From assembly GCF_011207455.1 (NCBI RefSeq), contig NZ_CP048877.1, positions 1,356,576 through 1,420,575 on the forward strand: a stretch of 64,000 nt of DNA. The letters are read 5' to 3'. Positions within the stretch are counted from its first letter, which is position 1, and each line of letters starts with the position of its first letter. Position numbers and translations under genes: made by a program. Of the stretch, positions 1 to 64,000 are shown piece by piece. The DNA is from Thermosulfuriphilus ammonigenes. GTDB lineage: Bacteria; Desulfobacterota; Thermodesulfobacteria; Thermodesulfobacteriales; ST65. The notes below the pieces were generated by a model. It had not been told where the DNA came from, did not search any database, and was given only the letters and a program-made list of their open reading frames with translations.

Positions 1-3000
1 TCCTTCGGGTAGATTGAAGGAGAAACGTCGGGGGGAAAATCCTTTAGCTCGAGCCTCTGGGGTTTCGGCAAAAAGACGGCGGATATCATCCATAAGCCCT
101 ACGTAAGTGGCCGGAGTGGAGCGGGGGGTGCGGCCAATAGGGCTATGATCTACCTCCAGGATCCGGAGAATCTGTTCGTGGCCGACAATTTCTTGACAAC
201 CGATAGGAGAAAGACCGGTCTTGAGACGTTTAAGTGAGGCGTATAAGACTTCCAAAAGGAGGGTAGATTTGCCACTACCTGAGGGGCCGGTAAGACATAT
301 CAGGGTTTTGAGGGGCAGAGAGACGTTAATTCCCTTGAGGTTTCGGGCCCGGGCTTTTCTTATCTCCAGCTGACCCTCTCCTTGGCGTCTTCGAGAGGTC
401 AGGTGATAACGACTTTGATCGGCTAAAAACCGTCCGGTAAGGGAGCGAGGCTCCCGCAGGATATCTTCTAAGCGTCCCTGGGCGACAATTTGACCTCCTT
501 GGCGTCCGCCCCCGGGGCCGAGGTCGATGATCCAGTCCGCCTCCCGAATGGTCTCCTCGTCGTGTTCTACGACGCATATGGTGTTGCCTCGGTCCCGAAG
601 TTGCTTAAGGGCCCTGATAAGAAGGAGATTATCTTGAGGATGAAGACCAACGGTGGGCTCATCAAGCACGTAGCAGACACCGGTAAGATTAGAGCCCAGT
701 TCAGCGGCCAGCCGGACCCGCTGGGCCTCTCCTCCGGAGAGGGAGTCTCCGCTACGGTCAAGTTCCAGGTAAGAGAGCCCCACCTGGCAGAGAAACTCCA
801 GCTTAGCCTGGATTTCTCTCACCAGAGGGACGGCAACAGGGAGTTGACGGCCTCGGAAGCGGAGGCCCCTTATCCACCTAAGGGCCTCTTCGGCTGACAT
901 CCGGCTGACTTCAGCGATGCTTAACCCCTCTATTCGCCAGGCCAGAGCCTCTGCTCGGAGCCGGCTTCCCCCACAAGAGGGACACGTCTTGCCGGCCTGG
1001 TTCCCCAGCCCACCACACTGCGGACAGGCCCCGGCTTCGGTATTAAAGGAAAACAACAGGGGATCTGGTTCGCTGAGGGAGAGACGGCAGTCCGGGCAAT
1101 AGAGATGCTGGCTAAGGTGTATTTCCTTCTGGCCATCGCTGACTATGGCCTCTCCGCTCCCCTCTTTAAGGGCTAGTTCTATGGCTGCACGTAGCCCGGC
1201 CGCCCTGGATTCAGAGGCCACCAGGCGGGCCACCTCTACCTCAATTTGGTGCTCCCGGTAACGGGAAAGCTCCGGGATGGGAGGAACCTTGAGCATCCGG
1301 CCATCTACCCGTACCCAGTTATAGCCGGCCTTTAGAGCGGCTTCAAAAACCGCTCGATGGAAGCCTTTTCGGCGTCGAACCTTGGGAGAGAGTAAAGAGA
1401 TCTCCTGGCTGGAGAAGGCATCCAGAATTCGGGTTAGCATTTCCTCCACTCGCTGGGCCTCCAAAGGCCGACTGCAGCGAGGACAGAAGGGCCGGGATAG
1501 CCGGGCAAATAGAAGCCGGAGGTAGTGATAGACTTCAGTAATGGTGCCCACGGTGGAGCGAGGTCCGGCCCGGCTGGTCCGCTGTTCTATGGCCACCGTC
1601 GGAGGTAGGCCGCGTATAAGGTCCACTTCTGGGCGTTCATGGAGGGGAATGAACTGACGGATATAGGTTGAGAGACACTCCAGGTAGCGACGCTGTCCCT
1701 CTACGAAGATAGTATCAAAGGCCAGGGTGGATTTGCCGCTACCCGAAGGCCCGGTGAAGACCACCAGTCGCCCCCGGGGGATGGTAAGATCCAGCCCCTG
1801 GAGGTTGTGATGTCTGGCGCCTCGGATCTCTATCCCCCGGGGAGCCGGGGGCAAGACGGTGGTCTTTAAGGGAGAAGGACGAAGGCCGGAGAAAAGGTAT
1901 TTCTTTAAGGCCCGGCCAGTGGGGCAATCCTGGCTGGCTATCTCCTCTGGAGGACCTTGGGCAACTAAGTAGCCTCCTTCTTCACCTGCTCCGGGTCCCA
2001 ACTCGATGACCCAATCAGCCGCGGCGATGACATCCAGGTGATGTTCGATAACATAGACCGAATTGCCGGCCTCTACCAGGGACCTTAGGGCCTGGATAAG
2101 CCGTTCAACGTCGTCAAGGTGGAGGCCGACGGTGGGCTCATCTAGCAGGAAGAGATGACCGGAATCTTGGCGGAAGAAGAGCTCCCGGGCCAACTTAAGA
2201 CGCTGAGCTTCTCCGCCGGAGAGGGTGTTTAAGGGCTGGCCCAGACGTAGATACCCCAGACCGATAGAGATCATGCCCCGAAGGAGCGGTTCTATTTTTG
2301 GCTCTCCGGCAAAGAACTCGGCGGCCTCGGTTACGGTGAGGGAGAGAATGTCGGCGATATTTTTCCCCTGGTAATGGACCGAAAGAATCTCCGGTCTGAA
2401 GCGGAGACCGTGGCAGGCCGGGCAAGGGAGAAAAATATCAGACAAAAACTGCATCTCGATACGCTCATATCCCTGGCCTTCACAGAGAGGGCACCGTCCC
2501 AGAGGAGAGTTGAAGGAAAAATGGCTGGCGGTAAAACCCCTCTGGCGGGCCTCCGGACTCCGGGCCAGGAGGTGCCGGATGGATTGGTAAATCTTAAGGT
2601 AGGTTGCCAGATTGCCGCGGGGTGTGCGTCCTAATGGGGACTGATCAATGAGGACAACCTCATTGATCTTTTCTGCCCCTTCAAGGCTTGAAAAGGCTCC
2701 CGGTGGATCGGTGGCTCGCCCCTTAAGACGGGAGAGACCGCGATAGAGAGTGAGCTCAAGGAGCGTGGATTTGCCACTGCCGGAGGGGCCGGTAAGGCAG
2801 ACAAGAAGCCCTAGGGGCAAAGAAAGGTTGAGGTTTTTAAGATTATTTTCTCTGGCCCCTCGGAGTCTGAGGAATTCTCGGGCCCTACGCCGGGGTCCGG
2901 ATGATGGTCTTATCTTCAGGCGTTTTCTGAGGGCCTTTCCGGTGGGAGATGGGGCCTTCAGTAATCCTTCGGGTGGGCCCTCATAGACGATTCTCCCGCC

Positions 3001-4608
3001 CTCTTCTCCGGCCCCAGGTCCCAGTTCAATAAGGTGATCTGCCGAAAGGAGGATAGAGGGGTCATGTTCAATAACTACAGCCGTGTTGCCGCTGGCGGCC
3101 AGCCGGCGGACCAGTTCTACCACCCGATGGGTGTCTTGGGCATGAAGTCCTCGGGTTGGCTCATCAAGTACGTAGAGGGTTTCTACCAGATCTGAAGACA
3201 GGGCCTGAGTCAGAAGAACTCGGGCCACCTCTCCACCAGAGAGAGTCCGGGATGGACGATCCAGGGTAAGGTAAGGGAGGCCTACATCTTGAAGATAACG
3301 AAGGCGGCGCCAGATTTCCTCCACCAAGGTGGCTGTGGCTCGATCAAGGCCTTGGGAGTCGAGACTTTCTATAAATTTCAAGGCCTCGGCAATGCTTTGT
3401 CTCTGGAACTCTCCTATATCCTTTCCGGCCAGGCGATACCAGCGGGCCTCGGGGCGGAAACGGCTTCCTCCGCAGGCCGGACACGGCAGGTAGGCCCGAT
3501 AACGGGCCAGCAGAATGCGCACATGGGCTTTGTAGCGTTTTGTTTCCAGCCAGTTGAATATTCCCTTCAAACCGTACCATTGACCATCACCGTAGATTAT
3601 TTTTTCCTGAATCTCTGGGGGGAGATCCTCAAAGGGTAGGTCTAGAGGGATTCCCTTTTCCTCACACCACTCAAAAAACTCCTCTCGATCCTCCCAGGCC
3701 GAAGGCATTTCCAGGATGGTGATGGCCCCCTCAGCCAATGATTTTCGGCCGTCGGGGATGACCAGATTCCAGTCAATATCAATAATTCGGCCAAAGCCTC
3801 GACATTGAGGACAGGCCCCCGCAGGGCTATTGAAGGAGAAGAGGTTTGGTTGGGGAGGAGGGAAATCCAGGTTGCAGTAAGGGCAGCGTCGCTTCTGGCT
3901 GAAACGCTTCTCCTCATAAGGCAGATGAACTCCCGCCTCTCCCTGGCCTACCCGATAGGCCTCCTCCAGAGACTGAACCAATCTGGAGAAAACTTCCGGT
4001 TTAAGCCGAAGACGATCGATGACGATCTCTATCTCTTTGGCCTCGGGGACCTCTGAGATCTCCCTAATTTGTCCCTGATAATAGGCCCGAAAGTAGCCGG
4101 CGGTAAGGAGCCCTTCGCGAAGCAGGGGAAAGCTCTGGCGGACCCTTACCCGGGCGGTAATAATGGCTGGCTGTCCGGAGGCCTCGGAAAGAAGCTGATG
4201 GGCAGCCTCATCCGGAGAGAGTTTTCTTACCGGACGCCCACAGGAGGGACAGAAGAGGATGGCCTCCCGGAAATACAGGAGTTTCAGAAAATGGTTGATC
4301 TCTGTAAGGGTGCCTACTGTGGAACGGGAACTCTTTACCGGATTGACCTGCTCAATGGCAATGGCCGGGGGAATGGCCTCGATGGATTCCACCTGGGGAC
4401 GAGGGAGACGTTCTAAAAATTGGCGCACATAAGTGGAGAAGGTCTCCACGTAGCGCCGCTGCCCTTCGGCGTAAAGGGTGTCCAGGGCCAAGCTGGATTT
4501 ACCGGCTCCAGAAGGGCCGGATATAACGCTTACCTTATAGAGGGGCAGGGTAAGGTTGAAGCCTTTGAGATTGTTCTGGCGAACACCAAACAGCCGGATA
4601 GCCTTCAT
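1..4608 (-). CDS. uvrA: Double-length (tandem) UvrA excinuclease ATPase, 3' end cut by window edge
   Basis: UvrA is the damage-recognition ATPase of UvrABC nucleotide excision repair. The frame is open for all 1536 codons from ATG at 4608 to the left edge and holds two UvrA-like units in series. Walker A lysines (GPSGAGKS or GPSGSGKS) fall at residues 37, 613, 959 and 1447. ABC signatures LSGGE start at 456, 796 and 1290; the fourth lies outside the window. CPxC-type zinc clusters occur in both units. Unit 2 begins near residue 925, after a short Pro/Arg linker. A normal UvrA is about 940 residues with two nucleotide sites; this one has four. Double-length UvrA is known in Chlamydiae. The gene follows fabD by 36 bases on the same strand. 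Whether the protein is dimeric or monomeric cannot be told from sequence. Confidence 0.95.
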
Positions 4609-4644
4609 GAGTAAAGGCTACTCTACACCCAAGGGTTGGCCAAT

Positions 4645-5583
4645 CTATCTTTGGTCGGTTAGTGTCTCCTTAAGGGCGGCAATGCCTGCCGGGTCTTCCA
4701 CTTGATGGATCCGGACCCCAGGGAGGATCTTTTTAATGAGGTTACTGAGGACCTTTTTGGGCCCCACCTCTACAAAAGTGGTTACCCCAGCTTTGGCCAT
4801 GTTTTGGATTAGCTCCACCCAGCGGACAGAAGAGGAGATCTGCCGGGCCATAATGGCCTTGATGGCCTGGGGATCAGACTCACTCTGGGCCGTAACGTTG
4901 AAATAGATGGATATCTTTGGGGGAGAAAAGGTGATTCCCTCCAGAGCCCTCTGGAAGTCTTTTTCGGCGGCGGCCATAAGTGGGCTGTGATAGGCCCCGC
5001 TTACCTTGAGCCTGATCGCCCGGGCCTTGCGCCGGGAGGCCTCTGTGGCTACGGCCTCAACTGCCGCTACCTCACCAGTAATGACAATCTGTTCCGGGGA
5101 GTTGAAGTTGGCCACCGCTACCACGCCTTTATCTTTGGCCTTCTCCACCAAGGCCTCAAGTTCCGAAGCAGGAAGACCAATTATGGCATACATGGCCCCG
5201 GGGGATCTTTGGGCCTCCCGCTCCATGAGTTCTCCCCGGAGTTTTACCAAGTAAAAGGTCTGAGGCAGGCTTACCACCCCGGCGGCATAAAGGGCCGAGT
5301 ACTCACCTAAGCTGTGGCCAGCCACTGCTTGGGGAAAAAGCCCTTCAGACTCTAAGGCCGCCAGAATGGCCAGATTGACAGCGGTGAGGGCCGGCTGAAG
5401 GTGGACCGTCTTGGTAAGCTCACCAAGGGGGCCTTCCAGGATGAGCCTTTTTAGAGGAAGAGAGGTGGTCTCTTCGGCTACTTTAAGAACTTCTTGGGCC
5501 TGGGGATAGGTTTCCAGGATTTTCTGCCCCATGCCCACGTATTGGGACCCCTGGCCGGGAAAGACAAAGGCCAATTTAGACAT
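4645..5583 (-). CDS. fabD: Malonyl-CoA:acyl carrier protein transacylase FabD
   Basis: Cytosolic enzyme that moves the malonyl group from CoA to acyl carrier protein, feeding fatty-acid elongation. It is 312 residues, normal for FabD. The N-terminal GQGSQYVGMG loop is present, the nucleophile is Ser91 in GHSLGEYSA, and the catalytic His lies in AYHSPL near residue 199. Its ATG shares one base with the stop of the upstream H-protein gene (TAATG), so the two are translationally coupled. No other fab genes are nearby, so the link to H protein and UvrA looks like simple co-transcription. Confidence 0.95.
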   Translation of the reverse strand: MSKLAFVFPGQGSQYVGMGQKILETYPQAQEVLKVAEETTSLPLKRLILEGPLGELTKTVHLQPALTAVNLAILAALESEGLFPQAVAGHSLGEYSALYAAGVVSLPQTFYLVKLRGELMEREAQRSPGAMYAIIGLPASELEALVEKAKDKGVVAVANFNSPEQIVITGEVAAVEAVATEASRRKARAIRLKVSGAYHSPLMAAAEKDFQRALEGITFSPPKISIYFNVTAQSESDPQAIKAIMARQISSSVRWVELIQNMAKAGVTTFVEVGPKKVLSNLIKKILPGVRIHQVEDPAGIAALKETLTDQR

Positions 5584-6023
5584 TATTCCTCCTCTTCAAA
5601 GATCTCCAGGGCCTCATCTTCCTCCTCCTCGGGGAGTTCCTGCCCCTCAACAAAGTCTTCGTACTCATCGGCTCCCATGAGATCTTCAAGCTCTTCAGGA
5701 TCGGAGAGTTTTATCTTAATGAGCCATCCCTCGTCGTAAGGATCTTCGTTGATGATCTCCGGGGCGTCAATAATGGCCTCGTTGATCTCCAGGACCTGAC
5801 CGCTCACCGGGGCAAGAAGGTCGACCACCTTGCGGGTGGACTCTAAGCTTCCAAAGGCCTCATCTTTGGTCATTTCTTCTCCTTCTTCCGGGAGCTCTAT
5901 ATCGATGATCTCCCCCAGGATACGCCGTCCTACAGAGGTGAGACCGATACGGGCCTTGTTCTTGCCCTCCCGCTTAAGCCACAGATGCCCCTCAGAGTAG
6001 AGCAAACCCTCTGGTATCTGCAT
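5583..6023 (-). CDS. gcvH: Glycine cleavage H-like (lipoyl-carrier fold) protein with altered lipoylation site
   Basis: H proteins carry a lipoyl group on a lysine and shuttle intermediates between glycine-cleavage enzymes; relatives serve in other lipoate-dependent sulfur pathways. The fold signature is clear: GLTSVG near residue 27, the LAPVSG hairpin, and NEDPYDEGWLIKIKLSDP in the C-terminal half. The usual site reads E-S-V-K-A-A-S-D. Here residues 61-68 are E-S-T-R-K-V-V-D, so Arg64 stands where the lipoyl lysine should be and Lys65 follows. The protein ends in a roughly 15-residue acidic tail of Glu and Asp that ordinary GcvH lacks. No gcvT, gcvP or lipoate ligase gene is in the window. 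H-protein family is certain; the role is open. Confidence 0.85.
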   Translation of the reverse strand: MQIPEGLLYSEGHLWLKREGKNKARIGLTSVGRRILGEIIDIELPEEGEEMTKDEAFGSLESTRKVVDLLAPVSGQVLEINEAIIDAPEIINEDPYDEGWLIKIKLSDPEELEDLMGADEYEDFVEGQELPEEEEDEALEIFEEEE

Positions 6024-6112
6024 AAGAGGTTCCTCCTTCTCGGGTTTGTGAGTTAATAGCCCTCTCAGGGGCCTTTAGTCAATGAGAAGCTGTTTGGCAA
6101 GAGAAAATGAAA

Positions 6113-7081
6113 CTAACCGCCGATGCTGGTCATGGAACGATGGGGCCCTCCCTCCCTGGTGCGGGAGGCAGGCTTGGCCCTTAAGGCCTTTCGAAAGGCA
6201 AAGGCTATCTCCTCCTCTCCTCCTCCACTACGAAGGACGGTTCGCAGGTCTATTTCCTGGTCAGAGAAGAGGCAGGGCCTTAGATGTCCTTCGGGGGTGA
6301 GACGAAGACGATTGCAACGGTGGCAGAAGGCATGGCTTTGGGAGCTGATAAAGCCTATAGTCCCTGGAGCCCCCGGAAGGCGAAAGACCTTCGCGGGCCC
6401 GGTACCCCGGACGATGGCTGGCTCAAGAGGGCCTAGATCCTCTAGAAGATGACGGATCTCTTCTTCGGGGACAAACAAGTTCTCAGCCCAGGAAGTTTCC
6501 TCTCCGATGGGCATGAACTCAATGAATCTTATGTGAAAAGGGGCCTTAAGGCTTAAGGAGGCCAGAGCCGGAATCTCTTTATGGTTTACCCCACGCATGA
6601 CCACGACGTTGACTTTAACTGGTGAAAGGCCGGCCTCAAGGGCGGCAAAAAGGCCCCTGAGGACCTGTTTTAGGCCGTCAACCCCGGTTATTTCTTTGAA
6701 AGTTTGGGGATTTAGGCTGTCGAGACTGACGTTGACCCTTTTGAGTCCGGCTGTCTTTAGATCTTGGGCCATTTGGGCCAAGAAAAAACCATTGGTGGTT
6801 AAGGCCAGATCCTCAAAGCCCAGGTCGGCTAAACGTTCTAGGAGTCGGAGTACCTCCCGACGAATGAGAGGTTCTCCACCGGTAAGCCTTAGACGGGAGA
6901 TTCCCAACTTTCGGGCCACAGAGAGAATAGTAAGGAGCTCTTCGTAGGAGAGAATAGCCTCTGGTGGCAGCCAGTTGAAGTTCTTCTGGGGGCGGCAGTA
7001 ACGGCAACGAAAGTTACAACGATCGGTGAGGGAGACGCGAAGATAATTTATCTGGCGACCGAATGGATCTTTGAAAGCCAC
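6113..7081 (-). CDS. moaA: GTP 3',8-cyclase MoaA (molybdopterin biosynthesis, radical SAM)
   Basis: First step of molybdenum/tungsten cofactor synthesis: converts GTP to 3',8-cyclo-7,8-dihydro-GTP. The radical SAM cluster cysteines are C22, C26 and C29 (CNFRCRYC). The second, C-terminal cluster is marked by CHRCNRLR and a later Cys in HLRPCLF, near residues 255-275. The protein ends in the Gly-Gly required in MoaA. The start is GTG at 7081, behind a GGAGGAGG ribosome site. At 322 residues it is full length. No other moa or moe gene is adjacent. Confidence 0.95.
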   Translation of the reverse strand: MAFKDPFGRQINYLRVSLTDRCNFRCRYCRPQKNFNWLPPEAILSYEELLTILSVARKLGISRLRLTGGEPLIRREVLRLLERLADLGFEDLALTTNGFFLAQMAQDLKTAGLKRVNVSLDSLNPQTFKEITGVDGLKQVLRGLFAALEAGLSPVKVNVVVMRGVNHKEIPALASLSLKAPFHIRFIEFMPIGEETSWAENLFVPEEEIRHLLEDLGPLEPAIVRGTGPAKVFRLPGAPGTIGFISSQSHAFCHRCNRLRLTPEGHLRPCLFSDQEIDLRTVLRSGGGEEEIAFAFRKALRAKPASRTREGGPHRSMTSIGG

Positions 7082-7140
7082 TGCCTCCTCCAGAATCTTT
7101 ATTTATCCCAGATTACGGCAGCCGTCATCCCTCCAAAAGT

Positions 7141-7170
7141 AAAAAAAGGGGGCAAAACGCCCCCTTTTTT
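7141..7170. terminator. Intrinsic terminator, probably bidirectional
   Basis: Perfect inverted repeat: GGGGGC (7148-7153) pairs with GCCCCC (7159-7164) around a five-base loop, flanked by A and T runs. It lies just past the stop of the small secreted gene on the minus strand, which it should terminate. Confidence 0.8.
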
Positions 7171-7189
7171 GAAAAACTTTAGGAAGAAA

Positions 7190-7399
7190 TTAACAACCTT
7201 CTACCGCTTTGGTCTTCTTGGCCTTAACAGTTACTTTGGTGCCCTCTTTAATCTTACACTTGCCCTTGAGGTGGATGACCATCTCTTCTCCTTCGATCTT
7301 AACGACCTTTCCTTTGCAACGCTTGGCGGCCAAGGCCATGCCACTTGAGCCCATCATGAAGGTGGTAGCCAGAACAAAAGCCAGGACTTTCTTTTTCAT
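7190..7399 (-). CDS. Small exported lysine-rich protein with three cysteines, unknown function
   Basis: I do not recognise this 69-residue protein. It has a clear Sec signal peptide (Lys-rich start, hydrophobic core, ALA-A cleavage region near residue 24). The mature part of about 45 residues is very basic, with Cys28, Cys48 and a C-terminal Cys69, and a beta-rich pattern resembling a small KOW- or OB-like domain. A strong AGGAGG ribosome site precedes the ATG. It is a single-gene unit with its own promoter candidate upstream and terminator downstream. Periplasmic location is inferred from the signal peptide. Confidence 0.75.
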   Translation of the reverse strand: MKKKVLAFVLATTFMMGSSGMALAAKRCKGKVVKIEGEEMVIHLKGKCKIKEGTKVTVKAKKTKAVEGC

Positions 7400-7462
7400 G
7401 ATAAACCTCCTTATAGGATTTTGGGTATTTTACATTTGCAACAAAGGGTTGCCGTTTTTCTA

Positions 7463-7490
7463 GTTACAATGAGACGATTGTTCCAGTCAA
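7463..7490 (-). promoter_or_regulatory. Candidate sigma-70 promoter for the small exported protein
   Basis: Read on the minus strand, TTGACT (7485-7490) is followed after 16 bases by TGTAAC (7463-7468). Both boxes are close to consensus and lie about 65 bases before the ATG at 7399. Confidence 0.4.
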
Positions 7491-7514
7491 GCACAATCGC
7501 AAAGGCTCGGCTCC

Positions 7515-9350
7515 TTGAAAGGCCACTTCCGGCCATGTTACTCTCTTTTTAAAATGAATTCTAATTTGCCTACCCCAAACCAGGCAGCCACTAAAATTGT
7601 GGTTCTGACCAGTGATGATCACCTGATTCAGGCCCTGAAGGGCCTGGGCGAAGGGGTCTATTTCACTCAGGACTCTGAAAGGTGTCTTCATAACCTGGGT
7701 CATGTAGATCTTATCCTCCTTGATCTAGAAACTATTTCTGGTGCCCTTTCAGAAATAAGAAAAATGCAATGGTTGTGCCCAGAGACACCAATCATTGTTT
7801 TTGTCTCGGCCAAGAGGCGTCATCTGGCCGCCGAGGCCCTCAGTGAAGGGGCCTGGACTTATCTCCTTAAGCCTCTTGAGCTGCAAGAATTGCAGCCCCT
7901 GGTGCAACAGGGACTCCGCTATCGAGAGTTGGTCCGTTTTAAGCGGCAGTGTCAGGTGACATTAGAGTGGCATCATCTACGTCTTATCCACCTCCTTCAG
8001 CTAACCACCAGGCTTTCTACGGCCTTTCTCAAGGCCAGCGATCGTGATGAACTGCTGGGAGCCATTTTAGTTGGTATTACCGTGGGCGAAGGGCTGGGGT
8101 TTAATCGGGCCTTTCTCTGTTTGGTTGACGAAAAAGAAAGAATCCTTAAGGGCGAGATGGCCATTGGCCCCTCTAGCCCGGAGGAGGCCAGTCAGATCTG
8201 GGCCGAGATAGATCGTCGCCGACCGTCTCTTTTTGAAATCCTCCACGACTACCGGCGGGTAGCCCGGGATCCAAACCTGCGGGTTAACCAGTTGGTGAAA
8301 AATATCCGGGTTCCCCTGAAGGAAGAGGACCACCTTCTTGTCCGCTGTCTGCGAGAAAAAAGGCCCTACAGTTTTACCCAGGGGCAGCGCAATGGTCAGG
8401 GCTTCAATGAGTTGGTGGAGATTCTAGGGGTGGAAGAATTTGCCTTGGTCCCCCTGGTCTCTTATGAGAGAGAATATGGCCTGATTATTACCGATAATTT
8501 TGTCACTAGACGGCCTATTAGCCAACATGATCTCGAATTTCTTCAGCTTTTTGCCACGCTGGCCACCCTGGGGCTGGAGAAGATCCATACCTGTCAGGTA
8601 CTTACCGCTCAGATTCGGAGCCTGGAAGAACTCAATCGCCAGCTGGAGGAAAACAAACGCCTTCTGGTAGAAGCCGAACGTTTTCGGGCCATTGGCCAGA
8701 CTATCTCCCGTTTTCTTCACGAGATACGCAATCCCCTTTCCAGCCTGGCCGGTCTGGCCCGGCGTCTTAAGGAAAAGGGCCGGGTGGAGAATCTGGATCA
8801 TTATTTAGAGGTTATTGTCCATGAGGCCGAACGCCTGGAACTTCTCCTTAAAGATATCAGCCATTTTGTTGTTCCCACCACCTTTAAACCTCGATCCACC
8901 GACCTTCCCTCTCTGGTAGAGGAGGTCCTGGGGCTTTTAGGGCGGGAGCTGGCAGAGGCCAATATAGTCCTTAAGAAGGACTATCAGGTGGATAACCTCA
9001 CCGTCTTTTTGGATCCCGACCGCTTCAAAGAGGCCCTCATCCATCTGGTGATGAACGCCATTGAGGCCATGCCTGAAGGGGGGCAGCTTACGGTTCGTAT
9101 CTGGCCCGAAGACAACCACGCCACCATAGAGGTGGCCGACACCGGCTGGGGCATCCCTAAGGCCCTGGTAAAGAAGGTGGGAGAGCCCTTCTTTACCACC
9201 AAGACTCATGGCACGGGGCTGGGGCTTTCTATCGCTAAAAGGGCCCTGGAACTCCATGGGGCCAGATTCTGTATCTATCCAAACACCCCTGCCGGCACCC
9301 GGGTTATTGTTCAGCTCCCTCTCAAGGAGGAAGAACATGGAGGGGCTTGA
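7515..9350 (+). CDS. Soluble hybrid sensor histidine kinase (receiver-GAF-HisKA-ATPase)
   Basis: Cytoplasmic two-component kinase with no membrane segment. An N-terminal receiver domain (about residues 20-135) has phospho-acceptor Asp70 in LILLDLE and the conserved Lys in LLKPLE. A GAF-like sensor region follows (about 165-360), then a coiled coil. The HisKA helix has His402 in FLHEIRNPLSS. The ATPase domain shows the N box (VMNAIEAMPEGG), DTGWGIP and GTGLGLSIAKR. Start is TTG at 7515 with AAAGG upstream, or ATG at 7554; neither is decisive. The C-terminus overlaps the next gene, so kinase and phosphodiesterase are co-transcribed. No partner output regulator is adjacent; the orphan regulator at 20630 is the nearest. 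Confidence 0.9.
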   Translation: MKGHFRPCYSLFKMNSNLPTPNQAATKIVVLTSDDHLIQALKGLGEGVYFTQDSERCLHNLGHVDLILLDLETISGALSEIRKMQWLCPETPIIVFVSAKRRHLAAEALSEGAWTYLLKPLELQELQPLVQQGLRYRELVRFKRQCQVTLEWHHLRLIHLLQLTTRLSTAFLKASDRDELLGAILVGITVGEGLGFNRAFLCLVDEKERILKGEMAIGPSSPEEASQIWAEIDRRRPSLFEILHDYRRVARDPNLRVNQLVKNIRVPLKEEDHLLVRCLREKRPYSFTQGQRNGQGFNELVEILGVEEFALVPLVSYEREYGLIITDNFVTRRPISQHDLEFLQLFATLATLGLEKIHTCQVLTAQIRSLEELNRQLEENKRLLVEAERFRAIGQTISRFLHEIRNPLSSLAGLARRLKEKGRVENLDHYLEVIVHEAERLELLLKDISHFVVPTTFKPRSTDLPSLVEEVLGLLGRELAEANIVLKKDYQVDNLTVFLDPDRFKEALIHLVMNAIEAMPEGGQLTVRIWPEDNHATIEVADTGWGIPKALVKKVGEPFFTTKTHGTGLGLSIAKRALELHGARFCIYPNTPAGTRVIVQLPLKEEEHGGA

Positions 9351-9837
9351 AATCGGGGTTCTCTCCGATACCCATCTCTCGGGAGTCTCCCCGGAGTTGC
9401 GAGAGCTGGCCGAGACCTACTTTCTGGATTGTCCTGTCATTCTTCATGCCGGTGATCTTGTAGAACCTGAGGTTCTTGAAGTCTTCCAGGGCAAAGAGGT
9501 CTATGCCGTCTCTGGCAACATGGATTCTCCTCGAGTGCGGGCTAGTTACCCACCGAAGAGGGTCCTTGAGATAGCCGGCTATCGTTTGGGTCTGGTTCAC
9601 GGGTGGGGAGGCCGGGGAGACCTTGAAGAACGAATCCTCTCCCTTTTTCCCGAAGGGGTAGATATCATTATCTACGGGCACAGTCATGTGCCGGTTTTCC
9701 ATCGGCGTCAGGGAATCTATCTTTTTAATCTGGGGAGTTTTTCCCCCTTGGCTCGCCGTCCCAGTTTTGGCCTTCTTCGTCTGGGAGAAGGAATTGATGG
9801 CCGGATAATCTATTTTCCTTTCGAAAGCTGGAGGTAA
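9337..9837 (+). CDS. YfcE/MJ0936-type metallophosphoesterase
   Basis: Two-metal phosphodiesterase of the YfcE family; substrates of relatives are small phosphodiesters and the natural substrate is usually unknown. All family motifs are present in 166 residues: DTH near residue 11, AGDL near 42, GNMD near 61, VHGWGG near 84 and GHSHVPV near 113. The ATG at 9337 follows an AAGGAGG ribosome site at 9323-9329 and overlaps the kinase gene by 14 bases; longer versions of this frame run through kinase sequence and are not real. The HIT gene follows after three bases. Confidence 0.85.
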   Translation: MEGLEIGVLSDTHLSGVSPELRELAETYFLDCPVILHAGDLVEPEVLEVFQGKEVYAVSGNMDSPRVRASYPPKRVLEIAGYRLGLVHGWGGRGDLEERILSLFPEGVDIIIYGHSHVPVFHRRQGIYLFNLGSFSPLARRPSFGLLRLGEGIDGRIIYFPFESWR

Positions 9838-9840
9838 AAG

Positions 9841-10338
9841 ATGAAGGTTCTCTGGGCTCCGTGGCGAATGGAGTATGTCCTGGGCCAGAAGGAGCCGGGG
9901 TGTCCGTTTTGCCCGGCGGAGGTTGATCTTCCTGATGAAGATCGGCTTATCCTTTATGCCGATTCCCAGACCCTGGTGATCATGAACAAGTTTCCTTACA
10001 ACACCGGTCATCTCTTGGTCTGCCCTCGGCGTCATGTTCCAGAGCTCCACGATCTTGGCGATCAGGAACTTTTAGCCCTTCAGAAGATGGTTCGAGATTG
10101 TTTGGAAATTCTCAGAAAGGTAATGCAGCCTGATGGCTTCAATGTGGGGCTTAATCTGGGCCGGGTGGCCGGGGCAGGAATCCCTGAGCACCTTCACTAT
10201 CAGATCGTTCCCCGCTGGCAGGGAGATGTGAACTTCATGACAGTCTTTGCTGATATTCGGGTGGTTCCGGAACATATCCTGGCTACCTATCGTCGTCTGT
10301 TCCCCCACTTTGAAAAGCTGAGGTCGCATGCCGACTAA
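9841..10338 (+). CDS. HIT-family nucleotide phosphorylase/hydrolase (Ap4A phosphorylase-like)
   Basis: HIT proteins cleave or phosphorolyse nucleoside phosphates such as diadenosine polyphosphates. This 165-residue protein starts with an N-terminal CPFC metal-site motif, followed by the NKFPYNTGHLLV strand. The active site is EHLHYQIVPRW: His-x-His-x-Gln rather than the usual three-histidine form. That Gln is typical of the Ap4A phosphorylase and GalT branches, which transfer nucleotides rather than hydrolyse them. The ATG follows a GGAGGT site, and the gene overlaps the helicase by 11 bases. A role in clearing Ap4A made during stress is possible but inferred. Confidence 0.88.
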   Translation: MKVLWAPWRMEYVLGQKEPGCPFCPAEVDLPDEDRLILYADSQTLVIMNKFPYNTGHLLVCPRRHVPELHDLGDQELLALQKMVRDCLEILRKVMQPDGFNVGLNLGRVAGAGIPEHLHYQIVPRWQGDVNFMTVFADIRVVPEHILATYRRLFPHFEKLRSHAD

Positions 10339-12856
10339 CCTCCCCGTTCCCCATGTCCTCCAGATAAGGGCCTCTGCCGGGGCCGGTAAGACCTATCAGC
10401 TCACCAGGCAGTATTTGCGCCTCCTCAAAGGGCTGGGCTCTCCGACTCCGGAAGCGCTTCGTTCTCTGGTGGCCATCACCTTTACTAATGTGGCCGCGGC
10501 CGAGATGAAGGAAAGGATCATCTCCTCCCTTAAGGAGATGATCCTTTCCACCCCGGAGGGGAAGGATCTTTCTCGGGCCACCGGTCTTTCTCCTCGGGAG
10601 GCCGAGAGCTGGCTGGAGACTATCCTCCGCTACTACGGCGACCTCCAGATCCGGACTATCGACAGCCTGGTCTTTACCATTCTCAAGGCCGTAGCCTTTG
10701 AGCTTGGCCTCCGACCAGATCTAGAGGCCGAATTAAGGGAAGACCAGCTTCTGGCCCGGGCCTTCGATCGCCTTCTGCTAGAGGCGGGAGAGGGTGAGAA
10801 GGAGCTGGAGAGACTCTTTCGTCAGGTTCTGACTACCTTTTTAGAGCTGGAAAACCTTGGGGGGTTTAATCCCGAAGGCAAGATTCGCTTTCGTCTCCTG
10901 ACCCTTTTTCGTCAGGAGATACGCAAAGGTCCGGCGGATTCCCCATGGGGGCCATCAAGCTTAAAGGCTCTCGAGGAGGAGCTCTGCCGTTTGGGTCAAG
11001 AGCTTACAGAAAAAGTGCGGGAGCATGGCGGAACTTTTAAATACCCCGCCTATGGCTGGGAGAAGATGTTCCAAGACCCCCTCCGAAACCTGAAGGCCAC
11101 CCCTTTTAAAAAGGACTCTCTGGCCGAGGTGATCAAGGCTCCCAGGGAGGTTATCGATAGGCTATCCCCCCTTTATGAGGCCTTTAGGCAGGCCTTTGAC
11201 GCCTATCTTCTGGCCAGGGCCGTGGAGAGGCTGGCCCCCTATATGAAACTTTACGCCCGTCTCAAGGAGGAACTAGAGACCATTCGTCAAGAAGAGGGCC
11301 TTATCCATGGTGGCGGCTGGCTGGAGCTGATAAAGGAGGCCCTTTCTAAGGGATGGACTCCCCACATATACTGCAAGTTGGGGGCTCGTCTGCGTCATTT
11401 TCTGATAGATGAGTTTCAGGACACGAGCCGGGCCCAGTGGGAAGCCTTAGAGGCCCTTATTGTTAATTGTCTGGCCGAAGGCGGGAGTCTGGTCTATGTC
11501 GGTGACACCAAGCAGGCTATTTACGTCTGGCGTGGGGGGGACTCAGAGCTTTTTCAGGAAGTCCCGCAGAGTCTTCCTGCAGATGCCTACCGTTTAGATC
11601 TTCCCTACAACTGGCGCTCCTGTCGGGAGATTGTTGAATTCAACAACCGTATCTTTTCCCTTCTGGCCGAGGAGGAGATGGCCCTTTGGGTGGCCAAAGG
11701 ACTTCTTTATGGGACAAAACCCCCACGGGGCGTAGATCCCTACGCTAGCCACCTGGCAGCCCGGATTAAGCAAACCTTTGATGGTGCGGTCCAGCAGCTA
11801 CCACCTGAAGCCCCGGAAGGGGGGAAAATCAGGCTCTATCAGGTTAAAGAGGAAGAGGCTATCCGGGGTCTTCTGGAAGAGATGCTCCCGTCAAGTTTTG
11901 AAAAGTACGGTCAAGTGGCCCTTTTAGTGCGTTCCAACAAACAGGCCGAGAGGCTTTCTACCTGGACCTTTGAGATGGGGCTCCCTACAGTAACCGAAAA
12001 CGCCCTTAGATTGGCTGGCTCCCCTCTCATTCAATCTTTAACCGCCCTTTTACGCTTTTTGGAATACCCTCTGGATAATGTCGCTCTGGCCGGTGTTCTT
12101 TTAGGTGGGCTTCTGCCAGAGACCCCTGCGGAGGAAGTTCTCCGAGACTTCCTCGTCTCCTGGCAGAGAGGAAGGGGAGCCTTAGAAGAATATGAAGGGG
12201 CAGGCACCAACGTTTCCCTCTATGGTTATCTCAAGAATGACCGTTTTAAAAAGGATTTTTCCGGTGTTGCAGACCGTCTGGAGGCCTTTCTCGGAAGGGT
12301 AGGCCGGGTTTCCACCTATGACCTGATACGGGGAATCTTTGATGAACTCGATCTTTGGCGGCGCTTTCCGGCAGAGACAGCCTTTGCCCGGAGATTTTTG
12401 GAGCTGGTGCTTCGCTACGAGGAAGAAGAAGGCGGTGATGTCTCGGGGTTTCTGGACTTTTGGCGTCAGGGTGGTGGTAGAGAGCGGCTGGGCTTTCCGG
12501 AAGGTCTTTCGGCAGTTCGTATAATGACCATTCATGCCGCTAAGGGACTGGAATTTCCGGCGGTTTTCCTCCCCTTTCCCCATTGGAAGATAAGATTTGA
12601 TCCGTTGGTACGTCTTGATGATGGTCGCTTAGGATACGCTACCTCCCCCTATTCTCAGAAAATTCGGGCCTCTCTGATGGCCGCTAAAATCTCCCAGGCC
12701 CTAGAGGCCCTCAATCTTCTCTATGTGGCTCTGACCAGGGCCAAGAGGGAATTGGTCGTCTTTTTCCTTTCCTCTCCAAAGAGGCAAGGGTTTGATATCG
12801 GTAAGGTTCTTTGGCGTCTTATAAAAGAGGCCGGCTACTTCATAGAAGAAACATGA
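10328..12856 (+). CDS. addA: AddA/RecB-like superfamily 1 helicase lacking its nuclease domain
   Basis: UvrD-type helicase of the AddAB/RecBCD class that unwinds broken DNA ends for recombination. Motif I is ASAGAGKT (Lys21); motif II is LIDEFQDTS; motif III is GDTKQAIYVWRGGD; motif V is TIHAAKGLEFP; motif VI is LLYVALTRAKRE. At 842 residues it is 300-400 shorter than usual AddA and stops soon after motif VI, with no C-terminal PD-(D/E)XK nuclease. That nuclease appears as the next gene, joined by an ATGA overlap at 12853-12856. The gene therefore seems to be a naturally split AddA rather than a broken one. Confidence 0.85.
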   Translation: MPTNLPVPHVLQIRASAGAGKTYQLTRQYLRLLKGLGSPTPEALRSLVAITFTNVAAAEMKERIISSLKEMILSTPEGKDLSRATGLSPREAESWLETILRYYGDLQIRTIDSLVFTILKAVAFELGLRPDLEAELREDQLLARAFDRLLLEAGEGEKELERLFRQVLTTFLELENLGGFNPEGKIRFRLLTLFRQEIRKGPADSPWGPSSLKALEEELCRLGQELTEKVREHGGTFKYPAYGWEKMFQDPLRNLKATPFKKDSLAEVIKAPREVIDRLSPLYEAFRQAFDAYLLARAVERLAPYMKLYARLKEELETIRQEEGLIHGGGWLELIKEALSKGWTPHIYCKLGARLRHFLIDEFQDTSRAQWEALEALIVNCLAEGGSLVYVGDTKQAIYVWRGGDSELFQEVPQSLPADAYRLDLPYNWRSCREIVEFNNRIFSLLAEEEMALWVAKGLLYGTKPPRGVDPYASHLAARIKQTFDGAVQQLPPEAPEGGKIRLYQVKEEEAIRGLLEEMLPSSFEKYGQVALLVRSNKQAERLSTWTFEMGLPTVTENALRLAGSPLIQSLTALLRFLEYPLDNVALAGVLLGGLLPETPAEEVLRDFLVSWQRGRGALEEYEGAGTNVSLYGYLKNDRFKKDFSGVADRLEAFLGRVGRVSTYDLIRGIFDELDLWRRFPAETAFARRFLELVLRYEEEEGGDVSGFLDFWRQGGGRERLGFPEGLSAVRIMTIHAAKGLEFPAVFLPFPHWKIRFDPLVRLDDGRLGYATSPYSQKIRASLMAAKISQALEALNLLYVALTRAKRELVVFFLSSPKRQGFDIGKVLWRLIKEAGYFIEET

Positions 12857-13407
12857 ATATCAAACTTCTTATTGATTATCAGCCTCTGGAAATCTGGGGA
12901 GAGAAGGGAAGAGAGGTCCTGGAGGGAGAATGGATCCACCAGGCTCTCTATTTCCTGGAACGTTTTCCCCCTTCAACCAGTCCGGAGGAAATACAGACCG
13001 CTGTGGACAGGGCTTTGGATCAGGTGGCTGTTTTCTGTCCGAATCATTCAAGGTTTGAGCAAAGTCGGCAGAGGCTCTTGGAGATCCTCACCGGGGCCCT
13101 TGTCTGGCTTCGGGAGGCCGTTTTAGAGCGACCGGAGTGGAACTTTTTCTTCTTTGGACCCGAGGTGCCGGTATTGTGTGAATATGAAATTATGGAAGTG
13201 GGAAGGAACAAGACTCATCTTTACCGCCTGGACCGTCTGGTCCTCTTCCCCAAAGAGACCATCTTGGTGGACTTCAAGCTTCATGAGGAACGCAAGGAAG
13301 ATCAAGCGCAGGTAAAAAGATATCGACGGCTGGCCACTCAGATATTTGGTCCGGTAAGGGCCTTTCTGTTTTATCTCGTTCCGCCGCGGCTGAAGGAGAT
13401 CCCATGA
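12853..13407 (+). CDS. Stand-alone PD-(D/E)XK nuclease subunit, the detached AddA nuclease domain
   Basis: A 184-residue protein matching the C-terminal nuclease of AddA/RecB. The core reads YRLDRLVLF (metal-binding Asp), then LVDFKLHE (Asp-Phe-Lys, the D-x-K motif), then the basic helix with QVKRYRRLA that holds the QxxxY-like element. The ATG overlaps the helicase stop (ATGA at 12853) and its own TGA overlaps the ATG of the AddB-like gene at 13404, so the three should be made in equal amounts and assemble as one complex. Assignment rests on motif order and context; a fusion of the two reading frames by sequencing error is unlikely given both clean ATGA junctions. Confidence 0.8.
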   Translation: MNIKLLIDYQPLEIWGEKGREVLEGEWIHQALYFLERFPPSTSPEEIQTAVDRALDQVAVFCPNHSRFEQSRQRLLEILTGALVWLREAVLERPEWNFFFFGPEVPVLCEYEIMEVGRNKTHLYRLDRLVLFPKETILVDFKLHEERKEDQAQVKRYRRLATQIFGPVRAFLFYLVPPRLKEIP

Positions 13408-16307
13408 AAACCGTGATCCGGGTTATCCCCCCGGGAGGGAACCTCCTCCAACATTTGGCCCGGGAAATCCTTGATGGCTATCCTTCGGGAAGGCGTCACC
13501 TTGTCACCGTAGTTTTTCCCAGCCGTCGGGCCGGCCTTTTTTTCCGGGAGTACCTTAAGAGACTAAACGGTGCCGGTCCTCTTGACCTGCCACGCATCTA
13601 CGCCGTCAGGGATCTTTTCCTGGAGCTCTCTGCCAGACTTGAACCCCGGAGGCTTCTTCCCCCCCTGGATCAGGCCTGGATCCTTTGGGATATCTGTCGC
13701 CAGCGCCGGCCTTTTTTCCGCTTGGCGGAGACTTTTGATCGCTTTCTACCCTGGGGACTCCGGCTGGCCGAAGTCTTTGAGGAGTTAGATCGGGAGCTGG
13801 TAGAGGCCCGGAATCTTCTTTACCCTCCAGAGGATCTTCCGGCCGAGGCCCGAACTCTCTTGGAACATCTGGGAGATATTAAGGCCCTCTATGAGAAGCG
13901 TCTGGATCAAGAGGGCCTGAGCACCGAGGCCCGGGCCCTTCGGCTTTTGGCCGAAAGAAGCCGGGAGCTTTCTTTTCCCGCGGGGCCCCTTTACCTTGCC
14001 GGATTTTTTGCCCTCACCCGGGCCGAGGAGAAGCTCTTTTCTTACTGGCTCTCTCAAGGAGCCAAACTATACTGGGAAGATAATCCGGCGGAACTTCAGC
14101 CTATCCTCAGACGACAGCTGAAGACCTTTCGGGCCAGTCTGGAGGTGATAGAATTCCCAGAAAAGGCCTCTCCTCGGGTGACCTTCCATGAGGCCCCGGA
14201 TCTTCACCATGAACTGGCGGCTCTAGAGGAGCTGATCCCCTCACAGATTTCCAACCCTGAAGAGGTGGTCATTATTCTTGGCTCCCTGGGGGGCCTTATC
14301 CCCCTTCTTCACTCCCTCCCTGAGGCCCTTCCAGTAAACATTACTCTCGGCTATCCCCTGCACCGGACAGCCCTGGGAACACTACTTCGGCTGCTGGTGG
14401 CCCTTCAGGAAAGACGTCACAAGGGACGCTATCATGTGCCGGATTATTTGCGGCTCCTAAAACATCCTTACATTAAGTCCCTATCTTTTGCCGGCAAAAA
14501 GATGTGGTCTCTCTTTCATCTTCTGGAGCAACAGCTTCGTTACCGGGGAAGCCTCTATTTGGCTCTTAAGGATATTGAGTCCCTCTTCTCTCTTCAGGGT
14601 GACGTGGATCTTTCCTGGGAAGATTTTGAACCGACTGAGGCCGCAGAGGCTGTGGCTCGGTTCCATCAGTGGATAATTTCTCCCTGGGAGGCCATAGAGA
14701 CCACCAGGGATCTGGCCCGGGTGGTTCGGGAGACCATTGTCTGGACAACCCAAAGGGTTGATCTGGCCCGGTCACCCTCAGAGCCCCTGTCCAGGGGGCC
14801 AGAAGTCTTCTGGGCCTCCCGGCCGGAGGAGCTCCTGGAGAGGGCTTTTGTGGCCGGTGTGGAAAGGGAGCTTCTTCCTCTTTTAGAATCTGCCTTCTTT
14901 GCCCGGGAGCCACTTAGACCAAAGACGCTTTTCCGCCTCCTGAAAGAAGTCCTCCTTCACCTGCGGGCCCCCTTTGAAGGGCACCCCTTGAAGGGACTTC
15001 AGGTAATGGGGCTTTTGGAGAGCCGACTTCTCTGTTTCGAGAAGGTGATCGTTCTCGATGCCAATGAGGGGGATCTACCCTCAGCGGGAGAGATTAATCC
15101 CCTTTTGCCGGAGGCTGTAAGGCCGGCTTTGGGGCTTCCTCCACGTCAGAGAGAGGAGGAAATAGAGGCCTATCACTTTCGGCGACTTATCCAGGCGGCC
15201 AAAGAGGCCCATCTTTTTTATCAAAGTGCCGTCTCGGCGGCCAGCTTTCTGGGTAAGAAGGTCCGCAGTCGCTTTGTAGAACAGCTTCTCTGGGAACAAG
15301 AGAAGGCCGCCGGTCAGATGTTGACGGCAAAGATTAGGACCTCTCCTCTGAATCTTGAGCCAGCCGCTTTGAGAAGGCCGGAGTTTCAGGGCAAGGGGCG
15401 GGCCGAAAAGGAGGCCGTGGAGGCCCTTTTTAACCGGGAAGCCGTCTCGGCCACCATGCTCAACACCTATCTTACTTGCCCGGTAAAGTTTTACTTCCGT
15501 TATGTTGTTGGTCTTGCTCCTGGTCAGGAGGTGGCCCAATATGATGCCACGGAGATGGGGAACTTAATTCACCAGGCCCTGGAGAACTACTTTTCGTCGT
15601 TTAAGGGACGTCTCTACCAGCCTCAAAAGGACAACAACCCCCAGGAGCTGAAAAGTATCTTCCGGAAATTATTTGAGAACTCTTCTCTGGCCCAGCGTTT
15701 GGGGGCCGAAAGAAGATTTTTTGTTTTAGAGACGGCGCTATTCAGACTTCAGCGCTATCTTGAGTTTCTGAAGCGAAAAGGGCCCTTTGAGATCCTGGAC
15801 GTGGAGAAAACGTTGGATCGAAAAATCCATGGTTACCGTTTTACCGGACGGCTTGATCGCCTCGACCGCTGCCAAGATCAGCTAGTTGTCGTCGATTACA
15901 AAACCGGGGCCTACCTTCCTGCCATAACCCAGCAGGCCAAAGAACAGCTCCTTGTTTTTAGCCCCCCGAGGTCTCTGGAGGCGGCCGGCTGGCGGCAGTT
16001 GCGGCAGTGTCTGCCTGATATTCAGCTCTTTCTCTATCTTTATCTTTGTGACGATCTGGAGAGAGACAAGAATGCTGTATTTATCCATTTGGCCGCCGGC
16101 AGAGAAGACAACCTGGAGCAACCCCTTTTTAGGGAGAGGGATTTCTCTATAGGGCTTGCCCACAGGCTTATGAAGGAGGCCTTTCCCCGGGCCCTTATCT
16201 ATCTTCTGGAACATATCCTTGAGGCTCCGGCCTTTTATGCTACCGAGGAGGCCGAATATTGCCGCTTTTGTGATTTTCGCCTCGCCTGTCTATGTGCCAG
16301 AGTCTAA
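13404..16307 (+). CDS. addB: AddB-like recombination nuclease subunit with iron-sulfur staple
   Basis: Partner of the AddA-like helicase in double-strand-break end processing. The N-terminal helicase-like region (from VIPPGGNLLQ) lacks a real Walker A motif, so it probably binds DNA without ATP hydrolysis. The C-terminal nuclease shows GRLDRLD and VVVDYKTGAY around residues 815-835. Four cysteines that build the AddB iron-sulfur cluster are visible: Cys692 in YLTCPVKFY, and C953, C956 and C962 in the last 15 residues, with the C-x2-C-x5-C spacing. At 967 residues the size is somewhat below Firmicute AddB. Confidence 0.85.
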   Translation: MKTVIRVIPPGGNLLQHLAREILDGYPSGRRHLVTVVFPSRRAGLFFREYLKRLNGAGPLDLPRIYAVRDLFLELSARLEPRRLLPPLDQAWILWDICRQRRPFFRLAETFDRFLPWGLRLAEVFEELDRELVEARNLLYPPEDLPAEARTLLEHLGDIKALYEKRLDQEGLSTEARALRLLAERSRELSFPAGPLYLAGFFALTRAEEKLFSYWLSQGAKLYWEDNPAELQPILRRQLKTFRASLEVIEFPEKASPRVTFHEAPDLHHELAALEELIPSQISNPEEVVIILGSLGGLIPLLHSLPEALPVNITLGYPLHRTALGTLLRLLVALQERRHKGRYHVPDYLRLLKHPYIKSLSFAGKKMWSLFHLLEQQLRYRGSLYLALKDIESLFSLQGDVDLSWEDFEPTEAAEAVARFHQWIISPWEAIETTRDLARVVRETIVWTTQRVDLARSPSEPLSRGPEVFWASRPEELLERAFVAGVERELLPLLESAFFAREPLRPKTLFRLLKEVLLHLRAPFEGHPLKGLQVMGLLESRLLCFEKVIVLDANEGDLPSAGEINPLLPEAVRPALGLPPRQREEEIEAYHFRRLIQAAKEAHLFYQSAVSAASFLGKKVRSRFVEQLLWEQEKAAGQMLTAKIRTSPLNLEPAALRRPEFQGKGRAEKEAVEALFNREAVSATMLNTYLTCPVKFYFRYVVGLAPGQEVAQYDATEMGNLIHQALENYFSSFKGRLYQPQKDNNPQELKSIFRKLFENSSLAQRLGAERRFFVLETALFRLQRYLEFLKRKGPFEILDVEKTLDRKIHGYRFTGRLDRLDRCQDQLVVVDYKTGAYLPAITQQAKEQLLVFSPPRSLEAAGWRQLRQCLPDIQLFLYLYLCDDLERDKNAVFIHLAAGREDNLEQPLFRERDFSIGLAHRLMKEAFPRALIYLLEHILEAPAFYATEEAEYCRFCDFRLACLCARV

Positions 16308-16380
16308 ACAAGGCTAGAGCTTGTCGGTCAAAAGAGGTATAAAGTCAGCCACAGACTACGGCCGCTTTGAGGAGGGACCC

Positions 16381-17673
16381 ATGGAAGATCTCAAAAAGAT
16401 GTATCGAACCATTGTCGGAGACCACTTTCCGGAGGAGATCAAAATCACCTTCGGTGACACCACGCTGACCTATCGCAAAAGAACCTGGAAGATAAAAGAC
16501 GAGAAAACCGGTGAGGTGGTGGAAAGGGGGTTGCGCTACGGAGAGAATCCCGACCAGGAGGCGGCTCTATATGAGCTAGTGGGGGGCAATCTGGTCCTGG
16601 GAGGCTGTGAGTTTATCGGCCCGGGGGAGGGGCTGGTTTCGGCCATTACCGAGGAGGATATGCTTCAGTTCGGCAAACATCCGGGGAAGATAAATCTAAC
16701 CGATGTGGACAATTCCCTTAATATACTTAAGTTCCTGAGTCGGAAGCCGGCCTGTGTGATCGTCAAACATAACAATCCCTGTGGTGTGGCCTATGGAGAA
16801 AACATAGAAGAGGCCTTTGTGCGGGCCTTTCGGGCTGACCGCATAGCGGCCTTTGGTGGGGCCATAGCCCTGAATCGTCCAGTGGATAAGGCCTGTGCTG
16901 AGGCTATTAACGAGCATTATTTTGAGGTTCTGGCCGCTCCGGAATATGAAGAGGGAGCCCTTGAAATCCTCAAAAAGCGTAAAAATCTGCGTATAATTCG
17001 TATTCGACGCATAGACGAGCTCGAAAGTTACTGGCAGCGCCGTTTTGTGGATTTTAAGAGTCTTATTGATGGCGGATTGATCATCCAGCAATCTCAGATC
17101 AACAAAATTCGGAGCCCGGAAGACCTTAAACCGGCAGTCTGCGTCCACGAAGGTCGAGAATACCGTTGTCGGCGAGAGCCCGATAGTCGGGAACTCGAAG
17201 ATATGATCTTCGGCTGGGCTGTGGAAATGGGGGTGACTAGTAACTCTGTTCTTTTTGTTAAGGAGGGGGCTACGGTGGCCATTGGTACCGGCGAGCAGGA
17301 TCGGGTGGGGGTGACGGAGATTGCTATTTTCAAGGCCTACACCAAGTATGCTGATCTGCTGTGCTATGATCGCCACGGTATTCCCTACAAGCAGCTTGAG
17401 TTAGAGATTAAAAAAGGCCAGCGGCCGGCCTCCCAAAAAGAAGAGATAGATGCCGAAACCAAGGCTGCTCGGGCTGGTCTGCCCGGATCAGTAATGGTCT
17501 CTGATGCCTTCTTCCCCTTTCGCGACGCGGTGGACGTGGCTATTGCCCAGGGGATAACAGCCATCGTTCAACCAGGGGGCTCCCTTAGAGATTGGGAGAG
17601 CATTGAGGCCTGTAATGAAGCTGATCCACCAGTAGCTATGATGTTTACCGGTCAGCGGGCCTTTAAACACTAA
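16381..17673 (+). CDS. purH: Stand-alone AICAR transformylase (PurH C-terminal activity)
   Basis: Formylates AICAR with 10-formyl-tetrahydrofolate, the ninth step of purine synthesis. It matches the transformylase half of PurH, with the conserved KHNNPCGVA motif, LRYGENPDQEAALY near the N-terminus and the closing SDAFFPFRD and QPGGSLRD motifs. The N-terminal IMP cyclohydrolase domain is absent, so a separate cyclohydrolase must exist elsewhere. I chose ATG at 16381 because GGAGGG stands just before it; a TTG at 16321 would add 20 residues that look non-homologous. The gene is followed by a terminator. Confidence 0.88.
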   Translation: MEDLKKMYRTIVGDHFPEEIKITFGDTTLTYRKRTWKIKDEKTGEVVERGLRYGENPDQEAALYELVGGNLVLGGCEFIGPGEGLVSAITEEDMLQFGKHPGKINLTDVDNSLNILKFLSRKPACVIVKHNNPCGVAYGENIEEAFVRAFRADRIAAFGGAIALNRPVDKACAEAINEHYFEVLAAPEYEEGALEILKKRKNLRIIRIRRIDELESYWQRRFVDFKSLIDGGLIIQQSQINKIRSPEDLKPAVCVHEGREYRCRREPDSRELEDMIFGWAVEMGVTSNSVLFVKEGATVAIGTGEQDRVGVTEIAIFKAYTKYADLLCYDRHGIPYKQLELEIKKGQRPASQKEEIDAETKAARAGLPGSVMVSDAFFPFRDAVDVAIAQGITAIVQPGGSLRDWESIEACNEADPPVAMMFTGQRAFKH

Positions 17674-17687
17674 GGCCACTTCTGAGC

Positions 17688-17716
17688 AAAAAGGGAGGGC
17701 CAGGCCCTCCTTTTTC
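17688..17716 (+). terminator. Intrinsic terminator after the AICAR transformylase gene
   Basis: GGAGGGC pairs with GCCCTCC around a three-base loop (stem arms 17694-17700 and 17704-17710), with A run before and TTTTTCTTT after. It lies 15 bases past the stop codon. Confidence 0.85.
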
Positions 17717-17756
17717 TTTGCCCTAGAGGCCAGATTCTAAAGAACATGGGGGATAA

Positions 17757-18227
17757 ATGCCTGTCTGGAGACCACCTACAGAAAAGGAAGATTCTCCCTG
17801 GCCGGGGAGATTGGTGGAAAAGATACCTTTAGAAAACGGCCTGATGGTAGAAATATGGGACTACTCCCGCCGTCAGGCTGGTGATCGGTGGCTGGTGGGA
17901 ATGCTGGCTCAAGTGAAAGTCCCTGTTTCGCCAGAGGATTTTCCTGACCAGGATTCCTACAAAGACTTCCTGGAGCTTCAGGGACCGTGGGCCTATTTTC
18001 GGCTTTATAAGGAACGAACTTTCATTGATCAGGAGGCCCGAGAAGAAATCTTCAGGGGGCTGATGGAACACTTTCGGCGTCACTGCCTGGACTATCTGGC
18101 CCATCCAGAATTTGCCTCTCGCTTTTTGGCCCGGGAAATTGAGGAATTCCTGCGTCGTCGGCACTGGGAGCTAGCCAGTAGCGAAGAAGAGGAGGACGAT
18201 GAAGAATGGAAAGACCGCCCCATTTAG
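17757..18227 (+). CDS. Uncharacterised acidic-tailed cytosolic protein
   Basis: I do not recognise this 156-residue protein. It has no signal peptide or membrane segment. The first 75 residues look beta-rich (LENGLMVEIWDYSRR, WLVGMLAQVKVPV), followed by a helical part with many aromatic and basic residues, and a tail of about ten Glu/Asp. The ATG is preceded by a G-rich site. The acidic tail overlaps the start of the next gene by 22 bases, indicating co-translation with the hydrolase-like protein. Confidence 0.75.
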   Translation: MPVWRPPTEKEDSPWPGRLVEKIPLENGLMVEIWDYSRRQAGDRWLVGMLAQVKVPVSPEDFPDQDSYKDFLELQGPWAYFRLYKERTFIDQEAREEIFRGLMEHFRRHCLDYLAHPEFASRFLAREIEEFLRRRHWELASSEEEEDDEEWKDRPI

Positions 18228-19024
18228 AGATCTTGGCCCTTATGGATCAATCTCCACTAAGAGAGGCCCTCTTCCCTCCCGCCCCCGGAAAGACACCCTG
18301 TCCACCTAAGGTTACGGAATTTCTCTTTGGGCCGGCCGGAAATCTCAAGGCCCACTTTTATCCTGGCTCTCCGGAGATGCCTGTTATTTTTCTCGTCCAC
18401 GATGTCGGGGAAACCCTGGCTGATTATCCTCCTGTAGGTCATGCCGCTCAGCAGGCTGAACTTAGCCTTTTTGTTTTTGATCCCCGGGGATGCGGCGAAA
18501 GTCCCGGCCGCCCCTCTATGAAAGGGCTTCTGGAAGATTCTCTTCAGGCCTTTGCCTTGGCCCAAGAACGCCTTCCTGCCCAGGGATATTCTCGCCCTCT
18601 GGTAGTCATGGGCCGGGGGGTGGGGACAGTGGCCGCTCTCGAGATAGAACGCCAATATGGCCCAGGGGTGGCGGCGGTTATCCTTGTCTCCACCTTTGTT
18701 AATCCTGACGCCCTTCTCCTTTCTCGAGGGCTTAACCCTCAGGACTTTCCAGACCTTCCTCAGGGATTCATGGAGGGATACATCCAGAATCTCAGCCGGC
18801 CGATTATGGTTGTCCATGCCCAGCATGATCGTTATGTCCCCTTGTCCGAGGTGGAAAAATTCTTAATGTATGCCCAGGTTGGCAATAAACGCCTGATGAT
18901 TATCCCGGGGGCCGATTTTCTGGATCGGTCCTTGCTGGCCGAAGAAGGTTTCTTCCAGATGGTGAGCGATTTTCTCCACTGGTTGCGTCCTAAAAGAAGG
19001 CGTCGAGCTATAACCTTACACTAG
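18206..19024 (+). CDS. Alpha/beta-hydrolase-fold protein lacking the catalytic triad
   Basis: The fold is clear over 272 residues: oxyanion strand IFLVHDVGE, DPRGCGES, the nucleophile elbow and the HAQHDRYVP acid loop. The elbow reads M-G-R-G-V-G, so Gly138 sits where the Ser of GxSxG should be. At the histidine position PGAD is followed by Phe238 instead of His. Two of the three catalytic residues are therefore missing and the protein is unlikely to be an esterase; a binding or scaffold role is an inference. It ends in a basic Lys/Arg-rich tail. It overlaps the upstream unknown gene by 22 bases. Confidence 0.8.
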   Translation: MERPPHLEILALMDQSPLREALFPPAPGKTPCPPKVTEFLFGPAGNLKAHFYPGSPEMPVIFLVHDVGETLADYPPVGHAAQQAELSLFVFDPRGCGESPGRPSMKGLLEDSLQAFALAQERLPAQGYSRPLVVMGRGVGTVAALEIERQYGPGVAAVILVSTFVNPDALLLSRGLNPQDFPDLPQGFMEGYIQNLSRPIMVVHAQHDRYVPLSEVEKFLMYAQVGNKRLMIIPGADFLDRSLLAEEGFFQMVSDFLHWLRPKRRRRAITLH

Positions 19025-19033
19025 GAGGTGCCT

Positions 19034-19555
19034 ATGGGTGGGAGGAAACAGGGACGAAAGTGGCGAGGCGATATTCCCCATAAGTTTGAGACGGTGGAGG
19101 ATCCTTATCTACCCAAGAAGGCACCGGCCGGAGAGGCTTTATGTCCTCGATGTCACGCGGTGTTTAGAGACAAACGTTGGTTCTTTGATGAAGATTTTTA
19201 TCAGGAGTTTAAGGAAAGCGATCTTGTTCCCAAGATTCTCTGCCCCGGATGCCGAAAGTCCCTGGACAGATATGCCATGGGCTACCTGACTCTTTCTGGC
19301 TCCTTCTTCCAAGAGCATAAAGATGAGATCATGAAGGTGGTTATGAACGAATACAAAAGGGCCAGGGAGAAAAACCCTCTCATGCAAATTATTAACCTCA
19401 CCGAAGACGAAGATAAGATGGTCATAGAGACTACCAGCGAACGGCTGGCCCAGCGTCTGGGACGGGCGGTTTACAAGGCCTACAAGGGAGATCTGGAATT
19501 TCGCTGGGCCCATCAGGACAAATTTGTCCGGGTCTACTGGCACCGAGATTCCTAA
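19034..19555 (+). CDS. BCAM0308/NMD3-like double zinc-site protein
   Basis: A 173-residue protein with two CxxC pairs, LCPRCHAVF near residue 38 and ILCPGCRKSL near 73, matching the BCAM0308 family pattern, which resembles the zinc-ribbon part of NMD3. The C-terminal half (INLTEDEDKMVIETTS and onward) looks like a small alpha/beta RNA-binding-type domain. The ATG at 19034 lies six bases after AGGAGG; a GTG at 19028 overlaps that ribosome site and is rejected. The family function is not established; ribosome or RNA association is only inferred from the NMD3 likeness. Confidence 0.7.
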   Translation: MGGRKQGRKWRGDIPHKFETVEDPYLPKKAPAGEALCPRCHAVFRDKRWFFDEDFYQEFKESDLVPKILCPGCRKSLDRYAMGYLTLSGSFFQEHKDEIMKVVMNEYKRAREKNPLMQIINLTEDEDKMVIETTSERLAQRLGRAVYKAYKGDLEFRWAHQDKFVRVYWHRDS

Positions 19556-19564
19556 GGAGGCTAT

Positions 19565-19960
19565 ATGTCTGACAAGAATAAACGCCGACCCCTTACCCCG
19601 GAAGAATTAGAAGAACTCAAAGAGAGGCTTTTGGAGCGTAAAAAAGCCCTCTGGCGCGAGGTAGTAGAGACTTTAGAGCGCGAAGGCAAAGAGGCCTATC
19701 AGGATCTTATCCAGACCGTAAAAGACGAACAGGATCTTGCTCTGGCTGATATTCAAGAAGAGACCCTGCTTTCTCTCCTTGAACCCAAAGTTCGGGAGCT
19801 TGAGGAGATCGAGCAGGCCCTTATCCGGATGGAACAGGGTGAATATGGTCGCTGTATTGACTGCGGTCGTTGGATTAGACCGGCCCGTTTAGAAATTATT
19901 CCCTGGGTAGCTCGCTGTCGTGACTGTAAGGAACGCTGGGAGAAACTTCAAGAAATTTGA
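19565..19960 (+). CDS. dksA: DksA/TraR-family zinc-finger protein
   Basis: DksA-type proteins enter the RNA polymerase secondary channel and, with ppGpp, adjust transcription of ribosomal and stress genes. The 131 residues fit: an N-terminal coiled coil rich in Glu and Lys, then a four-cysteine finger, CIDC at about residue 98 and CRDC at about 119. The coiled-coil tip carries Asp residues (VKDEQDLALADIQEE) as in DksA, although its exact match to the D-x-x-D-x-A tip is unclear. The AAGGAGG site before the ATG is strong. It overlaps the next Cys-rich frame. Confidence 0.85.
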   Translation: MSDKNKRRPLTPEELEELKERLLERKKALWREVVETLEREGKEAYQDLIQTVKDEQDLALADIQEETLLSLLEPKVRELEEIEQALIRMEQGEYGRCIDCGRWIRPARLEIIPWVARCRDCKERWEKLQEI

Positions 19961-20501
19961 GCCGCCTAGAGTTGACGCTTTTGGCCTCCCCAGCCCGGAT
20001 CCCCACTTGGCCTGTCAGTGGCCCCCGGTAATCAGAAGGGCTCAGGAGGTGGTTAAGGCCTCGGAAAAGGTAAGAGCTTTAGCCAGGGAGCTTAAGGAAA
20101 TCATCTCCCGGCTTGATCCCCTGATAGAGACCTATACCGCTAAAGTGTGCCCTACCTGTCAGGATGTCTGTTGCTCTCAGACCAATGCCTACCATGATTT
20201 TGCTGACTTAGTGCTTCTTCTGGCAGCAGGTCATAGACCTCCCCCCTACGAGCACCACCGTCGTCTCCTGGATCCTTGTCAGTTTATGGGGGCAAAAGGT
20301 TGTATTCTTCCTCGCTGGCAACGCCCCTATCGCTGTACCTGGTATTTCTGTAGCCCTCTTGTTGAGGCGATGGAAGCTCAACCGCCTAAGAGATACAGGC
20401 GTATTCTGGCCCAGATCAGTCACATGCAGACCATAAGAAGAGAGCTTTTGGAAACCCTTCAGGCTGTCCTGAAGAGGGGCCTTGATTCCCCTCTTTTTTA
20501 G
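19920..20501 (+). CDS. YkgJ-like cysteine-cluster protein
   Basis: Carries the spaced-cysteine pattern of YkgJ-type proteins, thought to bind zinc or an iron-sulfur cluster: CPTCQDVCC near residue 78, CQFMGAKGC near 119, and YRCTWYFC near 139. The rest is helical and basic. The start is uncertain: GTG at 19920 would overlap dksA by 41 bases, and TTG at 20007 or GTG at 20049 are alternatives; no ATG lies before the cysteine core. A terminator hairpin forms from its last codons. Confidence 0.75.
   Translation: MTVRNAGRNFKKFEPPRVDAFGLPSPDPHLACQWPPVIRRAQEVVKASEKVRALARELKEIISRLDPLIETYTAKVCPTCQDVCCSQTNAYHDFADLVLLLAAGHRPPPYEHHRRLLDPCQFMGAKGCILPRWQRPYRCTWYFCSPLVEAMEAQPPKRYRRILAQISHMQTIRRELLETLQAVLKRGLDSPLF
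20472..20499 (+). terminator. Intrinsic terminator embedded in the end of the YkgJ-like gene
   Basis: GAGGGG (20474-20479) pairs with CCCCTC (20488-20493) around an eight-base loop, followed by six T residues that run into the TAG stop at 20499-20501. The hairpin is therefore coding sequence. Confidence 0.75.
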
Positions 20502-20565
20502 TCGGAATTGGTCTATATCTTGGGGTTCTGGTCCCTTCCTCTCTCTAGATCTTGTCTTTTTGGAC

Positions 20566-20594
20566 TTGACAAATCTCCCCTCAACATGTAGAAA
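20566..20594 (+). promoter_or_regulatory. Candidate sigma-70 promoter for the response regulator
   Basis: A perfect TTGACA (20566-20571) is followed after 17 bases by TAGAAA (20589-20594), four of six consensus bases. It lies between the upstream terminator and the regulator ATG at 20630. Confidence 0.5.
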
Positions 20595-20629
20595 ACGGCA
20601 ACTCCTCTCTGGGGGAAGGAGAAATCCCA

Positions 20630-21025
20630 ATGAAAATCATGATTGTCGATGATGATGAGGCCGTAAGGGCCTTAATGGCAGAAATTATTGCTCTTTCTGG
20701 CCATGAGGTTATTTTGGCCGCCGATGGTCTGGAGGCCCTTCAGCTTTATCGCCTTCGAAAACCGGATGTCATCTTTATGGATCTGGAGATGCCTAGGCTC
20801 TCGGGCCCGGAGGCTATTCGGGCGATTAAGGCCTTTGATCAGCAGGCCAGAATTTTTATCATCACCGGGAATCGTTATCATCCTTTCCTGGCCCAGGCGG
20901 CCCGGGAATCACTGGTGGCGGGGACTATCTTTAAGCCCTTCTCCATGGTGGATATAACCCTCTGTCTGGGGAGAAACACCGCCTATTCCGAATTGGAGGA
21001 AAGATTGGGGGCCGTTTCCGCCTGA
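20630..21025 (+). CDS. Single-domain response regulator (CheY-like)
   Basis: A receiver domain with no output domain (131 residues). It has the acidic pair in IVDDDEA, phospho-acceptor Asp in FMDLEMP near residue 53, Thr in ITGN near 83 and Lys in FKPFS near 106. A GGAGAA site precedes the ATG. It has its own promoter candidate and stands alone, so it probably acts by protein contact in a phosphorelay or on motility/pili. It converges on, and overlaps by 43 bases, the small minus-strand zinc protein gene. Confidence 0.9.
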   Translation: MKIMIVDDDEAVRALMAEIIALSGHEVILAADGLEALQLYRLRKPDVIFMDLEMPRLSGPEAIRAIKAFDQQARIFIITGNRYHPFLAQAARESLVAGTIFKPFSMVDITLCLGRNTAYSELEERLGAVSA

Positions 21026-21255
21026 TGGCTATTGGCGTGCTTCGCGCAAACTAATCCCAGTTCACAACAACCCAGACGCCGAAAGTAGCTCTCTTCAGGA
21101 GAGCGGAGTTCCTTGCCGCAAACGGCACACCTTGGGGTTTTCCCCTGTTTTTTCTCATGGTGCCACAACGCAGCGCCCGTGGCCTTTTTGGCTTCTCGGG
21201 CCTGGCTGGCTCGATGACGAAAAAAACCCTCCACTAATCGAAAAAGACCTTTCAT
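20983..21255 (-). CDS. Small zinc-binding-type protein, function unknown
   Basis: A 90-residue basic protein. The first 40 residues form an amphipathic Arg/Lys helix, followed by a likely zinc site: CAVCGKEL near residue 43, RLGCCELG near 64 and VCAKHANSH near 70. The start lies six bases past the deacetylase stop, with AAAGG before the ATG, which suggests it is the last gene of the ftsE operon. Its 3' end overlaps the convergent regulator gene. The cysteine pattern and tight spacing argue that it is real. Confidence 0.6.
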   Translation of the reverse strand: MKGLFRLVEGFFRHRASQAREAKKATGAALWHHEKKQGKTPRCAVCGKELRSPEESYFRRLGCCELGLVCAKHANSHQAETAPNLSSNSE

Positions 21256-21260
21256 GCCTT

Positions 21261-22172
21261 TTAGTTTAACACTTGGCTTAGAGGGACCAAACGGGCTTTT
21301 TTCTTGAGCCGGGGAAGCTCTTTTTTGAGAACCTCCAGAGTTTCTTTGTGAGGATGACCGATAGCCACCGCCTTTCCCTCACTCCTGGCCAGAACAATCA
21401 GGCGTTTGAGTTCATGGCGGATGGCCTTTTTGTTCACCGTGTGGTCGAGAAAGACCCTTCGCTCTGCACTAGGAATACCCAGCTCCCGGGCCAGACGATA
21501 GCCCACCGTCTCGGCAGTGGTTCGGCTATCAAGGAAAATCAACCCTCGACGTTTAATCTCCAGAAGCAAAAGGCGCATCTTGACCGGATTGGCGGTGAAC
21601 CGCGATCCCATATGATTATTTACTCCCATTACACCGGGAACTCGGTTCAGATCCTCCTGGAGAATACGAGCTATTTCTTGGCCATCCATATAGACATAAA
21701 GGGCTCCAGGGCCTGGTGGGGTCCCGGAAGAGGACTCCATAGGCAGATGGAGGAGAATCTCATGCCCTTTGGCTTTAGCTAATCTGGCCAGCTCCTGGGT
21801 GTGAGGTCCGTAGGGAAGGAAGGAAAAGGTCAGGGGATAAGGCAGATCAATAAAGGCCTGGTCCAGGCCGTTATTGTAACCCATGTCATCAATAACAATG
21901 CTTATCTCCGGTAATTTTACCCGGATAGGTGGGGGCTTTTTAATTGGCCTCTCTGGAGGAGGGGGCTCCTCAAAAAGTGGCCGGCCAAGGGGCTTCTGGG
22001 GCTTTTCTACCGGGGGAGAAGAAGACTTCGGGGCCGGCGGTCTGGGCCGAGGAAATACGGCCAGCAAGGCCAGGACGGTAATTATCAGGAGGAGAATCCC
22101 TCCGGCCCAGGCTACCTCACGCCAGGGAGAGTGCCCCCGGCCCCTTTTGCTCCCCCTTCGTTTTTGGGCCAT
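21261..22172 (-). CDS. Divergent polysaccharide deacetylase (YibQ family), membrane-anchored
   Basis: Members of this family keep the carbohydrate-esterase-4 NodB barrel in divergent form and commonly sit beside EnvC and CtpA. The 303-residue protein has an Arg-rich start, one membrane helix at about 20-42, a Pro-rich periplasmic linker (43-85) and the catalytic-like domain with ISIVIDDMGYN (metal-binding Asp pair), LLHLPMES and GVNNHMGS (near residue 185), and FLDSRTT. The activity on peptidoglycan or other glycans is inferred. Stop and start lie 18 bases from ctpA. Confidence 0.88.
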   Translation of the reverse strand: MAQKRRGSKRGRGHSPWREVAWAGGILLLIITVLALLAVFPRPRPPAPKSSSPPVEKPQKPLGRPLFEEPPPPERPIKKPPPIRVKLPEISIVIDDMGYNNGLDQAFIDLPYPLTFSFLPYGPHTQELARLAKAKGHEILLHLPMESSSGTPPGPGALYVYMDGQEIARILQEDLNRVPGVMGVNNHMGSRFTANPVKMRLLLLEIKRRGLIFLDSRTTAETVGYRLARELGIPSAERRVFLDHTVNKKAIRHELKRLIVLARSEGKAVAIGHPHKETLEVLKKELPRLKKKARLVPLSQVLN

Positions 22173-22190
22173 GGACTTTACTGTTCTAGC

Positions 22191-23555
22191 CTATCTAGGT
22201 TGGATACCCGCTCCATCTATTCGCATTTTGGTAAAGATCTGCCAGCTCTTCAGAATCCTCAGAGCCTCTTCCAACTGATTGTCTCGCCGCAGATCGTTTG
22301 AGTCTTTTTTGGGGGATTTATTTGGGCTTTCGTGCTTTTCTTTTAGCGAGGGAACCGGACGCTTTTTGGATTTTTTCTCCGTCTCTGATGGGATATGCCT
22401 TTCTAAATCTTTCTCTCGAATAAGATGAAATTTCTTTTTCGGTGGTTCGCAGACTGCCCAAGGAACAATAATATCCGGAGTGATCCCCTTAGCTTGAATA
22501 GAGCGGCCGCTAGGGGTGTAATACCGAGCGGTGGTCAAACGAATAGCGCTACCATCTTCCAGGGGAATGATGGTCTGAACGGATCCCTTACCGAAGGTTT
22601 GGGTGCCGACAATGATGGCCCGATGGTGGTCCTGAAGGGCCCCGGCCACGATCTCCGAGGCGCTAGCACTTCCCTCGTTTACCAGAACTACTAAAGGATA
22701 GGGGTGAGGGTGCCGATTGGGAGTAGCCTCAAATTTCATGCTCTGATTTTTGAGGCGACCGTTGGTATAGACGATGAGACCTCTGTCCAGAAATTCATCG
22801 GCCACTTTGACTGCCTGATCCAGAAGGCCACCGGGATTGTTGCGCAGGTCAAGAACTAGGCCCTTAAGGGGTTTGTTTTCCTTTTCTAGCTTTTCCAGGG
22901 CCTTTCGGAGCTCCCGAGATGTCTTCTCCTGAAAGGTACTGATACGGATATAGCCGTAACCGGGCTCTAGGGTGCGGGAGCGAACACTGATAATGGGAAT
23001 AACATCCCGAACAATGGTGATGTCTTTGAGTTCCGTCCATCCTTCCCGGAGGATAGAGATGGTTACCTTGGTCCCCTTGGGGCCCCGAAGGAGCTTAACG
23101 GCCTCAAAGAGGCTCATGTTCTTGGTGGGTTTGCCATTGATTTTGATGATCTTATCTCCGGCCTTGATGCCGGCCCGATAGGCTGGAGTGCCCTCAATAG
23201 GAGAGACTACCGTAAGGATTCCGTCCTTTATGGTGATTTCGATCCCTATACCTGTAAAACTGCCCTTGGTCTCTATTTGGAGTTCTTTGTAGTCATCCGG
23301 GGTCATAAAGGAGGAATGGGGATCAAGACTTCCTAACATCCCCCTTATGGCCCCGTAAATAAGATCCTTGGGATTTACCTCCTCAACATAACTTTTCTGA
23401 ACGATATCCAAGACTTCAGAGAAAAGACGCAATTTCTGGTAAATCTCCTCAGAGGAAGCCGAAGCCCTAAGGGAGCCACTAAAACCCAAGGCACAAAACA
23501 GAATCAGGAGGACAGTTAAAACAAGTATGGATGGGGTAAACTTTCTTCCTTTCAT
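22191..23555 (-). CDS. ctpA: Carboxy-terminal processing serine protease CtpA (S41)
   Basis: Periplasmic S41 protease that degrades or trims envelope proteins, including peptidoglycan hydrolases. An N-terminal signal segment (to about residue 33) precedes the PDZ domain (about 85-170, GIGIEI and RAGIKAGDKI). The protease core has the NEGSASASEI serine and the TFGKGSVQT lysine of the Ser-Lys dyad. A Lys-rich low-complexity tail follows (about 375-425). It lies 30 bases downstream of envC in the same operon, which fits control of cell-wall hydrolases. Confidence 0.92.
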   Translation of the reverse strand: MKGRKFTPSILVLTVLLILFCALGFSGSLRASASSEEIYQKLRLFSEVLDIVQKSYVEEVNPKDLIYGAIRGMLGSLDPHSSFMTPDDYKELQIETKGSFTGIGIEITIKDGILTVVSPIEGTPAYRAGIKAGDKIIKINGKPTKNMSLFEAVKLLRGPKGTKVTISILREGWTELKDITIVRDVIPIISVRSRTLEPGYGYIRISTFQEKTSRELRKALEKLEKENKPLKGLVLDLRNNPGGLLDQAVKVADEFLDRGLIVYTNGRLKNQSMKFEATPNRHPHPYPLVVLVNEGSASASEIVAGALQDHHRAIIVGTQTFGKGSVQTIIPLEDGSAIRLTTARYYTPSGRSIQAKGITPDIIVPWAVCEPPKKKFHLIREKDLERHIPSETEKKSKKRPVPSLKEKHESPNKSPKKDSNDLRRDNQLEEALRILKSWQIFTKMRIDGAGIQPR

Positions 23556-23585
23556 CTCTCCTTCACCTTCTTGAAGATTTTCAGT

Positions 23586-24683
23586 CTATTGGAAAAACGT
23601 TTTATCTAACCACTCCAGGGGCAAAAGGGGAATAGCTCCTAGACGGAGCTCATAATAAACACCTTCTTTGCCTAAACCTCCAGCCCCCACCCGACCAATG
23701 AGTTCTCCCCTTTTTACCAGATCACCTACTTTTTTGTAATATGCCCCCCCTCCAGCGATTATGCTCCGCAGGCCCTTGGGATGCTCAATAATGATAACCT
23801 CCCCGAAGGCCTTTTTGACTCCCAAGTAAATCACTTCACCCCCAGCCGGAGCATATATTGGATCTCCAATGGTTGCTTCAAAGAAAATTCCGGGCCCCTC
23901 TTCATACTTTACAGGATGTGACCCCCTTACCGGTGGCCAGAGGGGATAGGCCGGAAAGTCTTCTTTTTTTATCGGTTTGGAGGGAGGAAAGGGTTGATCC
24001 TCTAAAGACTTTATCTGTCGGATGATCCGGGCCAGGTCTTTCTGGGCCAGGAGGATCTCCTGTAGGAGGTCTTTATAAAGCTCCTTCTTTTCTCTTATAG
24101 CCTCAAGAAGGGCCATTTTGGCCTCCCGCAAGGATTCTAAATGGACCAACTCCTGCCTGAGATCTCTGGTAAGGACTTCTAGATCCGATTTTTCCTTGAG
24201 GAGTTGTCTTTCGTTGTCTCTTAAGGCCAACAGGCGATTCTGATAGCGCTGGGCTAGACGGCGATCGGCCAAAAGGGCCATTTCAAAGAGCCGTTCCCGG
24301 GCCAAAAGGACGCCGATGTCTTCACTGCTCAGAAGCAGGTTAAGAAAGCCCACTGGGCCCAGGCGGTAGTATGTTTTAAGGCGGAGTTTGAGTCTCTTTT
24401 TAAGGCCTGTTAGTTCGCTCTCCAGTTTTTTTTGCCGGTCTTGGCATTCTTTTATGGCCTCTTCTTTTTCGGCAATTTTTTGCTTAAGGTTCTGGATCTG
24501 AGCCCATTTTTCTTCGATGGCCTGGGAGTAGCGGTAAAGTTCTTCCTTAAGATCTTTTTCTTTACGGGTGAGTTCCTCTAAGGCCTGTTGCCGACTTTGA
24601 ATCTGACGGTCAAGATCGGTAAGGCCCTGGGCCTGGGCCGCTCCCACCAGAAGAGCTAATATCATTACAACTAAAGCTATCAT
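23586..24683 (-). CDS. envC: EnvC-like murein hydrolase activator with degenerate LytM domain
   Basis: EnvC-type proteins are recruited by FtsEX and switch on cell-separation amidases. A signal peptide (AQAQG cleavage, near residue 20) is followed by long coiled coil (about 22-230) and a C-terminal LytM-like domain (about 260-360). The metal ligands of true LytM peptidases are missing: the final HxH site reads YYELRL, so it should be catalytically dead, as in EnvC. The ATG overlaps the ftsX stop (ATGA at 24680). Confidence 0.9.
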   Translation of the reverse strand: MIALVVMILALLVGAAQAQGLTDLDRQIQSRQQALEELTRKEKDLKEELYRYSQAIEEKWAQIQNLKQKIAEKEEAIKECQDRQKKLESELTGLKKRLKLRLKTYYRLGPVGFLNLLLSSEDIGVLLARERLFEMALLADRRLAQRYQNRLLALRDNERQLLKEKSDLEVLTRDLRQELVHLESLREAKMALLEAIREKKELYKDLLQEILLAQKDLARIIRQIKSLEDQPFPPSKPIKKEDFPAYPLWPPVRGSHPVKYEEGPGIFFEATIGDPIYAPAGGEVIYLGVKKAFGEVIIIEHPKGLRSIIAGGGAYYKKVGDLVKRGELIGRVGAGGLGKEGVYYELRLGAIPLLPLEWLDKTFFQ

Positions 24684-25564
24684 TCTTTAAGGAACTGCCT
24701 TAAGGGGAGAAAACTGGCCAGAAGAGAGACCAAGATCACTCCTCCAACTATTCCCGCTAACCAGGGCCAGGGTAGATACTGGAGTCTAAAAGGGTGACCA
24801 AAGATGTTCGAGGGCATGCTCTCTTGGAGCCGGATAAATATCAGATAGACCGTCGCCAGGGCCAAAAGTGAGGCCAAAAGGGCCTGAAAGAAGGCCTCTA
24901 GAAGAAATGGACCGCGGAGAAGCCCTCTGCTGGCTCCCAGAAGACGAAGAATTTCAAGCTCCTGGGCCCGAGAGTGGATGTTGATCCGGATGACGTTGGC
25001 CACCACCACCGAGACCGTAAGGAGAAGAATAGTGGCTACCAGGAGCAGGGCTGTCCGGATAAGGTCGCTGAATCCCTGGAGGCGGGCCAACCAATCTCCG
25101 GCATAGCGAACTTCATCTACCTGGGGATATCCCGAGAGAGTTTTGGCCATTTGAGGGAGTTTGTCCTGGAGGTCAAAGGGTTTCCAGAAGTAGATCTCTA
25201 AAGAAGGGGGCAGGAAGTCAGGAACCAGACCGCTCATAAGCTCTGGATTCTGGGAAAAAGCCTGTTTGAGACGCTCAAAGGCCTCCTCGGGAGAGATATA
25301 TCTTACCGAGGCCACCTCCGGCCAGGAAAGAATCTCTTCGGCCAGATGTTCAACCTCTTGTTGGGAGAGCCCTTCTTTTAAAAAAACAGTGAGGGAGAGC
25401 TCCTGCCCCAGGATTTCCGTAGTTTGTCGCAAATTGTGATAAAAGAAGAGTCCCAGGGTAAAGATGGTTATCTGGAGAAAGATAACCCCGGTAGCCGCAA
25501 TCTGGGCCAGAGGGCGCCTTTTGAAAGAAGAGAAGGCCTTTCCAATGATTAGGCTTACTCCCAT
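24680..25564 (-). CDS. ftsX: Cell division permease FtsX
   Basis: Membrane half of FtsEX, which couples ATP use in the cytosol to cell-wall hydrolase activation outside. The first membrane segment spans about residues 20-42; an extracellular domain follows (about 45-165), then three helices at about 168-195, 220-243 and 262-285. Size (294) is normal. Its ATG overlaps the ftsE stop (TAATG), and its end overlaps envC, giving the standard ftsE-ftsX-envC order. Confidence 0.94.
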   Translation of the reverse strand: MGVSLIIGKAFSSFKRRPLAQIAATGVIFLQITIFTLGLFFYHNLRQTTEILGQELSLTVFLKEGLSQQEVEHLAEEILSWPEVASVRYISPEEAFERLKQAFSQNPELMSGLVPDFLPPSLEIYFWKPFDLQDKLPQMAKTLSGYPQVDEVRYAGDWLARLQGFSDLIRTALLLVATILLLTVSVVVANVIRINIHSRAQELEILRLLGASRGLLRGPFLLEAFFQALLASLLALATVYLIFIRLQESMPSNIFGHPFRLQYLPWPWLAGIVGGVILVSLLASFLPLRQFLKE

Positions 25565-26235
25565 TAGTTAATAAGCCTCCCGGAGTCAAGAACCAGGACT
25601 CGCCGATGTCGCTCGATGAAAAGGCTCTGGTTGTGAGTGGCCAGGATGATACTTGTGCCTCGGGCGTTAAGTTCTTCAAAAAGTTCTATAATTTCTTCGG
25701 CCAAGCGGGGATCCAGGTTACCCGTAGGCTCATCTGCAAGTAGAAGGGCTGGTCGATTAACGATGGCCCGGGCTATGGCTACCCGTTGTCTCTCCCCTCC
25801 TGATAGCTGAGGAGGATATTTGTTTTCTTTGCCTTTAAGACCAACGGCTTCAAGGGTTGCCAGGGCACGATGACGTCCCTCTCTCAGGGAAAGTCCCTGG
25901 ACTTCCAGGGCCAGGGCTACATTTTCTAAGGCCGTTCGGTCAACCAAGAGCTTGAAGTCTTGGAAGATAATCCCGATCCGCCTTCTCAGGCCGGGAACAT
26001 GGCGAGGTTTGAGGCGGGAAAGAGGTCGGCCTTCTACATATACCTCTCCTTGAGAGGGAAGTTCTGATCGGAGAATGAGATTGAGCAGGGTTGTTTTGCC
26101 TGCCCCACTGGGGCCGGTGATAAAGACAAACTCTCCCCGTTCAACGGAAAAGGATACCCTATCCAGGGCCGTGATATCCGGTGGATATAGCTTGGTTACC
26201 TCTTCAAAGCGGACAATAGGAGAATTAGAGACCAT
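25564..26235 (-). CDS. ftsE: Cell division ATP-binding protein FtsE
   Basis: ABC ATPase of FtsEX. Walker A is GPSGAGKTT (Lys near residue 45), the signature is [14 protein letters not shown], Walker B is [11 protein letters not shown] and the switch His is in LATHNQS. The 223 residues are standard. It is first in the operon with ftsX, envC, ctpA and the deacetylase and transcribes away from the pilin leader. Confidence 0.96.
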
Positions 26236-26363
26236 AAGATGCTTAAATATAGCAGATTTTCCTCTCCGGCAAACTTTAAAGAGTCCTCTTTCCTGGCGGG
26301 TCCGAGAAAACAGCCAGATTTGGGTGTCTCTATTTTCCCTTGATTGACCTTTTTTGTTTCCCG

Positions 26364-26382
26364 GGTGCCGTTTTTTGGCACC
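26364..26382. repeat. Hairpin GGTGCC/GGCACC upstream of both ftsE and the pilins
   Basis: Perfect six-base arms around a seven-base T-rich loop, followed by a G-run/C-run pair to 26404. It could be a terminator remnant or a leader structure of ftsE. Confidence 0.45.
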
Positions 26383-26463
26383 AGGGGGCCTTTCCTTTTT
26401 GCCCCAAGGCAGAAAGTCGCCCCATTTTTCCTTAAATAAGGCCTGAGCCCTTCCTGTTCTTAC

Positions 26464-26481
26464 TTGGCATTAAGGTTGCTT
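26464..26481 (+). promoter_or_regulatory. Sigma-54 (RpoN) promoter for the pilin genes
   Basis: TTGGCAT, five bases, TTGCTT: GG at 26466-26467 and GC at 26478-26479, ten bases apart as sigma-54 requires. pilA genes in several Proteobacteria are driven by sigma-54 and PilR, which supports the assignment. It predicts a start near 26490 and a leader of about 210 bases. Confidence 0.7.
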
Positions 26482-26645
26482 CTTACAGCCAGACAAAGAG
26501 ACCTTAAAGGAGAAATATCAAGATGACGAGCAGAGGAAAAGAAAGCAAACAAGAAAGAAAGAGATGGGAGGTGGGAGAGGGATACAACCAGAAACGTAGC
26601 CCTCCCTAGGCATTGCCAAAGGGGGCTTTGACATCTCGGGGGAGC

Positions 26646-26663
26646 TTTCTTTGCGGAAAGAAA
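26646..26663 (+). repeat. Hairpin just before the pilin ribosome-binding site
   Basis: TTTCTTT and AAAGAAA arms around a GCGG loop, about 25 bases before AAGGAGG. It may shield or stabilise the pilin mRNA 5' region; no known riboswitch pattern is visible. Confidence 0.45.
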
Positions 26664-26700
26664 ACTTAAAAAAACAAAAATATTTAAGGAGGTTTGAGGT

Positions 26701-27042
26701 ATGAATAACAAGGGTTTTACTCTCATCGAACTTTTGATCGTGGTGGCTATCATCGGTATCCTTGCTGCCGTAGCTGTTCCTCAGTTCACCAAATATAAGA
26801 AGAATGCTGCTGCCTCAGCGGCCGCTGGCGCCCTGACTACCTGTATGAGTGAGCTGGCCGCTGACTATGCCGACCAGGGGACCACCAGCTGGACTTGCAA
26901 TCTCCCTGACAACCAGACCTGCTCTTTGAGCTTGGATGCCAGCACGGGGAATATCTCCACCTCTGGCTGCTCTCCGACCATCAAGGGTATCAGCCTTACC
27001 TGCACCATTACCAACAACCAGGTCAGTTGTACGGCCAGCTAA
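26701..27042 (+). CDS. pilA: Type IV pilin, probable major subunit (PilA-like)
   Basis: Classic type IV pilin with a short leader MNNKG cut before Phe6, Glu at mature position 5 and the hydrophobic helix LIELLIVVAIIGILAA. The body is only about 80 residues, with six cysteines at 48, 66, 74, 90, 101 and 110, which could make three disulfides. Few aromatic residues are present, so it does not look like the Geobacter-type conductive pilin. Ribosome site AAGGAGG is strong, and a sigma-54 promoter plus a terminator on either side suggest it is made in bulk. Prepilin peptidase and assembly genes are not in the window. Confidence 0.95.
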   Translation: MNNKGFTLIELLIVVAIIGILAAVAVPQFTKYKKNAAASAAAGALTTCMSELAADYADQGTTSWTCNLPDNQTCSLSLDASTGNISTSGCSPTIKGISLTCTITNNQVSCTAS

Positions 27043-27054
27043 TGTTGGGGATCC

Positions 27055-27083
27055 GAGAGGGGGGCTTTGCCCCCCTCTCTTAT
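27055..27083 (+). terminator. Terminator between the two pilin genes
   Basis: Eleven-base stem GAGAGGGGGGC/GCCCCCCTCTC with a three-base loop (27055-27079), followed by TTATTTC. The T run is interrupted, so partial read-through into the second pilin gene is plausible. Confidence 0.75.
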
Positions 27084-27118
27084 TTCTGAAGATTTATAAA
27101 CTTTCCTCCGAGTGGCTC

Positions 27119-27466
27119 ATGGACAGGCAAGGTTTTACTCTAATTGAGCTTCTTGTGGCCATCGCCATTGTGGGGATCATCTCCATGGTGGCGGTTCCTC
27201 TCCTGATGCAGCACAAGGCCAGGGCCGCTGCCGGAGTGGCCACAGCATCTATTAGCTCTTGTGTTCGAGAGCTGGTGGCCGCTTATACCGACTCCGGAGA
27301 AAGTAGCCAGATCTGTCATCTTCCAGATGGAGCCTCCTGTAGTCTAAACATTGATACCAATACCCAAACCGTTCAGGCCACCACCTGTAGTCCGGTTATC
27401 AGTGGGGTGGCTCTCTTCTGCACTATAGATGCCTCGGGGCGGGTAAACTGTCAGCCCAATACCTAA
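27119..27466 (+). CDS. Second type IV pilin, paralogue of the first
   Basis: 115 residues, leader MDRQG cut before Phe6, Glu at mature position 5, then a hydrophobic helix. Six cysteines at 48, 66, 74, 90, 101 and 111 match those of the neighbour almost exactly, so the two arose by duplication and share disulfides, while surface residues differ. The ribosome site before the ATG at 27119 is weak; longer versions of this frame start inside the first pilin gene and are not real. A weaker ribosome site and the intervening terminator suggest a minor pilin. Confidence 0.9.
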
Positions 27467-27566
27467 ATATCCTCAGAGAAAAACAGGCCAAGATCCGCCG
27501 ACACTCCCCGGTTTACAGCTTTCTTTTTTTCTAATAAAAAGCCGGAAACATGTGCTGGAGGTGACC

Positions 27567-28226
27567 ATGAAGATCTTCATAGACACGGCGGACATTGAAG
27601 AGATCCGAGAGATTAACTCCTTAGGCATCCTAGATGGAGTGACCACCAATCCCTCTCTGGTGGCCAAAACGGGCAAGCCCTGGAAGGAGGCCATCGCTGA
27701 GATCGTGACCGAGGTCTCTGGAAAGCCGGTCTCTGTCGAGGTTATAGCCACCGATGTGGCCGGTATGGTTAAGGAGGCAAAGGAGCTCTCCCGGATTGCC
27801 GAAAATGTAGTGGTTAAAATTCCCTGCACCGAGGCCGGCCTGGAGGCTGTGGCCCGAATGAACAATGAAGGGGCCGGGGTAAAGACCAATGTCACCCTAG
27901 TGTTCTCGCCCCTTCAGGCCTTGCTGGCCGCCAAGGTGGGGGCCACCTATGTCTCTCCCTTTCTGGGACGCATCGATGATATCTCCTATGATGGAATGTT
28001 GGTCCTGGAAGAGATAATTAATATCTATGAGGTCTATGATCTGGCTACAGAGATTATTGCTGCCAGTATTCGTCATGTGGACCATGTCCGTCGGTGTGCT
28101 GAGCTAGGGGTGGATATTGCTACCGTGCCCTATAAGGTCATCAAGCAGATGTTTAGACACCCCCTGACCGATTTAGGTCTGGAGCGCTTTTTAAAGGATG
28201 CCCAGGCTGCTGGCATTACCATCTGA
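27567..28226 (+). CDS. Transaldolase / fructose-6-phosphate aldolase-like enzyme (TalC/FSA family)
   Basis: Class I aldolase of about 219 residues, the short (MipB/TalC) type. Visible features are FIDTAD at the start, TTNPSLVAK, and the Schiff-base lysine in [12 protein letters not shown] near residue 83. Short members act either as transaldolase in the pentose-phosphate pathway or as fructose-6-phosphate aldolase; sequence alone does not settle it. ATG at 27567 follows GGAGG. The heptose kinase gene begins at its stop (TGATG), which could link sedoheptulose-7-phosphate supply to heptose synthesis; this link is inferred. Confidence 0.9.
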
Positions 28227-29209
28227 TGACCCAAGAGCTCCTTGAGGCCTTAGATAAACTTTGCGGTCAGGTGGTCGCCGTGGTCGGTGACCTGATGGTA
28301 GACCACTTTATTTGGGGGGATGTCTCCCGGATTTCCCCGGAGGCCCCGGTGCCGGTGGTAGAGGTGCATCGGGAAAGTCTTCGCCTGGGAGGAGCGGCCA
28401 ACGTGGCCGATAACCTTTTTTGTCTGGGGTTAAGGCCTCTTCTCTGCGGTCTTTTGGGGCCGGATGCCTCTGGTCAGTGGTTACGAGAGGAGCTTCGCCG
28501 GCGTGGGCTTCCTGATCAAGGGCTTATCCCTGACGACCGTCCGACCACTGTAAAGACCAGAGTGGTGGCTCAGGGACAGCATGTAGTTCGCTTTGACAAG
28601 GAAAGGCGTGATCCAGCCCCCCTAAAGGCTGTTAAGTCCATATTGAGGATTATCGAGGAGTCCCTAGAAGCTATTCGGCTTATAATTGTTTCTGACTATG
28701 CCAAGGGCACAGTTACAGCCCCTCTAATGGAGGGGTTAAAAAACTTGGCCAAATCGAGGGATATTCCCCTCTTGGTCGACCCCAAAGTGGACAACGCTGA
28801 TCTTTATCGGGGGGCTTGGTTGATTACACCTAATCGAGCCGAGGCGGAGGCCTTGACCGGCCATCGGATCAGACATCGGCAGGACCTGGTGGCGGTGGTC
28901 GAAAGATTGAGGGGGCGTCTCAACATTCCGGTGGTTCTGGTTACCCTGGGGGCAGAGGGGATGGCCCTTTTTGAAGGGGACCGGCCTCCCTTTTTTATCC
29001 CGGCCCTGGCCCGAGAGATCTATGATGTTACCGGAGCCGGAGATACCGTGATGGCGGCTCTGGCGGCAGGCCTGACCGCCGGGCTTTCTCTGTCCCAGGC
29101 CGCTGTTTTAGCCAACCACGCAGCGGCGGTGGTGGTAGGTAAGATAGGAACGGCAGCGATTACCAAAGAGGAACTTCGGCAGCAGCTCGCTGAAGGGAGG
29201 TCCTGTTGA
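28226..29209 (+). CDS. rfaE1: D-glycero-beta-D-manno-heptose-7-phosphate kinase (RfaE1/HldA)
   Basis: PfkB-family sugar kinase that phosphorylates heptose 7-phosphate at C1 for lipopolysaccharide core. It shows the family start VVGDLMVDHFIWG, the RLGGAANVA pocket, PKVDNADLYRGAWLITPN and the anion-hole motif DVTGAGDT near residue 276. The fused nucleotidyltransferase domain of HldE is absent, so this is the single-domain form (327 residues). The stop overlaps the following DUF4416 gene by four bases. Confidence 0.93.
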   Translation: MTQELLEALDKLCGQVVAVVGDLMVDHFIWGDVSRISPEAPVPVVEVHRESLRLGGAANVADNLFCLGLRPLLCGLLGPDASGQWLREELRRRGLPDQGLIPDDRPTTVKTRVVAQGQHVVRFDKERRDPAPLKAVKSILRIIEESLEAIRLIIVSDYAKGTVTAPLMEGLKNLAKSRDIPLLVDPKVDNADLYRGAWLITPNRAEAEALTGHRIRHRQDLVAVVERLRGRLNIPVVLVTLGAEGMALFEGDRPPFFIPALAREIYDVTGAGDTVMAALAAGLTAGLSLSQAAVLANHAAAVVVGKIGTAAITKEELRQQLAEGRSC

Positions 29210-29751
29210 GTCACCCGCAGCCCTCCTTGCCGGCCAAACCAATAGCCAGTATCTTTGGCCGCCGGGAAGAATCCATTGAAGAGGCTCTAAGGGCTCTAAA
29301 AAAGGTGTTGGGTCCAGTAATCCTTAAAAGCTCCTGGCTACCTTTTGACCTAACGAATTATTATCAGCCAGAATTCGGCTCCGGGCTGAAGCGGCTTTTT
29401 GTGGCCTTTGCCGGCTTTTTGGCCCAGGAGGATCTACCCCGGCTCAAACATCGAACCTACGAGCAGGAGATGCTCTTATCTGTTGCCGGACGACGCCAAG
29501 TGAATATTGATCCCGGCTATCTTCTCCCAGAAAGATTGGTTCTGGCCACCTTTAAGAACTATTCTCACCGCATTTATCTATCCCAGGGGGTCTATGCCGA
29601 TCTTACCCTGATCTTTGAGAGGGGGAGCTATCGTCCGTTACCCTGGACCTATCCGGATTATGTCCGGGATGGAATTCCCTTTTTTAATAAGGTCCGGCAG
29701 CTCTATGTGGAAGAGCTTAAAAAGGAGGGACTATGGCCCTTAAAAGCATGA
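29206..29751 (+). CDS. DUF4416-family protein
   Basis: 181 residues with the conserved blocks of DUF4416, including SSWLPFDLTNYY, YEQEMLLSVAGRRQVNIDPG, FKNYSHRIYL and the closing YPDYVRDG. No function is established. The start is TTG at 29206, overlapping the kinase stop (TTGA), with GAAGGGAGG nine bases ahead. It sits between heptose kinase and yicC, overlapping yicC by 19 bases, so it belongs to the same operon. Confidence 0.8.
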   Translation: MSHPQPSLPAKPIASIFGRREESIEEALRALKKVLGPVILKSSWLPFDLTNYYQPEFGSGLKRLFVAFAGFLAQEDLPRLKHRTYEQEMLLSVAGRRQVNIDPGYLLPERLVLATFKNYSHRIYLSQGVYADLTLIFERGSYRPLPWTYPDYVRDGIPFFNKVRQLYVEELKKEGLWPLKA

Positions 29752-30614
29752 CTGCCTTTGGCCGGACCAGTCATTCCTTTGAGGGCTGGCGCCTTACCGT
29801 GGAGATTAAAAGCCTTAATCATCGTTTCCTGGACATTATCCTCCGTCTCCCCAAGCGCTACAGCCCTCTTGAAGAGCGTATCCGCCGGCTGCTCAGGGAA
29901 AAAATCGCTCGGGGGCGCCTGGAGGTTTCCGTCCAGATAAATGGTTCTCCTCCGGGGGTTCTGGCTCTCGCCTGCAACTGGGAGCTGGCTCGGGCCCTGG
30001 TAACCATATTAAAGAATCTTAAGGCCGAGCTGGCTTTGGAAGGAGAGGTCAGTTTGGCCCAGGTGGCTTCTTTCCGGGAGATTATTGTGCCTTCGGAGGA
30101 AGAGGTCGATCTGGAGCTCCTCTGGCAGGAACTGGCTCCACTTCTGGCCAAGACTCTTGAAGATCTTCAGGCCATGAGGCTAAAGGAGGGGCAGGCCCTT
30201 CTGGATGATCTCCAGGAAAGATTGCTTAAGGTGGAAGACCTCCTTGGAGAGATAAAGGAAATCTGGCCGGTGGCCTACGAGGCAGCCAGAGAGCGCCTTA
30301 GAGAACGGCTTCAGCGTGCCCTATCCGGAATTGAGTATGATCCGGCCCGTTTGGCTCAAGAAATGGCCATCATGGCCGATAAATTAGATATTAATGAAGA
30401 AATGGTTCGATTGAGGAGCCATATCGATCAATTTCGTCACTATCTTTCTCTTGACGAACCGGTGGGACGCCGTCTGGATTTTCTTGTTCAGGAAATGTTT
30501 CGGGAGGTGAATACTCTTTCCAACAAGGTTCAAGAGGCCAAAATAAATCATCTGGCTGTAGAAATAAAAGGGGAACTGGAGCGTCTCCGGGAGCAGATCC
30601 AGAACATTGAATGA
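29733..30614 (+). CDS. yicC: YicC-family endoribonuclease
   Basis: Endoribonuclease family that cuts regulatory RNAs in E. coli. The N-terminal MTAFGR-type motif and IKSLNHRFLDI, plus the C-terminal RLDFLVQEMFREVNTLSNK block, are all present in 293 residues. The middle is a long coiled coil. The yicC, remA-like, gmk order is a common bacterial arrangement. Confidence 0.93.
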   Translation: MALKSMTAFGRTSHSFEGWRLTVEIKSLNHRFLDIILRLPKRYSPLEERIRRLLREKIARGRLEVSVQINGSPPGVLALACNWELARALVTILKNLKAELALEGEVSLAQVASFREIIVPSEEEVDLELLWQELAPLLAKTLEDLQAMRLKEGQALLDDLQERLLKVEDLLGEIKEIWPVAYEAARERLRERLQRALSGIEYDPARLAQEMAIMADKLDINEEMVRLRSHIDQFRHYLSLDEPVGRRLDFLVQEMFREVNTLSNKVQEAKINHLAVEIKGELERLREQIQNIE

Positions 30615-30707
30615 GTTTTAGGGGAACAAAAAACTTTACCTTTGGGCGTTTTGAGGTTAAATTGCCTGTTTAAGTTAGAAAATAAAAGATAGTTGGAGGT
30701 AAAAGCC

Positions 30708-30995
30708 GTGGAGTGCAAATGTCGCCTTTTAAACATCGGTTTTGGCAATTCTGTGGTAGCGGAGAGAATTGTGGCCATAGTAAATCCCTCCTCAGCGCCG
30801 ATGAAAAGGCTGCGGGAGGAGGCAAAGGAGAATAAGCGTCTTATTGATGCTACCCAAGGGCGCCGCACAAGATCCATCATTATTACTGATAGCAATCATG
30901 TCATCCTTTCTGCCATTCAGGCCGAAACCATAGCTCAGCGACTCTCTTCAGATATCTTCAAGATGATGGCCGCTGAGGAGGAAAAGTCCAAATAA
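30708..30995 (+). CDS. remA: RemA-like protein (DUF370 family)
   Basis: RemA in Bacillus is a DNA-binding activator of biofilm-matrix genes and osmoprotection; the family is common beside gmk. The family core [19 protein letters not shown] starts near residue 6, with the [18 protein letters not shown] block near 52. GTG at 30708, eight bases after GGAGGT, is the start; the TTG at 30693 overlaps that site. About 95 residues. Function here is inferred. Confidence 0.88.
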
Positions 30996-31001
30996 AGTCA
31001 T

Positions 31002-31607
31002 ATGCGCCGTGGTTGCTTGATGGTCATCTCTGCTCCCTCTGGGGCGGGGAAGACCACCCTTATCCGGCAGCTCCTCAGGCTGGAGAAGAATCTGATCTTC
31101 TCTGTCTCCCATACTACCAGATCACCGAGGCCTGGGGAGGTGGAGGGTAAGGATTACTACTTTGTCTCTCGGGAAGAATTTGAGTCTTTGGTGGCCGCGG
31201 GGGCCTTTTTGGAATGGGCAGAGGTCCACGGAAATCTCTATGGTACCAGTATGGAAAAAATCCGGGAGCATTTAGACTCCGGGCGCGATGTGGTCTTGGA
31301 TATAGATGTTCAGGGAGCCCGTCAGGTAAGGAAGAAGATGGGACTCGAGGCGGCCCTGATTTTTATTCTGCCTCCCTCGTGGTCAGAGCTTGAACGACGT
31401 TTGCGATCTCGGGGCACGGAAGATGAGGCTAGCCTGAGAAGGCGTCTTGACGCCGCTCGCCAGGAGATTCAGGCGGCCTCAGAATTTGATTATCTGGTGC
31501 TCAATGACCGTTTTGACCGGGCCCTTTCTGCCCTGAGATCTATTTTAACCGCTGAACGACTCAGGTCTTTTCGCCATTCTGATCTCCTCCGACAGTGGCT
31601 TACCTAA
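31002..31607 (+). CDS. gmk: Guanylate kinase
   Basis: Converts GMP to GDP with ATP. The P-loop [10 protein letters not shown] (near residue 10), the SHTTRSPRPGEVEGKDYYFV substrate region and the RLRSRGTEDE lid are all present. The 201 residues are standard. Seven bases after the remA-like gene. Confidence 0.96.
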   Translation: MRRGCLMVISAPSGAGKTTLIRQLLRLEKNLIFSVSHTTRSPRPGEVEGKDYYFVSREEFESLVAAGAFLEWAEVHGNLYGTSMEKIREHLDSGRDVVLDIDVQGARQVRKKMGLEAALIFILPPSWSELERRLRSRGTEDEASLRRRLDAARQEIQAASEFDYLVLNDRFDRALSALRSILTAERLRSFRHSDLLRQWLT

Positions 31608-31608
31608 A

Positions 31609-32361
31609 ATGGCCGAGGTGATTTGGGGGTATCATCCGGTGCTCGAGGCCCTCTCGGCCCGACCCGGAGAAGTGGAACGAATTGTCGTCTCCCAGCGCCA
31701 TCTTCGACGTCATCGGGAGATTATCAACCGGGCCCGTCGTCTGGGAATTCCTCTGGAAATAAGGGCCCAGCTCCCTCCCCTTAAGGCTCCCCATGGAGGG
31801 AAGGTGGTTCATCAGGGGGTGGTGGCCTATGTGGCCACTTATCGTTATGCTACCCTGGAGGAGATCCGGAACGCCTGGCAGAAGGCTGAGGAGCCGGCCT
31901 TTGTCCTTCTCCTCGATCAAATCATCGATCCTCAGAATCTGGGAGCCCTTATTCGTTCGGCCGAGGCCGCCGGAGTTCAGGGGGTAATTATTCCCAAACA
32001 TCGATCAGCCAGGGTGACGGCCACGGTGGAAAAGGCCTCGGCCGGGGCTACAGAACATGTTCTTGTCGCTAGGGTGACCAACCTGGTACGGACTATGGAG
32101 TGGCTAAAGGGAGAAGGACTCTGGTTAGTAGGGGCCGCCCCCGAAGGAGAGAAGATTCTTTACGATTTGGATCTTCGAGGCCCCGTAGGCATAGTAGTCG
32201 GTAGTGAGGGACGGGGGCTCCGCCCCCTGGTGGCCCAGTCTTGTGACTTTCTGGCCAGGATCCCTATGCGCGGACGCCTCTCTTCTCTTAATGCCTCTGT
32301 GGCCGGGGCTCTTTTTCTCTTTGAGGTCGTTCGTCAGCGGCTGGCAGAAGAGAGATGTTAA
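31609..32361 (+). CDS. rlmB: 23S rRNA (guanosine-2'-O)-methyltransferase RlmB/TrmH family
   Basis: SPOUT-fold methyltransferase. The N-terminal substrate-binding domain is about residues 1-85; the knotted domain has DQIIDPQNLGALIRSAEAAG near 105, GSEGRGLRPL near 204 and IPMRGRLSSLNASVA near 220, the three motif blocks of SpoU proteins. 250 residues fit RlmB, which modifies G2251 of 23S rRNA. The end overlaps waaA by seven bases. Confidence 0.92.
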   Translation: MAEVIWGYHPVLEALSARPGEVERIVVSQRHLRRHREIINRARRLGIPLEIRAQLPPLKAPHGGKVVHQGVVAYVATYRYATLEEIRNAWQKAEEPAFVLLLDQIIDPQNLGALIRSAEAAGVQGVIIPKHRSARVTATVEKASAGATEHVLVARVTNLVRTMEWLKGEGLWLVGAAPEGEKILYDLDLRGPVGIVVGSEGRGLRPLVAQSCDFLARIPMRGRLSSLNASVAGALFLFEVVRQRLAEERC

Positions 32362-33599
32362 CGGCCCTTTATTCCTGGTTGACTAAAGGCCTCTACTATC
32401 CTCTGGTCCCCTTGGTGCCGGCCAGACTAAAACGAATTCAGAACCTTCCGCCAGGGCCCTTTGATATATGGTTTCAGGCCGTCTCCGTGGGAGAGGTGGC
32501 AGTAGCCGAGGCCCTGGTGGGGGCCCTTCTGCAGATGGACCCAGGGCTTAGGGTCCTGGTAACCAGCACCACCCTCACCGGTCTAGATCGGGCCCGAAAG
32601 ACCTTAGGGCATAGGGTTGAGGTGGCTCCCTATGTCTTTGACTTTCCTCAGCTGGTAAAAGCGGCCCTGGAGCGGGTGGCTCCCCGGATTTTTTCTCCTA
32701 TTGAGACGGAGCTTTGGCCCAACATGATCCTTGAGGCCTCGGGTAGAGGAGCTCATCTTTTGCTCGTCAACGCCCGTATTTCCCCCTTTTCTTTCCCGCG
32801 CTACCGGCGACTTCGCCCCTTTATGGCCGAGATTTTGCGACGCTTCTCGGCCTTTTTGGCCATCTCTTCCGTCCATGCTCGGCGTCTTGAAGCTCTAGGG
32901 GCCCACCCAGGAAGGATTCATATCTGTGGCAATGCCAAATTTGAGGGATTAAGCCGACGTATAACCTCTTGTGATCTGGGGCCATGGTTTGATCTTCTTG
33001 ATCTTTCTCTCGAAAGGCCGGTCCTTGTAGTGGGAAGTCTCCGGCAGGGGGAACAAGATGTCTTGGCCCAGAGCCTTAAGGCCCTTTTTGAGGCTGTTCC
33101 CTCTCTTTTTGTCCTTATTGCCCCTCGGCATCTTACTTGGCTGGAGCCCCTTCAGCAGAGCCTCAGAGGTCAAGGCCTTGACTCCCAGCTCCTCTCCGAA
33201 CTCCGTTCTGGGGTCCCTAGACGGGCCTCGGTGATTGTCGTGGACGAAATTGGCCATCTTTTCTGCCTTTATGGTCTGGCCCGGGTGGCCTTTGTCGGCG
33301 GGAGTCTCATCCCCAAGGGAGGCCAGAACCTCCTGGAGCCGGCGGCCTGGGGGGTTCCGGTACTCTACGGTCCCTACACCTCAAATTTTGAGGAGGCCCG
33401 GGGTCTTCTGGAAGACAAAGGCGGAGGACAGGTGGTTCGCTCCTCGGAGGATCTAACCAAGACGGTGCTTGCTGTCCTCTCCGGATCTTCAGGGGGCCCC
33501 AGCGGGGAAAAAGCCCGAGAAGCGGCCCAAGAAGCCAGCGGAGCGGCCACCCGGCAGGCCCGGTTGATCCTCGAATATCTTAGCGCACGGCGGCCTTGA
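32355..33599 (+). CDS. waaA: 3-deoxy-D-manno-octulosonic acid transferase (WaaA/KdtA)
   Basis: Adds Kdo to lipid A on the inner-membrane face. A GT-B enzyme of 414 residues with the N-terminal hydrophobic anchor, the catalytic Glu in VSVGEVAVAE near residue 42, and the C-terminal GGSLIPKGGQNLLEPAAWGVPVL donor-site block (read in parts) near 314. It confirms a lipopolysaccharide outer membrane. Its 3' end overlaps the convergent GH57 gene by 20 bases. Confidence 0.94.
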   Translation: MLTALYSWLTKGLYYPLVPLVPARLKRIQNLPPGPFDIWFQAVSVGEVAVAEALVGALLQMDPGLRVLVTSTTLTGLDRARKTLGHRVEVAPYVFDFPQLVKAALERVAPRIFSPIETELWPNMILEASGRGAHLLLVNARISPFSFPRYRRLRPFMAEILRRFSAFLAISSVHARRLEALGAHPGRIHICGNAKFEGLSRRITSCDLGPWFDLLDLSLERPVLVVGSLRQGEQDVLAQSLKALFEAVPSLFVLIAPRHLTWLEPLQQSLRGQGLDSQLLSELRSGVPRRASVIVVDEIGHLFCLYGLARVAFVGGSLIPKGGQNLLEPAAWGVPVLYGPYTSNFEEARGLLEDKGGGQVVRSSEDLTKTVLAVLSGSSGGPSGEKAREAAQEASGAATRQARLILEYLSARRP

Positions 33600-35679
33600 T
33601 AACCAGCTCCAGCCCTTCACCAGAATCCAGTTCCAGGAGGAAGTGGGGCATAAGGGCCAGGGCCTGAATGGTCTTTTCATAGCCAGATTCTGATTGAGAG
33701 ACTGTTTCCACCGGGAAAAACCACAGGCTGGCCGAAGGAAAGACAAGTCGCAATCTGGCCCCTACCGCTTGATCCTCAAAAAGGACTTCGCCCACCCCCT
33801 CGGCAGCCCAGGCCTCATTGAGGGGATGTTGTTGGCCGCCGGCCAACAGGCGGCCTTGACCATAGGCCAAAGCCGCGGGGAAGAGGTTGAATTCCACCCC
33901 GAAACGGCAAGATATTCTTTCTTTTGAAAGGTTTTCAAGATGGTAATGGACTTCTATTTCTCGCCCCCCCTGGGAGAGACGAAAGCGCTTGGTCAACTTA
34001 AGGGGGTGTCTGGGAAGTCCGGGAGGATAGAGCCCCCCCTCTCGAGAGAAGATCAGCTCGTTTTTTTCACGCCGGAAGCCAAAGGGTTGATTGGCAAAAT
34101 CTCCCCACTCCCCAAAGTCACAGCGTCTAAAGGCCTCCAGATCCCGAAAGGGGTCGAAGAAGTGATCAATGAAACTATTTCGCTCATACCAGTCGTAGGC
34201 AAGAGAGGCCAAAAGATCCGGCTCTAGGTCTCGAGGAAGATGATGGATACTGAAAACCCCCTCTGCTGCCCCTTCTGGTGAAGGGGTTCCGTGGAGCAAT
34301 TTTTCTTTAAGGGCCCGATGATAGGCCTCTTCTCGGCGGGTGAGGGTGTTTATGTAGTTGGTTCGGGCGGAAAAGATAGTCCATTCTCGGAGCTGACCGC
34401 CATAATGGGGCAAAAAGACCAGGGCGGCCTCCTTGGAGTGGACAAAAACCTCTGGTTGGCCATCAAAGTTTATATCGGAAACCTCGATTTTAAAGGCTCT
34501 TTCCTGGCGACGGACGGTCCCTTCAGCCTCTGCCAAAGAGGCCCAGACGGCCTGACGAAGATGAGGGAGATAAAGCCCCCCAAAGATGCCATGCCAATAG
34601 GCATCGTTGCACTGGGCAGCCAGGAGGGAGAGCCTAGCCCCTTCTTCCCAGTGCCCTGGTTGCCTGGTGAGCTGACTGACCATGAGCATTCTTTTGTGAA
34701 GGTGATTGGATTCAGGATACTTGACCAGAAAGTTCTTCCAGTGGCCACCGCGAATAAGGCCCTTAAAACGTTCCTTGTCATCCCCGAGGCGCTTAAAAAG
34801 CTCCTCCAGCTCATATATTCGGCTGGTGGGCAGAGTCCATTCTTCCATCTCCATGTAGGAGGCCGTGGGGAGATAGCATATTCCCTGAGGAGGAATCTTT
34901 TTTAAGGCCTCTTGGTAGGTAAGAAAGTGGACCAGATCCTCATCAACCCATCGGGCCGAGGCTTCTAAGAAGTTTTTAAGCCAGCCCTTTTGGTAAACCC
35001 ATTCTGCGGTACCTGGCCAGGCTCCAAACTTCTCACCATCGTCAAAGTAGATGAACATCCGCCCTCCCCGAAAGCGGATGTCTCGCAGATAATTTTCCAG
35101 GTTTTTTACCGGCCAGAAGGGAATGGCGTATCTCAGGGTCTCATCGATAGGGAAGATGGCCAGACGTTTGCCCTCGCTTTCGGTAAGGTAGTAGCCAAAA
35201 AGCTGGTCTTTACTAAAACCGGAGACAATGAAGTGACGATCATCCACGACTACATATTCAATGCCTAAATCGGCGAGGTCTTCGATAATTTGAGATTCCC
35301 AGACTCGCTCCGTTAGCCAAAGACCAGTAGGGGTCTGACCAAAGCGACGCCGGATGTAGTCTTTGTGGCGTAAGATTTGCTCTTTACGGTCATCCCGGCT
35401 AATCGCTGCCAGTACTGGTTCAAAGAACCCCCCGCAGACAAACTCCACCTGGCCTTCTGCCGCCAGCTCTCCCAAGGTCTCGATTACTTGGGGGGCCTTT
35501 TCCTCCCACCACTTAAGGAGAATGCCACTTACATGAATGGCCAATCGGAAGTGCCGGGCCCCTTTTATTCCTTTTAAAAAAGGCAGATAACAAGTTTCGG
35601 TAAGCCGGCTGACGACATGATCGAAGTTCCCTAGTGGCTGGTGATTGTGAATCCCGAAGACAAAGGGCAAGGCCTTCAT
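33580..35679 (-). CDS. GH57 4-alpha-glucanotransferase-like enzyme
   Basis: Glycoside hydrolase family 57; close relatives are thermophile 4-alpha-glucanotransferases or amylases that remodel glycogen-type glucans. The start has GIHNHQPLGNF (family motif), the catalytic Glu is in LWLTERVWE near residue 123, and the acid/base Asp lies in IYFDDGEKFG near 214. A C-terminal beta-rich domain (about 390-690, DUF1926-type) follows. 699 residues and motif order match the Thermococcus-type glucanotransferase. GGAG precedes the ATG. No other glycogen gene is adjacent. Confidence 0.88.
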   Translation of the reverse strand: MKALPFVFGIHNHQPLGNFDHVVSRLTETCYLPFLKGIKGARHFRLAIHVSGILLKWWEEKAPQVIETLGELAAEGQVEFVCGGFFEPVLAAISRDDRKEQILRHKDYIRRRFGQTPTGLWLTERVWESQIIEDLADLGIEYVVVDDRHFIVSGFSKDQLFGYYLTESEGKRLAIFPIDETLRYAIPFWPVKNLENYLRDIRFRGGRMFIYFDDGEKFGAWPGTAEWVYQKGWLKNFLEASARWVDEDLVHFLTYQEALKKIPPQGICYLPTASYMEMEEWTLPTSRIYELEELFKRLGDDKERFKGLIRGGHWKNFLVKYPESNHLHKRMLMVSQLTRQPGHWEEGARLSLLAAQCNDAYWHGIFGGLYLPHLRQAVWASLAEAEGTVRRQERAFKIEVSDINFDGQPEVFVHSKEAALVFLPHYGGQLREWTIFSARTNYINTLTRREEAYHRALKEKLLHGTPSPEGAAEGVFSIHHLPRDLEPDLLASLAYDWYERNSFIDHFFDPFRDLEAFRRCDFGEWGDFANQPFGFRREKNELIFSREGGLYPPGLPRHPLKLTKRFRLSQGGREIEVHYHLENLSKERISCRFGVEFNLFPAALAYGQGRLLAGGQQHPLNEAWAAEGVGEVLFEDQAVGARLRLVFPSASLWFFPVETVSQSESGYEKTIQALALMPHFLLELDSGEGLELVIKAAVR

Positions 35680-35756
35680 GAAGGAGTCTCCTTTGTGTCA
35701 TCTTTCTCAGATACCCGATCTTTTTCATACCAAAGTATAGATAGAACGGGCAAGCT

Positions 35757-36359
35757 TTAGGAGTTGGCCTCTTCGAGAAGACGCAGGCTATCTTCTACCA
35801 AGCCTCGGAGGGTCTCATTGGGATAATCTATCTCCCGAACTAATAGGAGGCCTTGGGGGGAGAGTCTTCGGAGCCCCCAGAGACAGCGACGTTTGGTCTC
35901 CTCAGGGCTGTTCCGGGCGGCGTAAAGGGGAAGGTTAACCTCAAAGAAGGAAAGGCTATCGGCCTCTTTGAGGATGTCTGCCCGGGGATCACCACCTTGT
36001 TCATGGCGTCTCACCAGTCGGCATACCTCGGCGATAAGTTCCTGATCAGCCCCGCATTCCCGCATAAGTTTTTCTAAGATTTGGGCGCTGAGGTTGGCGT
36101 GGGCCTCCTTGAAGGCCTCGTAAGTAGAGAATTCCTCCCGGCGTAGCCGCTGGGGTCGGGCTCGTTCTAGGTCATGCCCCAGGGCAGCAATTTCCAGGGC
36201 CGGATCGGCCTCAGGGAAGAGCCGCCGGAGCCACCTTAGAGTGTTTTCGGCGTGAGCAGGGTCTTCGGGGACCTCGGATTGGGCAACAAGCTCCCTTATC
36301 CGGGTTGTGATACATTTAAGCACTTCGGGTGGGGGATCTTTCAAGCTGATAGAAGACAA
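35757..36359 (-). CDS. HD-domain protein (DUF4202-like)
   Basis: 200 residues with a HD-type metal site: histidine in HAENTLRWL near residue 40, AALGHDLERA near 63, and a later RRHEQGG near 118. HD proteins are phosphohydrolases, but substrates vary and this subfamily has none established. Start is TTG at 36359, behind an AAGGAGG site four to five bases away, overlapping the end of the upstream DIP-synthase gene by 44 bases. Confidence 0.75.
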   Translation of the reverse strand: MSSISLKDPPPEVLKCITTRIRELVAQSEVPEDPAHAENTLRWLRRLFPEADPALEIAALGHDLERARPQRLRREEFSTYEAFKEAHANLSAQILEKLMRECGADQELIAEVCRLVRRHEQGGDPRADILKEADSLSFFEVNLPLYAARNSPEETKRRCLWGLRRLSPQGLLLVREIDYPNETLRGLVEDSLRLLEEANS

Positions 36360-37659
36360 AGATCCTCCTTAATACTTCAAGATTCATCAAGAGGGCCAAC
36401 AGGATCAGGGTGGCTAAAATCTGTCCGGCCAGAACTCCAATAAAAATGATAAAGATCCGGACATCGCGCCCTATGCGCCAGCCAGAAGGGACCTGCCCCC
36501 GGCGGATAAGTTTATCATAGTGGGGGGCGGTGTAGCTGACCATAAAAGAGCCTACCAGGGCCAGAAAGGCGCTTATCAAAAGTAAGTCGCTTGGTTGTTG
36601 GCGATGGAGATGACCGGCCATGGCAAATATGAGGGCTGCATCTGCATAGCGATCCAGGAGAGAATCAAGCCATCCACCGAAGGGGCTTTCAAGGAATTTG
36701 AGTCGGGCCACCTCTCCATCACAACCATCCACAATGGAGGCCAGCTGGGCCAAAAAGGCACCCAATATAGGCCCCCAACCGGGGGTCATGAAGAAGGCCC
36801 CGGCAGCCAGAAGAGAAAGGAGAAAGGAGAAAATGGTGATCTGATTGGGAGATATCCTCCTGGGGAGGAGAAGTTTTTCGGTAATAAAGAGTGATATCGG
36901 GCGGTTTATATGCCGGGAGATGGGGCCATCGGTGGCCTTGGATCGAAGATTCTCTTTAAGGGCCTTTCGGGCCCGCTGGTAGGCGGAAAGATCGTCGATG
37001 TCTATCCAAAAAAGCCCTCCGATGTCTATGGCCTTCAGAGACCCCTGTTTTGCTAAAATTTCCATGGCCCCTGAAAGCCGTCCATCCCCTTGATCAATAC
37101 CCTCTTGGAGGGCGGGAAAAATGGCTGGCGTACAGTAAAAGATTCCGGTGTCGTAGCCATTGTAAGGGTTGATTTCCTTGCCGATGGCCCGGATCAGACC
37201 TTGAGAAACTTGAACCTTAGTGGCATCAAGCGGGTCTATAAAAGGATTGTCCAGATGGCTGTCTACGGCCAGGAGAACCTGGCCTTCCTCTGGAGGCCTT
37301 TGTTTTAAGCGTTCGATGATGCGGGCGTCAAAGAGATGATCGCCCATAAGAAGAAAGAAGCTCTCCTGGCCCACAAAATCCCTTCCCTTTAAAGCCGAGA
37401 GGGCATTTCCCTTGGGCCAGTCTTTGTTGTGAATCGTCGTTATGTTAAGTCGCCGGGTCTGGGAGAGCCTCCGGAGGGCAGATTCTACCTCCTGGCCCCG
37501 GTAGCCGGTAATAACACAGAATTCATCAATGCCTGCCCGAGAGGCGGTGAGAATGATTCGCTCAATGAGGCTAAGCCCTAAAAGGGAAACCAGGGGTTTG
37601 GGTTCCCCCAGCTCAGAGAGCCTTCTCCCGCGCCCGGCAGCCAGAATAACGGCCTTCAT
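36316..37659 (-). CDS. Fused inositol-1-phosphate cytidylyltransferase / di-myo-inositol phosphate synthase (IPCT-DIPPS)
   Basis: Makes di-myo-inositol phosphate, the heat-stress solute of hyperthermophiles. The N-terminal nucleotidyltransferase (about 1-225) starts with ILAAGRGRRL and contains GDHLFDARI and YNGYDTGIF. The C-terminal CDP-alcohol phosphotransferase (about 250-440) has the signature DGCDGEVAR followed by GGWLDSLLDRYADA, with six or so membrane segments. Both active halves in one 447-residue chain is the IPCT-DIPPS arrangement. ATG at 37659 overlaps the ispD stop (ATGA), which fixes the start. The required inositol-1-phosphate synthase is not in the window. Confidence 0.85.
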   Translation of the reverse strand: MKAVILAAGRGRRLSELGEPKPLVSLLGLSLIERIILTASRAGIDEFCVITGYRGQEVESALRRLSQTRRLNITTIHNKDWPKGNALSALKGRDFVGQESFFLLMGDHLFDARIIERLKQRPPEEGQVLLAVDSHLDNPFIDPLDATKVQVSQGLIRAIGKEINPYNGYDTGIFYCTPAIFPALQEGIDQGDGRLSGAMEILAKQGSLKAIDIGGLFWIDIDDLSAYQRARKALKENLRSKATDGPISRHINRPISLFITEKLLLPRRISPNQITIFSFLLSLLAAGAFFMTPGWGPILGAFLAQLASIVDGCDGEVARLKFLESPFGGWLDSLLDRYADAALIFAMAGHLHRQQPSDLLLISAFLALVGSFMVSYTAPHYDKLIRRGQVPSGWRIGRDVRIFIIFIGVLAGQILATLILLALLMNLEVLRRIFVFYQLERSPTRSA

Positions 37660-38354
37660 CGGCAACCTGATCTTCTTGGGGTTACCTGGAGGAGGGCCTC
37701 CAAAAGTAAGAGATCTTCAGGGCTGGTAATCTTAAGATTGGTTGTCGGTGCCGGCACTACGGCTACCGGGATTCCCAGCCTCTCCAACAGGCTGGCCTCA
37801 TCGGTGGCCTGGAAACCTTCTTCTTGGGCCCGTTCAAAGGCCTGTTGGAGCAGCTCCTTACGAGCTCCCTGGGGAGTTTGAGCTAAAAAGAGGGCCTCCC
37901 GGGGCAGGGTTCGGGTTATGGTTCCGTGGTGGACCTCCTTCACGGTATCCCTTACAGGACAGGCGGCAATGGCGGCTCCTGTTTCCCTGACCTTGTTGAT
38001 TACGGTCTGGATCAGCCCTGTGGAAACCAAGGGACGGGCGGCATCATGGACAAGAACAATTTCCACCTCGGAGGGCAGGGCTTTAAAGCCAGCCCAAACG
38101 GAATCCTGCCTGGTGGCTCCTCCTTGAACGACGGCTTGAACCTTCTTTAGCCCCGCCTCAGAAATTAACCTCTGGGTGGCCTTAATATAAGAAGAGACCG
38201 CAACTACTACGATGATCTCCACTTCGGGACAGGCTTCAAAAGCCTCTAAGGAGTAAAGAAGAAGGGCCTTCCCGCGGATTTCAAGAAACTGTTTGGGTAT
38301 CTCGGCTCCTAAACGGCTTCCTGTGCCTCCGGCAGCAATGACAGCGGCGTTCAT
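37656..38354 (-). CDS. ispD: 2-C-methyl-D-erythritol 4-phosphate cytidylyltransferase IspD
   Basis: MEP-pathway step that converts methylerythritol phosphate to its CDP derivative for isoprenoids. The nucleotidyltransferase start VIAAGGTGSRLG and the PKQF motif, the GGATRQDSVWAG block (near residue 80) and HDAARPLV (near 103) are conserved. 232 residues is standard. The start overlaps the stop of the polyprenol-kinase-like gene (TAATG). Confidence 0.96.
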   Translation of the reverse strand: MNAAVIAAGGTGSRLGAEIPKQFLEIRGKALLLYSLEAFEACPEVEIIVVVAVSSYIKATQRLISEAGLKKVQAVVQGGATRQDSVWAGFKALPSEVEIVLVHDAARPLVSTGLIQTVINKVRETGAAIAACPVRDTVKEVHHGTITRTLPREALFLAQTPQGARKELLQQAFERAQEEGFQATDEASLLERLGIPVAVVPAPTTNLKITSPEDLLLLEALLQVTPRRSGCR

Positions 38355-38941
38355 TAGCCTTCTTTTTTGCCATTTTGTTGGTCAGAGGTCAAATGGAGCA
38401 CATCTAAAGAGAAGGCTAGGGCCAGGGGCAAGCGGAGGTTGTCATCAAAAGGCCCATAGCGTTCAAAGAGAGTGGCTAAAGCGGCCACTAGAGCCGGTTT
38501 TTGAAGACCCAAGGTCCGGGCGGTTATCCAGGCGCCAGCAAAGAGACTCAGACTACCGATAATAGACTTGCCCCTGCTTTTTTTCAGACCTCCAGCCAGA
38601 CCAGCTAAGGGGTCAGCTACCGCCGAGATAACGATGGCCTCCCGGCCAGATCGGGGAAAGAAGGCTCTGGCTACGGTAGCCGAAAGGAGGAAGAAACTGG
38701 CTCCAGAGAGCCTTTGGCGCTCTTTTTCCCGCATAAGGGGCTTGAAAAACCGGAGGGCTACTCGATTAAGAAGGGGGGACTTCTGGCGCAGAAGATCGGC
38801 GGAGATGAAGGAGGCAGCCAGAATCTCCAGGCCCTTTTGAGGCCAAAAGGCCAAGGAACCTCCGGCCACCAGGTGAAAAAATCTTCGTGGCAGCTCTAGT
38901 CTTTCGGAGAGTTTTAAGGGAGAGGGGGTAAGGCGGGCCAT
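38354..38941 (-). CDS. Polyprenol/dolichol kinase-like membrane protein (SEC59/VTE5 type)
   Basis: A 195-residue membrane protein with the short motifs of CTP-dependent polyprenol, phytol and diacylglycerol kinases: RRFFHLVAGG near residue 20, ISAVADPLAGLAGG near 105, and KSIIGSLSLF near 124. Five or so membrane segments are visible. Next to ispD, a role in recycling isoprenoid alcohols is likely but inferred. The ATG at 38941 lies inside the RNase P RNA; its first codons form one strand of helix P1, so the gene overlaps rnpB by 15 bases. No other ATG precedes the conserved motif; a downstream GTG near residue 25 would remove part of it. Confidence 0.65.
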   Translation of the reverse strand: MARLTPSPLKLSERLELPRRFFHLVAGGSLAFWPQKGLEILAASFISADLLRQKSPLLNRVALRFFKPLMREKERQRLSGASFFLLSATVARAFFPRSGREAIVISAVADPLAGLAGGLKKSRGKSIIGSLSLFAGAWITARTLGLQKPALVAALATLFERYGPFDDNLRLPLALAFSLDVLHLTSDQQNGKKEG

Positions 38942-39285
38942 AAGCCGAGTTCTGTTCTCCTTCAGGAGTGGCGGTCATTCATCTTGGCGGTCGGTTACCC
39001 GACCGCTCTAGCGACCGACCCGGAAGCTCGGGCGGGCCACCCTCAGACGCTTCCCTACTTGGTCTTGCTCCGGGTGGGGTTTGCCGTGCCTGCCGTGTTA
39101 CCACGACAGCGGTGGGCTCTTACCCCACCTTTTCACCCTTACCGGTCAAGGTAGACCGGCGGTCTCTTTTCTGTGGCACTTTCCAGGGGTTACCCCCTCC
39201 GGGCGTTACCCGGCACCCTGCCCTCTGGAGCTCGGACTTTCCTCTGGAGCTTTAAAAACTCCAGCGACCGCCGACCCACCTTACC
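38927..39285 (-). ncRNA. rnpB: RNase P RNA (bacterial type A)
   Basis: Catalytic RNA that matures tRNA 5' ends. On the minus strand the landmarks are in order: the P4 region GAGGAAAGTCCGAGCTC, CAGGGTGCCGGGTAACGCC, GGTAAGGGTGAAAAGGTG, AAACCCCACCCGGAGCAAG, the AGATGAATGACC element and the closing ACAGAACTCGGCTTAT. Helix P1 is formed by GGTAAGGTGGGTC (39273-39285) with GGCCCGCCTTACC (38927-38939), 13 pairs with two wobbles, which sets both ends. It overlaps the rnhA stop by five bases and the next gene's start. Roughly 359 bases, GC-rich as in thermophiles. Confidence 0.95.
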
Positions 39286-39709
39286 CCGAAACTTGTTTTT
39301 CTCGAATAGCCTGGTTGGCCAGCCTGTCGGCAGCCACGTTCTCTTCTCTGGGTATATGTATTATATTCACCGCCTCCAGACGTCGCAAACGTTCGCAGGC
39401 TGCCTGATAGAGGGGTTTAAGATTGGCCGCCTTGACCCGGTACTGTCCCCTTAACTGACGGACGAGAAGTTCAGAATCTAACCTTAAGGTTACTTTTTGG
39501 GGGGAGTATTTACTGGCTTCATCAAGGGCCATAATTAGGGCCAGATATTCGGCCTCATTGTTGGTCTTGTGGCCCAGATAGGCCTTGAGTTCTGCCAGCA
39601 CCTGGCCGCTGGTAGCATCGATTATTACCGCTCCAGCCCCAGCCTCCCCGGGATTCCCCTTGGCGGCCCCATCGCTGAAGACAATCAGCTCGCGAGCCCT
39701 ATTCCTCAC
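39281..39709 (-). CDS. rnhA: Ribonuclease HI family protein
   Basis: Cuts RNA in RNA-DNA hybrids. Catalytic carboxylates are visible: Asp in FSDGAAKGNPG near residue 12, Glu in TNNEAEYLAL near 52, Asp in LRLDSELL near 78 and Asp in NVAADRLAN near 128. 142 residues. The GTG start overlaps the stop of the zinc-ribbon gene by 11 bases. The stop lies in the first bases of rnpB, so the two are probably one transcript. Confidence 0.92.
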   Translation of the reverse strand: MRNRARELIVFSDGAAKGNPGEAGAGAVIIDATSGQVLAELKAYLGHKTNNEAEYLALIMALDEASKYSPQKVTLRLDSELLVRQLRGQYRVKAANLKPLYQAACERLRRLEAVNIIHIPREENVAADRLANQAIREKQVSG

Positions 39710-40430
39710 CAGTGATGTCCTTATAGGAGTCCTTGTGGTAGATGATGCGCTGACAGAGAGGGCATTCCATCAGGCGGTTGTCCCTCATCAGCTCGTTGTA
39801 GAGCTGAGGGGGAATGTTCATGTGGCAGCCCTCACAGATGGCGTCATTCACAGCGCAAACAGCAAGGCCTCCCCGACGGGAGCGAATGAAATCGTATCGT
39901 TTAAGGATAGGAGCCGGGACGTCTTTGGCAATGTCTTGCCTCTGTTGCCAAATCTGGGCTCGCCGGGCCTCTAGCTCCTGGACCTTCTGGTCAAATTTTG
40001 CCTGCTCCTGATCCAGGACTTTTTGGGCCACCTGGAGGTCTTCTTCCTTTTTGGCTACCTCCTGCTGGAGGCGCTCCATCTCTTCCATTAACTTGAGGAT
40101 CTCTTCTTCCCGAAGTTTGTTGGCCTTTTTGATCTCTTCGATCTCCTTGAGCAGGGCCTGATACTCCCTTTGGGTTTTGACCTGCATTAGTCGGGACTGG
40201 CTTTTTTTGAGGTGCAAGAGCTCCTGTTCCAGCTCTTCATCTAGGGCCTTCTTGCGCTGCTGGGTCTCCTCAAGCTGGGCCTTGAGATCCTCTAATTCTT
40301 TGCTCTTTTCCTCGACCTCCTTGCGGGCCGCCTCCAGTTGTTCGGGGTTCTGGGCCTTTTGGCGGTCTATCTGGAGTATCTCCAGATCAACCATCTGCAG
40401 ACGAATGAGATTCTTTAATTCTTCAAGCAA
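39699..40430 (-). CDS. Coiled-coil protein with C-terminal C4 zinc ribbon
   Basis: 243 residues: a long helical coiled coil (about 1-185), then a zinc ribbon with ICEGCHMNIP near 200 and MECPLCQRIIY near 221. This architecture is the conserved CT398/zf-RING_7 family, thought to bind nucleic acid or the flagellar/secretion machinery in some species; its function is not settled. TTG at 40430 is the probable start because the family alignment begins there, though the ribosome site is distant. Confidence 0.8.
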   Translation of the reverse strand: MLEELKNLIRLQMVDLEILQIDRQKAQNPEQLEAARKEVEEKSKELEDLKAQLEETQQRKKALDEELEQELLHLKKSQSRLMQVKTQREYQALLKEIEEIKKANKLREEEILKLMEEMERLQQEVAKKEEDLQVAQKVLDQEQAKFDQKVQELEARRAQIWQQRQDIAKDVPAPILKRYDFIRSRRGGLAVCAVNDAICEGCHMNIPPQLYNELMRDNRLMECPLCQRIIYHKDSYKDITGEE

Positions 40431-40437
40431 AGCCTAA

Positions 40438-41547
40438 CTAGCCTCCTTCTCTACTATAGTATTGAAAAGGTCCTCTCTCCCAGGTGGCCTCAAGAATGTC
40501 TATGTCCTTTCCGGCCAATTTTTCCCGGAGAAAGGCCGCCAGGAGAGAAACCACAGGTCTTTCCGTTTCAAAGTGGCCGGCATCAATCAGGGAGAGCCCC
40601 AGCTCCCGGGCCAGTAGGGCATCGGAGTGCTTTATCTCTCCGGTGATCAGGCAGTGGGCCCCCCGGGCCGCTGCCAGGGGGACGAGGGCCGAGCCTGAGC
40701 CACCGCATACAGCCACCTTGCGTACCGATTCTCTGGCCTGAAGTACCTTTAGTCCGCTGGGCTCAAGGGCCTGAAAGATATGAGAGATAAGATCCTCCAG
40801 GCTGGTTTCCTTTTTTAATTCGCCCAGATATCCATAGCCAATGAGGGAGCTTTGGGCCTCAAGAGGATAAATATCATAGATGGGCCTTTCGTAAGGGTGG
40901 ACTCGCTTAAGGGTTTCAAGAATCAGAGGGACAAAGGCCTTAGGGACGACGGCCTCAAGACGCCATTGGGCTGCTCTAGATAATGCCTCATGACCTCCCC
41001 CTTCCGGGGGTGTAAAGGTGGCTTCCCCTAGAACTCCAAAAGAGCAGGCCAGAGGATCATTTATCTCGTTGGGCAGGCCGACAAAGAGGGCCTTTTTGAC
41101 CTTTTCTTCATAGCCTTTGGGAATAAAAACCACCAACTTACAGGCCTCGGCCTTTTCTCCCGGAACCAAAACCTGGAGATTCTCCAGCCCCATGGCTCGG
41201 GCCAGGGCATAACTTACCCCTTGGGGAATCTGATCGAGATTTGTATGAAGGCTGATTATGGCCAGGCCGGCGAGGAGGGCCGAAGTCAAACGTCTTCCCT
41301 CTGGCGTCTCAGAATTTATTTGCTTAAGAGGTTTGAAAATTAAGGGGTGGTGGGTGATGAGGAGGTCTATATTCTGGTCAGCGGCCTGTTTGATATTTTC
41401 CAGGGTGGGGTCAAGGGCAACCAGGATACGACGGACATCTTTGTGTGGATCTCCGAGCTGGAGGCCAACATTGTCCCACTCCTCAGCTAAAGGAAAGGGG
41501 GCCAGCTCCTTAAGCAGCTCTAAGATGTCTCCCACCCTTAATGTCAT
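40438..41547 (-). CDS. NIF3-like dinuclear-metal protein (YqfO type)
   Basis: Conserved bacterial protein that forms a toroidal hexamer with two metals per chain; function is uncertain, with proposed GTP cyclohydrolase I-type or chaperone roles. ITHHPLIFKP near residue 62 and the C-terminal CLITGEIKHSD and IDAGHFETE supply the metal ligands. A PII/CutA-like insert (about 130-235) makes the 369-residue YqfO form. The start has a GAGGGA site. Eight bases separate it from the next gene. Confidence 0.9.
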   Translation of the reverse strand: MTLRVGDILELLKELAPFPLAEEWDNVGLQLGDPHKDVRRILVALDPTLENIKQAADQNIDLLITHHPLIFKPLKQINSETPEGRRLTSALLAGLAIISLHTNLDQIPQGVSYALARAMGLENLQVLVPGEKAEACKLVVFIPKGYEEKVKKALFVGLPNEINDPLACSFGVLGEATFTPPEGGGHEALSRAAQWRLEAVVPKAFVPLILETLKRVHPYERPIYDIYPLEAQSSLIGYGYLGELKKETSLEDLISHIFQALEPSGLKVLQARESVRKVAVCGGSGSALVPLAAARGAHCLITGEIKHSDALLARELGLSLIDAGHFETERPVVSLLAAFLREKLAGKDIDILEATWERGPFQYYSREGG

Positions 41548-41570
41548 TTTCCCTCGATAAAAGTCTTACA

Positions 41571-41603
41571 ACAAAAAAGGTGCAGCCTTTACGGTTGCAC
41601 CTT
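41571..41603 (-). terminator. Terminator after the tRNA / rpoD operon
   Basis: AAGGTGCAGCC (41577-41587) pairs with GGTTGCACCTT (41593-41603) around a five-base loop; read on the minus strand it is followed by a T run from the A tract at 41573-41578. It ends the rpsU-rpoD-tRNA transcript. Confidence 0.8.
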
Positions 41604-41615
41604 AAAAAGCCCTTT

Positions 41616-41692
41616 TGGTGGGCCCAGGAGGATTCGAACCTCCGACCTTCCGGTTATGAGCCGGTGGCTCTAACCAACTGAGCTATGGGCCC
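41616..41692 (-). tRNA. tRNA with CAU anticodon (Ile2 favoured, elongator Met possible)
   Basis: A 77-base tRNA including an encoded CCA. Acceptor GGGCCCA pairs with TGGGCCC; the anticodon loop is CTCATAA; the T arm has GGTTCGAATCC. CAU can be elongator Met or, after lysidine change, Ile for AUA. The C4:G69 and C5:G68 pairs of the acceptor stem fit the lysidine synthetase rules known for Ile2 in E. coli. It lies 54 bases after rpoD and shares its transcript. Confidence 0.92.
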
Positions 41693-41746
41693 AGGCAAAA
41701 AAGTATAATTAAGCCCATAAGTATTTTCTGTCAAGTAAGCGAGGCC

Positions 41747-43444
41747 TTATTCTACAAAGCTTCGGAGTTGCCGGCTTCGGCTGGGATGTCTGAGCTTTCG
41801 CAGGGCTTTGGCCTCAATCTGGCGGATTCTTTCTCTGGTAACTTTGAAGTCTCGTCCCACTTCCTCTAAAGTATGCTCGCAGCGTTCGCCAATCCCAAAG
41901 CGCATCCTCAGGACCTTTTCCTCCCGGGGGGTAAGGGTGGCTAAAACCTTGCGAGTCTGCTCAATCAGATTGAGACTAATGGCCACCTGGTCTGGAGAAG
42001 GAACCCTTTTATCTTCAATAAAATCTCCCAGATGGCTGTCTTCGTCGTCACCGATGGGAGTCTCTAAGGAAATCGGTTCTTTGGCGATTTTGAGGACTTT
42101 GCGTACCTTCTCTACGGGGAGCTCCATGAGTTCGGCCAGCTCTTCAGCTGAGGGCTCGCGGCCGGTTTCTTGAAGGAACTGCCTGGAGATACGCACCAAT
42201 TTGTTGATGGTCTCAATCATGTGGACGGGAATGCGAATAGTTCGGGCCTGATCGGCAATGGCCCGGGTGATGGCCTGACGGATCCACCAGGTGGCATAAG
42301 TGCTGAACTTGTATCCCCGACGATAATCAAACTTCTCTACCGCCCGCATAAGGCCGATATTGCCTTCCTGAATGAGATCTAAAAACTGGAGCCCTCGACT
42401 GGTGTATTTTTTAGCAATGGAGACCACTAGCCGAAGATTGGCCTTGATGAGCTGATCCTTGCCCCATTTGGCCTTGTTTAGACCGGCTCTTATTCTGGCG
42501 GCCAATTGGAGGAGAGTTTCTGGAGACAGACCGGCCCGTTCCCGTATGGCCTCAAGATCCTTGCGGGCCAGAAGGAAGCGGGCCCTAAGGTTAAGGAACT
42601 CCTCGGTGGTAAGCCGCATCTTGCTAGCCTGCTCTTCTATTTTGCGAAAATCTCCATTGGTTTGAGTGAAGACCTCTTCCAGACGTCTTAAGGATTGACC
42701 TGTCTGACGCCGGCAGTGGGCGATCTCCTCCAATGCCCGTCGTATACGATTCTCAAGGGTGAGAACCGGTTTGGTCAAGCGATCAATACATCGTTTATCT
42801 AAACGGATCTCCTGAATCTCGCGCAGGATAGCCTCTCTGGTGCGTCGGAGACGATAGCGAAGGCGCCTTCTCTCGTTCCGATCTTTGGCCCGGGAGAGAC
42901 CCTCCCAGGCCTCTCTACAGAGGGGTTCATACTGGGCAATCTTGTCTAATACCTGAAGGACCTTTTCTTCCTTGGCCGTTCTTTGCTCTCCGTCATCTTC
43001 ATCCTCCGTGTCCCGAACCACCTCCCGCAGTTTGAGACGGCGCTCCCTAAGTTCATCGCGGACCCGGATCAGTTCGGTCATGGTTAGGGGAGATTCGAAG
43101 GCGGCCGAAAGGGCCTCATGCTCGCCCTCTTCGATCATCTTGGCGATGCGAATTTCATCCTCTCGGGAAAGGAGCGAGATGACCCCCATCTCGCGGAGAT
43201 AAATCCTTACCGGATCGGAGAGACCGGCTGTCCCGTCGAGAAGAAGCTCATCTGGCCCCTCGTCGATCTTCCCCATACTGCTGGCAGATTCAGCGGGTAT
43301 CTCAAAGTCTTCAAACAGGTCGGCAACTTCCTCTAGGTGGCCACTGGAGGCCACTTCTGGAATCTTTACTTTGATCTTAGAGGCATTTTCCGGGGAAAGG
43401 AGTCCCTCGATCTCCTCAAGGTTTATTTTGGTGAGATCTGCCAT
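41747..43444 (-). CDS. rpoD: Primary sigma factor RpoD (sigma-70)
   Basis: Housekeeping RNA polymerase sigma subunit, 565 residues. Region 1.2 starts at [11 protein letters not shown] near 82; region 2 contains [20 protein letters not shown] near 347 and the -10-binding [15 protein letters not shown]; region 4 has the helix-turn-helix [18 protein letters not shown] near 530. A region-1-like insert with DEDDG-rich stretch (about 145-215) is present. AAAGGAGG precedes the ATG, and dnaG ends 11 bases upstream. Confidence 0.97.
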
Positions 43445-43455
43445 AGTTCCTCCTT

Positions 43456-45177
43456 TTATCCGGCCTGCTGAAGACAGAGGCCTTGATATTGTTTGAGGAG
43501 CTGAAGGGCCAGCTCCTGATGACCTTCCTTCTGGGCCAGGCGAATCTCCTCCAGTAGCCGCTGGAGCGCCTGTTTTTTCCGGAGGCGATCCAGGGAGCGT
43601 CGCAGCTCTTGGGCCATAACTTCCGGGTCAGGACGGTCTTCTTCCTCCAGGCTGAGGCGCAACCGGGCCCAAAGGGCCGAGAGTTTTTCATCCTCGAAAA
43701 AGAGGGCCTCAGGAAATTGGCCCTCTGAGGAGTAGGCCTGTTTTATAGCTTCAAACAGGTGTCGATATTCATCTCTGAGAAACTCCTCCGGAGAAAGATC
43801 AGCGAATTCTGGAAAATACTGGGGATGGTTGACCAAGAAGGCCAGCAGGGCTTCCCCAAAGGGGTCAAAACCCTCTTGGCGGGAAGAAGATGCTGAGGAT
43901 CTCCCGGAGCTTTCCAGGGCCCGGTATATATGATCTTTGCGGACAGAGAGCCTTTCGGCCAGCTCCTCGATGCAGATATCTTGTTTGATGGGGTCTATAA
44001 GAGAGGCTAATAAGGGACGTAATTCTTCTACCACCGCTACCTTGGCCTCCGGTCCCCGGCCCCCATAGGTTTTAAGGGTCTGGTCTATCAAAAAGGAAAA
44101 GATGGGGCGGGCTTGATCCAAAAGTTCAAGAAGTCCCTCTTGCCCCCGTTGCCGGATGAAGGAATCTGGATCTTCCCCTTCTGGAAGGAGGACCACTCGA
44201 GGAAACAGATTCTCGTTGAGAAAGAGAGGAGCGGCTCGAAAGATGGCCTTAAGACCGGCCGGATCGGCATCAAATATCAGATACCAGTTCTTGGTATAGC
44301 CTTTAAGAAGCCGGACGTGCTCTCTGGTCAGGGCCGTTCCCAAAGTGGCCACTACGTTAGTTATCCCGGCCTGAGAGAGAGAGAGGAGATCAAGATACCC
44401 CTCGACCACCAAACCTGCCCCCTCCTCTCGGAGGGCCAGCCGAGCCTCGAAAAGACCATAGAGTAGGCGTCCTTTATGATAGACAGGAGTTTCAGGGGTG
44501 TTGAGATATTTGGGTTCCCCCTGGCCAAGTATTCGGCCCCCAAAGCCTACCACCCGACCGGAAAGATCCCTGATGGGGAAGATGATTCGTCCCCGAAAAC
44601 GGTCATACCAGCGTTCTCCCTTCTGGGAGACCAGCCCGGCCTCTTTGGCCAGGGCCAGGTCTACCCCGGCGGCCTGAATAACCCGGACCAGGTTGTCCCA
44701 ACCATCTGGAGCATATCCCAGGCGGAAACGCTCGATGGTTTCTGGCTTGATCCCTCGCTTCCGAAGATACGAACTGGCTGGAGCCTCAGGGGGCAGCTCT
44801 TTTAAAAAGCGATGATAATAGGCCGCCGCCCGTTCGTTAAGGGCCAAGATCCTTTCCCGGCGACTTTGGTCGTCTCCAGGTGCTTCGGGAAGGTTAAAGC
44901 CATATTTCCGGGCCAGCTCCCGGGCCGCCTCCATGAAGCTCAGGTTGTGAAATTTCATCAGGAAGGTGAAGACATCACCCCCAGCACCACACCCAAAGCA
45001 GTGGAAGGCCTGTCTTTCCTCGCTGACGGTAAAGGAGGGAGTTCGCTCGGCATGGAAGGGGCAAAGGCCGACGTAATTACGCCCCCGTCTCCGTAAAGAG
45101 ACGTATTCAGAGATGACGTCCACGATGTTGGCTGTGAGCTTGAGTTCCTGAATGGCCTCAGAAAACTGACCGGCCAT
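43456..45177 (-). CDS. dnaG: DNA primase DnaG
   Basis: Makes RNA primers for replication. The N-terminal zinc finger has [12 protein letters not shown] and [11 protein letters not shown], then the TOPRIM core has [11 protein letters not shown] (metal-binding Glu) near residue 258 and LIFDADPAG. The C-terminal helicase-binding part is about 430-573. The ATG overlaps the mutS2 stop by one base (TGATG). Confidence 0.96.
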
Positions 45178-47549
45178 CAGTTTCCCCCCAGAGCAAGATC
45201 AACTATAGTCACCCCTCCCCCACCCTCGTGCCGCTCTCCAGGGCGGAATCCGGCCACCTGACGGTGGCCCTTGAGATGCTCCTTGATAGCTCGAGCCAGG
45301 CGTCCTGTGCCCAGACCATGGACTATGGTCAGCTGCGGACGCCCCGAGAGAAAGGCTCTGTCAAGGGCCTGGTCTATCAAGGGAATGGCCTCATCTACTG
45401 TAAGACCAATGACATTAAGGCGCGAGGGAACTTCGATCGGCCCCGAGGATTGAACCCGCCAGCCCTCTTCCTTTAAGGGAGGGGAGAGGGCCACGGAATC
45501 CTTCGGCGGGGCCAGATCTTCCAGGGGAACTTCCGTCTTAAAGAGGCCAATCTGGACCAGAGCCCGTTCGTCGTCTAGCTTAAGGCATAAACCATCTCGC
45601 CTGAGGCTGATGATATGGACCGGAGCGCCTTCTTGGGGCCTAAAGGGTAAATCTTCAACCAGACCCAGGGCCGTCATCTCTTTGTGGGCCTGCTGATGCC
45701 AGGCCCGACTCAGGGCCTGATAGGTGGCCCGGGCCTTCCCTTGAGATGACTTCCGTCGGGACAGGCTGCGAAGCCAGGCCTTGACCTCCTGGTCCACCTC
45801 CTGGAAGAAACGTCTCAGCCGAGACTCATAATCTTCCCGTAATTGGTGCCGCTCCTTGATCAGGGACTCTTTTTGGATCTCAAGCTGGGCTTTTTGTTGT
45901 TCAAGGTTTTGGAAAAGGGCTTCCAGCTCTTCTTGGCGGCGGAGGAGCTTCTTTTTCTCTTCTTCAAGGGCAGCCAAGAGGCTATCTATCTTTTCATTTT
46001 TTCCAGATAGATAGCCTCGGGCCCGGTCGATTACAGCGGCCGGCAATCCCAGATTAAGGGCCAGTTCAAAAGCGCGGGAACGGCCAGAAAGACCATAGAG
46101 AAGCTTGTAGGTGGGACGGCCGGTGTGCTCATCAAAGCCTACCGAGATGGGAAGTGCCTCCGGACAGGAGAGGGCGTAGGCCTTGATGGCCTCGTAGTGA
46201 CTGGTGGCTACGGTCAGAGCCTTCTGGGAGCGAAGTTTATCCATAATGGCCATAGCCAGGGCCGCCCCTTCTTCGGGGTCAGTTCCTCGGCCAATCTCGT
46301 CGATGAGAACTAGCGAGTCTTCTCCGGCTTCTTCCAGAAACTCTTTTAAGCGGTGGAGATGGGCAGAGAAAGTGCTTTGATCTCCGGCAAGATCTTGCTC
46401 ATCACCGATGTCCACCAGAACTTGGGAGAAGAAGGGAAGCTCACTGTCAGCAGAGGCGGCAACAGGGATGCCGGCCTGGGCCATAAGGACCAAGAGGCCA
46501 ACGGTCTTAAGAGCCACCGTCTTGCCACCCATGTTTGGGCCGGTGATGAGGACGGTCTGTTTCTCGGCAGGAAAGAGGAAATCGTTTCTTACGGTTCCCT
46601 GAGGATCCTTAAGAAGGAGGAGGGGATGGGCGGCCTGATAAAGGCTAAGTGCTCCCCCGGAGACCAGACGGGGGATGGCCCCTTTGATACGCCGTCCCCA
46701 TCTAGCCTTGGCAAAGACAAGGTCCACCTCGGCCAAGATGGCCAGATTGGTCTTTATTTCGGAAAGATAGGGGCGGATCCTTTCGGCAGCCTGGGCCAAA
46801 AGACGTTCGACCTCTCGCTCTTCCTCCAGCTCCAAACGATGAAGTTCGTTGGTCAGCCCTACTACCTCCAGGGGCTCTATATAGACGGTGGCTCCGCTCT
46901 GAGAGACATCATGAAGAATTCCTGCCAGGCTCCCCCTGGCTTCGGCCCGGATCGGCAGTACATAGCGCCCGTTGCGGACGGTGATAAGCTCCTCCTGGAG
47001 GATTCCCCGCCTGGCAGCCTGCCGCAGACAGGCTCTCATGGTTTCCCGGATGCGTTCCTCCAGGGCTCCTCGGTCTTTTCTTAACCGTTTGAGAAGGGGG
47101 CTGGCGCTATCCTTAAGGCCGTTACCTTTTTCGTTGAGCAGGGTAGAAAGATAAGCCGACAGATCAGCAAGGGCTGAAAGCTGGCGAGTGAGTCGATAAA
47201 GCTGGGGAACTTTAGCCTTTAAGGGCCCCAGAAGCCGGCGCAGATCTTTGGCCCGGAGTAAGGCCTCACGGAGATAATAAAGCTCCCGTGGGTGAGGAAT
47301 GCTTCCCGTTTTGGAAAGCTTTATGAGAAGACCATCTAGATCCACCAGACCATCGAGGGTAGGCTCCAGCCCCTGATCTATCAACCAGAGGGCTTCTTCG
47401 GTCCGGCGGAGGGAATCTTTGGCGGCCAGAAAAGAGGTTTCTGGCCTTAAGTGACGAGCAGCCTTTCGGCCCAAGGGAGAGGTGGTGAGGTCTGCCAAGT
47501 GTCTGCAGACCTCACCGAACTCCAGCTTGGCCAAGGTCTCTTGCTTCAT
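45177..47549 (-). CDS. mutS2: MutS2 endonuclease-type ATPase with Smr domain
   Basis: MutS2 acts in recombination control and, in Bacillus, ribosome rescue rather than mismatch repair. The ATPase has GPNMGGKTVALKT near residue 336, the LIDEIGRGTDPEEGAAL Walker B, and SRAFELALNLGLP. A coiled coil follows (about 510-590), then the C-terminal Smr domain (about 710-790) with GLTVDEAIP and IVHGLGTGRL. 790 residues is normal. It is inserted between rpsU and dnaG in the macromolecular-synthesis operon. Confidence 0.96.
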   Translation of the reverse strand: MKQETLAKLEFGEVCRHLADLTTSPLGRKAARHLRPETSFLAAKDSLRRTEEALWLIDQGLEPTLDGLVDLDGLLIKLSKTGSIPHPRELYYLREALLRAKDLRRLLGPLKAKVPQLYRLTRQLSALADLSAYLSTLLNEKGNGLKDSASPLLKRLRKDRGALEERIRETMRACLRQAARRGILQEELITVRNGRYVLPIRAEARGSLAGILHDVSQSGATVYIEPLEVVGLTNELHRLELEEEREVERLLAQAAERIRPYLSEIKTNLAILAEVDLVFAKARWGRRIKGAIPRLVSGGALSLYQAAHPLLLLKDPQGTVRNDFLFPAEKQTVLITGPNMGGKTVALKTVGLLVLMAQAGIPVAASADSELPFFSQVLVDIGDEQDLAGDQSTFSAHLHRLKEFLEEAGEDSLVLIDEIGRGTDPEEGAALAMAIMDKLRSQKALTVATSHYEAIKAYALSCPEALPISVGFDEHTGRPTYKLLYGLSGRSRAFELALNLGLPAAVIDRARGYLSGKNEKIDSLLAALEEEKKKLLRRQEELEALFQNLEQQKAQLEIQKESLIKERHQLREDYESRLRRFFQEVDQEVKAWLRSLSRRKSSQGKARATYQALSRAWHQQAHKEMTALGLVEDLPFRPQEGAPVHIISLRRDGLCLKLDDERALVQIGLFKTEVPLEDLAPPKDSVALSPPLKEEGWRVQSSGPIEVPSRLNVIGLTVDEAIPLIDQALDRAFLSGRPQLTIVHGLGTGRLARAIKEHLKGHRQVAGFRPGERHEGGGGVTIVDLALGGN

Positions 47550-47642
47550 GAATGTGGCCTCTGAAAGGGTTTCCCTTTCTGGCCAGCTCCTTGATTTGAT
47601 GGGGCCTCAATCTCGGCCACAGAAGACTTTGGCTTAAGAGAA

Positions 47643-47843
47643 CTAACCGCGCTGATAACGCTTCATGCGTTTGAGCATCCGCTTTCGAGCGGCCAGAATT
47701 TTCTTTTTACGTTTGATGCTGGGCTTCTCGTAAAATTCCCGTTTTTTGACCTCTGAGAGAATACCCGCCTTTTCACACTGCTTCTTAAAGCGTTTCAGGG
47801 CCTGCTCGAAAGGCTCATCTTCTCTGACAATAACACCCGGCAC
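47643..47843 (-). CDS. rpsU: Small ribosomal subunit protein bS21
   Basis: Basic 66-residue 30S protein that helps initiation. The body [20 protein letters not shown], then the [16 protein letters not shown] block and basic tail, are typical of S21. The start is GTG at 47843, six bases after GGAGGG; the upstream ATG at 47897 would add 18 residues not found in the family. It leads the rpsU-mutS2-dnaG-rpoD operon. Confidence 0.94.
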
Positions 47844-47883
47844 ACAAAACCCTCCCTCCATTTTAGAATTATAAAGCGACTTC

Positions 47884-47911
47884 ATATTAACATCCATCGG
47901 GCAGCTGTCAA
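47884..47911 (-). promoter_or_regulatory. Candidate sigma-70 promoter of the rpsU-mutS2-dnaG-rpoD operon
   Basis: On the minus strand, a perfect TTGACA (47906-47911) and TAATAT (47884-47889) are separated by 16 bases. It predicts transcription from about 47877, some 34 bases before the S21 start. Confidence 0.6.
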
Positions 47912-47935
47912 TAAAGGTTGCGAATGAATCCTCAT

Positions 47936-48370
47936 TCAGAAGTGGCCTCTTTCAAGGAGTTGCTGAAAATGCTCTACCAGGCCTTGGGGAAGACGTTTTA
48001 GATGCCCATTCCGATCAACCGGGGCGTGGATGGTGTAGCCGAAGCAAATAGGCCGTCCCTCTTTTTCTAGTTGATAGTGGAAGCGAATACTGGCCGGGGA
48101 GACCTTCTCCAGGGCCGTTTTAATGAGAATCTGGTCGTCGTATCGGGCCGGAGCCCGATAGCGACAATAGACTTCAACCACCGGAAGAATAAGCCCCTGA
48201 TCCTCTTCAATCTTGCGATAGGTCACCCCAGCGGTTCGAAGATATTCGGTCCGGCCGATTTCAAAAAGCCGGAGGTAATGAGCATAGTAGACTACTCCAC
48301 CGCAGTCGGTATCGCCGTAAATAATCCGATAAGGGGTTTCTTGAATGGGAGGGTGGAGATCAAGCCTCAT
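47936..48370 (-). CDS. YbgC/FcbC-family acyl-CoA thioesterase (hot-dog fold)
   Basis: A 144-residue hot-dog thioesterase. The catalytic Asp lies in [21 protein letters not shown] (motif read in parts), near residue 21, and the fold continues to [13 protein letters not shown]. YbgC members hydrolyse short acyl-CoAs and help Tol-Pal function in some bacteria. ATG at 48370 is chosen because the family begins there; a longer version would run into the neighbouring gene. It overlaps the phosphoglycerate-mutase-like gene by 11 bases. Confidence 0.85.
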
Positions 48371-49583
48371 CTTTGGCCCTTTCCTTTTCAATAAAGTGGG
48401 CCATAAGCCCCTCTCCGGTTTGGTAGAAGACTCCGGCCTCCTTGGCGGCCTTTTCATTAAAGCCCTGGATCCGCTTGATCCCCGGATCTCGGCTGTCGTA
48501 AATGGCGAAGGGCACCGGAACTGAAGCATGGGTTTTGAGGGAGATGGGGGTCAGGTGGTCGGTGGCCACCATGATCTTATAGGCCTCAAAATCAGCCATT
48601 CCTTCGAGAACCACCTTGACCACTTCTCGATCAATGGATTCTATGGCCCGAATCTTCTCCTCCAGGAGGCCTTCATGGCTGGCCTCATCCGGGGCCTCGA
48701 CATGGAGGAAGACAAAGTCATAGGCCCCATGTAAGGCCTCTAGGGCCGCCTCGGCCTTGCCCCGGTAATTTGTGTCTAAATACCCAGTGGCTCCGGGGAC
48801 GTTGATAATCTCCAGACCAGCACAGATTCCCAGCCCTTTAATGAGATCCACAGCGGCCACGATTGCTCCGCGCAGCCCGTAACGCTCGCTGAAAGGTTCA
48901 AGTCTAGGGGCTCGGCCCTGTCCCCACGGCCACAGCGAATTGGCCACGGGTTTACCTTCTTGACGACGACGGTGGTTTATCGGATGCCGTTCCAGAAAGG
49001 CCATCGCCTGATAGAGAAAATCTCGGAGCACTGGTTCTTCTTCATAAACCTGCCAGGCCTCGCTGACATCACGACCAATAAAGTCATGGGGAGGGTAGGT
49101 CTTGATCCCTTCGGGCCCTCCCTTCCAGACAAGCAGATGGCGATACCCTATGCCCGGGTAAAGCTTGATTTTCTCACTGGGAATGGCCTCCGCCAGATCT
49201 TGGATAAGGGTCCGGCCCTCTTCGGTGGAGATGTGGCCGGCACTATAGTCAACCATAAAGAGGTGGTCTCCCTGTCTTTTAAGGGTCACCAGATTACAGC
49301 GGAAGGCAACGTCTTCGGGGTTAAGTTTCACCCCTAGGCTGGCTGCCTCAATGGGGCCGCGTCCGGTGTAGTGTTCAGAGGGAGCATAGCCTAGGAGGGA
49401 AAGATTGGCGACATCGCTCCCCGGCTCCATCCCTTTGGGAATCGTGCGCACCAGCCCTAATTCACCGTGCTGAGCGATGTAATCCATGGCCGGTGTGTGG
49501 GCCGCCTCCAGCGGAGTCCGGTTACGTAGTTCCTGGATCGGATAATCACCCATACCGTCGCCCACAAGGAGCAGGTACTTCAT
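48360..49583 (-). CDS. apgM: Archaeal-type cofactor-independent phosphoglycerate mutase-like enzyme (possible homoserine kinase analogue)
   Basis: Alkaline-phosphatase-superfamily enzyme of 407 residues. It opens with LLLVGDGMGDYP, has the catalytic Ser in GSDVANLSLLGY near residue 55, and metal-site motifs HVEAPDEASHEG and VATDHLTP. In several bacteria apgM-like genes sit beside hom and have been annotated as replacement homoserine kinases; here it lies 68 bases after hom, with no thrB in view. ATG at 49583 follows AGGAGG by six bases, and earlier ATG codons are too close to that site. Either glycolytic mutase or threonine pathway is possible. Confidence 0.85.
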   Translation of the reverse strand: MKYLLLVGDGMGDYPIQELRNRTPLEAAHTPAMDYIAQHGELGLVRTIPKGMEPGSDVANLSLLGYAPSEHYTGRGPIEAASLGVKLNPEDVAFRCNLVTLKRQGDHLFMVDYSAGHISTEEGRTLIQDLAEAIPSEKIKLYPGIGYRHLLVWKGGPEGIKTYPPHDFIGRDVSEAWQVYEEEPVLRDFLYQAMAFLERHPINHRRRQEGKPVANSLWPWGQGRAPRLEPFSERYGLRGAIVAAVDLIKGLGICAGLEIINVPGATGYLDTNYRGKAEAALEALHGAYDFVFLHVEAPDEASHEGLLEEKIRAIESIDREVVKVVLEGMADFEAYKIMVATDHLTPISLKTHASVPVPFAIYDSRDPGIKRIQGFNEKAAKEAGVFYQTGEGLMAHFIEKERAKDEA

Positions 49584-49651
49584 GAGCATCCTCCTGGATG
49601 TTATCTGCTCAGATAAGGCACGCAATTAACATAAACAATCGCCCCCGGGGA

Positions 49652-50965
49652 TCAAGGGGAAGGGGCAAAATGCTGACCTTCCAGGATGCGGATAAACTTG
49701 GTAGCCGCAGTGACCACCTCCAGACGATTTACCACCCTTAAGGCCTGGCGGACGTCGGCCTCCCGGGCCTCGTGGGTGATCATGACTATGGGAACAGATC
49801 CTCCTTCGTCGCGTCCTTTTTGGATCACTGAGGCGATGGATATCCGGTGGTCTCCCAAAACCCCGGCAATCTTGGAGAGAACACCAGGGCGGTCCACCGC
49901 GGAGAAGCGAAAGTAGTAGCGGCTGACCACCTCCTCCATAGGTAGAAGCCTGCGGGGTTGGCGAAAGCTTGGGGGGCCCAACCGGGTCTTTTTGCCCCGG
50001 CGTATGGCTCTGGCCAGATCAATAATGTCGGCACAGACGGCACTTCCTGTGGGCCAGGCCCCGGCCCCCTGTCCGTAAAGGAGGATATCTCCTACGGTGT
50101 CTCCGGTTATGTAGAAGGCATTATGGGCCTCCCTGACACTGGCCAGCATGTGCCCTTCGGGTACCAGGGTGGGATGAACCCGGACCTCAATGCCCCCGTC
50201 TGTTTCCCGGGAAAGGGCCAAAAGCTTAACTACATATCCCAGCTCCCGGCCAAAGCGGATATCCAGGGGTTCTACAGCGGTAATGCCCTCCACATAGATT
50301 TCCTGAAGGGGTATGCAGGTGTCATAGGCCAGGGTAGCCAGAATGGCCAGCTTGTGAGCGGAATCAAGGCCTTCGACGTCAAGGCTGGGGTCGGCTTCGG
50401 CAAAGCCGGCCTTCTGGGCCTCCGTTAGGGCCTCATTAAAGGAAAGACCGGCTTCAGTCATCCGGGTGAGAATATAATTGCAGGTCCCATTGACAATTCC
50501 CAGGAGGGAGAGGATGCGATTGGCCGCCAGGGCTTCCCTTAAAGTCTTAATTATAGGAATGCCACCGCCTACGCTGGCCTCAAAGGCCACTTCAGTTCCC
50601 GCCTCGGCCGCCGCCTGGTAGATTTCCTGACCACATTCGGCCAGAAGGGCCTTGTTGGCCGTAACCACGCATTTCCCTGCCCTTAGGGCCGCCAAGATAT
50701 AGCTTCGGGCCGGCTCTATTCCCCCGATGAGCTCAACGACAATGGCGATCTCCGGATCATGGACGATCTCATCTGCCGCCTCTGTGAGTATCCCGGGGGG
50801 GAGATCTACCTGGCGTGGACGCCGAATATCCCTTACAGCGATCCTTTTTACCTCAATGGAGGCCCCCAGCCGTTTGTTAATAAGCTCTCTGTTGCGGCGT
50901 AAGGCCGCGACAGTGCCGGTTCCCACTGTTCCCAGGCCGATGATGCCGATCTTGATCTTCTCCAT
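49652..50965 (-). CDS. hom: Homoserine dehydrogenase with ACT domain
   Basis: Reduces aspartate semialdehyde to homoserine for threonine and methionine. The NAD(P) motif GLGTVGTGTV starts at residue 10; catalytic LLGIVNGTCNYILTRM lies near 160 and GLDSAHKLAILA near 205. A C-terminal ACT domain (about 355-430) is the usual threonine-feedback sensor. 437 residues. Spaced 15 bases from recG. Confidence 0.96.
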   Translation of the reverse strand: MEKIKIGIIGLGTVGTGTVAALRRNRELINKRLGASIEVKRIAVRDIRRPRQVDLPPGILTEAADEIVHDPEIAIVVELIGGIEPARSYILAALRAGKCVVTANKALLAECGQEIYQAAAEAGTEVAFEASVGGGIPIIKTLREALAANRILSLLGIVNGTCNYILTRMTEAGLSFNEALTEAQKAGFAEADPSLDVEGLDSAHKLAILATLAYDTCIPLQEIYVEGITAVEPLDIRFGRELGYVVKLLALSRETDGGIEVRVHPTLVPEGHMLASVREAHNAFYITGDTVGDILLYGQGAGAWPTGSAVCADIIDLARAIRRGKKTRLGPPSFRQPRRLLPMEEVVSRYYFRFSAVDRPGVLSKIAGVLGDHRISIASVIQKGRDEGGSVPIVMITHEAREADVRQALRVVNRLEVVTAATKFIRILEGQHFAPSP

Positions 50966-50980
50966 GTTTCACCCCTAATC

Positions 50981-53410
50981 TTAGGCCACCTCGGCCAAGG
51001 CCAAACGTTCGGCCCATCTTTCGTAAAGGATCCTTTTTAACATCTTGTGCTCGGGGCGGGAAAGATCCGGATCCCTTTCAATAAGGGAGAAGGCCTCCTG
51101 ACGGGCCTCAAGGAGTATCTTGTAGTCTCTGATGAGATCGGCTCGCTTAAATTCTGGGAAGCCACTCTGTTTGGTCCCTAAGAACTCGCCTGGCCCCCTA
51201 ATTTTAAGATCTTCTTCGGCGATACGAAAACCGTCATTAGTCTGACACATGACCGCCAGCCTTCGGGCGGCTTCCGAACCCCTGGCCACCCGGTAGGCAA
51301 TAAGCAAGCAATATGAGGCCCGGTGGCTTCGTCCTACCCGTCCCCGGAGCTGGTGGAGCTGAGAGAGCCCGAAACGTTCGGCATGTTCAATGACCATTAC
51401 TGTAGCTTGAGGGACGTCTATTCCCACTTCAATCACGGTGGTGGCCACTAAAATCTTGATTTCTCCCGCCTTAAAGGCACTCATAACCGCTTCCTTTTCG
51501 GCTGGGCGCATCTTGCCGTGAAGAAGCCCCACAGGATAGTCAGGGAAGATCTCTTTTTGGAGATAGTGGGCACTTTCGGTGGCCGCCAGAAGATCCATCT
51601 TCTCTGACTCCTCCACCAGGGGATAAACCACATAGGCCTGATGCCCTTTGGCCAATTCTTGGCGCACCAGTTCATAGGCGGCCCGTCGCTCCCGCCCTCT
51701 GAAAACCTTGGTGATTACCGGTTTTCGGCCAGCCGGAAGCTCATCAATGATGGAGACGTCAAGGTCTCCATAAAGAGTAAGAGAGAGCGTCCGGGGAATG
51801 GGAGTGGCCGTCATTACCAAAGTGTCCGGGCAGATCCGGGCCTTCTCCCTTAAGGCCGCCCGCTGGAGGACTCCGAAGCGGTGCTGCTCGTCAATGATTA
51901 CCAGACCCAGGCGGGCAAAGTGAACTTCCTTTTGGATGAGGGCGTGGGTTCCGACAGCCACCTGGATGTAGCCCTTGGCTAAGCCTTCGTAAATGGCCCT
52001 TTTTTCTTTAGGGGGGCGGCTACTGGTAAGTAATTCAATATTTACCCCGGCCAGACCGGCCATCTGGCGGAAGTTTAGATAATGCTGTTCGGCCAGGATT
52101 TCCGTGGGGGCCATAATGGCCACCTGATAGCCATTGTCCACCGCCAATAGGGCGGCCAGGAAGGCTACTACCGTCTTGCCGCAGCCCACATCTCCCTGAA
52201 GAAGGCGATTCATGGGGACGGGTCGGGTCATATCTTGGCGGATCTCCTCAAAGGCCCTCTCCTGGGCGCGAGTGAGCCGAAAGGGGAGCCCTTTGAGAAA
52301 GTGCCTAACCAGCTGGCTCTCCGGCTGAAAGGCTATCCCCTCTTCAAGGCCATAGCTTCTCTTGCGTAGGGCCAGCCCCAACTCCAAGAAGAAAAGTTCA
52401 TCGAAGGCCAGGGCCCGGTGGTAAGGGCTGCGACCGGTGTTGAGGGCCTGAAGATCGTCGTCTTCTCGGGGGAAATGCAGGCCCTTTATGGCCCGAGAAA
52501 GGCTCAAGAGGCGCCGCCTGCGCCGGACATCATCGGGGATGAAATTATGGACCATAGGGCCGTACTTTTCTAACGCCTCTCTGATGATCCGGCGGATTAC
52601 CTTGGCCGAGACCCCCTCTATCTGGGGATAAACAGGGACAATGCGGCGGACATGGAGCTCGATGTCGCTGGCCTCAGGGAACTCTACCTCAGGATGGATT
52701 ATCTCTTTGCGGGAGGCAAAAAGTCGGATCTCTCCCGAAAAAATGACCTGACGTCCCGGGGTAAAGGAGTGCCGGAGATCGGCCTCCCGGAAATGAAACC
52801 ATTTAGCAGAAAGGGTTCCCGTGCCGTCGGAAATGACCACCTCATAGACCCGTCGGCGTCGATACTGGATGGCTCCAGACAGGAGGATTTCTCCCCGGAC
52901 TGTAGCCCGATCCCCGGGGCGGAGAGATCCAATGGGGGCAAACTGACGCCTGTCTTCATAGGCCCTGGGGAAAAAGAAGAGCAGATCCTCTATGGTGTTG
53001 ATCCCCCTTGAGGCAAATTTGGCCGCCAGTCTGGGACCAACCCCCTTAAGGTACTGAAGGGGACGGGCCAGCTCAAGGCGCATATGACGCCATTTAGCTT
53101 CATCTGGCAGGGGGGATTCCTCCTCAAGAAAGGCCGGTCCGGCTTCAAGATCGGCGACAAGGGCCAGGGCCTGTTCGAGACGGGCCTTCTTTTCGGCCGG
53201 AGAGGCCTTCTCAAAGGCCTCAAAGAGCCCCTTTAGTTCCTTAAGGATAGGAGCGGCCCAGGAAAGCCCTTTTACCTCTGGTGGAGCAGTGTCTATCAGG
53301 TGGCAGATGGCCTCTTCAAGCCCCTTTATCCTGGGAAGCCTGGAAAAGTGGTCTCTGGTGGCCAAAAGAAGGGGTTTTTTAAGCCTTTCAAGAAAAGAGC
53401 GGAAGGCCAT
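50981..53410 (-). CDS. recG: ATP-dependent DNA helicase RecG
   Basis: Remodels stalled replication forks and branched DNA. It has an N-terminal wedge/OB domain (to about 290), Walker A in LQGDVGCGKTVVAF near residue 406, DEQH box near 508, TATPIPRTLSL and the helicase C motif HQLRGRVGRS. An extra N-terminal helical stretch of roughly 115 residues precedes the domain, as in some bacterial RecGs. 809 residues. Start support is weak (CTCTCCCC before the ATG). Confidence 0.96.
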   Translation of the reverse strand: MAFRSFLERLKKPLLLATRDHFSRLPRIKGLEEAICHLIDTAPPEVKGLSWAAPILKELKGLFEAFEKASPAEKKARLEQALALVADLEAGPAFLEEESPLPDEAKWRHMRLELARPLQYLKGVGPRLAAKFASRGINTIEDLLFFFPRAYEDRRQFAPIGSLRPGDRATVRGEILLSGAIQYRRRRVYEVVISDGTGTLSAKWFHFREADLRHSFTPGRQVIFSGEIRLFASRKEIIHPEVEFPEASDIELHVRRIVPVYPQIEGVSAKVIRRIIREALEKYGPMVHNFIPDDVRRRRRLLSLSRAIKGLHFPREDDDLQALNTGRSPYHRALAFDELFFLELGLALRKRSYGLEEGIAFQPESQLVRHFLKGLPFRLTRAQERAFEEIRQDMTRPVPMNRLLQGDVGCGKTVVAFLAALLAVDNGYQVAIMAPTEILAEQHYLNFRQMAGLAGVNIELLTSSRPPKEKRAIYEGLAKGYIQVAVGTHALIQKEVHFARLGLVIIDEQHRFGVLQRAALREKARICPDTLVMTATPIPRTLSLTLYGDLDVSIIDELPAGRKPVITKVFRGRERRAAYELVRQELAKGHQAYVVYPLVEESEKMDLLAATESAHYLQKEIFPDYPVGLLHGKMRPAEKEAVMSAFKAGEIKILVATTVIEVGIDVPQATVMVIEHAERFGLSQLHQLRGRVGRSHRASYCLLIAYRVARGSEAARRLAVMCQTNDGFRIAEEDLKIRGPGEFLGTKQSGFPEFKRADLIRDYKILLEARQEAFSLIERDPDLSRPEHKMLKRILYERWAERLALAEVA

Positions 53411-53456
53411 GGGGAGAGTTTAGCAGCCCCTGTAGGGGTTGACTACCGAGAGAGGA

Positions 53457-53490
53457 AAATAAAAAGGGAGGCCTTAAAGCCTCCCTTTTT
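53457..53490 (-). terminator. Terminator after the porin gene
   Basis: Perfect 12-base arms AAAAAGGGAGGC / GCCTCCCTTTTT around the loop CTTAAA. It begins 22 bases past the porin stop and is T-rich on the minus strand. Confidence 0.85.
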
Positions 53491-53511
53491 ATGGCCGTTT
53501 TGACCTTTTAC

Positions 53512-54813
53512 TTAGAACTCAAAGGTCACCCCGGCACTTACCCGGTACATATCATCGGCGTCAGCCGGGCTGGTGCCATAGGCATCCAGGGCATCATCGG
53601 CAAAGAGGTAGCCAGCAGCCAGGTTGAGCTTGAGGCCCTTGTAAAGCTCATAGTCGGCATAGAAGTCAATCTCCCAGCCCAGGGTGTCTTCGCCGTTGCT
53701 GGCATCTTCGGCATACTGCATGTAGTTGACGGCCGCACAGAGGGCCAGCTTCGGGGTGGCCTGATAGTCGGCCCTAAGCCGGTACATGATGAACCCAAGG
53801 CTATTAAGATAGGGGTTCCGGCTGACATAGGAGCCATCATCAAAGGTGGCGTCCTCAAAGAGGACCACACTCCCCATGGTGTGCATCTCAATGGCCTGAT
53901 AGTTTTCGATATCACCGTCATTGGGGTTGTCATCACCAGAGGCGTACCAGAACTCAAAGGCCACCTTCATCTGCTCGGTAACCTTATAGCCCAGGCTGCC
54001 CTCGAAGAACCAGGCGCTGATGTCTTTGTTGTTGGCGTCGTCGTCGCCGGTTTGATAGATGAGGTTAAGGCCCACATCTACCCCGGAGACAGCAAAGCCA
54101 CCATCAATACCCAGAGACCAGACATTCTGATCCACGGTGGCGTCCATGTTGTAAACAGCAAAGAGGCCAACATTGAGGTTCTCTACCGGCAGACCCTTGG
54201 GAGCGAAATCCACCCGGGCAAACCAGTAATCACTATCATTGTTATTACCGGTGGCCGGGGTGGCGACATCGTTCTTTCTGACCTCGCTGTTGTCATCATC
54301 TCTCATCCAGCCGATCTGGTAGGCAAAGGCCGTTCCGCCAAGATCAAAGGAGCCATAGTTACGGATACCAGCGGCCGTCTCGTCCCACAGCCAGGGATTG
54401 ACGGTTACCCACTGAAGCCCCACCGCCAGGCGGTTGCTGGAGGCAAACCAGGGGAGCTGAAAGTCCACATACATCATGCGATTTTCAATCTCCGTGGCGT
54501 TGGTGGCAAAGCCAAGGGTGCTGTCACCGTAAGTGGCCGTTCCGACCTCCATGGCCCACACACCCTTTACGTTTCCGTCATCAGAGCTGGCTACTGTCCA
54601 CAGGCGGAACTGAAGCTCGCCCCAGGTGTCATCCAGGTCTTTGTTGTTCAGCTGATCCGCAGCCGTCTTGCCAGTAATCAAACCGGTGCTGTTAGTGGTT
54701 TGAATCTTGTTGCCAAACTGACCGTGGACTTCAAGGTTTACCGCCTGAGCGGTAAAGGCCCCGATAAGCACTAGGGCCAAAGCTAAAATAAAGGTCTTAA
54801 AACCCTTCCTCAT
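53512..54813 (-). CDS. Outer-membrane beta-barrel porin-like protein
   Basis: A 433-residue protein with a signal peptide (to about residue 23, AQA-V) and a barrel made of alternating polar/hydrophobic strands rich in Asp, Asn, Gly and Tyr, ending in the terminal Phe (VTFEF) used for outer-membrane insertion. Acidic loops are many, with few Lys. No known porin subfamily is recognised. It is a single gene with its own terminator. Confidence 0.8.
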   Translation of the reverse strand: MRKGFKTFILALALVLIGAFTAQAVNLEVHGQFGNKIQTTNSTGLITGKTAADQLNNKDLDDTWGELQFRLWTVASSDDGNVKGVWAMEVGTATYGDSTLGFATNATEIENRMMYVDFQLPWFASSNRLAVGLQWVTVNPWLWDETAAGIRNYGSFDLGGTAFAYQIGWMRDDDNSEVRKNDVATPATGNNNDSDYWFARVDFAPKGLPVENLNVGLFAVYNMDATVDQNVWSLGIDGGFAVSGVDVGLNLIYQTGDDDANNKDISAWFFEGSLGYKVTEQMKVAFEFWYASGDDNPNDGDIENYQAIEMHTMGSVVLFEDATFDDGSYVSRNPYLNSLGFIMYRLRADYQATPKLALCAAVNYMQYAEDASNGEDTLGWEIDFYADYELYKGLKLNLAAGYLFADDALDAYGTSPADADDMYRVSAGVTFEF

Positions 54814-55257
54814 GGCTGACTCTCCTCCTTTGTCAAATTTTTGACCTAAAGATTATCCAGACTAAACTCCTAGAGTCCAACAAGTGTGACTTTGCTCAAC
54901 CTCTCTGCTCTCCTCACCCCCTTTCTTTTTTAATAAATCCCCCTCCAACTTTTCTTGCGCCGTAACTATATAATTTGACAAATATCTCTATCTCACAAAA
55001 GCTAGCTAAAGTAAAGGATTAAATTTCCTTGGCGCCGAGAAGATAACCCCTCTTTGCCCTTGATTCAAGAGGGATAGAAGCACCAACTGACTGAACAATC
55101 AATCAGAAGATAATCCTAAAGGCAGAAGGTGGCCCCCCAAAAGGCTATATTCTAGGGAGATAATCTTGTAAAAATTATTTTTTATCTGAAAGATTTCTTA
55201 TAATCTGGCAATATCTAGTAATTCTGAGCTCAAGTCTAACTTGAAGGGCAAAAGACA
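54814..55257. other. Long intergenic region upstream of the porin gene
   Basis: About 440 AT-rich bases with no supported gene, between the porin and the dsrC terminator. I see short palindromes (CTTGGCGCCGAG near 55029-55040; CTTGATTCAAG near 55058-55068; CAAG and CTTG arms near 55232-55244) that could bind a regulator, but no clear promoter for the porin. Confidence 0.6.
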
Positions 55258-55292
55258 AAATAAAAAGAGCAGGGAAACCCCTGCTCTTTTTA
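55258..55292 (-). terminator. Terminator after dsrC
   Basis: Thirteen-base arms AAAAAGAGCAGGG / CCCTGCTCTTTTT around the four-base loop AAAC, 26 bases past the dsrC stop. Confidence 0.85.
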
Positions 55293-55317
55293 AGTGCAGA
55301 TAAGTCGTTAGACAGGA

Positions 55318-55638
55318 TTAGACACAACCAGTCGGTTTGGGAAGACCGGCCATCTTACAGGCTCCCTTACCCGGGCCAGAGGGGAAGAGCTCATAGATCT
55401 TCTTCAGCGGGTAGCCGGTAACCTTAGAAAGAACCCGCACCATGGGAGCAATGCCGTTCTTTTTAAAGTAATCCTGGAGGACGTTGATAACCTTCCAGTG
55501 ATCCTCAGTGAGCTCCTCAATGCCCTCAAGCTCTTTTACATACTCAACCCACTCCTGGCACCACTCCTCAAGACCTTTTACCAAGAACCCGTCTTCATCG
55601 ACCTCAAAAGTTTTTCCTTTGTACTCAATGGTCGGCAT
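55318..55638 (-). CDS. dsrC: DsrC sulfur-trafficking protein (dissimilatory sulfite reductase partner)
   Basis: DsrC carries sulfur between dissimilatory sulfite reductase DsrAB and a membrane complex as a trisulfide. The 106-residue protein has the family C-terminal arm with both redox cysteines, Cys94 and penultimate Cys105, spaced by ten residues as in functional DsrC (TusE has only one). The N-terminal EYKGKTFEVDEDGFL is also typical. It stands apart from dsrAB, which is common in sulfate reducers. Ribosome site GGAGGG is strong. It implies sulfate, sulfite or sulfur metabolism. Confidence 0.95.
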   Translation of the reverse strand: MPTIEYKGKTFEVDEDGFLVKGLEEWCQEWVEYVKELEGIEELTEDHWKVINVLQDYFKKNGIAPMVRVLSKVTGYPLKKIYELFPSGPGKGACKMAGLPKPTGCV

Positions 55639-55661
55639 AATTCCCTCCTTTTATATTGTTT

Positions 55662-55691
55662 ATAATCAAATCTTTTCTGACTTTGTTACAA
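55662..55691 (-). promoter_or_regulatory. Candidate promoter for dsrC
   Basis: On the minus strand, TTGTAA (55686-55691) and GATTAT (55662-55667) are separated by 18 bases, in an AT-rich region ahead of dsrC. It is a weak match, four of six bases in each box. Confidence 0.35.
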
Positions 55692-55718
55692 AAATGGCTT
55701 AAAGGTAAAACCCTCATA

Positions 55719-56678
55719 CTATAGCCCCCCCTGAATGTCAAGCGAGACCTGTCCGGCTTGCCAGAGAGCTTTCAGAAGAGGAAGATGGGTTGTGTCCAGC
55801 CTCAGGCCGAGCTTTTGAGCATATTGCCAGACCGCCTCAAACTCTTCTTGGTAGATGGTTCGGTCAAGGGGGGGGTAGTCCTTGGCTTGCCACTCCGGAT
55901 GATAGTGTCCCATGAGATTGACGTAGGTTCGGGGAGAGACCTCTTCGGCCAGAAACCGGAGAATCTCAAAAGAGCCAGCAATCCCCTCGGGCATAATCAG
56001 GTGGCGCACCAGCAGACCTTTGCGGGCCAGACCATCTGGTCCGATCTCCAGGTCACCGACCTGACGGTGCATTTCCAGGATGGCCTCGCGTGCTACCTCC
56101 GGATAATTCTCGGCCTTAAGAAACCTTCGGGCGACCTCGGTACTCCAGACCTTGAAATCCGGAAGGTAGATGTCCACCAGGCCTTCAAGCTCTCTAAGGG
56201 TCTTCGGTGAGTCATAGCCTCCGGTGTTGTAGACCACAGGAAGATCAAGCCCCTCGTCCGTAGCCTTGGCTAGGGCTTCGACAATCATGGGGATCTGATG
56301 GGTAGGAGTCACCAGATTGATGTTGTGGCATCCGGCCTTTTTGAGTTCGAGCATTATCTCGGCGAGCCTATGGGAGTCGATCTCTTCTCCGTAGCGCAAC
56401 TGGCTGATCTCGTAAGTCTGACAGAAAACGCAGGCCAAATTACAGCCACTAAAGAAGATAGCCCCTGATCCCTTCTTCCCTACCAGACAGGCCTCTTCAC
56501 CAAAGTGGGGCATATACCCCGAGACAAGGGGGGCTGTCCCAATGCCGCAAAATCCCACCTCCCCCTGGACACGATTTACGCGACACTCCCGGGGGCAGAG
56601 ATCACAGGCCTTGAGGGCTTCTCGTAGCCGACGAGCCCTTTCTCCCAGAAGTGTCGCGTCTTTTAAGGCCTTAGCCAT
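55719..56678 (-). CDS. Radical SAM protein of the PflA-like (COG1313) family
   Basis: A 319-residue radical SAM enzyme. The SAM cluster is CNLACVFC near residue 79 to 86; an N-terminal group of cysteines, CDLCPRECRVNR and FCGIG near 24-44, suggests a second metal site. The family is often called pyruvate-formate-lyase activating-like, but no glycyl-radical enzyme is adjacent. Its ATG overlaps the YcaO-TPR stop by eight bases. What it modifies is not known. Confidence 0.88.
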   Translation of the reverse strand: MAKALKDATLLGERARRLREALKACDLCPRECRVNRVQGEVGFCGIGTAPLVSGYMPHFGEEACLVGKKGSGAIFFSGCNLACVFCQTYEISQLRYGEEIDSHRLAEIMLELKKAGCHNINLVTPTHQIPMIVEALAKATDEGLDLPVVYNTGGYDSPKTLRELEGLVDIYLPDFKVWSTEVARRFLKAENYPEVAREAILEMHRQVGDLEIGPDGLARKGLLVRHLIMPEGIAGSFEILRFLAEEVSPRTYVNLMGHYHPEWQAKDYPPLDRTIYQEEFEAVWQYAQKLGLRLDTTHLPLLKALWQAGQVSLDIQGGL

Positions 56679-58413
56679 GAGACGTTTGGGCTTCGATTAA
56701 GGGTTTTAGCCGTTCTAGGTTCTCCCGGGCAAAATCTATCCCCGGATCCAGTGAAAGAGCCGTCTCGTACCAACGGATGGCCTCCCTATAAAGCCCCAGT
56801 TCTCGAAAGTTAGAGCCAATATTGGCGTAATCAATGGCCGAAGTGGGGTCGATCTCTATAGCCTTTACAAAGCAGGCAATGGCCGCCTCGTGTTCCTTAA
56901 GTTTGTAGTGGCAGAAGCCTTTAAGATTGAAGATTTCCTTCAGGCCATTGTTGTAGGAGGCAGCTTTCTCTAGAGCGGAGATGGCCTGGCGGTAGTCTTC
57001 CTTCTCTTTGTGGCAGAGACCAATATGGCAGTAAATGTTGGCTATCTCCTCCGGGCGGGGATTCAGCGCGAGGGCCCGCTCAAAGGAGGCCAAGGCCTGA
57101 TCGTAGGCCCCCAGGCCTTCGTAGGCCACGCCCTGATAGAAGGCAATATCAAAACGGTTCGGGCAAACTTCATCCAGGACCCCCAGCCACTTAAGGGCTT
57201 CTGCCGGGGGTCGTCTTTCGGCCAGCAGCCGGGCCAGGTGGAAGGGCAGGTCTATACCTATGGTTCGATCACGGAAATGACAACCAGGGATCACGGCATA
57301 GACTGCCGGAACTCCGATTTCTGGGTGGGTAATGTCTACCAGATAAAGGTTGAGCCCTCTCTCGTTAAGGGCCTGGCTCAAGGCCTCGACCTCCTCTCGG
57401 AAGTTATCGCTGGCCACCGAAGGGAGATCAGAGAGGTTTACCAGGGAGGGAGTGTCTATAACGTACTGGGCCTCATCGAGGGTGGCAAACTTGGGCAGAC
57501 CACTTTCGGCATACTTGCCATCGGTGTCAAAATCTCCGGCCAGCTGGGCCACTTCAGTCAGCGCCCGGATAAGGGCCCGTTCCGGACTGGTGGCCGTGCC
57601 AGCGGTATAGACTATTTCGCTTCGGTGGGGATAAGTGCTCGGATCAATAGCCAGAGCGCCCACAGAGGGGATGCCCAGACCGAGGGTGAAGTCCTTAAGC
57701 CAGACCTTGATCCCCAAGCGGGTGAAGCGCTCCAGGAGTTCGGCACAGCTACCAGAGAGACTGGCCGGATGGATGGTAGGGGTGCGCAGGGTCTCATAGG
57801 TGACCAGCGAAGAGACGTGGCGTTCGACCAGCTCACAGGTAGCCTGGACAGCCGCTTCTGCCAGAGAGTTTCCGGCCGCGGAGCCATTGTACTCGTGGAT
57901 CAGCCAGAACCAGAAAAAGGGAATAGAGACCATCTTTTGGTTGCGGACATCGTAGGCCTTGGTGAAGTGAAAGGGTATCTCTTGAAGGAGTTCTCTTAGT
58001 CGATCGTTTGAAAGATTCTCTTCGTCGTGAACGGCCCGGAAAAGTTCTTCTAGATCTATGGCCTCCTCTCCCAGCCGAGAGAAAGTTTCTACCTCATACT
58101 TGTTCTGCTTGACAAACGAAAAGAGACTGAAGCGTTCTACCAGCTCCATGAGGGCACTGGCCTCCGCCTGGAGGGGCTCGGCTCCCTTGCCCATCTGCTT
58201 ATGAAAGCCGGTCAGGGAGGCGGCCTCGGCCGAATAAAGGCTGATATAAACCGGTATTCCCAGGCGCCCCTTATCTATACGCACCAAATCCCGGCATATT
58301 TTATAACCCCGTTCTTCAAGAATCCTTCGGACCCGCTGGATGGTCTCCTCTGGGGTGAAAACCTTATCGTACTTGCGCCCTGTCTGTTTAAAGGAATCCT
58401 TTAAAAATTCCAT
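56671..58413 (-). CDS. YcaO-domain protein with C-terminal TPR repeats
   Basis: YcaO enzymes use ATP to activate amide bonds, making azolines, thioamides and related peptide changes. The YcaO core (about 1-410) has QAEASALMELVERF near 84, GSAAGNSLAEAAVQATCELVERH (read in parts) near 182 and TAGTATSPERALIRALTEV near 271, the ATP/Mg-binding motifs. The C-terminal half (about 420-570) is a run of TPR helices, including FNLKGFCHYKLKEHEAAIAC-type repeats, for binding a partner. ATG at 58413 follows GGAGG; an ATG at 58443 lies before the promoter's start and is not used. Target protein is unknown. Confidence 0.88.
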   Translation of the reverse strand: MEFLKDSFKQTGRKYDKVFTPEETIQRVRRILEERGYKICRDLVRIDKGRLGIPVYISLYSAEAASLTGFHKQMGKGAEPLQAEASALMELVERFSLFSFVKQNKYEVETFSRLGEEAIDLEELFRAVHDEENLSNDRLRELLQEIPFHFTKAYDVRNQKMVSIPFFWFWLIHEYNGSAAGNSLAEAAVQATCELVERHVSSLVTYETLRTPTIHPASLSGSCAELLERFTRLGIKVWLKDFTLGLGIPSVGALAIDPSTYPHRSEIVYTAGTATSPERALIRALTEVAQLAGDFDTDGKYAESGLPKFATLDEAQYVIDTPSLVNLSDLPSVASDNFREEVEALSQALNERGLNLYLVDITHPEIGVPAVYAVIPGCHFRDRTIGIDLPFHLARLLAERRPPAEALKWLGVLDEVCPNRFDIAFYQGVAYEGLGAYDQALASFERALALNPRPEEIANIYCHIGLCHKEKEDYRQAISALEKAASYNNGLKEIFNLKGFCHYKLKEHEAAIACFVKAIEIDPTSAIDYANIGSNFRELGLYREAIRWYETALSLDPGIDFARENLERLKPLIEAQTSHG

Positions 58414-58432
58414 AAACAACCTCCATTTTGGG

Positions 58433-58461
58433 ATTATAGCCAAATTTTATCTTTTTACCAA
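58433..58461 (-). promoter_or_regulatory. Promoter of the YcaO-TPR / radical SAM pair
   Basis: On the minus strand TTGGTA (58456-58461), 17 bases, then a perfect TATAAT (58433-58438). The start would be near 58426, leaving a leader of about 13 bases that carries only the ribosome site. Confidence 0.65.
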
Positions 58462-58548
58462 GATGAATCGCCACTCATTGTTCCCAATCAAGGTTAACGA
58501 TAAAAAATATGATAGACAAGCTCCTGATCTGAAGCCTATCAAGGCTTA

Positions 58549-59391
58549 TCATACCCGACCATTTTGGTCAAAGATTGGGGTGAGTTTTTCGGAAAGATCG
58601 ACAAAGTCGGTCGGGCTCAGGGCCTCAGGCCGGATGTTGACCGGAAGCCCCAGGGAGATGAGGGCAGCCTCGGTCTTTTGGCGGGGAATTCCCAGGCTCT
58701 TAAGGGCGTTGGCCAGGGTTTTGCGTCTCTGGGAAAAGGCCACTTTGACCAGGGTCATGAACCATTGTTCATCTTTGGGGCGGCGGTCTGGCAGACGAAA
58801 GGTGATTTTGATGGCCGTGCTGGAAACCTTGGGAGGGGGCCAGAAACATCTCGGGGAAAGGTTCATTAAGGCCCGGATCTCAGCCCAGACTCCGAGAAAG
58901 ACGCTAAGAAGGCCGTATTTGCGGCTTCCTGGAGAGGCCAGAAGGCGATCGGCGACCTCCTTCTGGACCATAAAGGTGCAGAAGGAGAGGTGTTTTCTTG
59001 CTTTAAGCAAAGAAAAAAGCAAAGGACTGGTAAGATAATAGGGAAGGTTGCCAAAGATAATAAGCTTCTGGTCAAGCTCCCGGGCCAGGTCTGCCCAATC
59101 AAGCTTAAGGATGTCTCCTTGGCGGAGACAGACGTTGTCTGGGAGCCCTTCAGCCTTGAGGGCTTTAATGAGGCCTTTGTCTATCTCATAGGCGATTACC
59201 CTTTCAGAGGCTTCGGCCAGGGCCAGGGTTAGGGCTCCCAGGCCAGCTCCTAGTTCGATAACTGTGGCCTGGGGAGGAAGGTCCGAGAGGGCCACCAGGC
59301 GGCGGGCCAGATTGACGTCTACCAGGAAATTTTGTCCCAGAGATTTTTGGGGACTCAGGCCGTATTTTTGGAGAATCTTCCGGGGATTCAT
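58549..59391 (-). CDS. rsmA: 16S rRNA dimethyladenosine transferase RsmA/KsgA
   Basis: Dimethylates A1518 and A1519 of 16S rRNA during 30S assembly. The QNFLVDVNLA block, SAM motif IELGAGLGALT near residue 43, and the N-P-P-Y-type NLPYYLTSPLL motif near 112 are present. ATG at 59391 overlaps the DUF2062 stop (ATGA), and the longer frame upstream belongs to the neighbour's codons. 280 residues. Confidence 0.95.
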   Translation of the reverse strand: MNPRKILQKYGLSPQKSLGQNFLVDVNLARRLVALSDLPPQATVIELGAGLGALTLALAEASERVIAYEIDKGLIKALKAEGLPDNVCLRQGDILKLDWADLARELDQKLIIFGNLPYYLTSPLLFSLLKARKHLSFCTFMVQKEVADRLLASPGSRKYGLLSVFLGVWAEIRALMNLSPRCFWPPPKVSSTAIKITFRLPDRRPKDEQWFMTLVKVAFSQRRKTLANALKSLGIPRQKTEAALISLGLPVNIRPEALSPTDFVDLSEKLTPIFDQNGRV

Positions 59392-59912
59392 CCTCTGGAG
59401 GGGTACCTTTTCTGGAGGAAACGTTGCACCAAAAGATAGGCCAGAACCGAAGGAAAGATGGCCAAGACCAGGCCTCCCACCTGGAGGATGAGCAGGGTCT
59501 GGCCTCCCAGATGAAAGAGGGCTCTGGCGGCCTCGAAGAACCCTCCCTCCTGGAGATGTTTTATCCAAAAAGAAAGATCCTCCCTCCCGACGTCAAGGGG
59601 CAGAATCCTTCTGCCCAGCCACCAGGCCAGGCCGTAGTGGATGGGAATGGTAAAAGGATTACTTACCCAGAGGGCCGAAGCCAAAGCGGCGACGAGGTTG
59701 GCCCGAATAAGAGGAGCCGTAAGGATGATGAGGGCGGTATGGAAGGGGATGGTGGGTGTCAGCCCCACAAAGATCCCCAGAGCTACGCCGCGGGCCAGCA
59801 TCCTGCTGTCGGCTCGGAGCCGTAGAAGACGTAGATAGTGATAGCGAAGAAAACGAAGAATATTCGGGGCTGGAGGTCGAAACGGTCGGAGAGGGGGTTT
59901 AACCTGAGACAT
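59388..59912 (-). CDS. DUF2062-family membrane protein
   Basis: A 174-residue integral membrane protein. It begins with a basic, Pro-rich cytosolic stretch and then the DUF2062 core: a GVALGIFVGLTPTIPFHT segment near residue 40 and an SALWVSNPFTIPIHY segment near 80, with the last helix at about 138-165. Function is not established, though family members occur near glycan-modification genes. It overlaps tsaD by 14 bases and rsmA by four, so all belong to one operon. Confidence 0.82.
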   Translation of the reverse strand: MSQVKPPLRPFRPPAPNILRFLRYHYLRLLRLRADSRMLARGVALGIFVGLTPTIPFHTALIILTAPLIRANLVAALASALWVSNPFTIPIHYGLAWWLGRRILPLDVGREDLSFWIKHLQEGGFFEAARALFHLGGQTLLILQVGGLVLAIFPSVLAYLLVQRFLQKRYPSRG

Positions 59913-60915
59913 GGCGGAGAGTCTTGGCCCGGGCATAAACATCGGCCTCCAAGTCAAGAAGGCGTCCGGCTTTATGGAGATGATACCCGGCCACTCCGAC
60001 CATGGCGGCGTTATCGGTGCAGAGGGCCGGGCTAGGGGTGAAGACTTCAAGGCCCCGCTTAATGCCAGCCGCCTTAAGGGTCTTGCGCAGCCGGGGGTTG
60101 GCCGCCACCCCTCCGGCAAGGACCACCGTTTTAACCCCGGTTTGTTCGACGGCCAGGAGGGTCCGTTCAACGAGCATCTCTACTACAGCGGCCTCAAAGC
60201 TGGCACAAAGATCGGCCAAAGGGAGAGGCTCCCCTTGGGCTTTAACCCTGCGCACATAGTGAACTACAGCGGTCTTAAGGCCGGAGAAGCTGAAGTCAAG
60301 AGGCGCTCCCTTAACCCGGGCTCGAGGCAGAGGTATGGCTTGAGGATTTCCCTTTTGGGCTATCTGGCTGATAATGGGGCCGCCAGGATAGCCAAGCTCA
60401 AGGAGTTTGGCCACCTTATCAAAGGCCTCCCCGGCAGCATCATCTCTGGTCTGTCCCAGGAGGCGATAGGTTAAAAAGTCATCGACAAGGTAAAGATTGG
60501 TATGACCTCCAGAGACTACCAAAGCAACGAATGGAAAGGAGGGGGTGGCTTCTAGAAAGACGGCCAGCAGATGGGCATGGAGGTGATCTACGCCCACCAA
60601 GGGTAGCCCCCTGGCCATGGCCAGGGCCTTGGCAAATGAAAACCCCACCACCAGGGCTCCTACCAACCCCGGCCCCTGAGTAACCGCTAGGCCCGTTATT
60701 TCTTTAAGCCCTACGCCGGCCCGGGCAAGGGCCTCATCTACTACAGGGACGATCATCTCCAGATGGCGGCGACTGGCCAGCTCGGGGACGACACCGCCAA
60801 AGTGGCCATGGAGATCATTCTGGCTGGCCACCACGGAGGACAGGGCCCGGCGGCCATCTTCAACCACCGCTGCCGCTGTTTCGTCACAGGAGCTTTCAAT
60901 GGCCAGAATGAGCAT
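59899..60915 (-). CDS. tsaD: tRNA threonylcarbamoyladenosine transferase TsaD
   Basis: Transfers threonylcarbamoyl to A37 of tRNAs reading ANN codons. The start is LAIESSCDETAAAVVE; metal histidines lie in GVDHLHAHLLA near residue 110; SGGHTNLYLV near 133 and GGVAANPRLRKTL near 268 are typical. 338 residues. Its ATG shares one base with the argG stop (TGATG). Confidence 0.97.
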   Translation of the reverse strand: MLILAIESSCDETAAAVVEDGRRALSSVVASQNDLHGHFGGVVPELASRRHLEMIVPVVDEALARAGVGLKEITGLAVTQGPGLVGALVVGFSFAKALAMARGLPLVGVDHLHAHLLAVFLEATPSFPFVALVVSGGHTNLYLVDDFLTYRLLGQTRDDAAGEAFDKVAKLLELGYPGGPIISQIAQKGNPQAIPLPRARVKGAPLDFSFSGLKTAVVHYVRRVKAQGEPLPLADLCASFEAAVVEMLVERTLLAVEQTGVKTVVLAGGVAANPRLRKTLKAAGIKRGLEVFTPSPALCTDNAAMVGVAGYHLHKAGRLLDLEADVYARAKTLRHVSG

Positions 60916-62123
60916 CAGAGGGTCTGGCGCCTCCTAACCATGGCCTGGACCTTGAGCCTTAACCCCTGAAGCCTGATAAAGCCCTCGGCATCCTTCTGGT
61001 TGTAAAGGGTGTCGGCCTCAAAGGTGGCCAGCTCCGGGAGGTATAGGGAACGGGGGGCCCTTCTCCCCACCACCCAGGCACTACCCTTGTAGAGTTTAAG
61101 ACGCACGCATCCGGTGATTCCTTTCTGTGTCTCTTCGACAAAGGCCCGAAGGGTTTCCATCTCCGGGGAATACCAGAAGCCGTAATAGATAAGCTCAGCC
61201 AGACGAGGGACGAGGCTGTCTCTTAAGTGCATCACCTCTCGGTCCATGGTGAGGTGTTCTAGGGCCCGGTGGGCCAGATGAAGGAGAGTTCCCCCCGGAG
61301 TCTCGTATACCCCCCGGCTTTTTATACCCACAAAGCGATTCTCGACCATATCTATTCGACCAATTCCATGGCGTCCGGCGATCTCGTTAACCCTGGCTAG
61401 AAGCCTGGCTGGAGACAGTCCCTCGCCATTTATTGCTACCGGAATGCCGTTTTCAAAATCTATTTCCAGGTATTCCGGGCTGTCCGGGGCCTTCTCCGGG
61501 GAGACCGTCATCTGGAACATATCTTCAGGGGGTTCGGTCCAGGGGTCTTCCAGGATTCCCCCCTCGTAACTGATATGGAATAGATTGGCGTCCATACTGT
61601 AGGGTTTTTCTTTGGTTACTGGCACGGGAATCCCATGCCTTTGGGCATAGTTGATAAGATCCTCTCGACCTTTAAAGGGCCACTGGCGCCAGGGAGCGAT
61701 AATGCTTATCTCCGGGGCCAGGGCCATATAGGTGAGTTCAAAGCGAACCTGATCGTTCCCCTTTCCGGTGGCCCCGTGGGCTACCGCATCGGCCCCCACC
61801 TCCTTGGCCACGGCTATCTGCTCCCGGGCGATAAGGGGTCTGGCCAGAGAGGTTCCCAGGAGGTAACCTCCTTCGTAGATGACGTTGGCCTTAAGGGCGG
61901 TGAAAACAAAATCAGCGACAAACTCTTCCTTGAGGTCTCTGATAATGACCTCCTCTGCCCCGGTGGCCAGGCCCTTTTGTTTTATGGCCTCCCAGTCTTC
62001 CTTTTGGCCAATGTCGGCACAGTAGGCCACCACAGGGCACTGGTAGGTCTCTTTGAGCCACCTGAGGATGACCGAGGTATCCAGCCCCCCTGAGTAGGCA
62101 AGGACGATCTTTCGCGGTTTCAT
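60915..62123 (-). CDS. argG: Argininosuccinate synthase
   Basis: Joins citrulline and aspartate in arginine synthesis. The ATP loop [11 protein letters not shown] starts at residue 9; conserved [13 protein letters not shown] near 116 and the Asp-rich [14 protein letters not shown] region near 170. ATG at 62123 follows AAGGAG by nine bases; upstream extension is spurious. 402 residues. Thirteen bases from argF. Confidence 0.97.
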
Positions 62124-62136
62124 GTCGGCAACTCCT

Positions 62137-63060
62137 TTAGCTATTTTCTGGATTAAGAAGCCACTCCAGCAGGGCCATGTGGAGCCACATTTTGTTTTCC
62201 GCCTGCTCCCAGACCACCGACTGGGGGCCTTCAAGAACCTCTTCGGTGACTTCCTCCCCCCGGTGGGCGGGAAGACAGTGGAGAAAAATGGCCTCTTTTT
62301 TGGCTTGGGCCATCAGAGAGGCGTTTACCTGATAAGGGGAGAAGACCTTCCTCCGGACATCCGCCTCCTTTTCCTGGCCCATACTGGCCCAGACATCGGT
62401 GTTGACTACATCGGCTCCGGCCACGGCCTCCTCTGGCCTTCGGAGAAGGCGAATACGGTCACCGGCTAGGGCCTGGGCCTCGGCCAGTATCTGGGGATCG
62501 GGATCGAAACCTTCCGGACAGGCCAGGACAAGTTCGAACCCCAGGCGGGCCGCGGCCTCTATCCACGAGTGGGCGACGTTGTTGCCATCTCCTACCCAGG
62601 CCACCCGGATGCAGGAAATGTCGCCCTTTTTTTCCATAACCGTTAAAAGATCCGAGAGGACCTGACAGGGATGGTGCTGGTCGGTAAGGCCGTTGATTAC
62701 CGGGATCTTGGCCCATCGGGCCAGCTCCTCGACCACCTCCTGACCAAAGGTGCGGATAACCAAGGCATGGAGATAACCTGAAAGCACCCGGGCGGTATCC
62801 TTCAGGGGTTCACCGCGCTGGAGCTGAAGATCCCGGGTGGACAAGAAGGTCGTCTCACCACCTAAACGATACATGGCGGCCTCAAAAGAAACCCTGGTCC
62901 TGGTAGAGGGCTTCTCAAAGATGAGACCTAATATTTTGCCCACCAGCGGTCTATGGGGAATTCCCCGGCGACTTCTCTCTTTGAGCTGCAAGGCCTGCTT
63001 AAGAAGATCTAGTATCTCTTCGGTGCTGAGATCCAAGACCCTCAGAAAATGTCTGGGCAT
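62137..63060 (-). CDS. argF: Ornithine carbamoyltransferase
   Basis: Makes citrulline from ornithine and carbamoyl phosphate. [16 protein letters not shown] near 48 binds carbamoyl phosphate; [15 protein letters not shown] near 128 and [12 protein letters not shown] near 262 are the conserved ornithine-site motifs. 307 residues. Together with argG it gives the last stages of arginine synthesis bar argH. Confidence 0.97.
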
Positions 63061-63071
63061 GATCGTTCTCC

Positions 63072-64000
63072 TTATTCTTCCAAGAAGAGATTCATGGCTT
63101 TAAGTTCGTTTACCAATTCTTCAAACTGCCGGGGGTAGAGGGATTGAGGACCGTCTGAGAGGGCCTTTTCTGGCTGGTGGTGAACCTCTACCAGAAGTCC
63201 ATCTACGCCTACGGCGGCAGCGGCCTTGGCTAGAGGGATAACCAGGTCGCGGCGACCGGCGGCATGGCTGGGATCAACCACTATGGGTAGATGGGTCTCC
63301 CGACGCAGATAAGGAATGAGGCCCAGGTCTAGGGTGTTACGGGAGTGGTTGGCAAAGGTTCGAATGCCTCGTTCACAGAGGATTATCTGGGAATTGCCCT
63401 CGGCCATTATGTATTCGGCCGCCATAAGGAGTTCTTCCACACTGGCGCACATACCCCGTTTGAGAAGGATGGGCTTTTGGGCCTGGCCGGCCCGGCGGAG
63501 GAGACGATAGTTCTGCATGTTTCTGGCCCCGATCTGGATAATATCCGCGTACTCCTCGACCAGATCCAGAACCTCATGATCTGTGGCCTCGGTAACAATT
63601 AAAAGACCTGTTTCCTCCCGGACTTTGGCCAGGATCTTAAGCCCTTCTTCGCCCAGCCCCTGAAAGGAGTAGGGTGAGGTGCGCGGTTTAAAGGCCCCGG
63701 CCCGGAAGACACGAGCTCCGGCGGCCTTAACGGCCCGGGCAATGGTCATGGCCTGGTTGAGGCTCTCTACGGCGCATGGTCCGGCCATAAGGATCAGCTG
63801 CCCATCGCCGATGTTCAGCCCCCCGGGAAGCTTTATCTGGGTTGGGACAGGCTTCATCTCTCGGGAGACTAGCTTGTAGGGCTTGGAGACGGGGATGGCC
63901 TCTTTTACCCCCGGCAACTGGAGGAAGATCCCCGGGTCAATGGGACCTTTGTTGCGAAGGACACCGATGGCTGTCCGCTCCCCTCCTGGAATGACTTTGG
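63072..64000 (-). CDS. aroF: 3-deoxy-7-phosphoheptulonate synthase, 5' end cut by window edge
   Basis: First step of the shikimate pathway, joining PEP and erythrose 4-phosphate. The frame is open to the right edge, so the first part is missing. Visible are the end of the N-terminal ACT-like domain (IGVLRNKGPIDPGIFLQLPG), then the barrel with LMAGPCAVES, FKPRTSPYSFQGLG and VVDPSHAAGRRD. This is the type found in Thermotoga and Bacillus-like DAHP synthases. It lies 11 bases upstream of argF. Confidence 0.95.
   Translation of the reverse strand, partial: KVIPGGERTAIGVLRNKGPIDPGIFLQLPGVKEAIPVSKPYKLVSREMKPVPTQIKLPGGLNIGDGQLILMAGPCAVESLNQAMTIARAVKAAGARVFRAGAFKPRTSPYSFQGLGEEGLKILAKVREETGLLIVTEATDHEVLDLVEEYADIIQIGARNMQNYRLLRRAGQAQKPILLKRGMCASVEELLMAAEYIMAEGNSQIILCERGIRTFANHSRNTLDLGLIPYLRRETHLPIVVDPSHAAGRRDLVIPLAKAAAAVGVDGLLVEVHHQPEKALSDGPQSLYPRQFEELVNELKAMNLFLEE

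Follow-up and report, generated by a model that had tools for sequence, protein, structure and literature searches.

YcaO-TPR proteins of Desulfobacterota belong functionally with DsrC, a conclusion well supported by the distribution and position of their genes. The best explanation of the compared sequences, held at slightly better than even confidence, is thioamidation of DsrC by YcaO-TPR, with Gly90 as the likeliest site. Sulfite is reduced on DsrC, whose trisulfide is the link between sulfate respiration and energy conservation. YcaO enzymes thioamidate McrA in methanogens and uL16 in E. coli. The genes were studied in a 64,000-nucleotide stretch of Thermosulfuriphilus ammonigenes DNA (the window), from a genome of 2.29 Mb in which dsrC is the sole PF04358 gene.

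An earlier note on the window had described overlapping ycaO-TPR and radical SAM genes with dsrC 80 bases on, all on one strand, and coordinates and Pfam matches bore this out. The order on the minus strand is ycaO-TPR, radical SAM gene, dsrC and terminator. The first two genes overlap by 8 bases and the gap from the radical SAM gene to dsrC is 80 bases. The features are as follows:

58433-58461, minus strand: plausible sigma-70-like promoter before ycaO-TPR, TTGGTA-17-TATAAT, 10/12 consensus match
58413-56671, minus strand: ycaO-TPR, 580 aa, ATG start, YcaO core and TPR repeats
56678-55719, minus strand: radical SAM gene, 319 aa, PFL-activase-like fold with an extra N-terminal Cys motif
55638-55318, minus strand: dsrC, 106 aa, canonical two-cysteine arm (C94 and C105)
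55369-55371, minus strand: codon of DsrC Gly90 within FPSGP-G-KGAC, the proposed thioamide site (Gly89 by D. vulgaris numbering)
55261-55292, minus strand: intrinsic terminator 3' of dsrC, hairpin and U-run

The ATG of ycaO-TPR is preceded by a GGAGG ribosome site at 58424-58420; the TTG at 58443, which was called mechanically as the start, is less likely. The terminator reported earlier was found again as a hairpin of 14 pairs plus a U-run (z −5.8 against shuffled sequences). The promoter had been called clear, and as read from the sequence it is better termed plausible: its placement and consensus match are good, but promoter-like matches in the region numbered 4 against 2.6 ± 1.7 expected from shuffles, which is no enrichment. 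The window DsrC is of the sulfite-reduction type, with 122 bits to PF04358 and 114 bits to TIGR03342 (cut-off 53.5). Its two arm cysteines are spaced 11 residues apart and the second is penultimate.

The ycaO-TPR product belongs to the YcaO superfamily but lies outside both named protein-thioamidation equivalogs. It matched the Pfam YcaO family at E 1.3e-72 (245 bits, cut-off 25.7), with a YcaO core at residues 74-378 and C-terminal TPR repeats at residues 421-578. The ATP motif is whole (S178-A-A-G181-N182-x3-E186-x3-Q190-x3-E194-x2-E197-R198); S178, E186, Q190, E194, E197 and R198 fit the pattern Sx6-7Ex3Qx3ExxER on a YcaO fold, and the E/Q/E/E/R residues were invariant across 50 relatives. 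In the predicted structure (pLDDT 93) the C-terminal third forms a TPR superhelix, and a structure search ranked M. jannaschii YcaO first (E 2.8e-17), followed by LynD and E. coli YcaO. The best NCBIfam match was the McrA-glycine thioamidation model TIGR03266, at 134 bits against a cut-off of 365. Scores also fell below the cut-offs of NF040716 for the uL16-type E. coli YcaO (45 against 700 bits) and of TIGR03604 for the SagD-type RiPP azoline cyclodehydratases (107 against 219 bits), and the C-terminal PxPxP of azoline formers was absent from the sequence. An E. coli-type or azoline-forming identity was thus ruled out by cut-offs and motifs. By analogy, the mode of action is predicted to resemble that of the protein-thioamidating YcaO enzymes.

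With the methanogen YcaO(-TfuA) system for McrA-glycine thioamidation (MJ1094, PDB 6PE3/6PEU), which gave the best NCBIfam and fold match, the window enzyme has in common the ATP-motif YcaO core, and the proposed site is likewise a glycine in a protein central to the energy metabolism of sulfidic cells. It differs in its score below the family cut-off, in its C-terminal TPR domain and in having DsrC rather than McrA as partner. E. coli YcaO, which acts on Met82 of uL16 (PDB 4Q84-4Q86; PMC13063428), likewise has a YcaO core and a C-terminal TPR region, the latter mediating dimerisation (PMC13063428), and is alike in that its target is a protein and not a RiPP. However, identity to it by fold is only about 18-20%, the NF040716 score is far below cut-off, and the window family follows DsrC and not ribosomes.

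Co-occurrence was scored in 217 Desulfobacterota genomes, each at least 90% complete. The YcaO-TPR family was found in 81 and DsrC in 112; 80 genomes had both, 1 had YcaO-TPR alone, 32 had DsrC alone and 104 had neither (Fisher p 1e-31). No DsrC was found in the single YcaO-alone genome (G117). When the 32 DsrC-only genomes were searched again with the Pfam family YcaO, 31 gave no hit to any YcaO. DsrC and TusE are sulfur carriers, and TusE-type proteins relay sulfur. Co-occurrence and adjacency would also be accounted for if DsrC were the sulfur donor and YcaO-TPR thioamidated another protein, for example ribosomal uL16; for E. coli YcaO, primary metabolism is only suspected as the origin of the sulfur (PMC13063428). 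However, uL16 is universal, yet YcaO-TPR is missing from 104 DsrC-less genomes and from 32 of the DsrC-bearing ones. Sulfidic cells would scarcely need a donor, and the Gly90 switch and the +16 on DsrC described below would be left unexplained. We consider a donor role distinctly unlikely, and uL16 as the main substrate was rejected, as the distribution of the enzyme tracks DsrC.

Confinement to a single genome, which the earlier note had named as grounds for giving up the pairing, was not what we found. Same-strand ycaO-TPR and dsrC neighbours were present in at least 31 genomes of 11 families and in both gene orders. The order ycaO then dsrC was seen in families f1, f31, f42, f50, f57, f63, f67, f78 and f83, of which f42 contains DsrC sequences very near D. 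vulgaris DsrC, and the order dsrC then ycaO in every one of the six f18 genomes sampled. The two genes lay no more than 3 kb apart in 22 of the 80 genomes carrying both, and a larger sample of 394 genomes yielded 14 further adjacent genomes and added family f107. Among the 80 nearest YcaO-TPR loci, the informative same-strand neighbour met most often was dsrC, which came next downstream in 10 loci (at 57-317 bases) and next upstream in 1. Most YcaO-TPR genomes have the two genes apart, and in a search of 60 relatives almost every near-complete genome of the order had YcaO-TPR, mostly away from dsrC. The adjacency label changed at least seven times on well-supported branches of the YcaO tree, which indicates that adjacency was repeatedly gained or lost.

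The substrate could instead be another sulfite-reduction protein co-expressed with dsrC (DsrA, DsrB, a DsrMKJOP subunit or AprAB), as the enzyme co-occurs with the entire pathway, of which DsrC is just one marker, and sulfate-pathway proteins are known to bear further modifications (PMC3125180). The gene adjoined by ycaO-TPR in 11 families is dsrC itself, however, and among the loci read around ycaO-TPR no further dsr gene recurred, so that such a substrate appears unlikely. It could also be that the two genes share only regulation or inheritance and that YcaO performs unrelated ATP chemistry, such as the proposed activation of molybdate. The D. vulgaris YcaO-TPR protein, DVU2210, has the same architecture by the published description; its deletion left growth on sulfate normal, and its loss together with delta-sat gave molybdate resistance (PMC7774982). 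That paper left its function unassigned and made no link to DsrC, and by locus number its gene is apart from dsrC (DVU2776). The normal growth implies that the modification would be non-essential. Such unrelated chemistry would suit these phenotypes and the separation of the genes in most YcaO-TPR genomes, but not the adjacency in two gene orders and also with a second YcaO type (f3, and f20 with a divergent DsrC). Neighbours by chance, taking a distance of about 3 kb and a genome size of about 3 Mb, were estimated at well under one per 80 genomes, and we regard this explanation as very unlikely.

For thioamidation of DsrC by YcaO-TPR, a candidate site emerged from comparison of DsrC sequences, and the earlier view that no modification site could be read from the sequence was too pessimistic. 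In an alignment of 118 DsrC proteins, the motif at the arm base was FPSGP-G-KGAC with the enzyme and mostly FPSGP-A-KGAC without it. Across the 394 genomes, 172 had the Gly motif and 38 the Ala motif. Among YcaO-TPR genomes the motif could be read in 159, all of them with Gly90 and none with Ala90 (no motif was readable in G117 and G300); genomes without YcaO-TPR comprised 13 with Gly90 and 38 with Ala90 (Fisher p 5e-31). This value is too favourable, since related genomes are not independent samples, a single clade accounting for 26 of the Ala sequences, and since other columns separate the groups equally. Most of the signal is a single deep split in the DsrC tree. By mutual information, columns 33-35 and 71 separated the groups as well as position 90, and the idea of Gly90 as a uniquely covarying column was weakened, other columns being equal through phylogeny.

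Family f40 provided the only clean second Gly/Ala event. Two of its members (G111 and G136) had YcaO-TPR and Gly90, and two (G078 and G160) had Ala90, no YcaO-TPR and an otherwise unaltered arm; five genomes were sampled from this family and all candidates were scored. Since other DsrC columns covary through phylogeny, the f40 contrast alone carries independent weight. Position 71 changed from Ser to Cys in f40 in step with Gly/Ala90, and residues 71 and 90 are probably in contact. Over the whole alignment, f40 included, position 71 was Ser, Thr or Ala with Gly90 and Cys or Val with Ala90, nearly without exception. Archaeal-type DsrC structures (1JI8, 1SAU) have Ala at the equivalent of position 90 and Desulfovibrio-type structures have Gly; we know of no DsrC crystal structure that reports a thioamide. 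Six members of f80 (G226, G245, G264, G333, G364 and G408) had no YcaO-TPR and retained Gly90. The arm end is altered in that family, reading KPEGC[AV] in the two members read, and DsrC is fast-evolving there.

Published data on native D. vulgaris DsrC are consistent with a modification at this position. In three pull-downs the peptide LK*EVYELFPSGPGK carried +42 and +16, assigned as 'trimethylation + oxidation' in the modification table (PMC3125180). Its C-terminal end is the Gly-Lys at issue, and Met, Trp and Cys are all absent from it. The authors stated that accuracy was too low to separate trimethylation from acetylation, which differ by 0.036 Da, and the quoted search tolerance was 100 ppm (PMC3125180); oxidation (15.995) and a thioamide (15.977) would likewise be inseparable there. 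A study of E. coli uL16 warns of this near-isobaric trap between thioamide and oxidation (PMC13063428). The +16 could also be another oxidation or a wrong assignment. The earlier note had proposed a modification system directed at DsrC, and its YcaO half gained support from co-occurrence, from adjacency in 11 families, from Gly90 covariation and from the published +16. The radical SAM half is weaker, as its linkage to dsrC was seen only in this order and no target was indicated.

YcaO-TPR would thus be a dedicated maturation enzyme of DsrC. As the best explanation of the data, DsrC is probably its substrate; a backbone thioamide is slightly favoured as the product, and Gly90 as the modified residue is a specific and tentative guess. 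The enzyme would activate one DsrC backbone amide in an ATP-dependent manner and exchange its oxygen for sulfur. The likeliest site would be Gly90 of the FPSGP-G-KGAC motif at the arm base; the arm bears both sulfur-handling cysteines, and the resulting thioglycine may stiffen or re-tune it. The sulfur may come from sulfide, an abundant product of these cells, or from sulfur carried by DsrC. A thioglycine installed by YcaO-TPR at the arm base of DsrC in sulfate-reducing Desulfobacterota is proposed here with reserve. If true, it would be the third case of protein backbone thioamidation, the second in bacteria and the first in respiratory sulfur metabolism. Its resemblance to oxidation, and its expected absence from DsrC produced in E. 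coli, would explain why it has been missed so far. It would bear on arm movement and on all assays using E. coli-made DsrC, and a YcaO-TPR protein known only through a molybdate-resistance phenotype would acquire a native substrate. Our literature search found no paper joining YcaO or thioamides with DsrC.

The radical SAM protein belongs to its superfamily by PF04055 (46.5 bits, cut-off 29.5), and its CxxxCxxC (C79/C83/C86) was invariant in 24 relatives. It scored below the cut-offs of TIGR04337 (AmmeMemoRadiSam, 35.8 against 220 bits) and TIGR02494 (glycyl-radical activase, 19 against 174 bits). Pyruvate formate-lyase activating enzyme (PDB 3C8F) is alike in fold and CxxxCxxC, but identity is 15%, the activase cut-offs are not reached and the window protein has extra N-terminal cysteines. 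The radical SAM gene neighbours dsrC in 14 sampled relatives of families f2 and f3, and this linkage is conserved only within the order of the window genome. The dsrC-linked copies, including that of the window, formed one supported clade separate from an unlinked paralogue. The complete set ycaO-rsam-dsrC is present in the window genome; this is likely the older order, from which ycaO later moved away in relatives. A by-eye check of the 118 aligned DsrC proteins found no residue tracking the radical SAM gene. The enzyme may be a lineage-specific helper. Outside the order, at L141, ycaO-TPR is directly followed by a radical SAM gene 56% identical to that of the window. G078 of f40, a genome without YcaO-TPR, has a radical SAM homologue (52%) at about 1.3 kb from dsrC and on the other strand (L262:5001-7479).

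The second YcaO type is shorter (about 480 aa, 31-34% identical) and is without the long TPR part (L091:10440-11897, L092:9186-10628, L093:8422-9867). In several Thermodesulfobacteria it lies downstream of both dsrC and a small ComEA-like helix-hairpin-helix gene, and in G146 it adjoins a divergent DsrC of the f20 type. An f20 locus (L096:5068-9808) has YcaO-TPR followed by a 791-aa B12-type radical SAM-like protein, with a divergent DsrC on the other strand whose arm reads TTSERAICKIAGLPKPTGCI and is without Gly90. At L097:125-6276 the neighbour of the second YcaO type is a gene like that of cobyrinate a,c-diamide synthase (DsrN-like); the same stretch also encodes a cysteine-rich protein of 365 aa, preceded by a third, distant YcaO. 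A single reading frame of 269 aa with two DsrC-like domains was found at G049:C30:98234-98875. A 165-aa protein of unknown function was encoded on the ycaO-TPR strand in 10 of the 80 loci, at L112:7434-7931 just upstream of ycaO-TPR.
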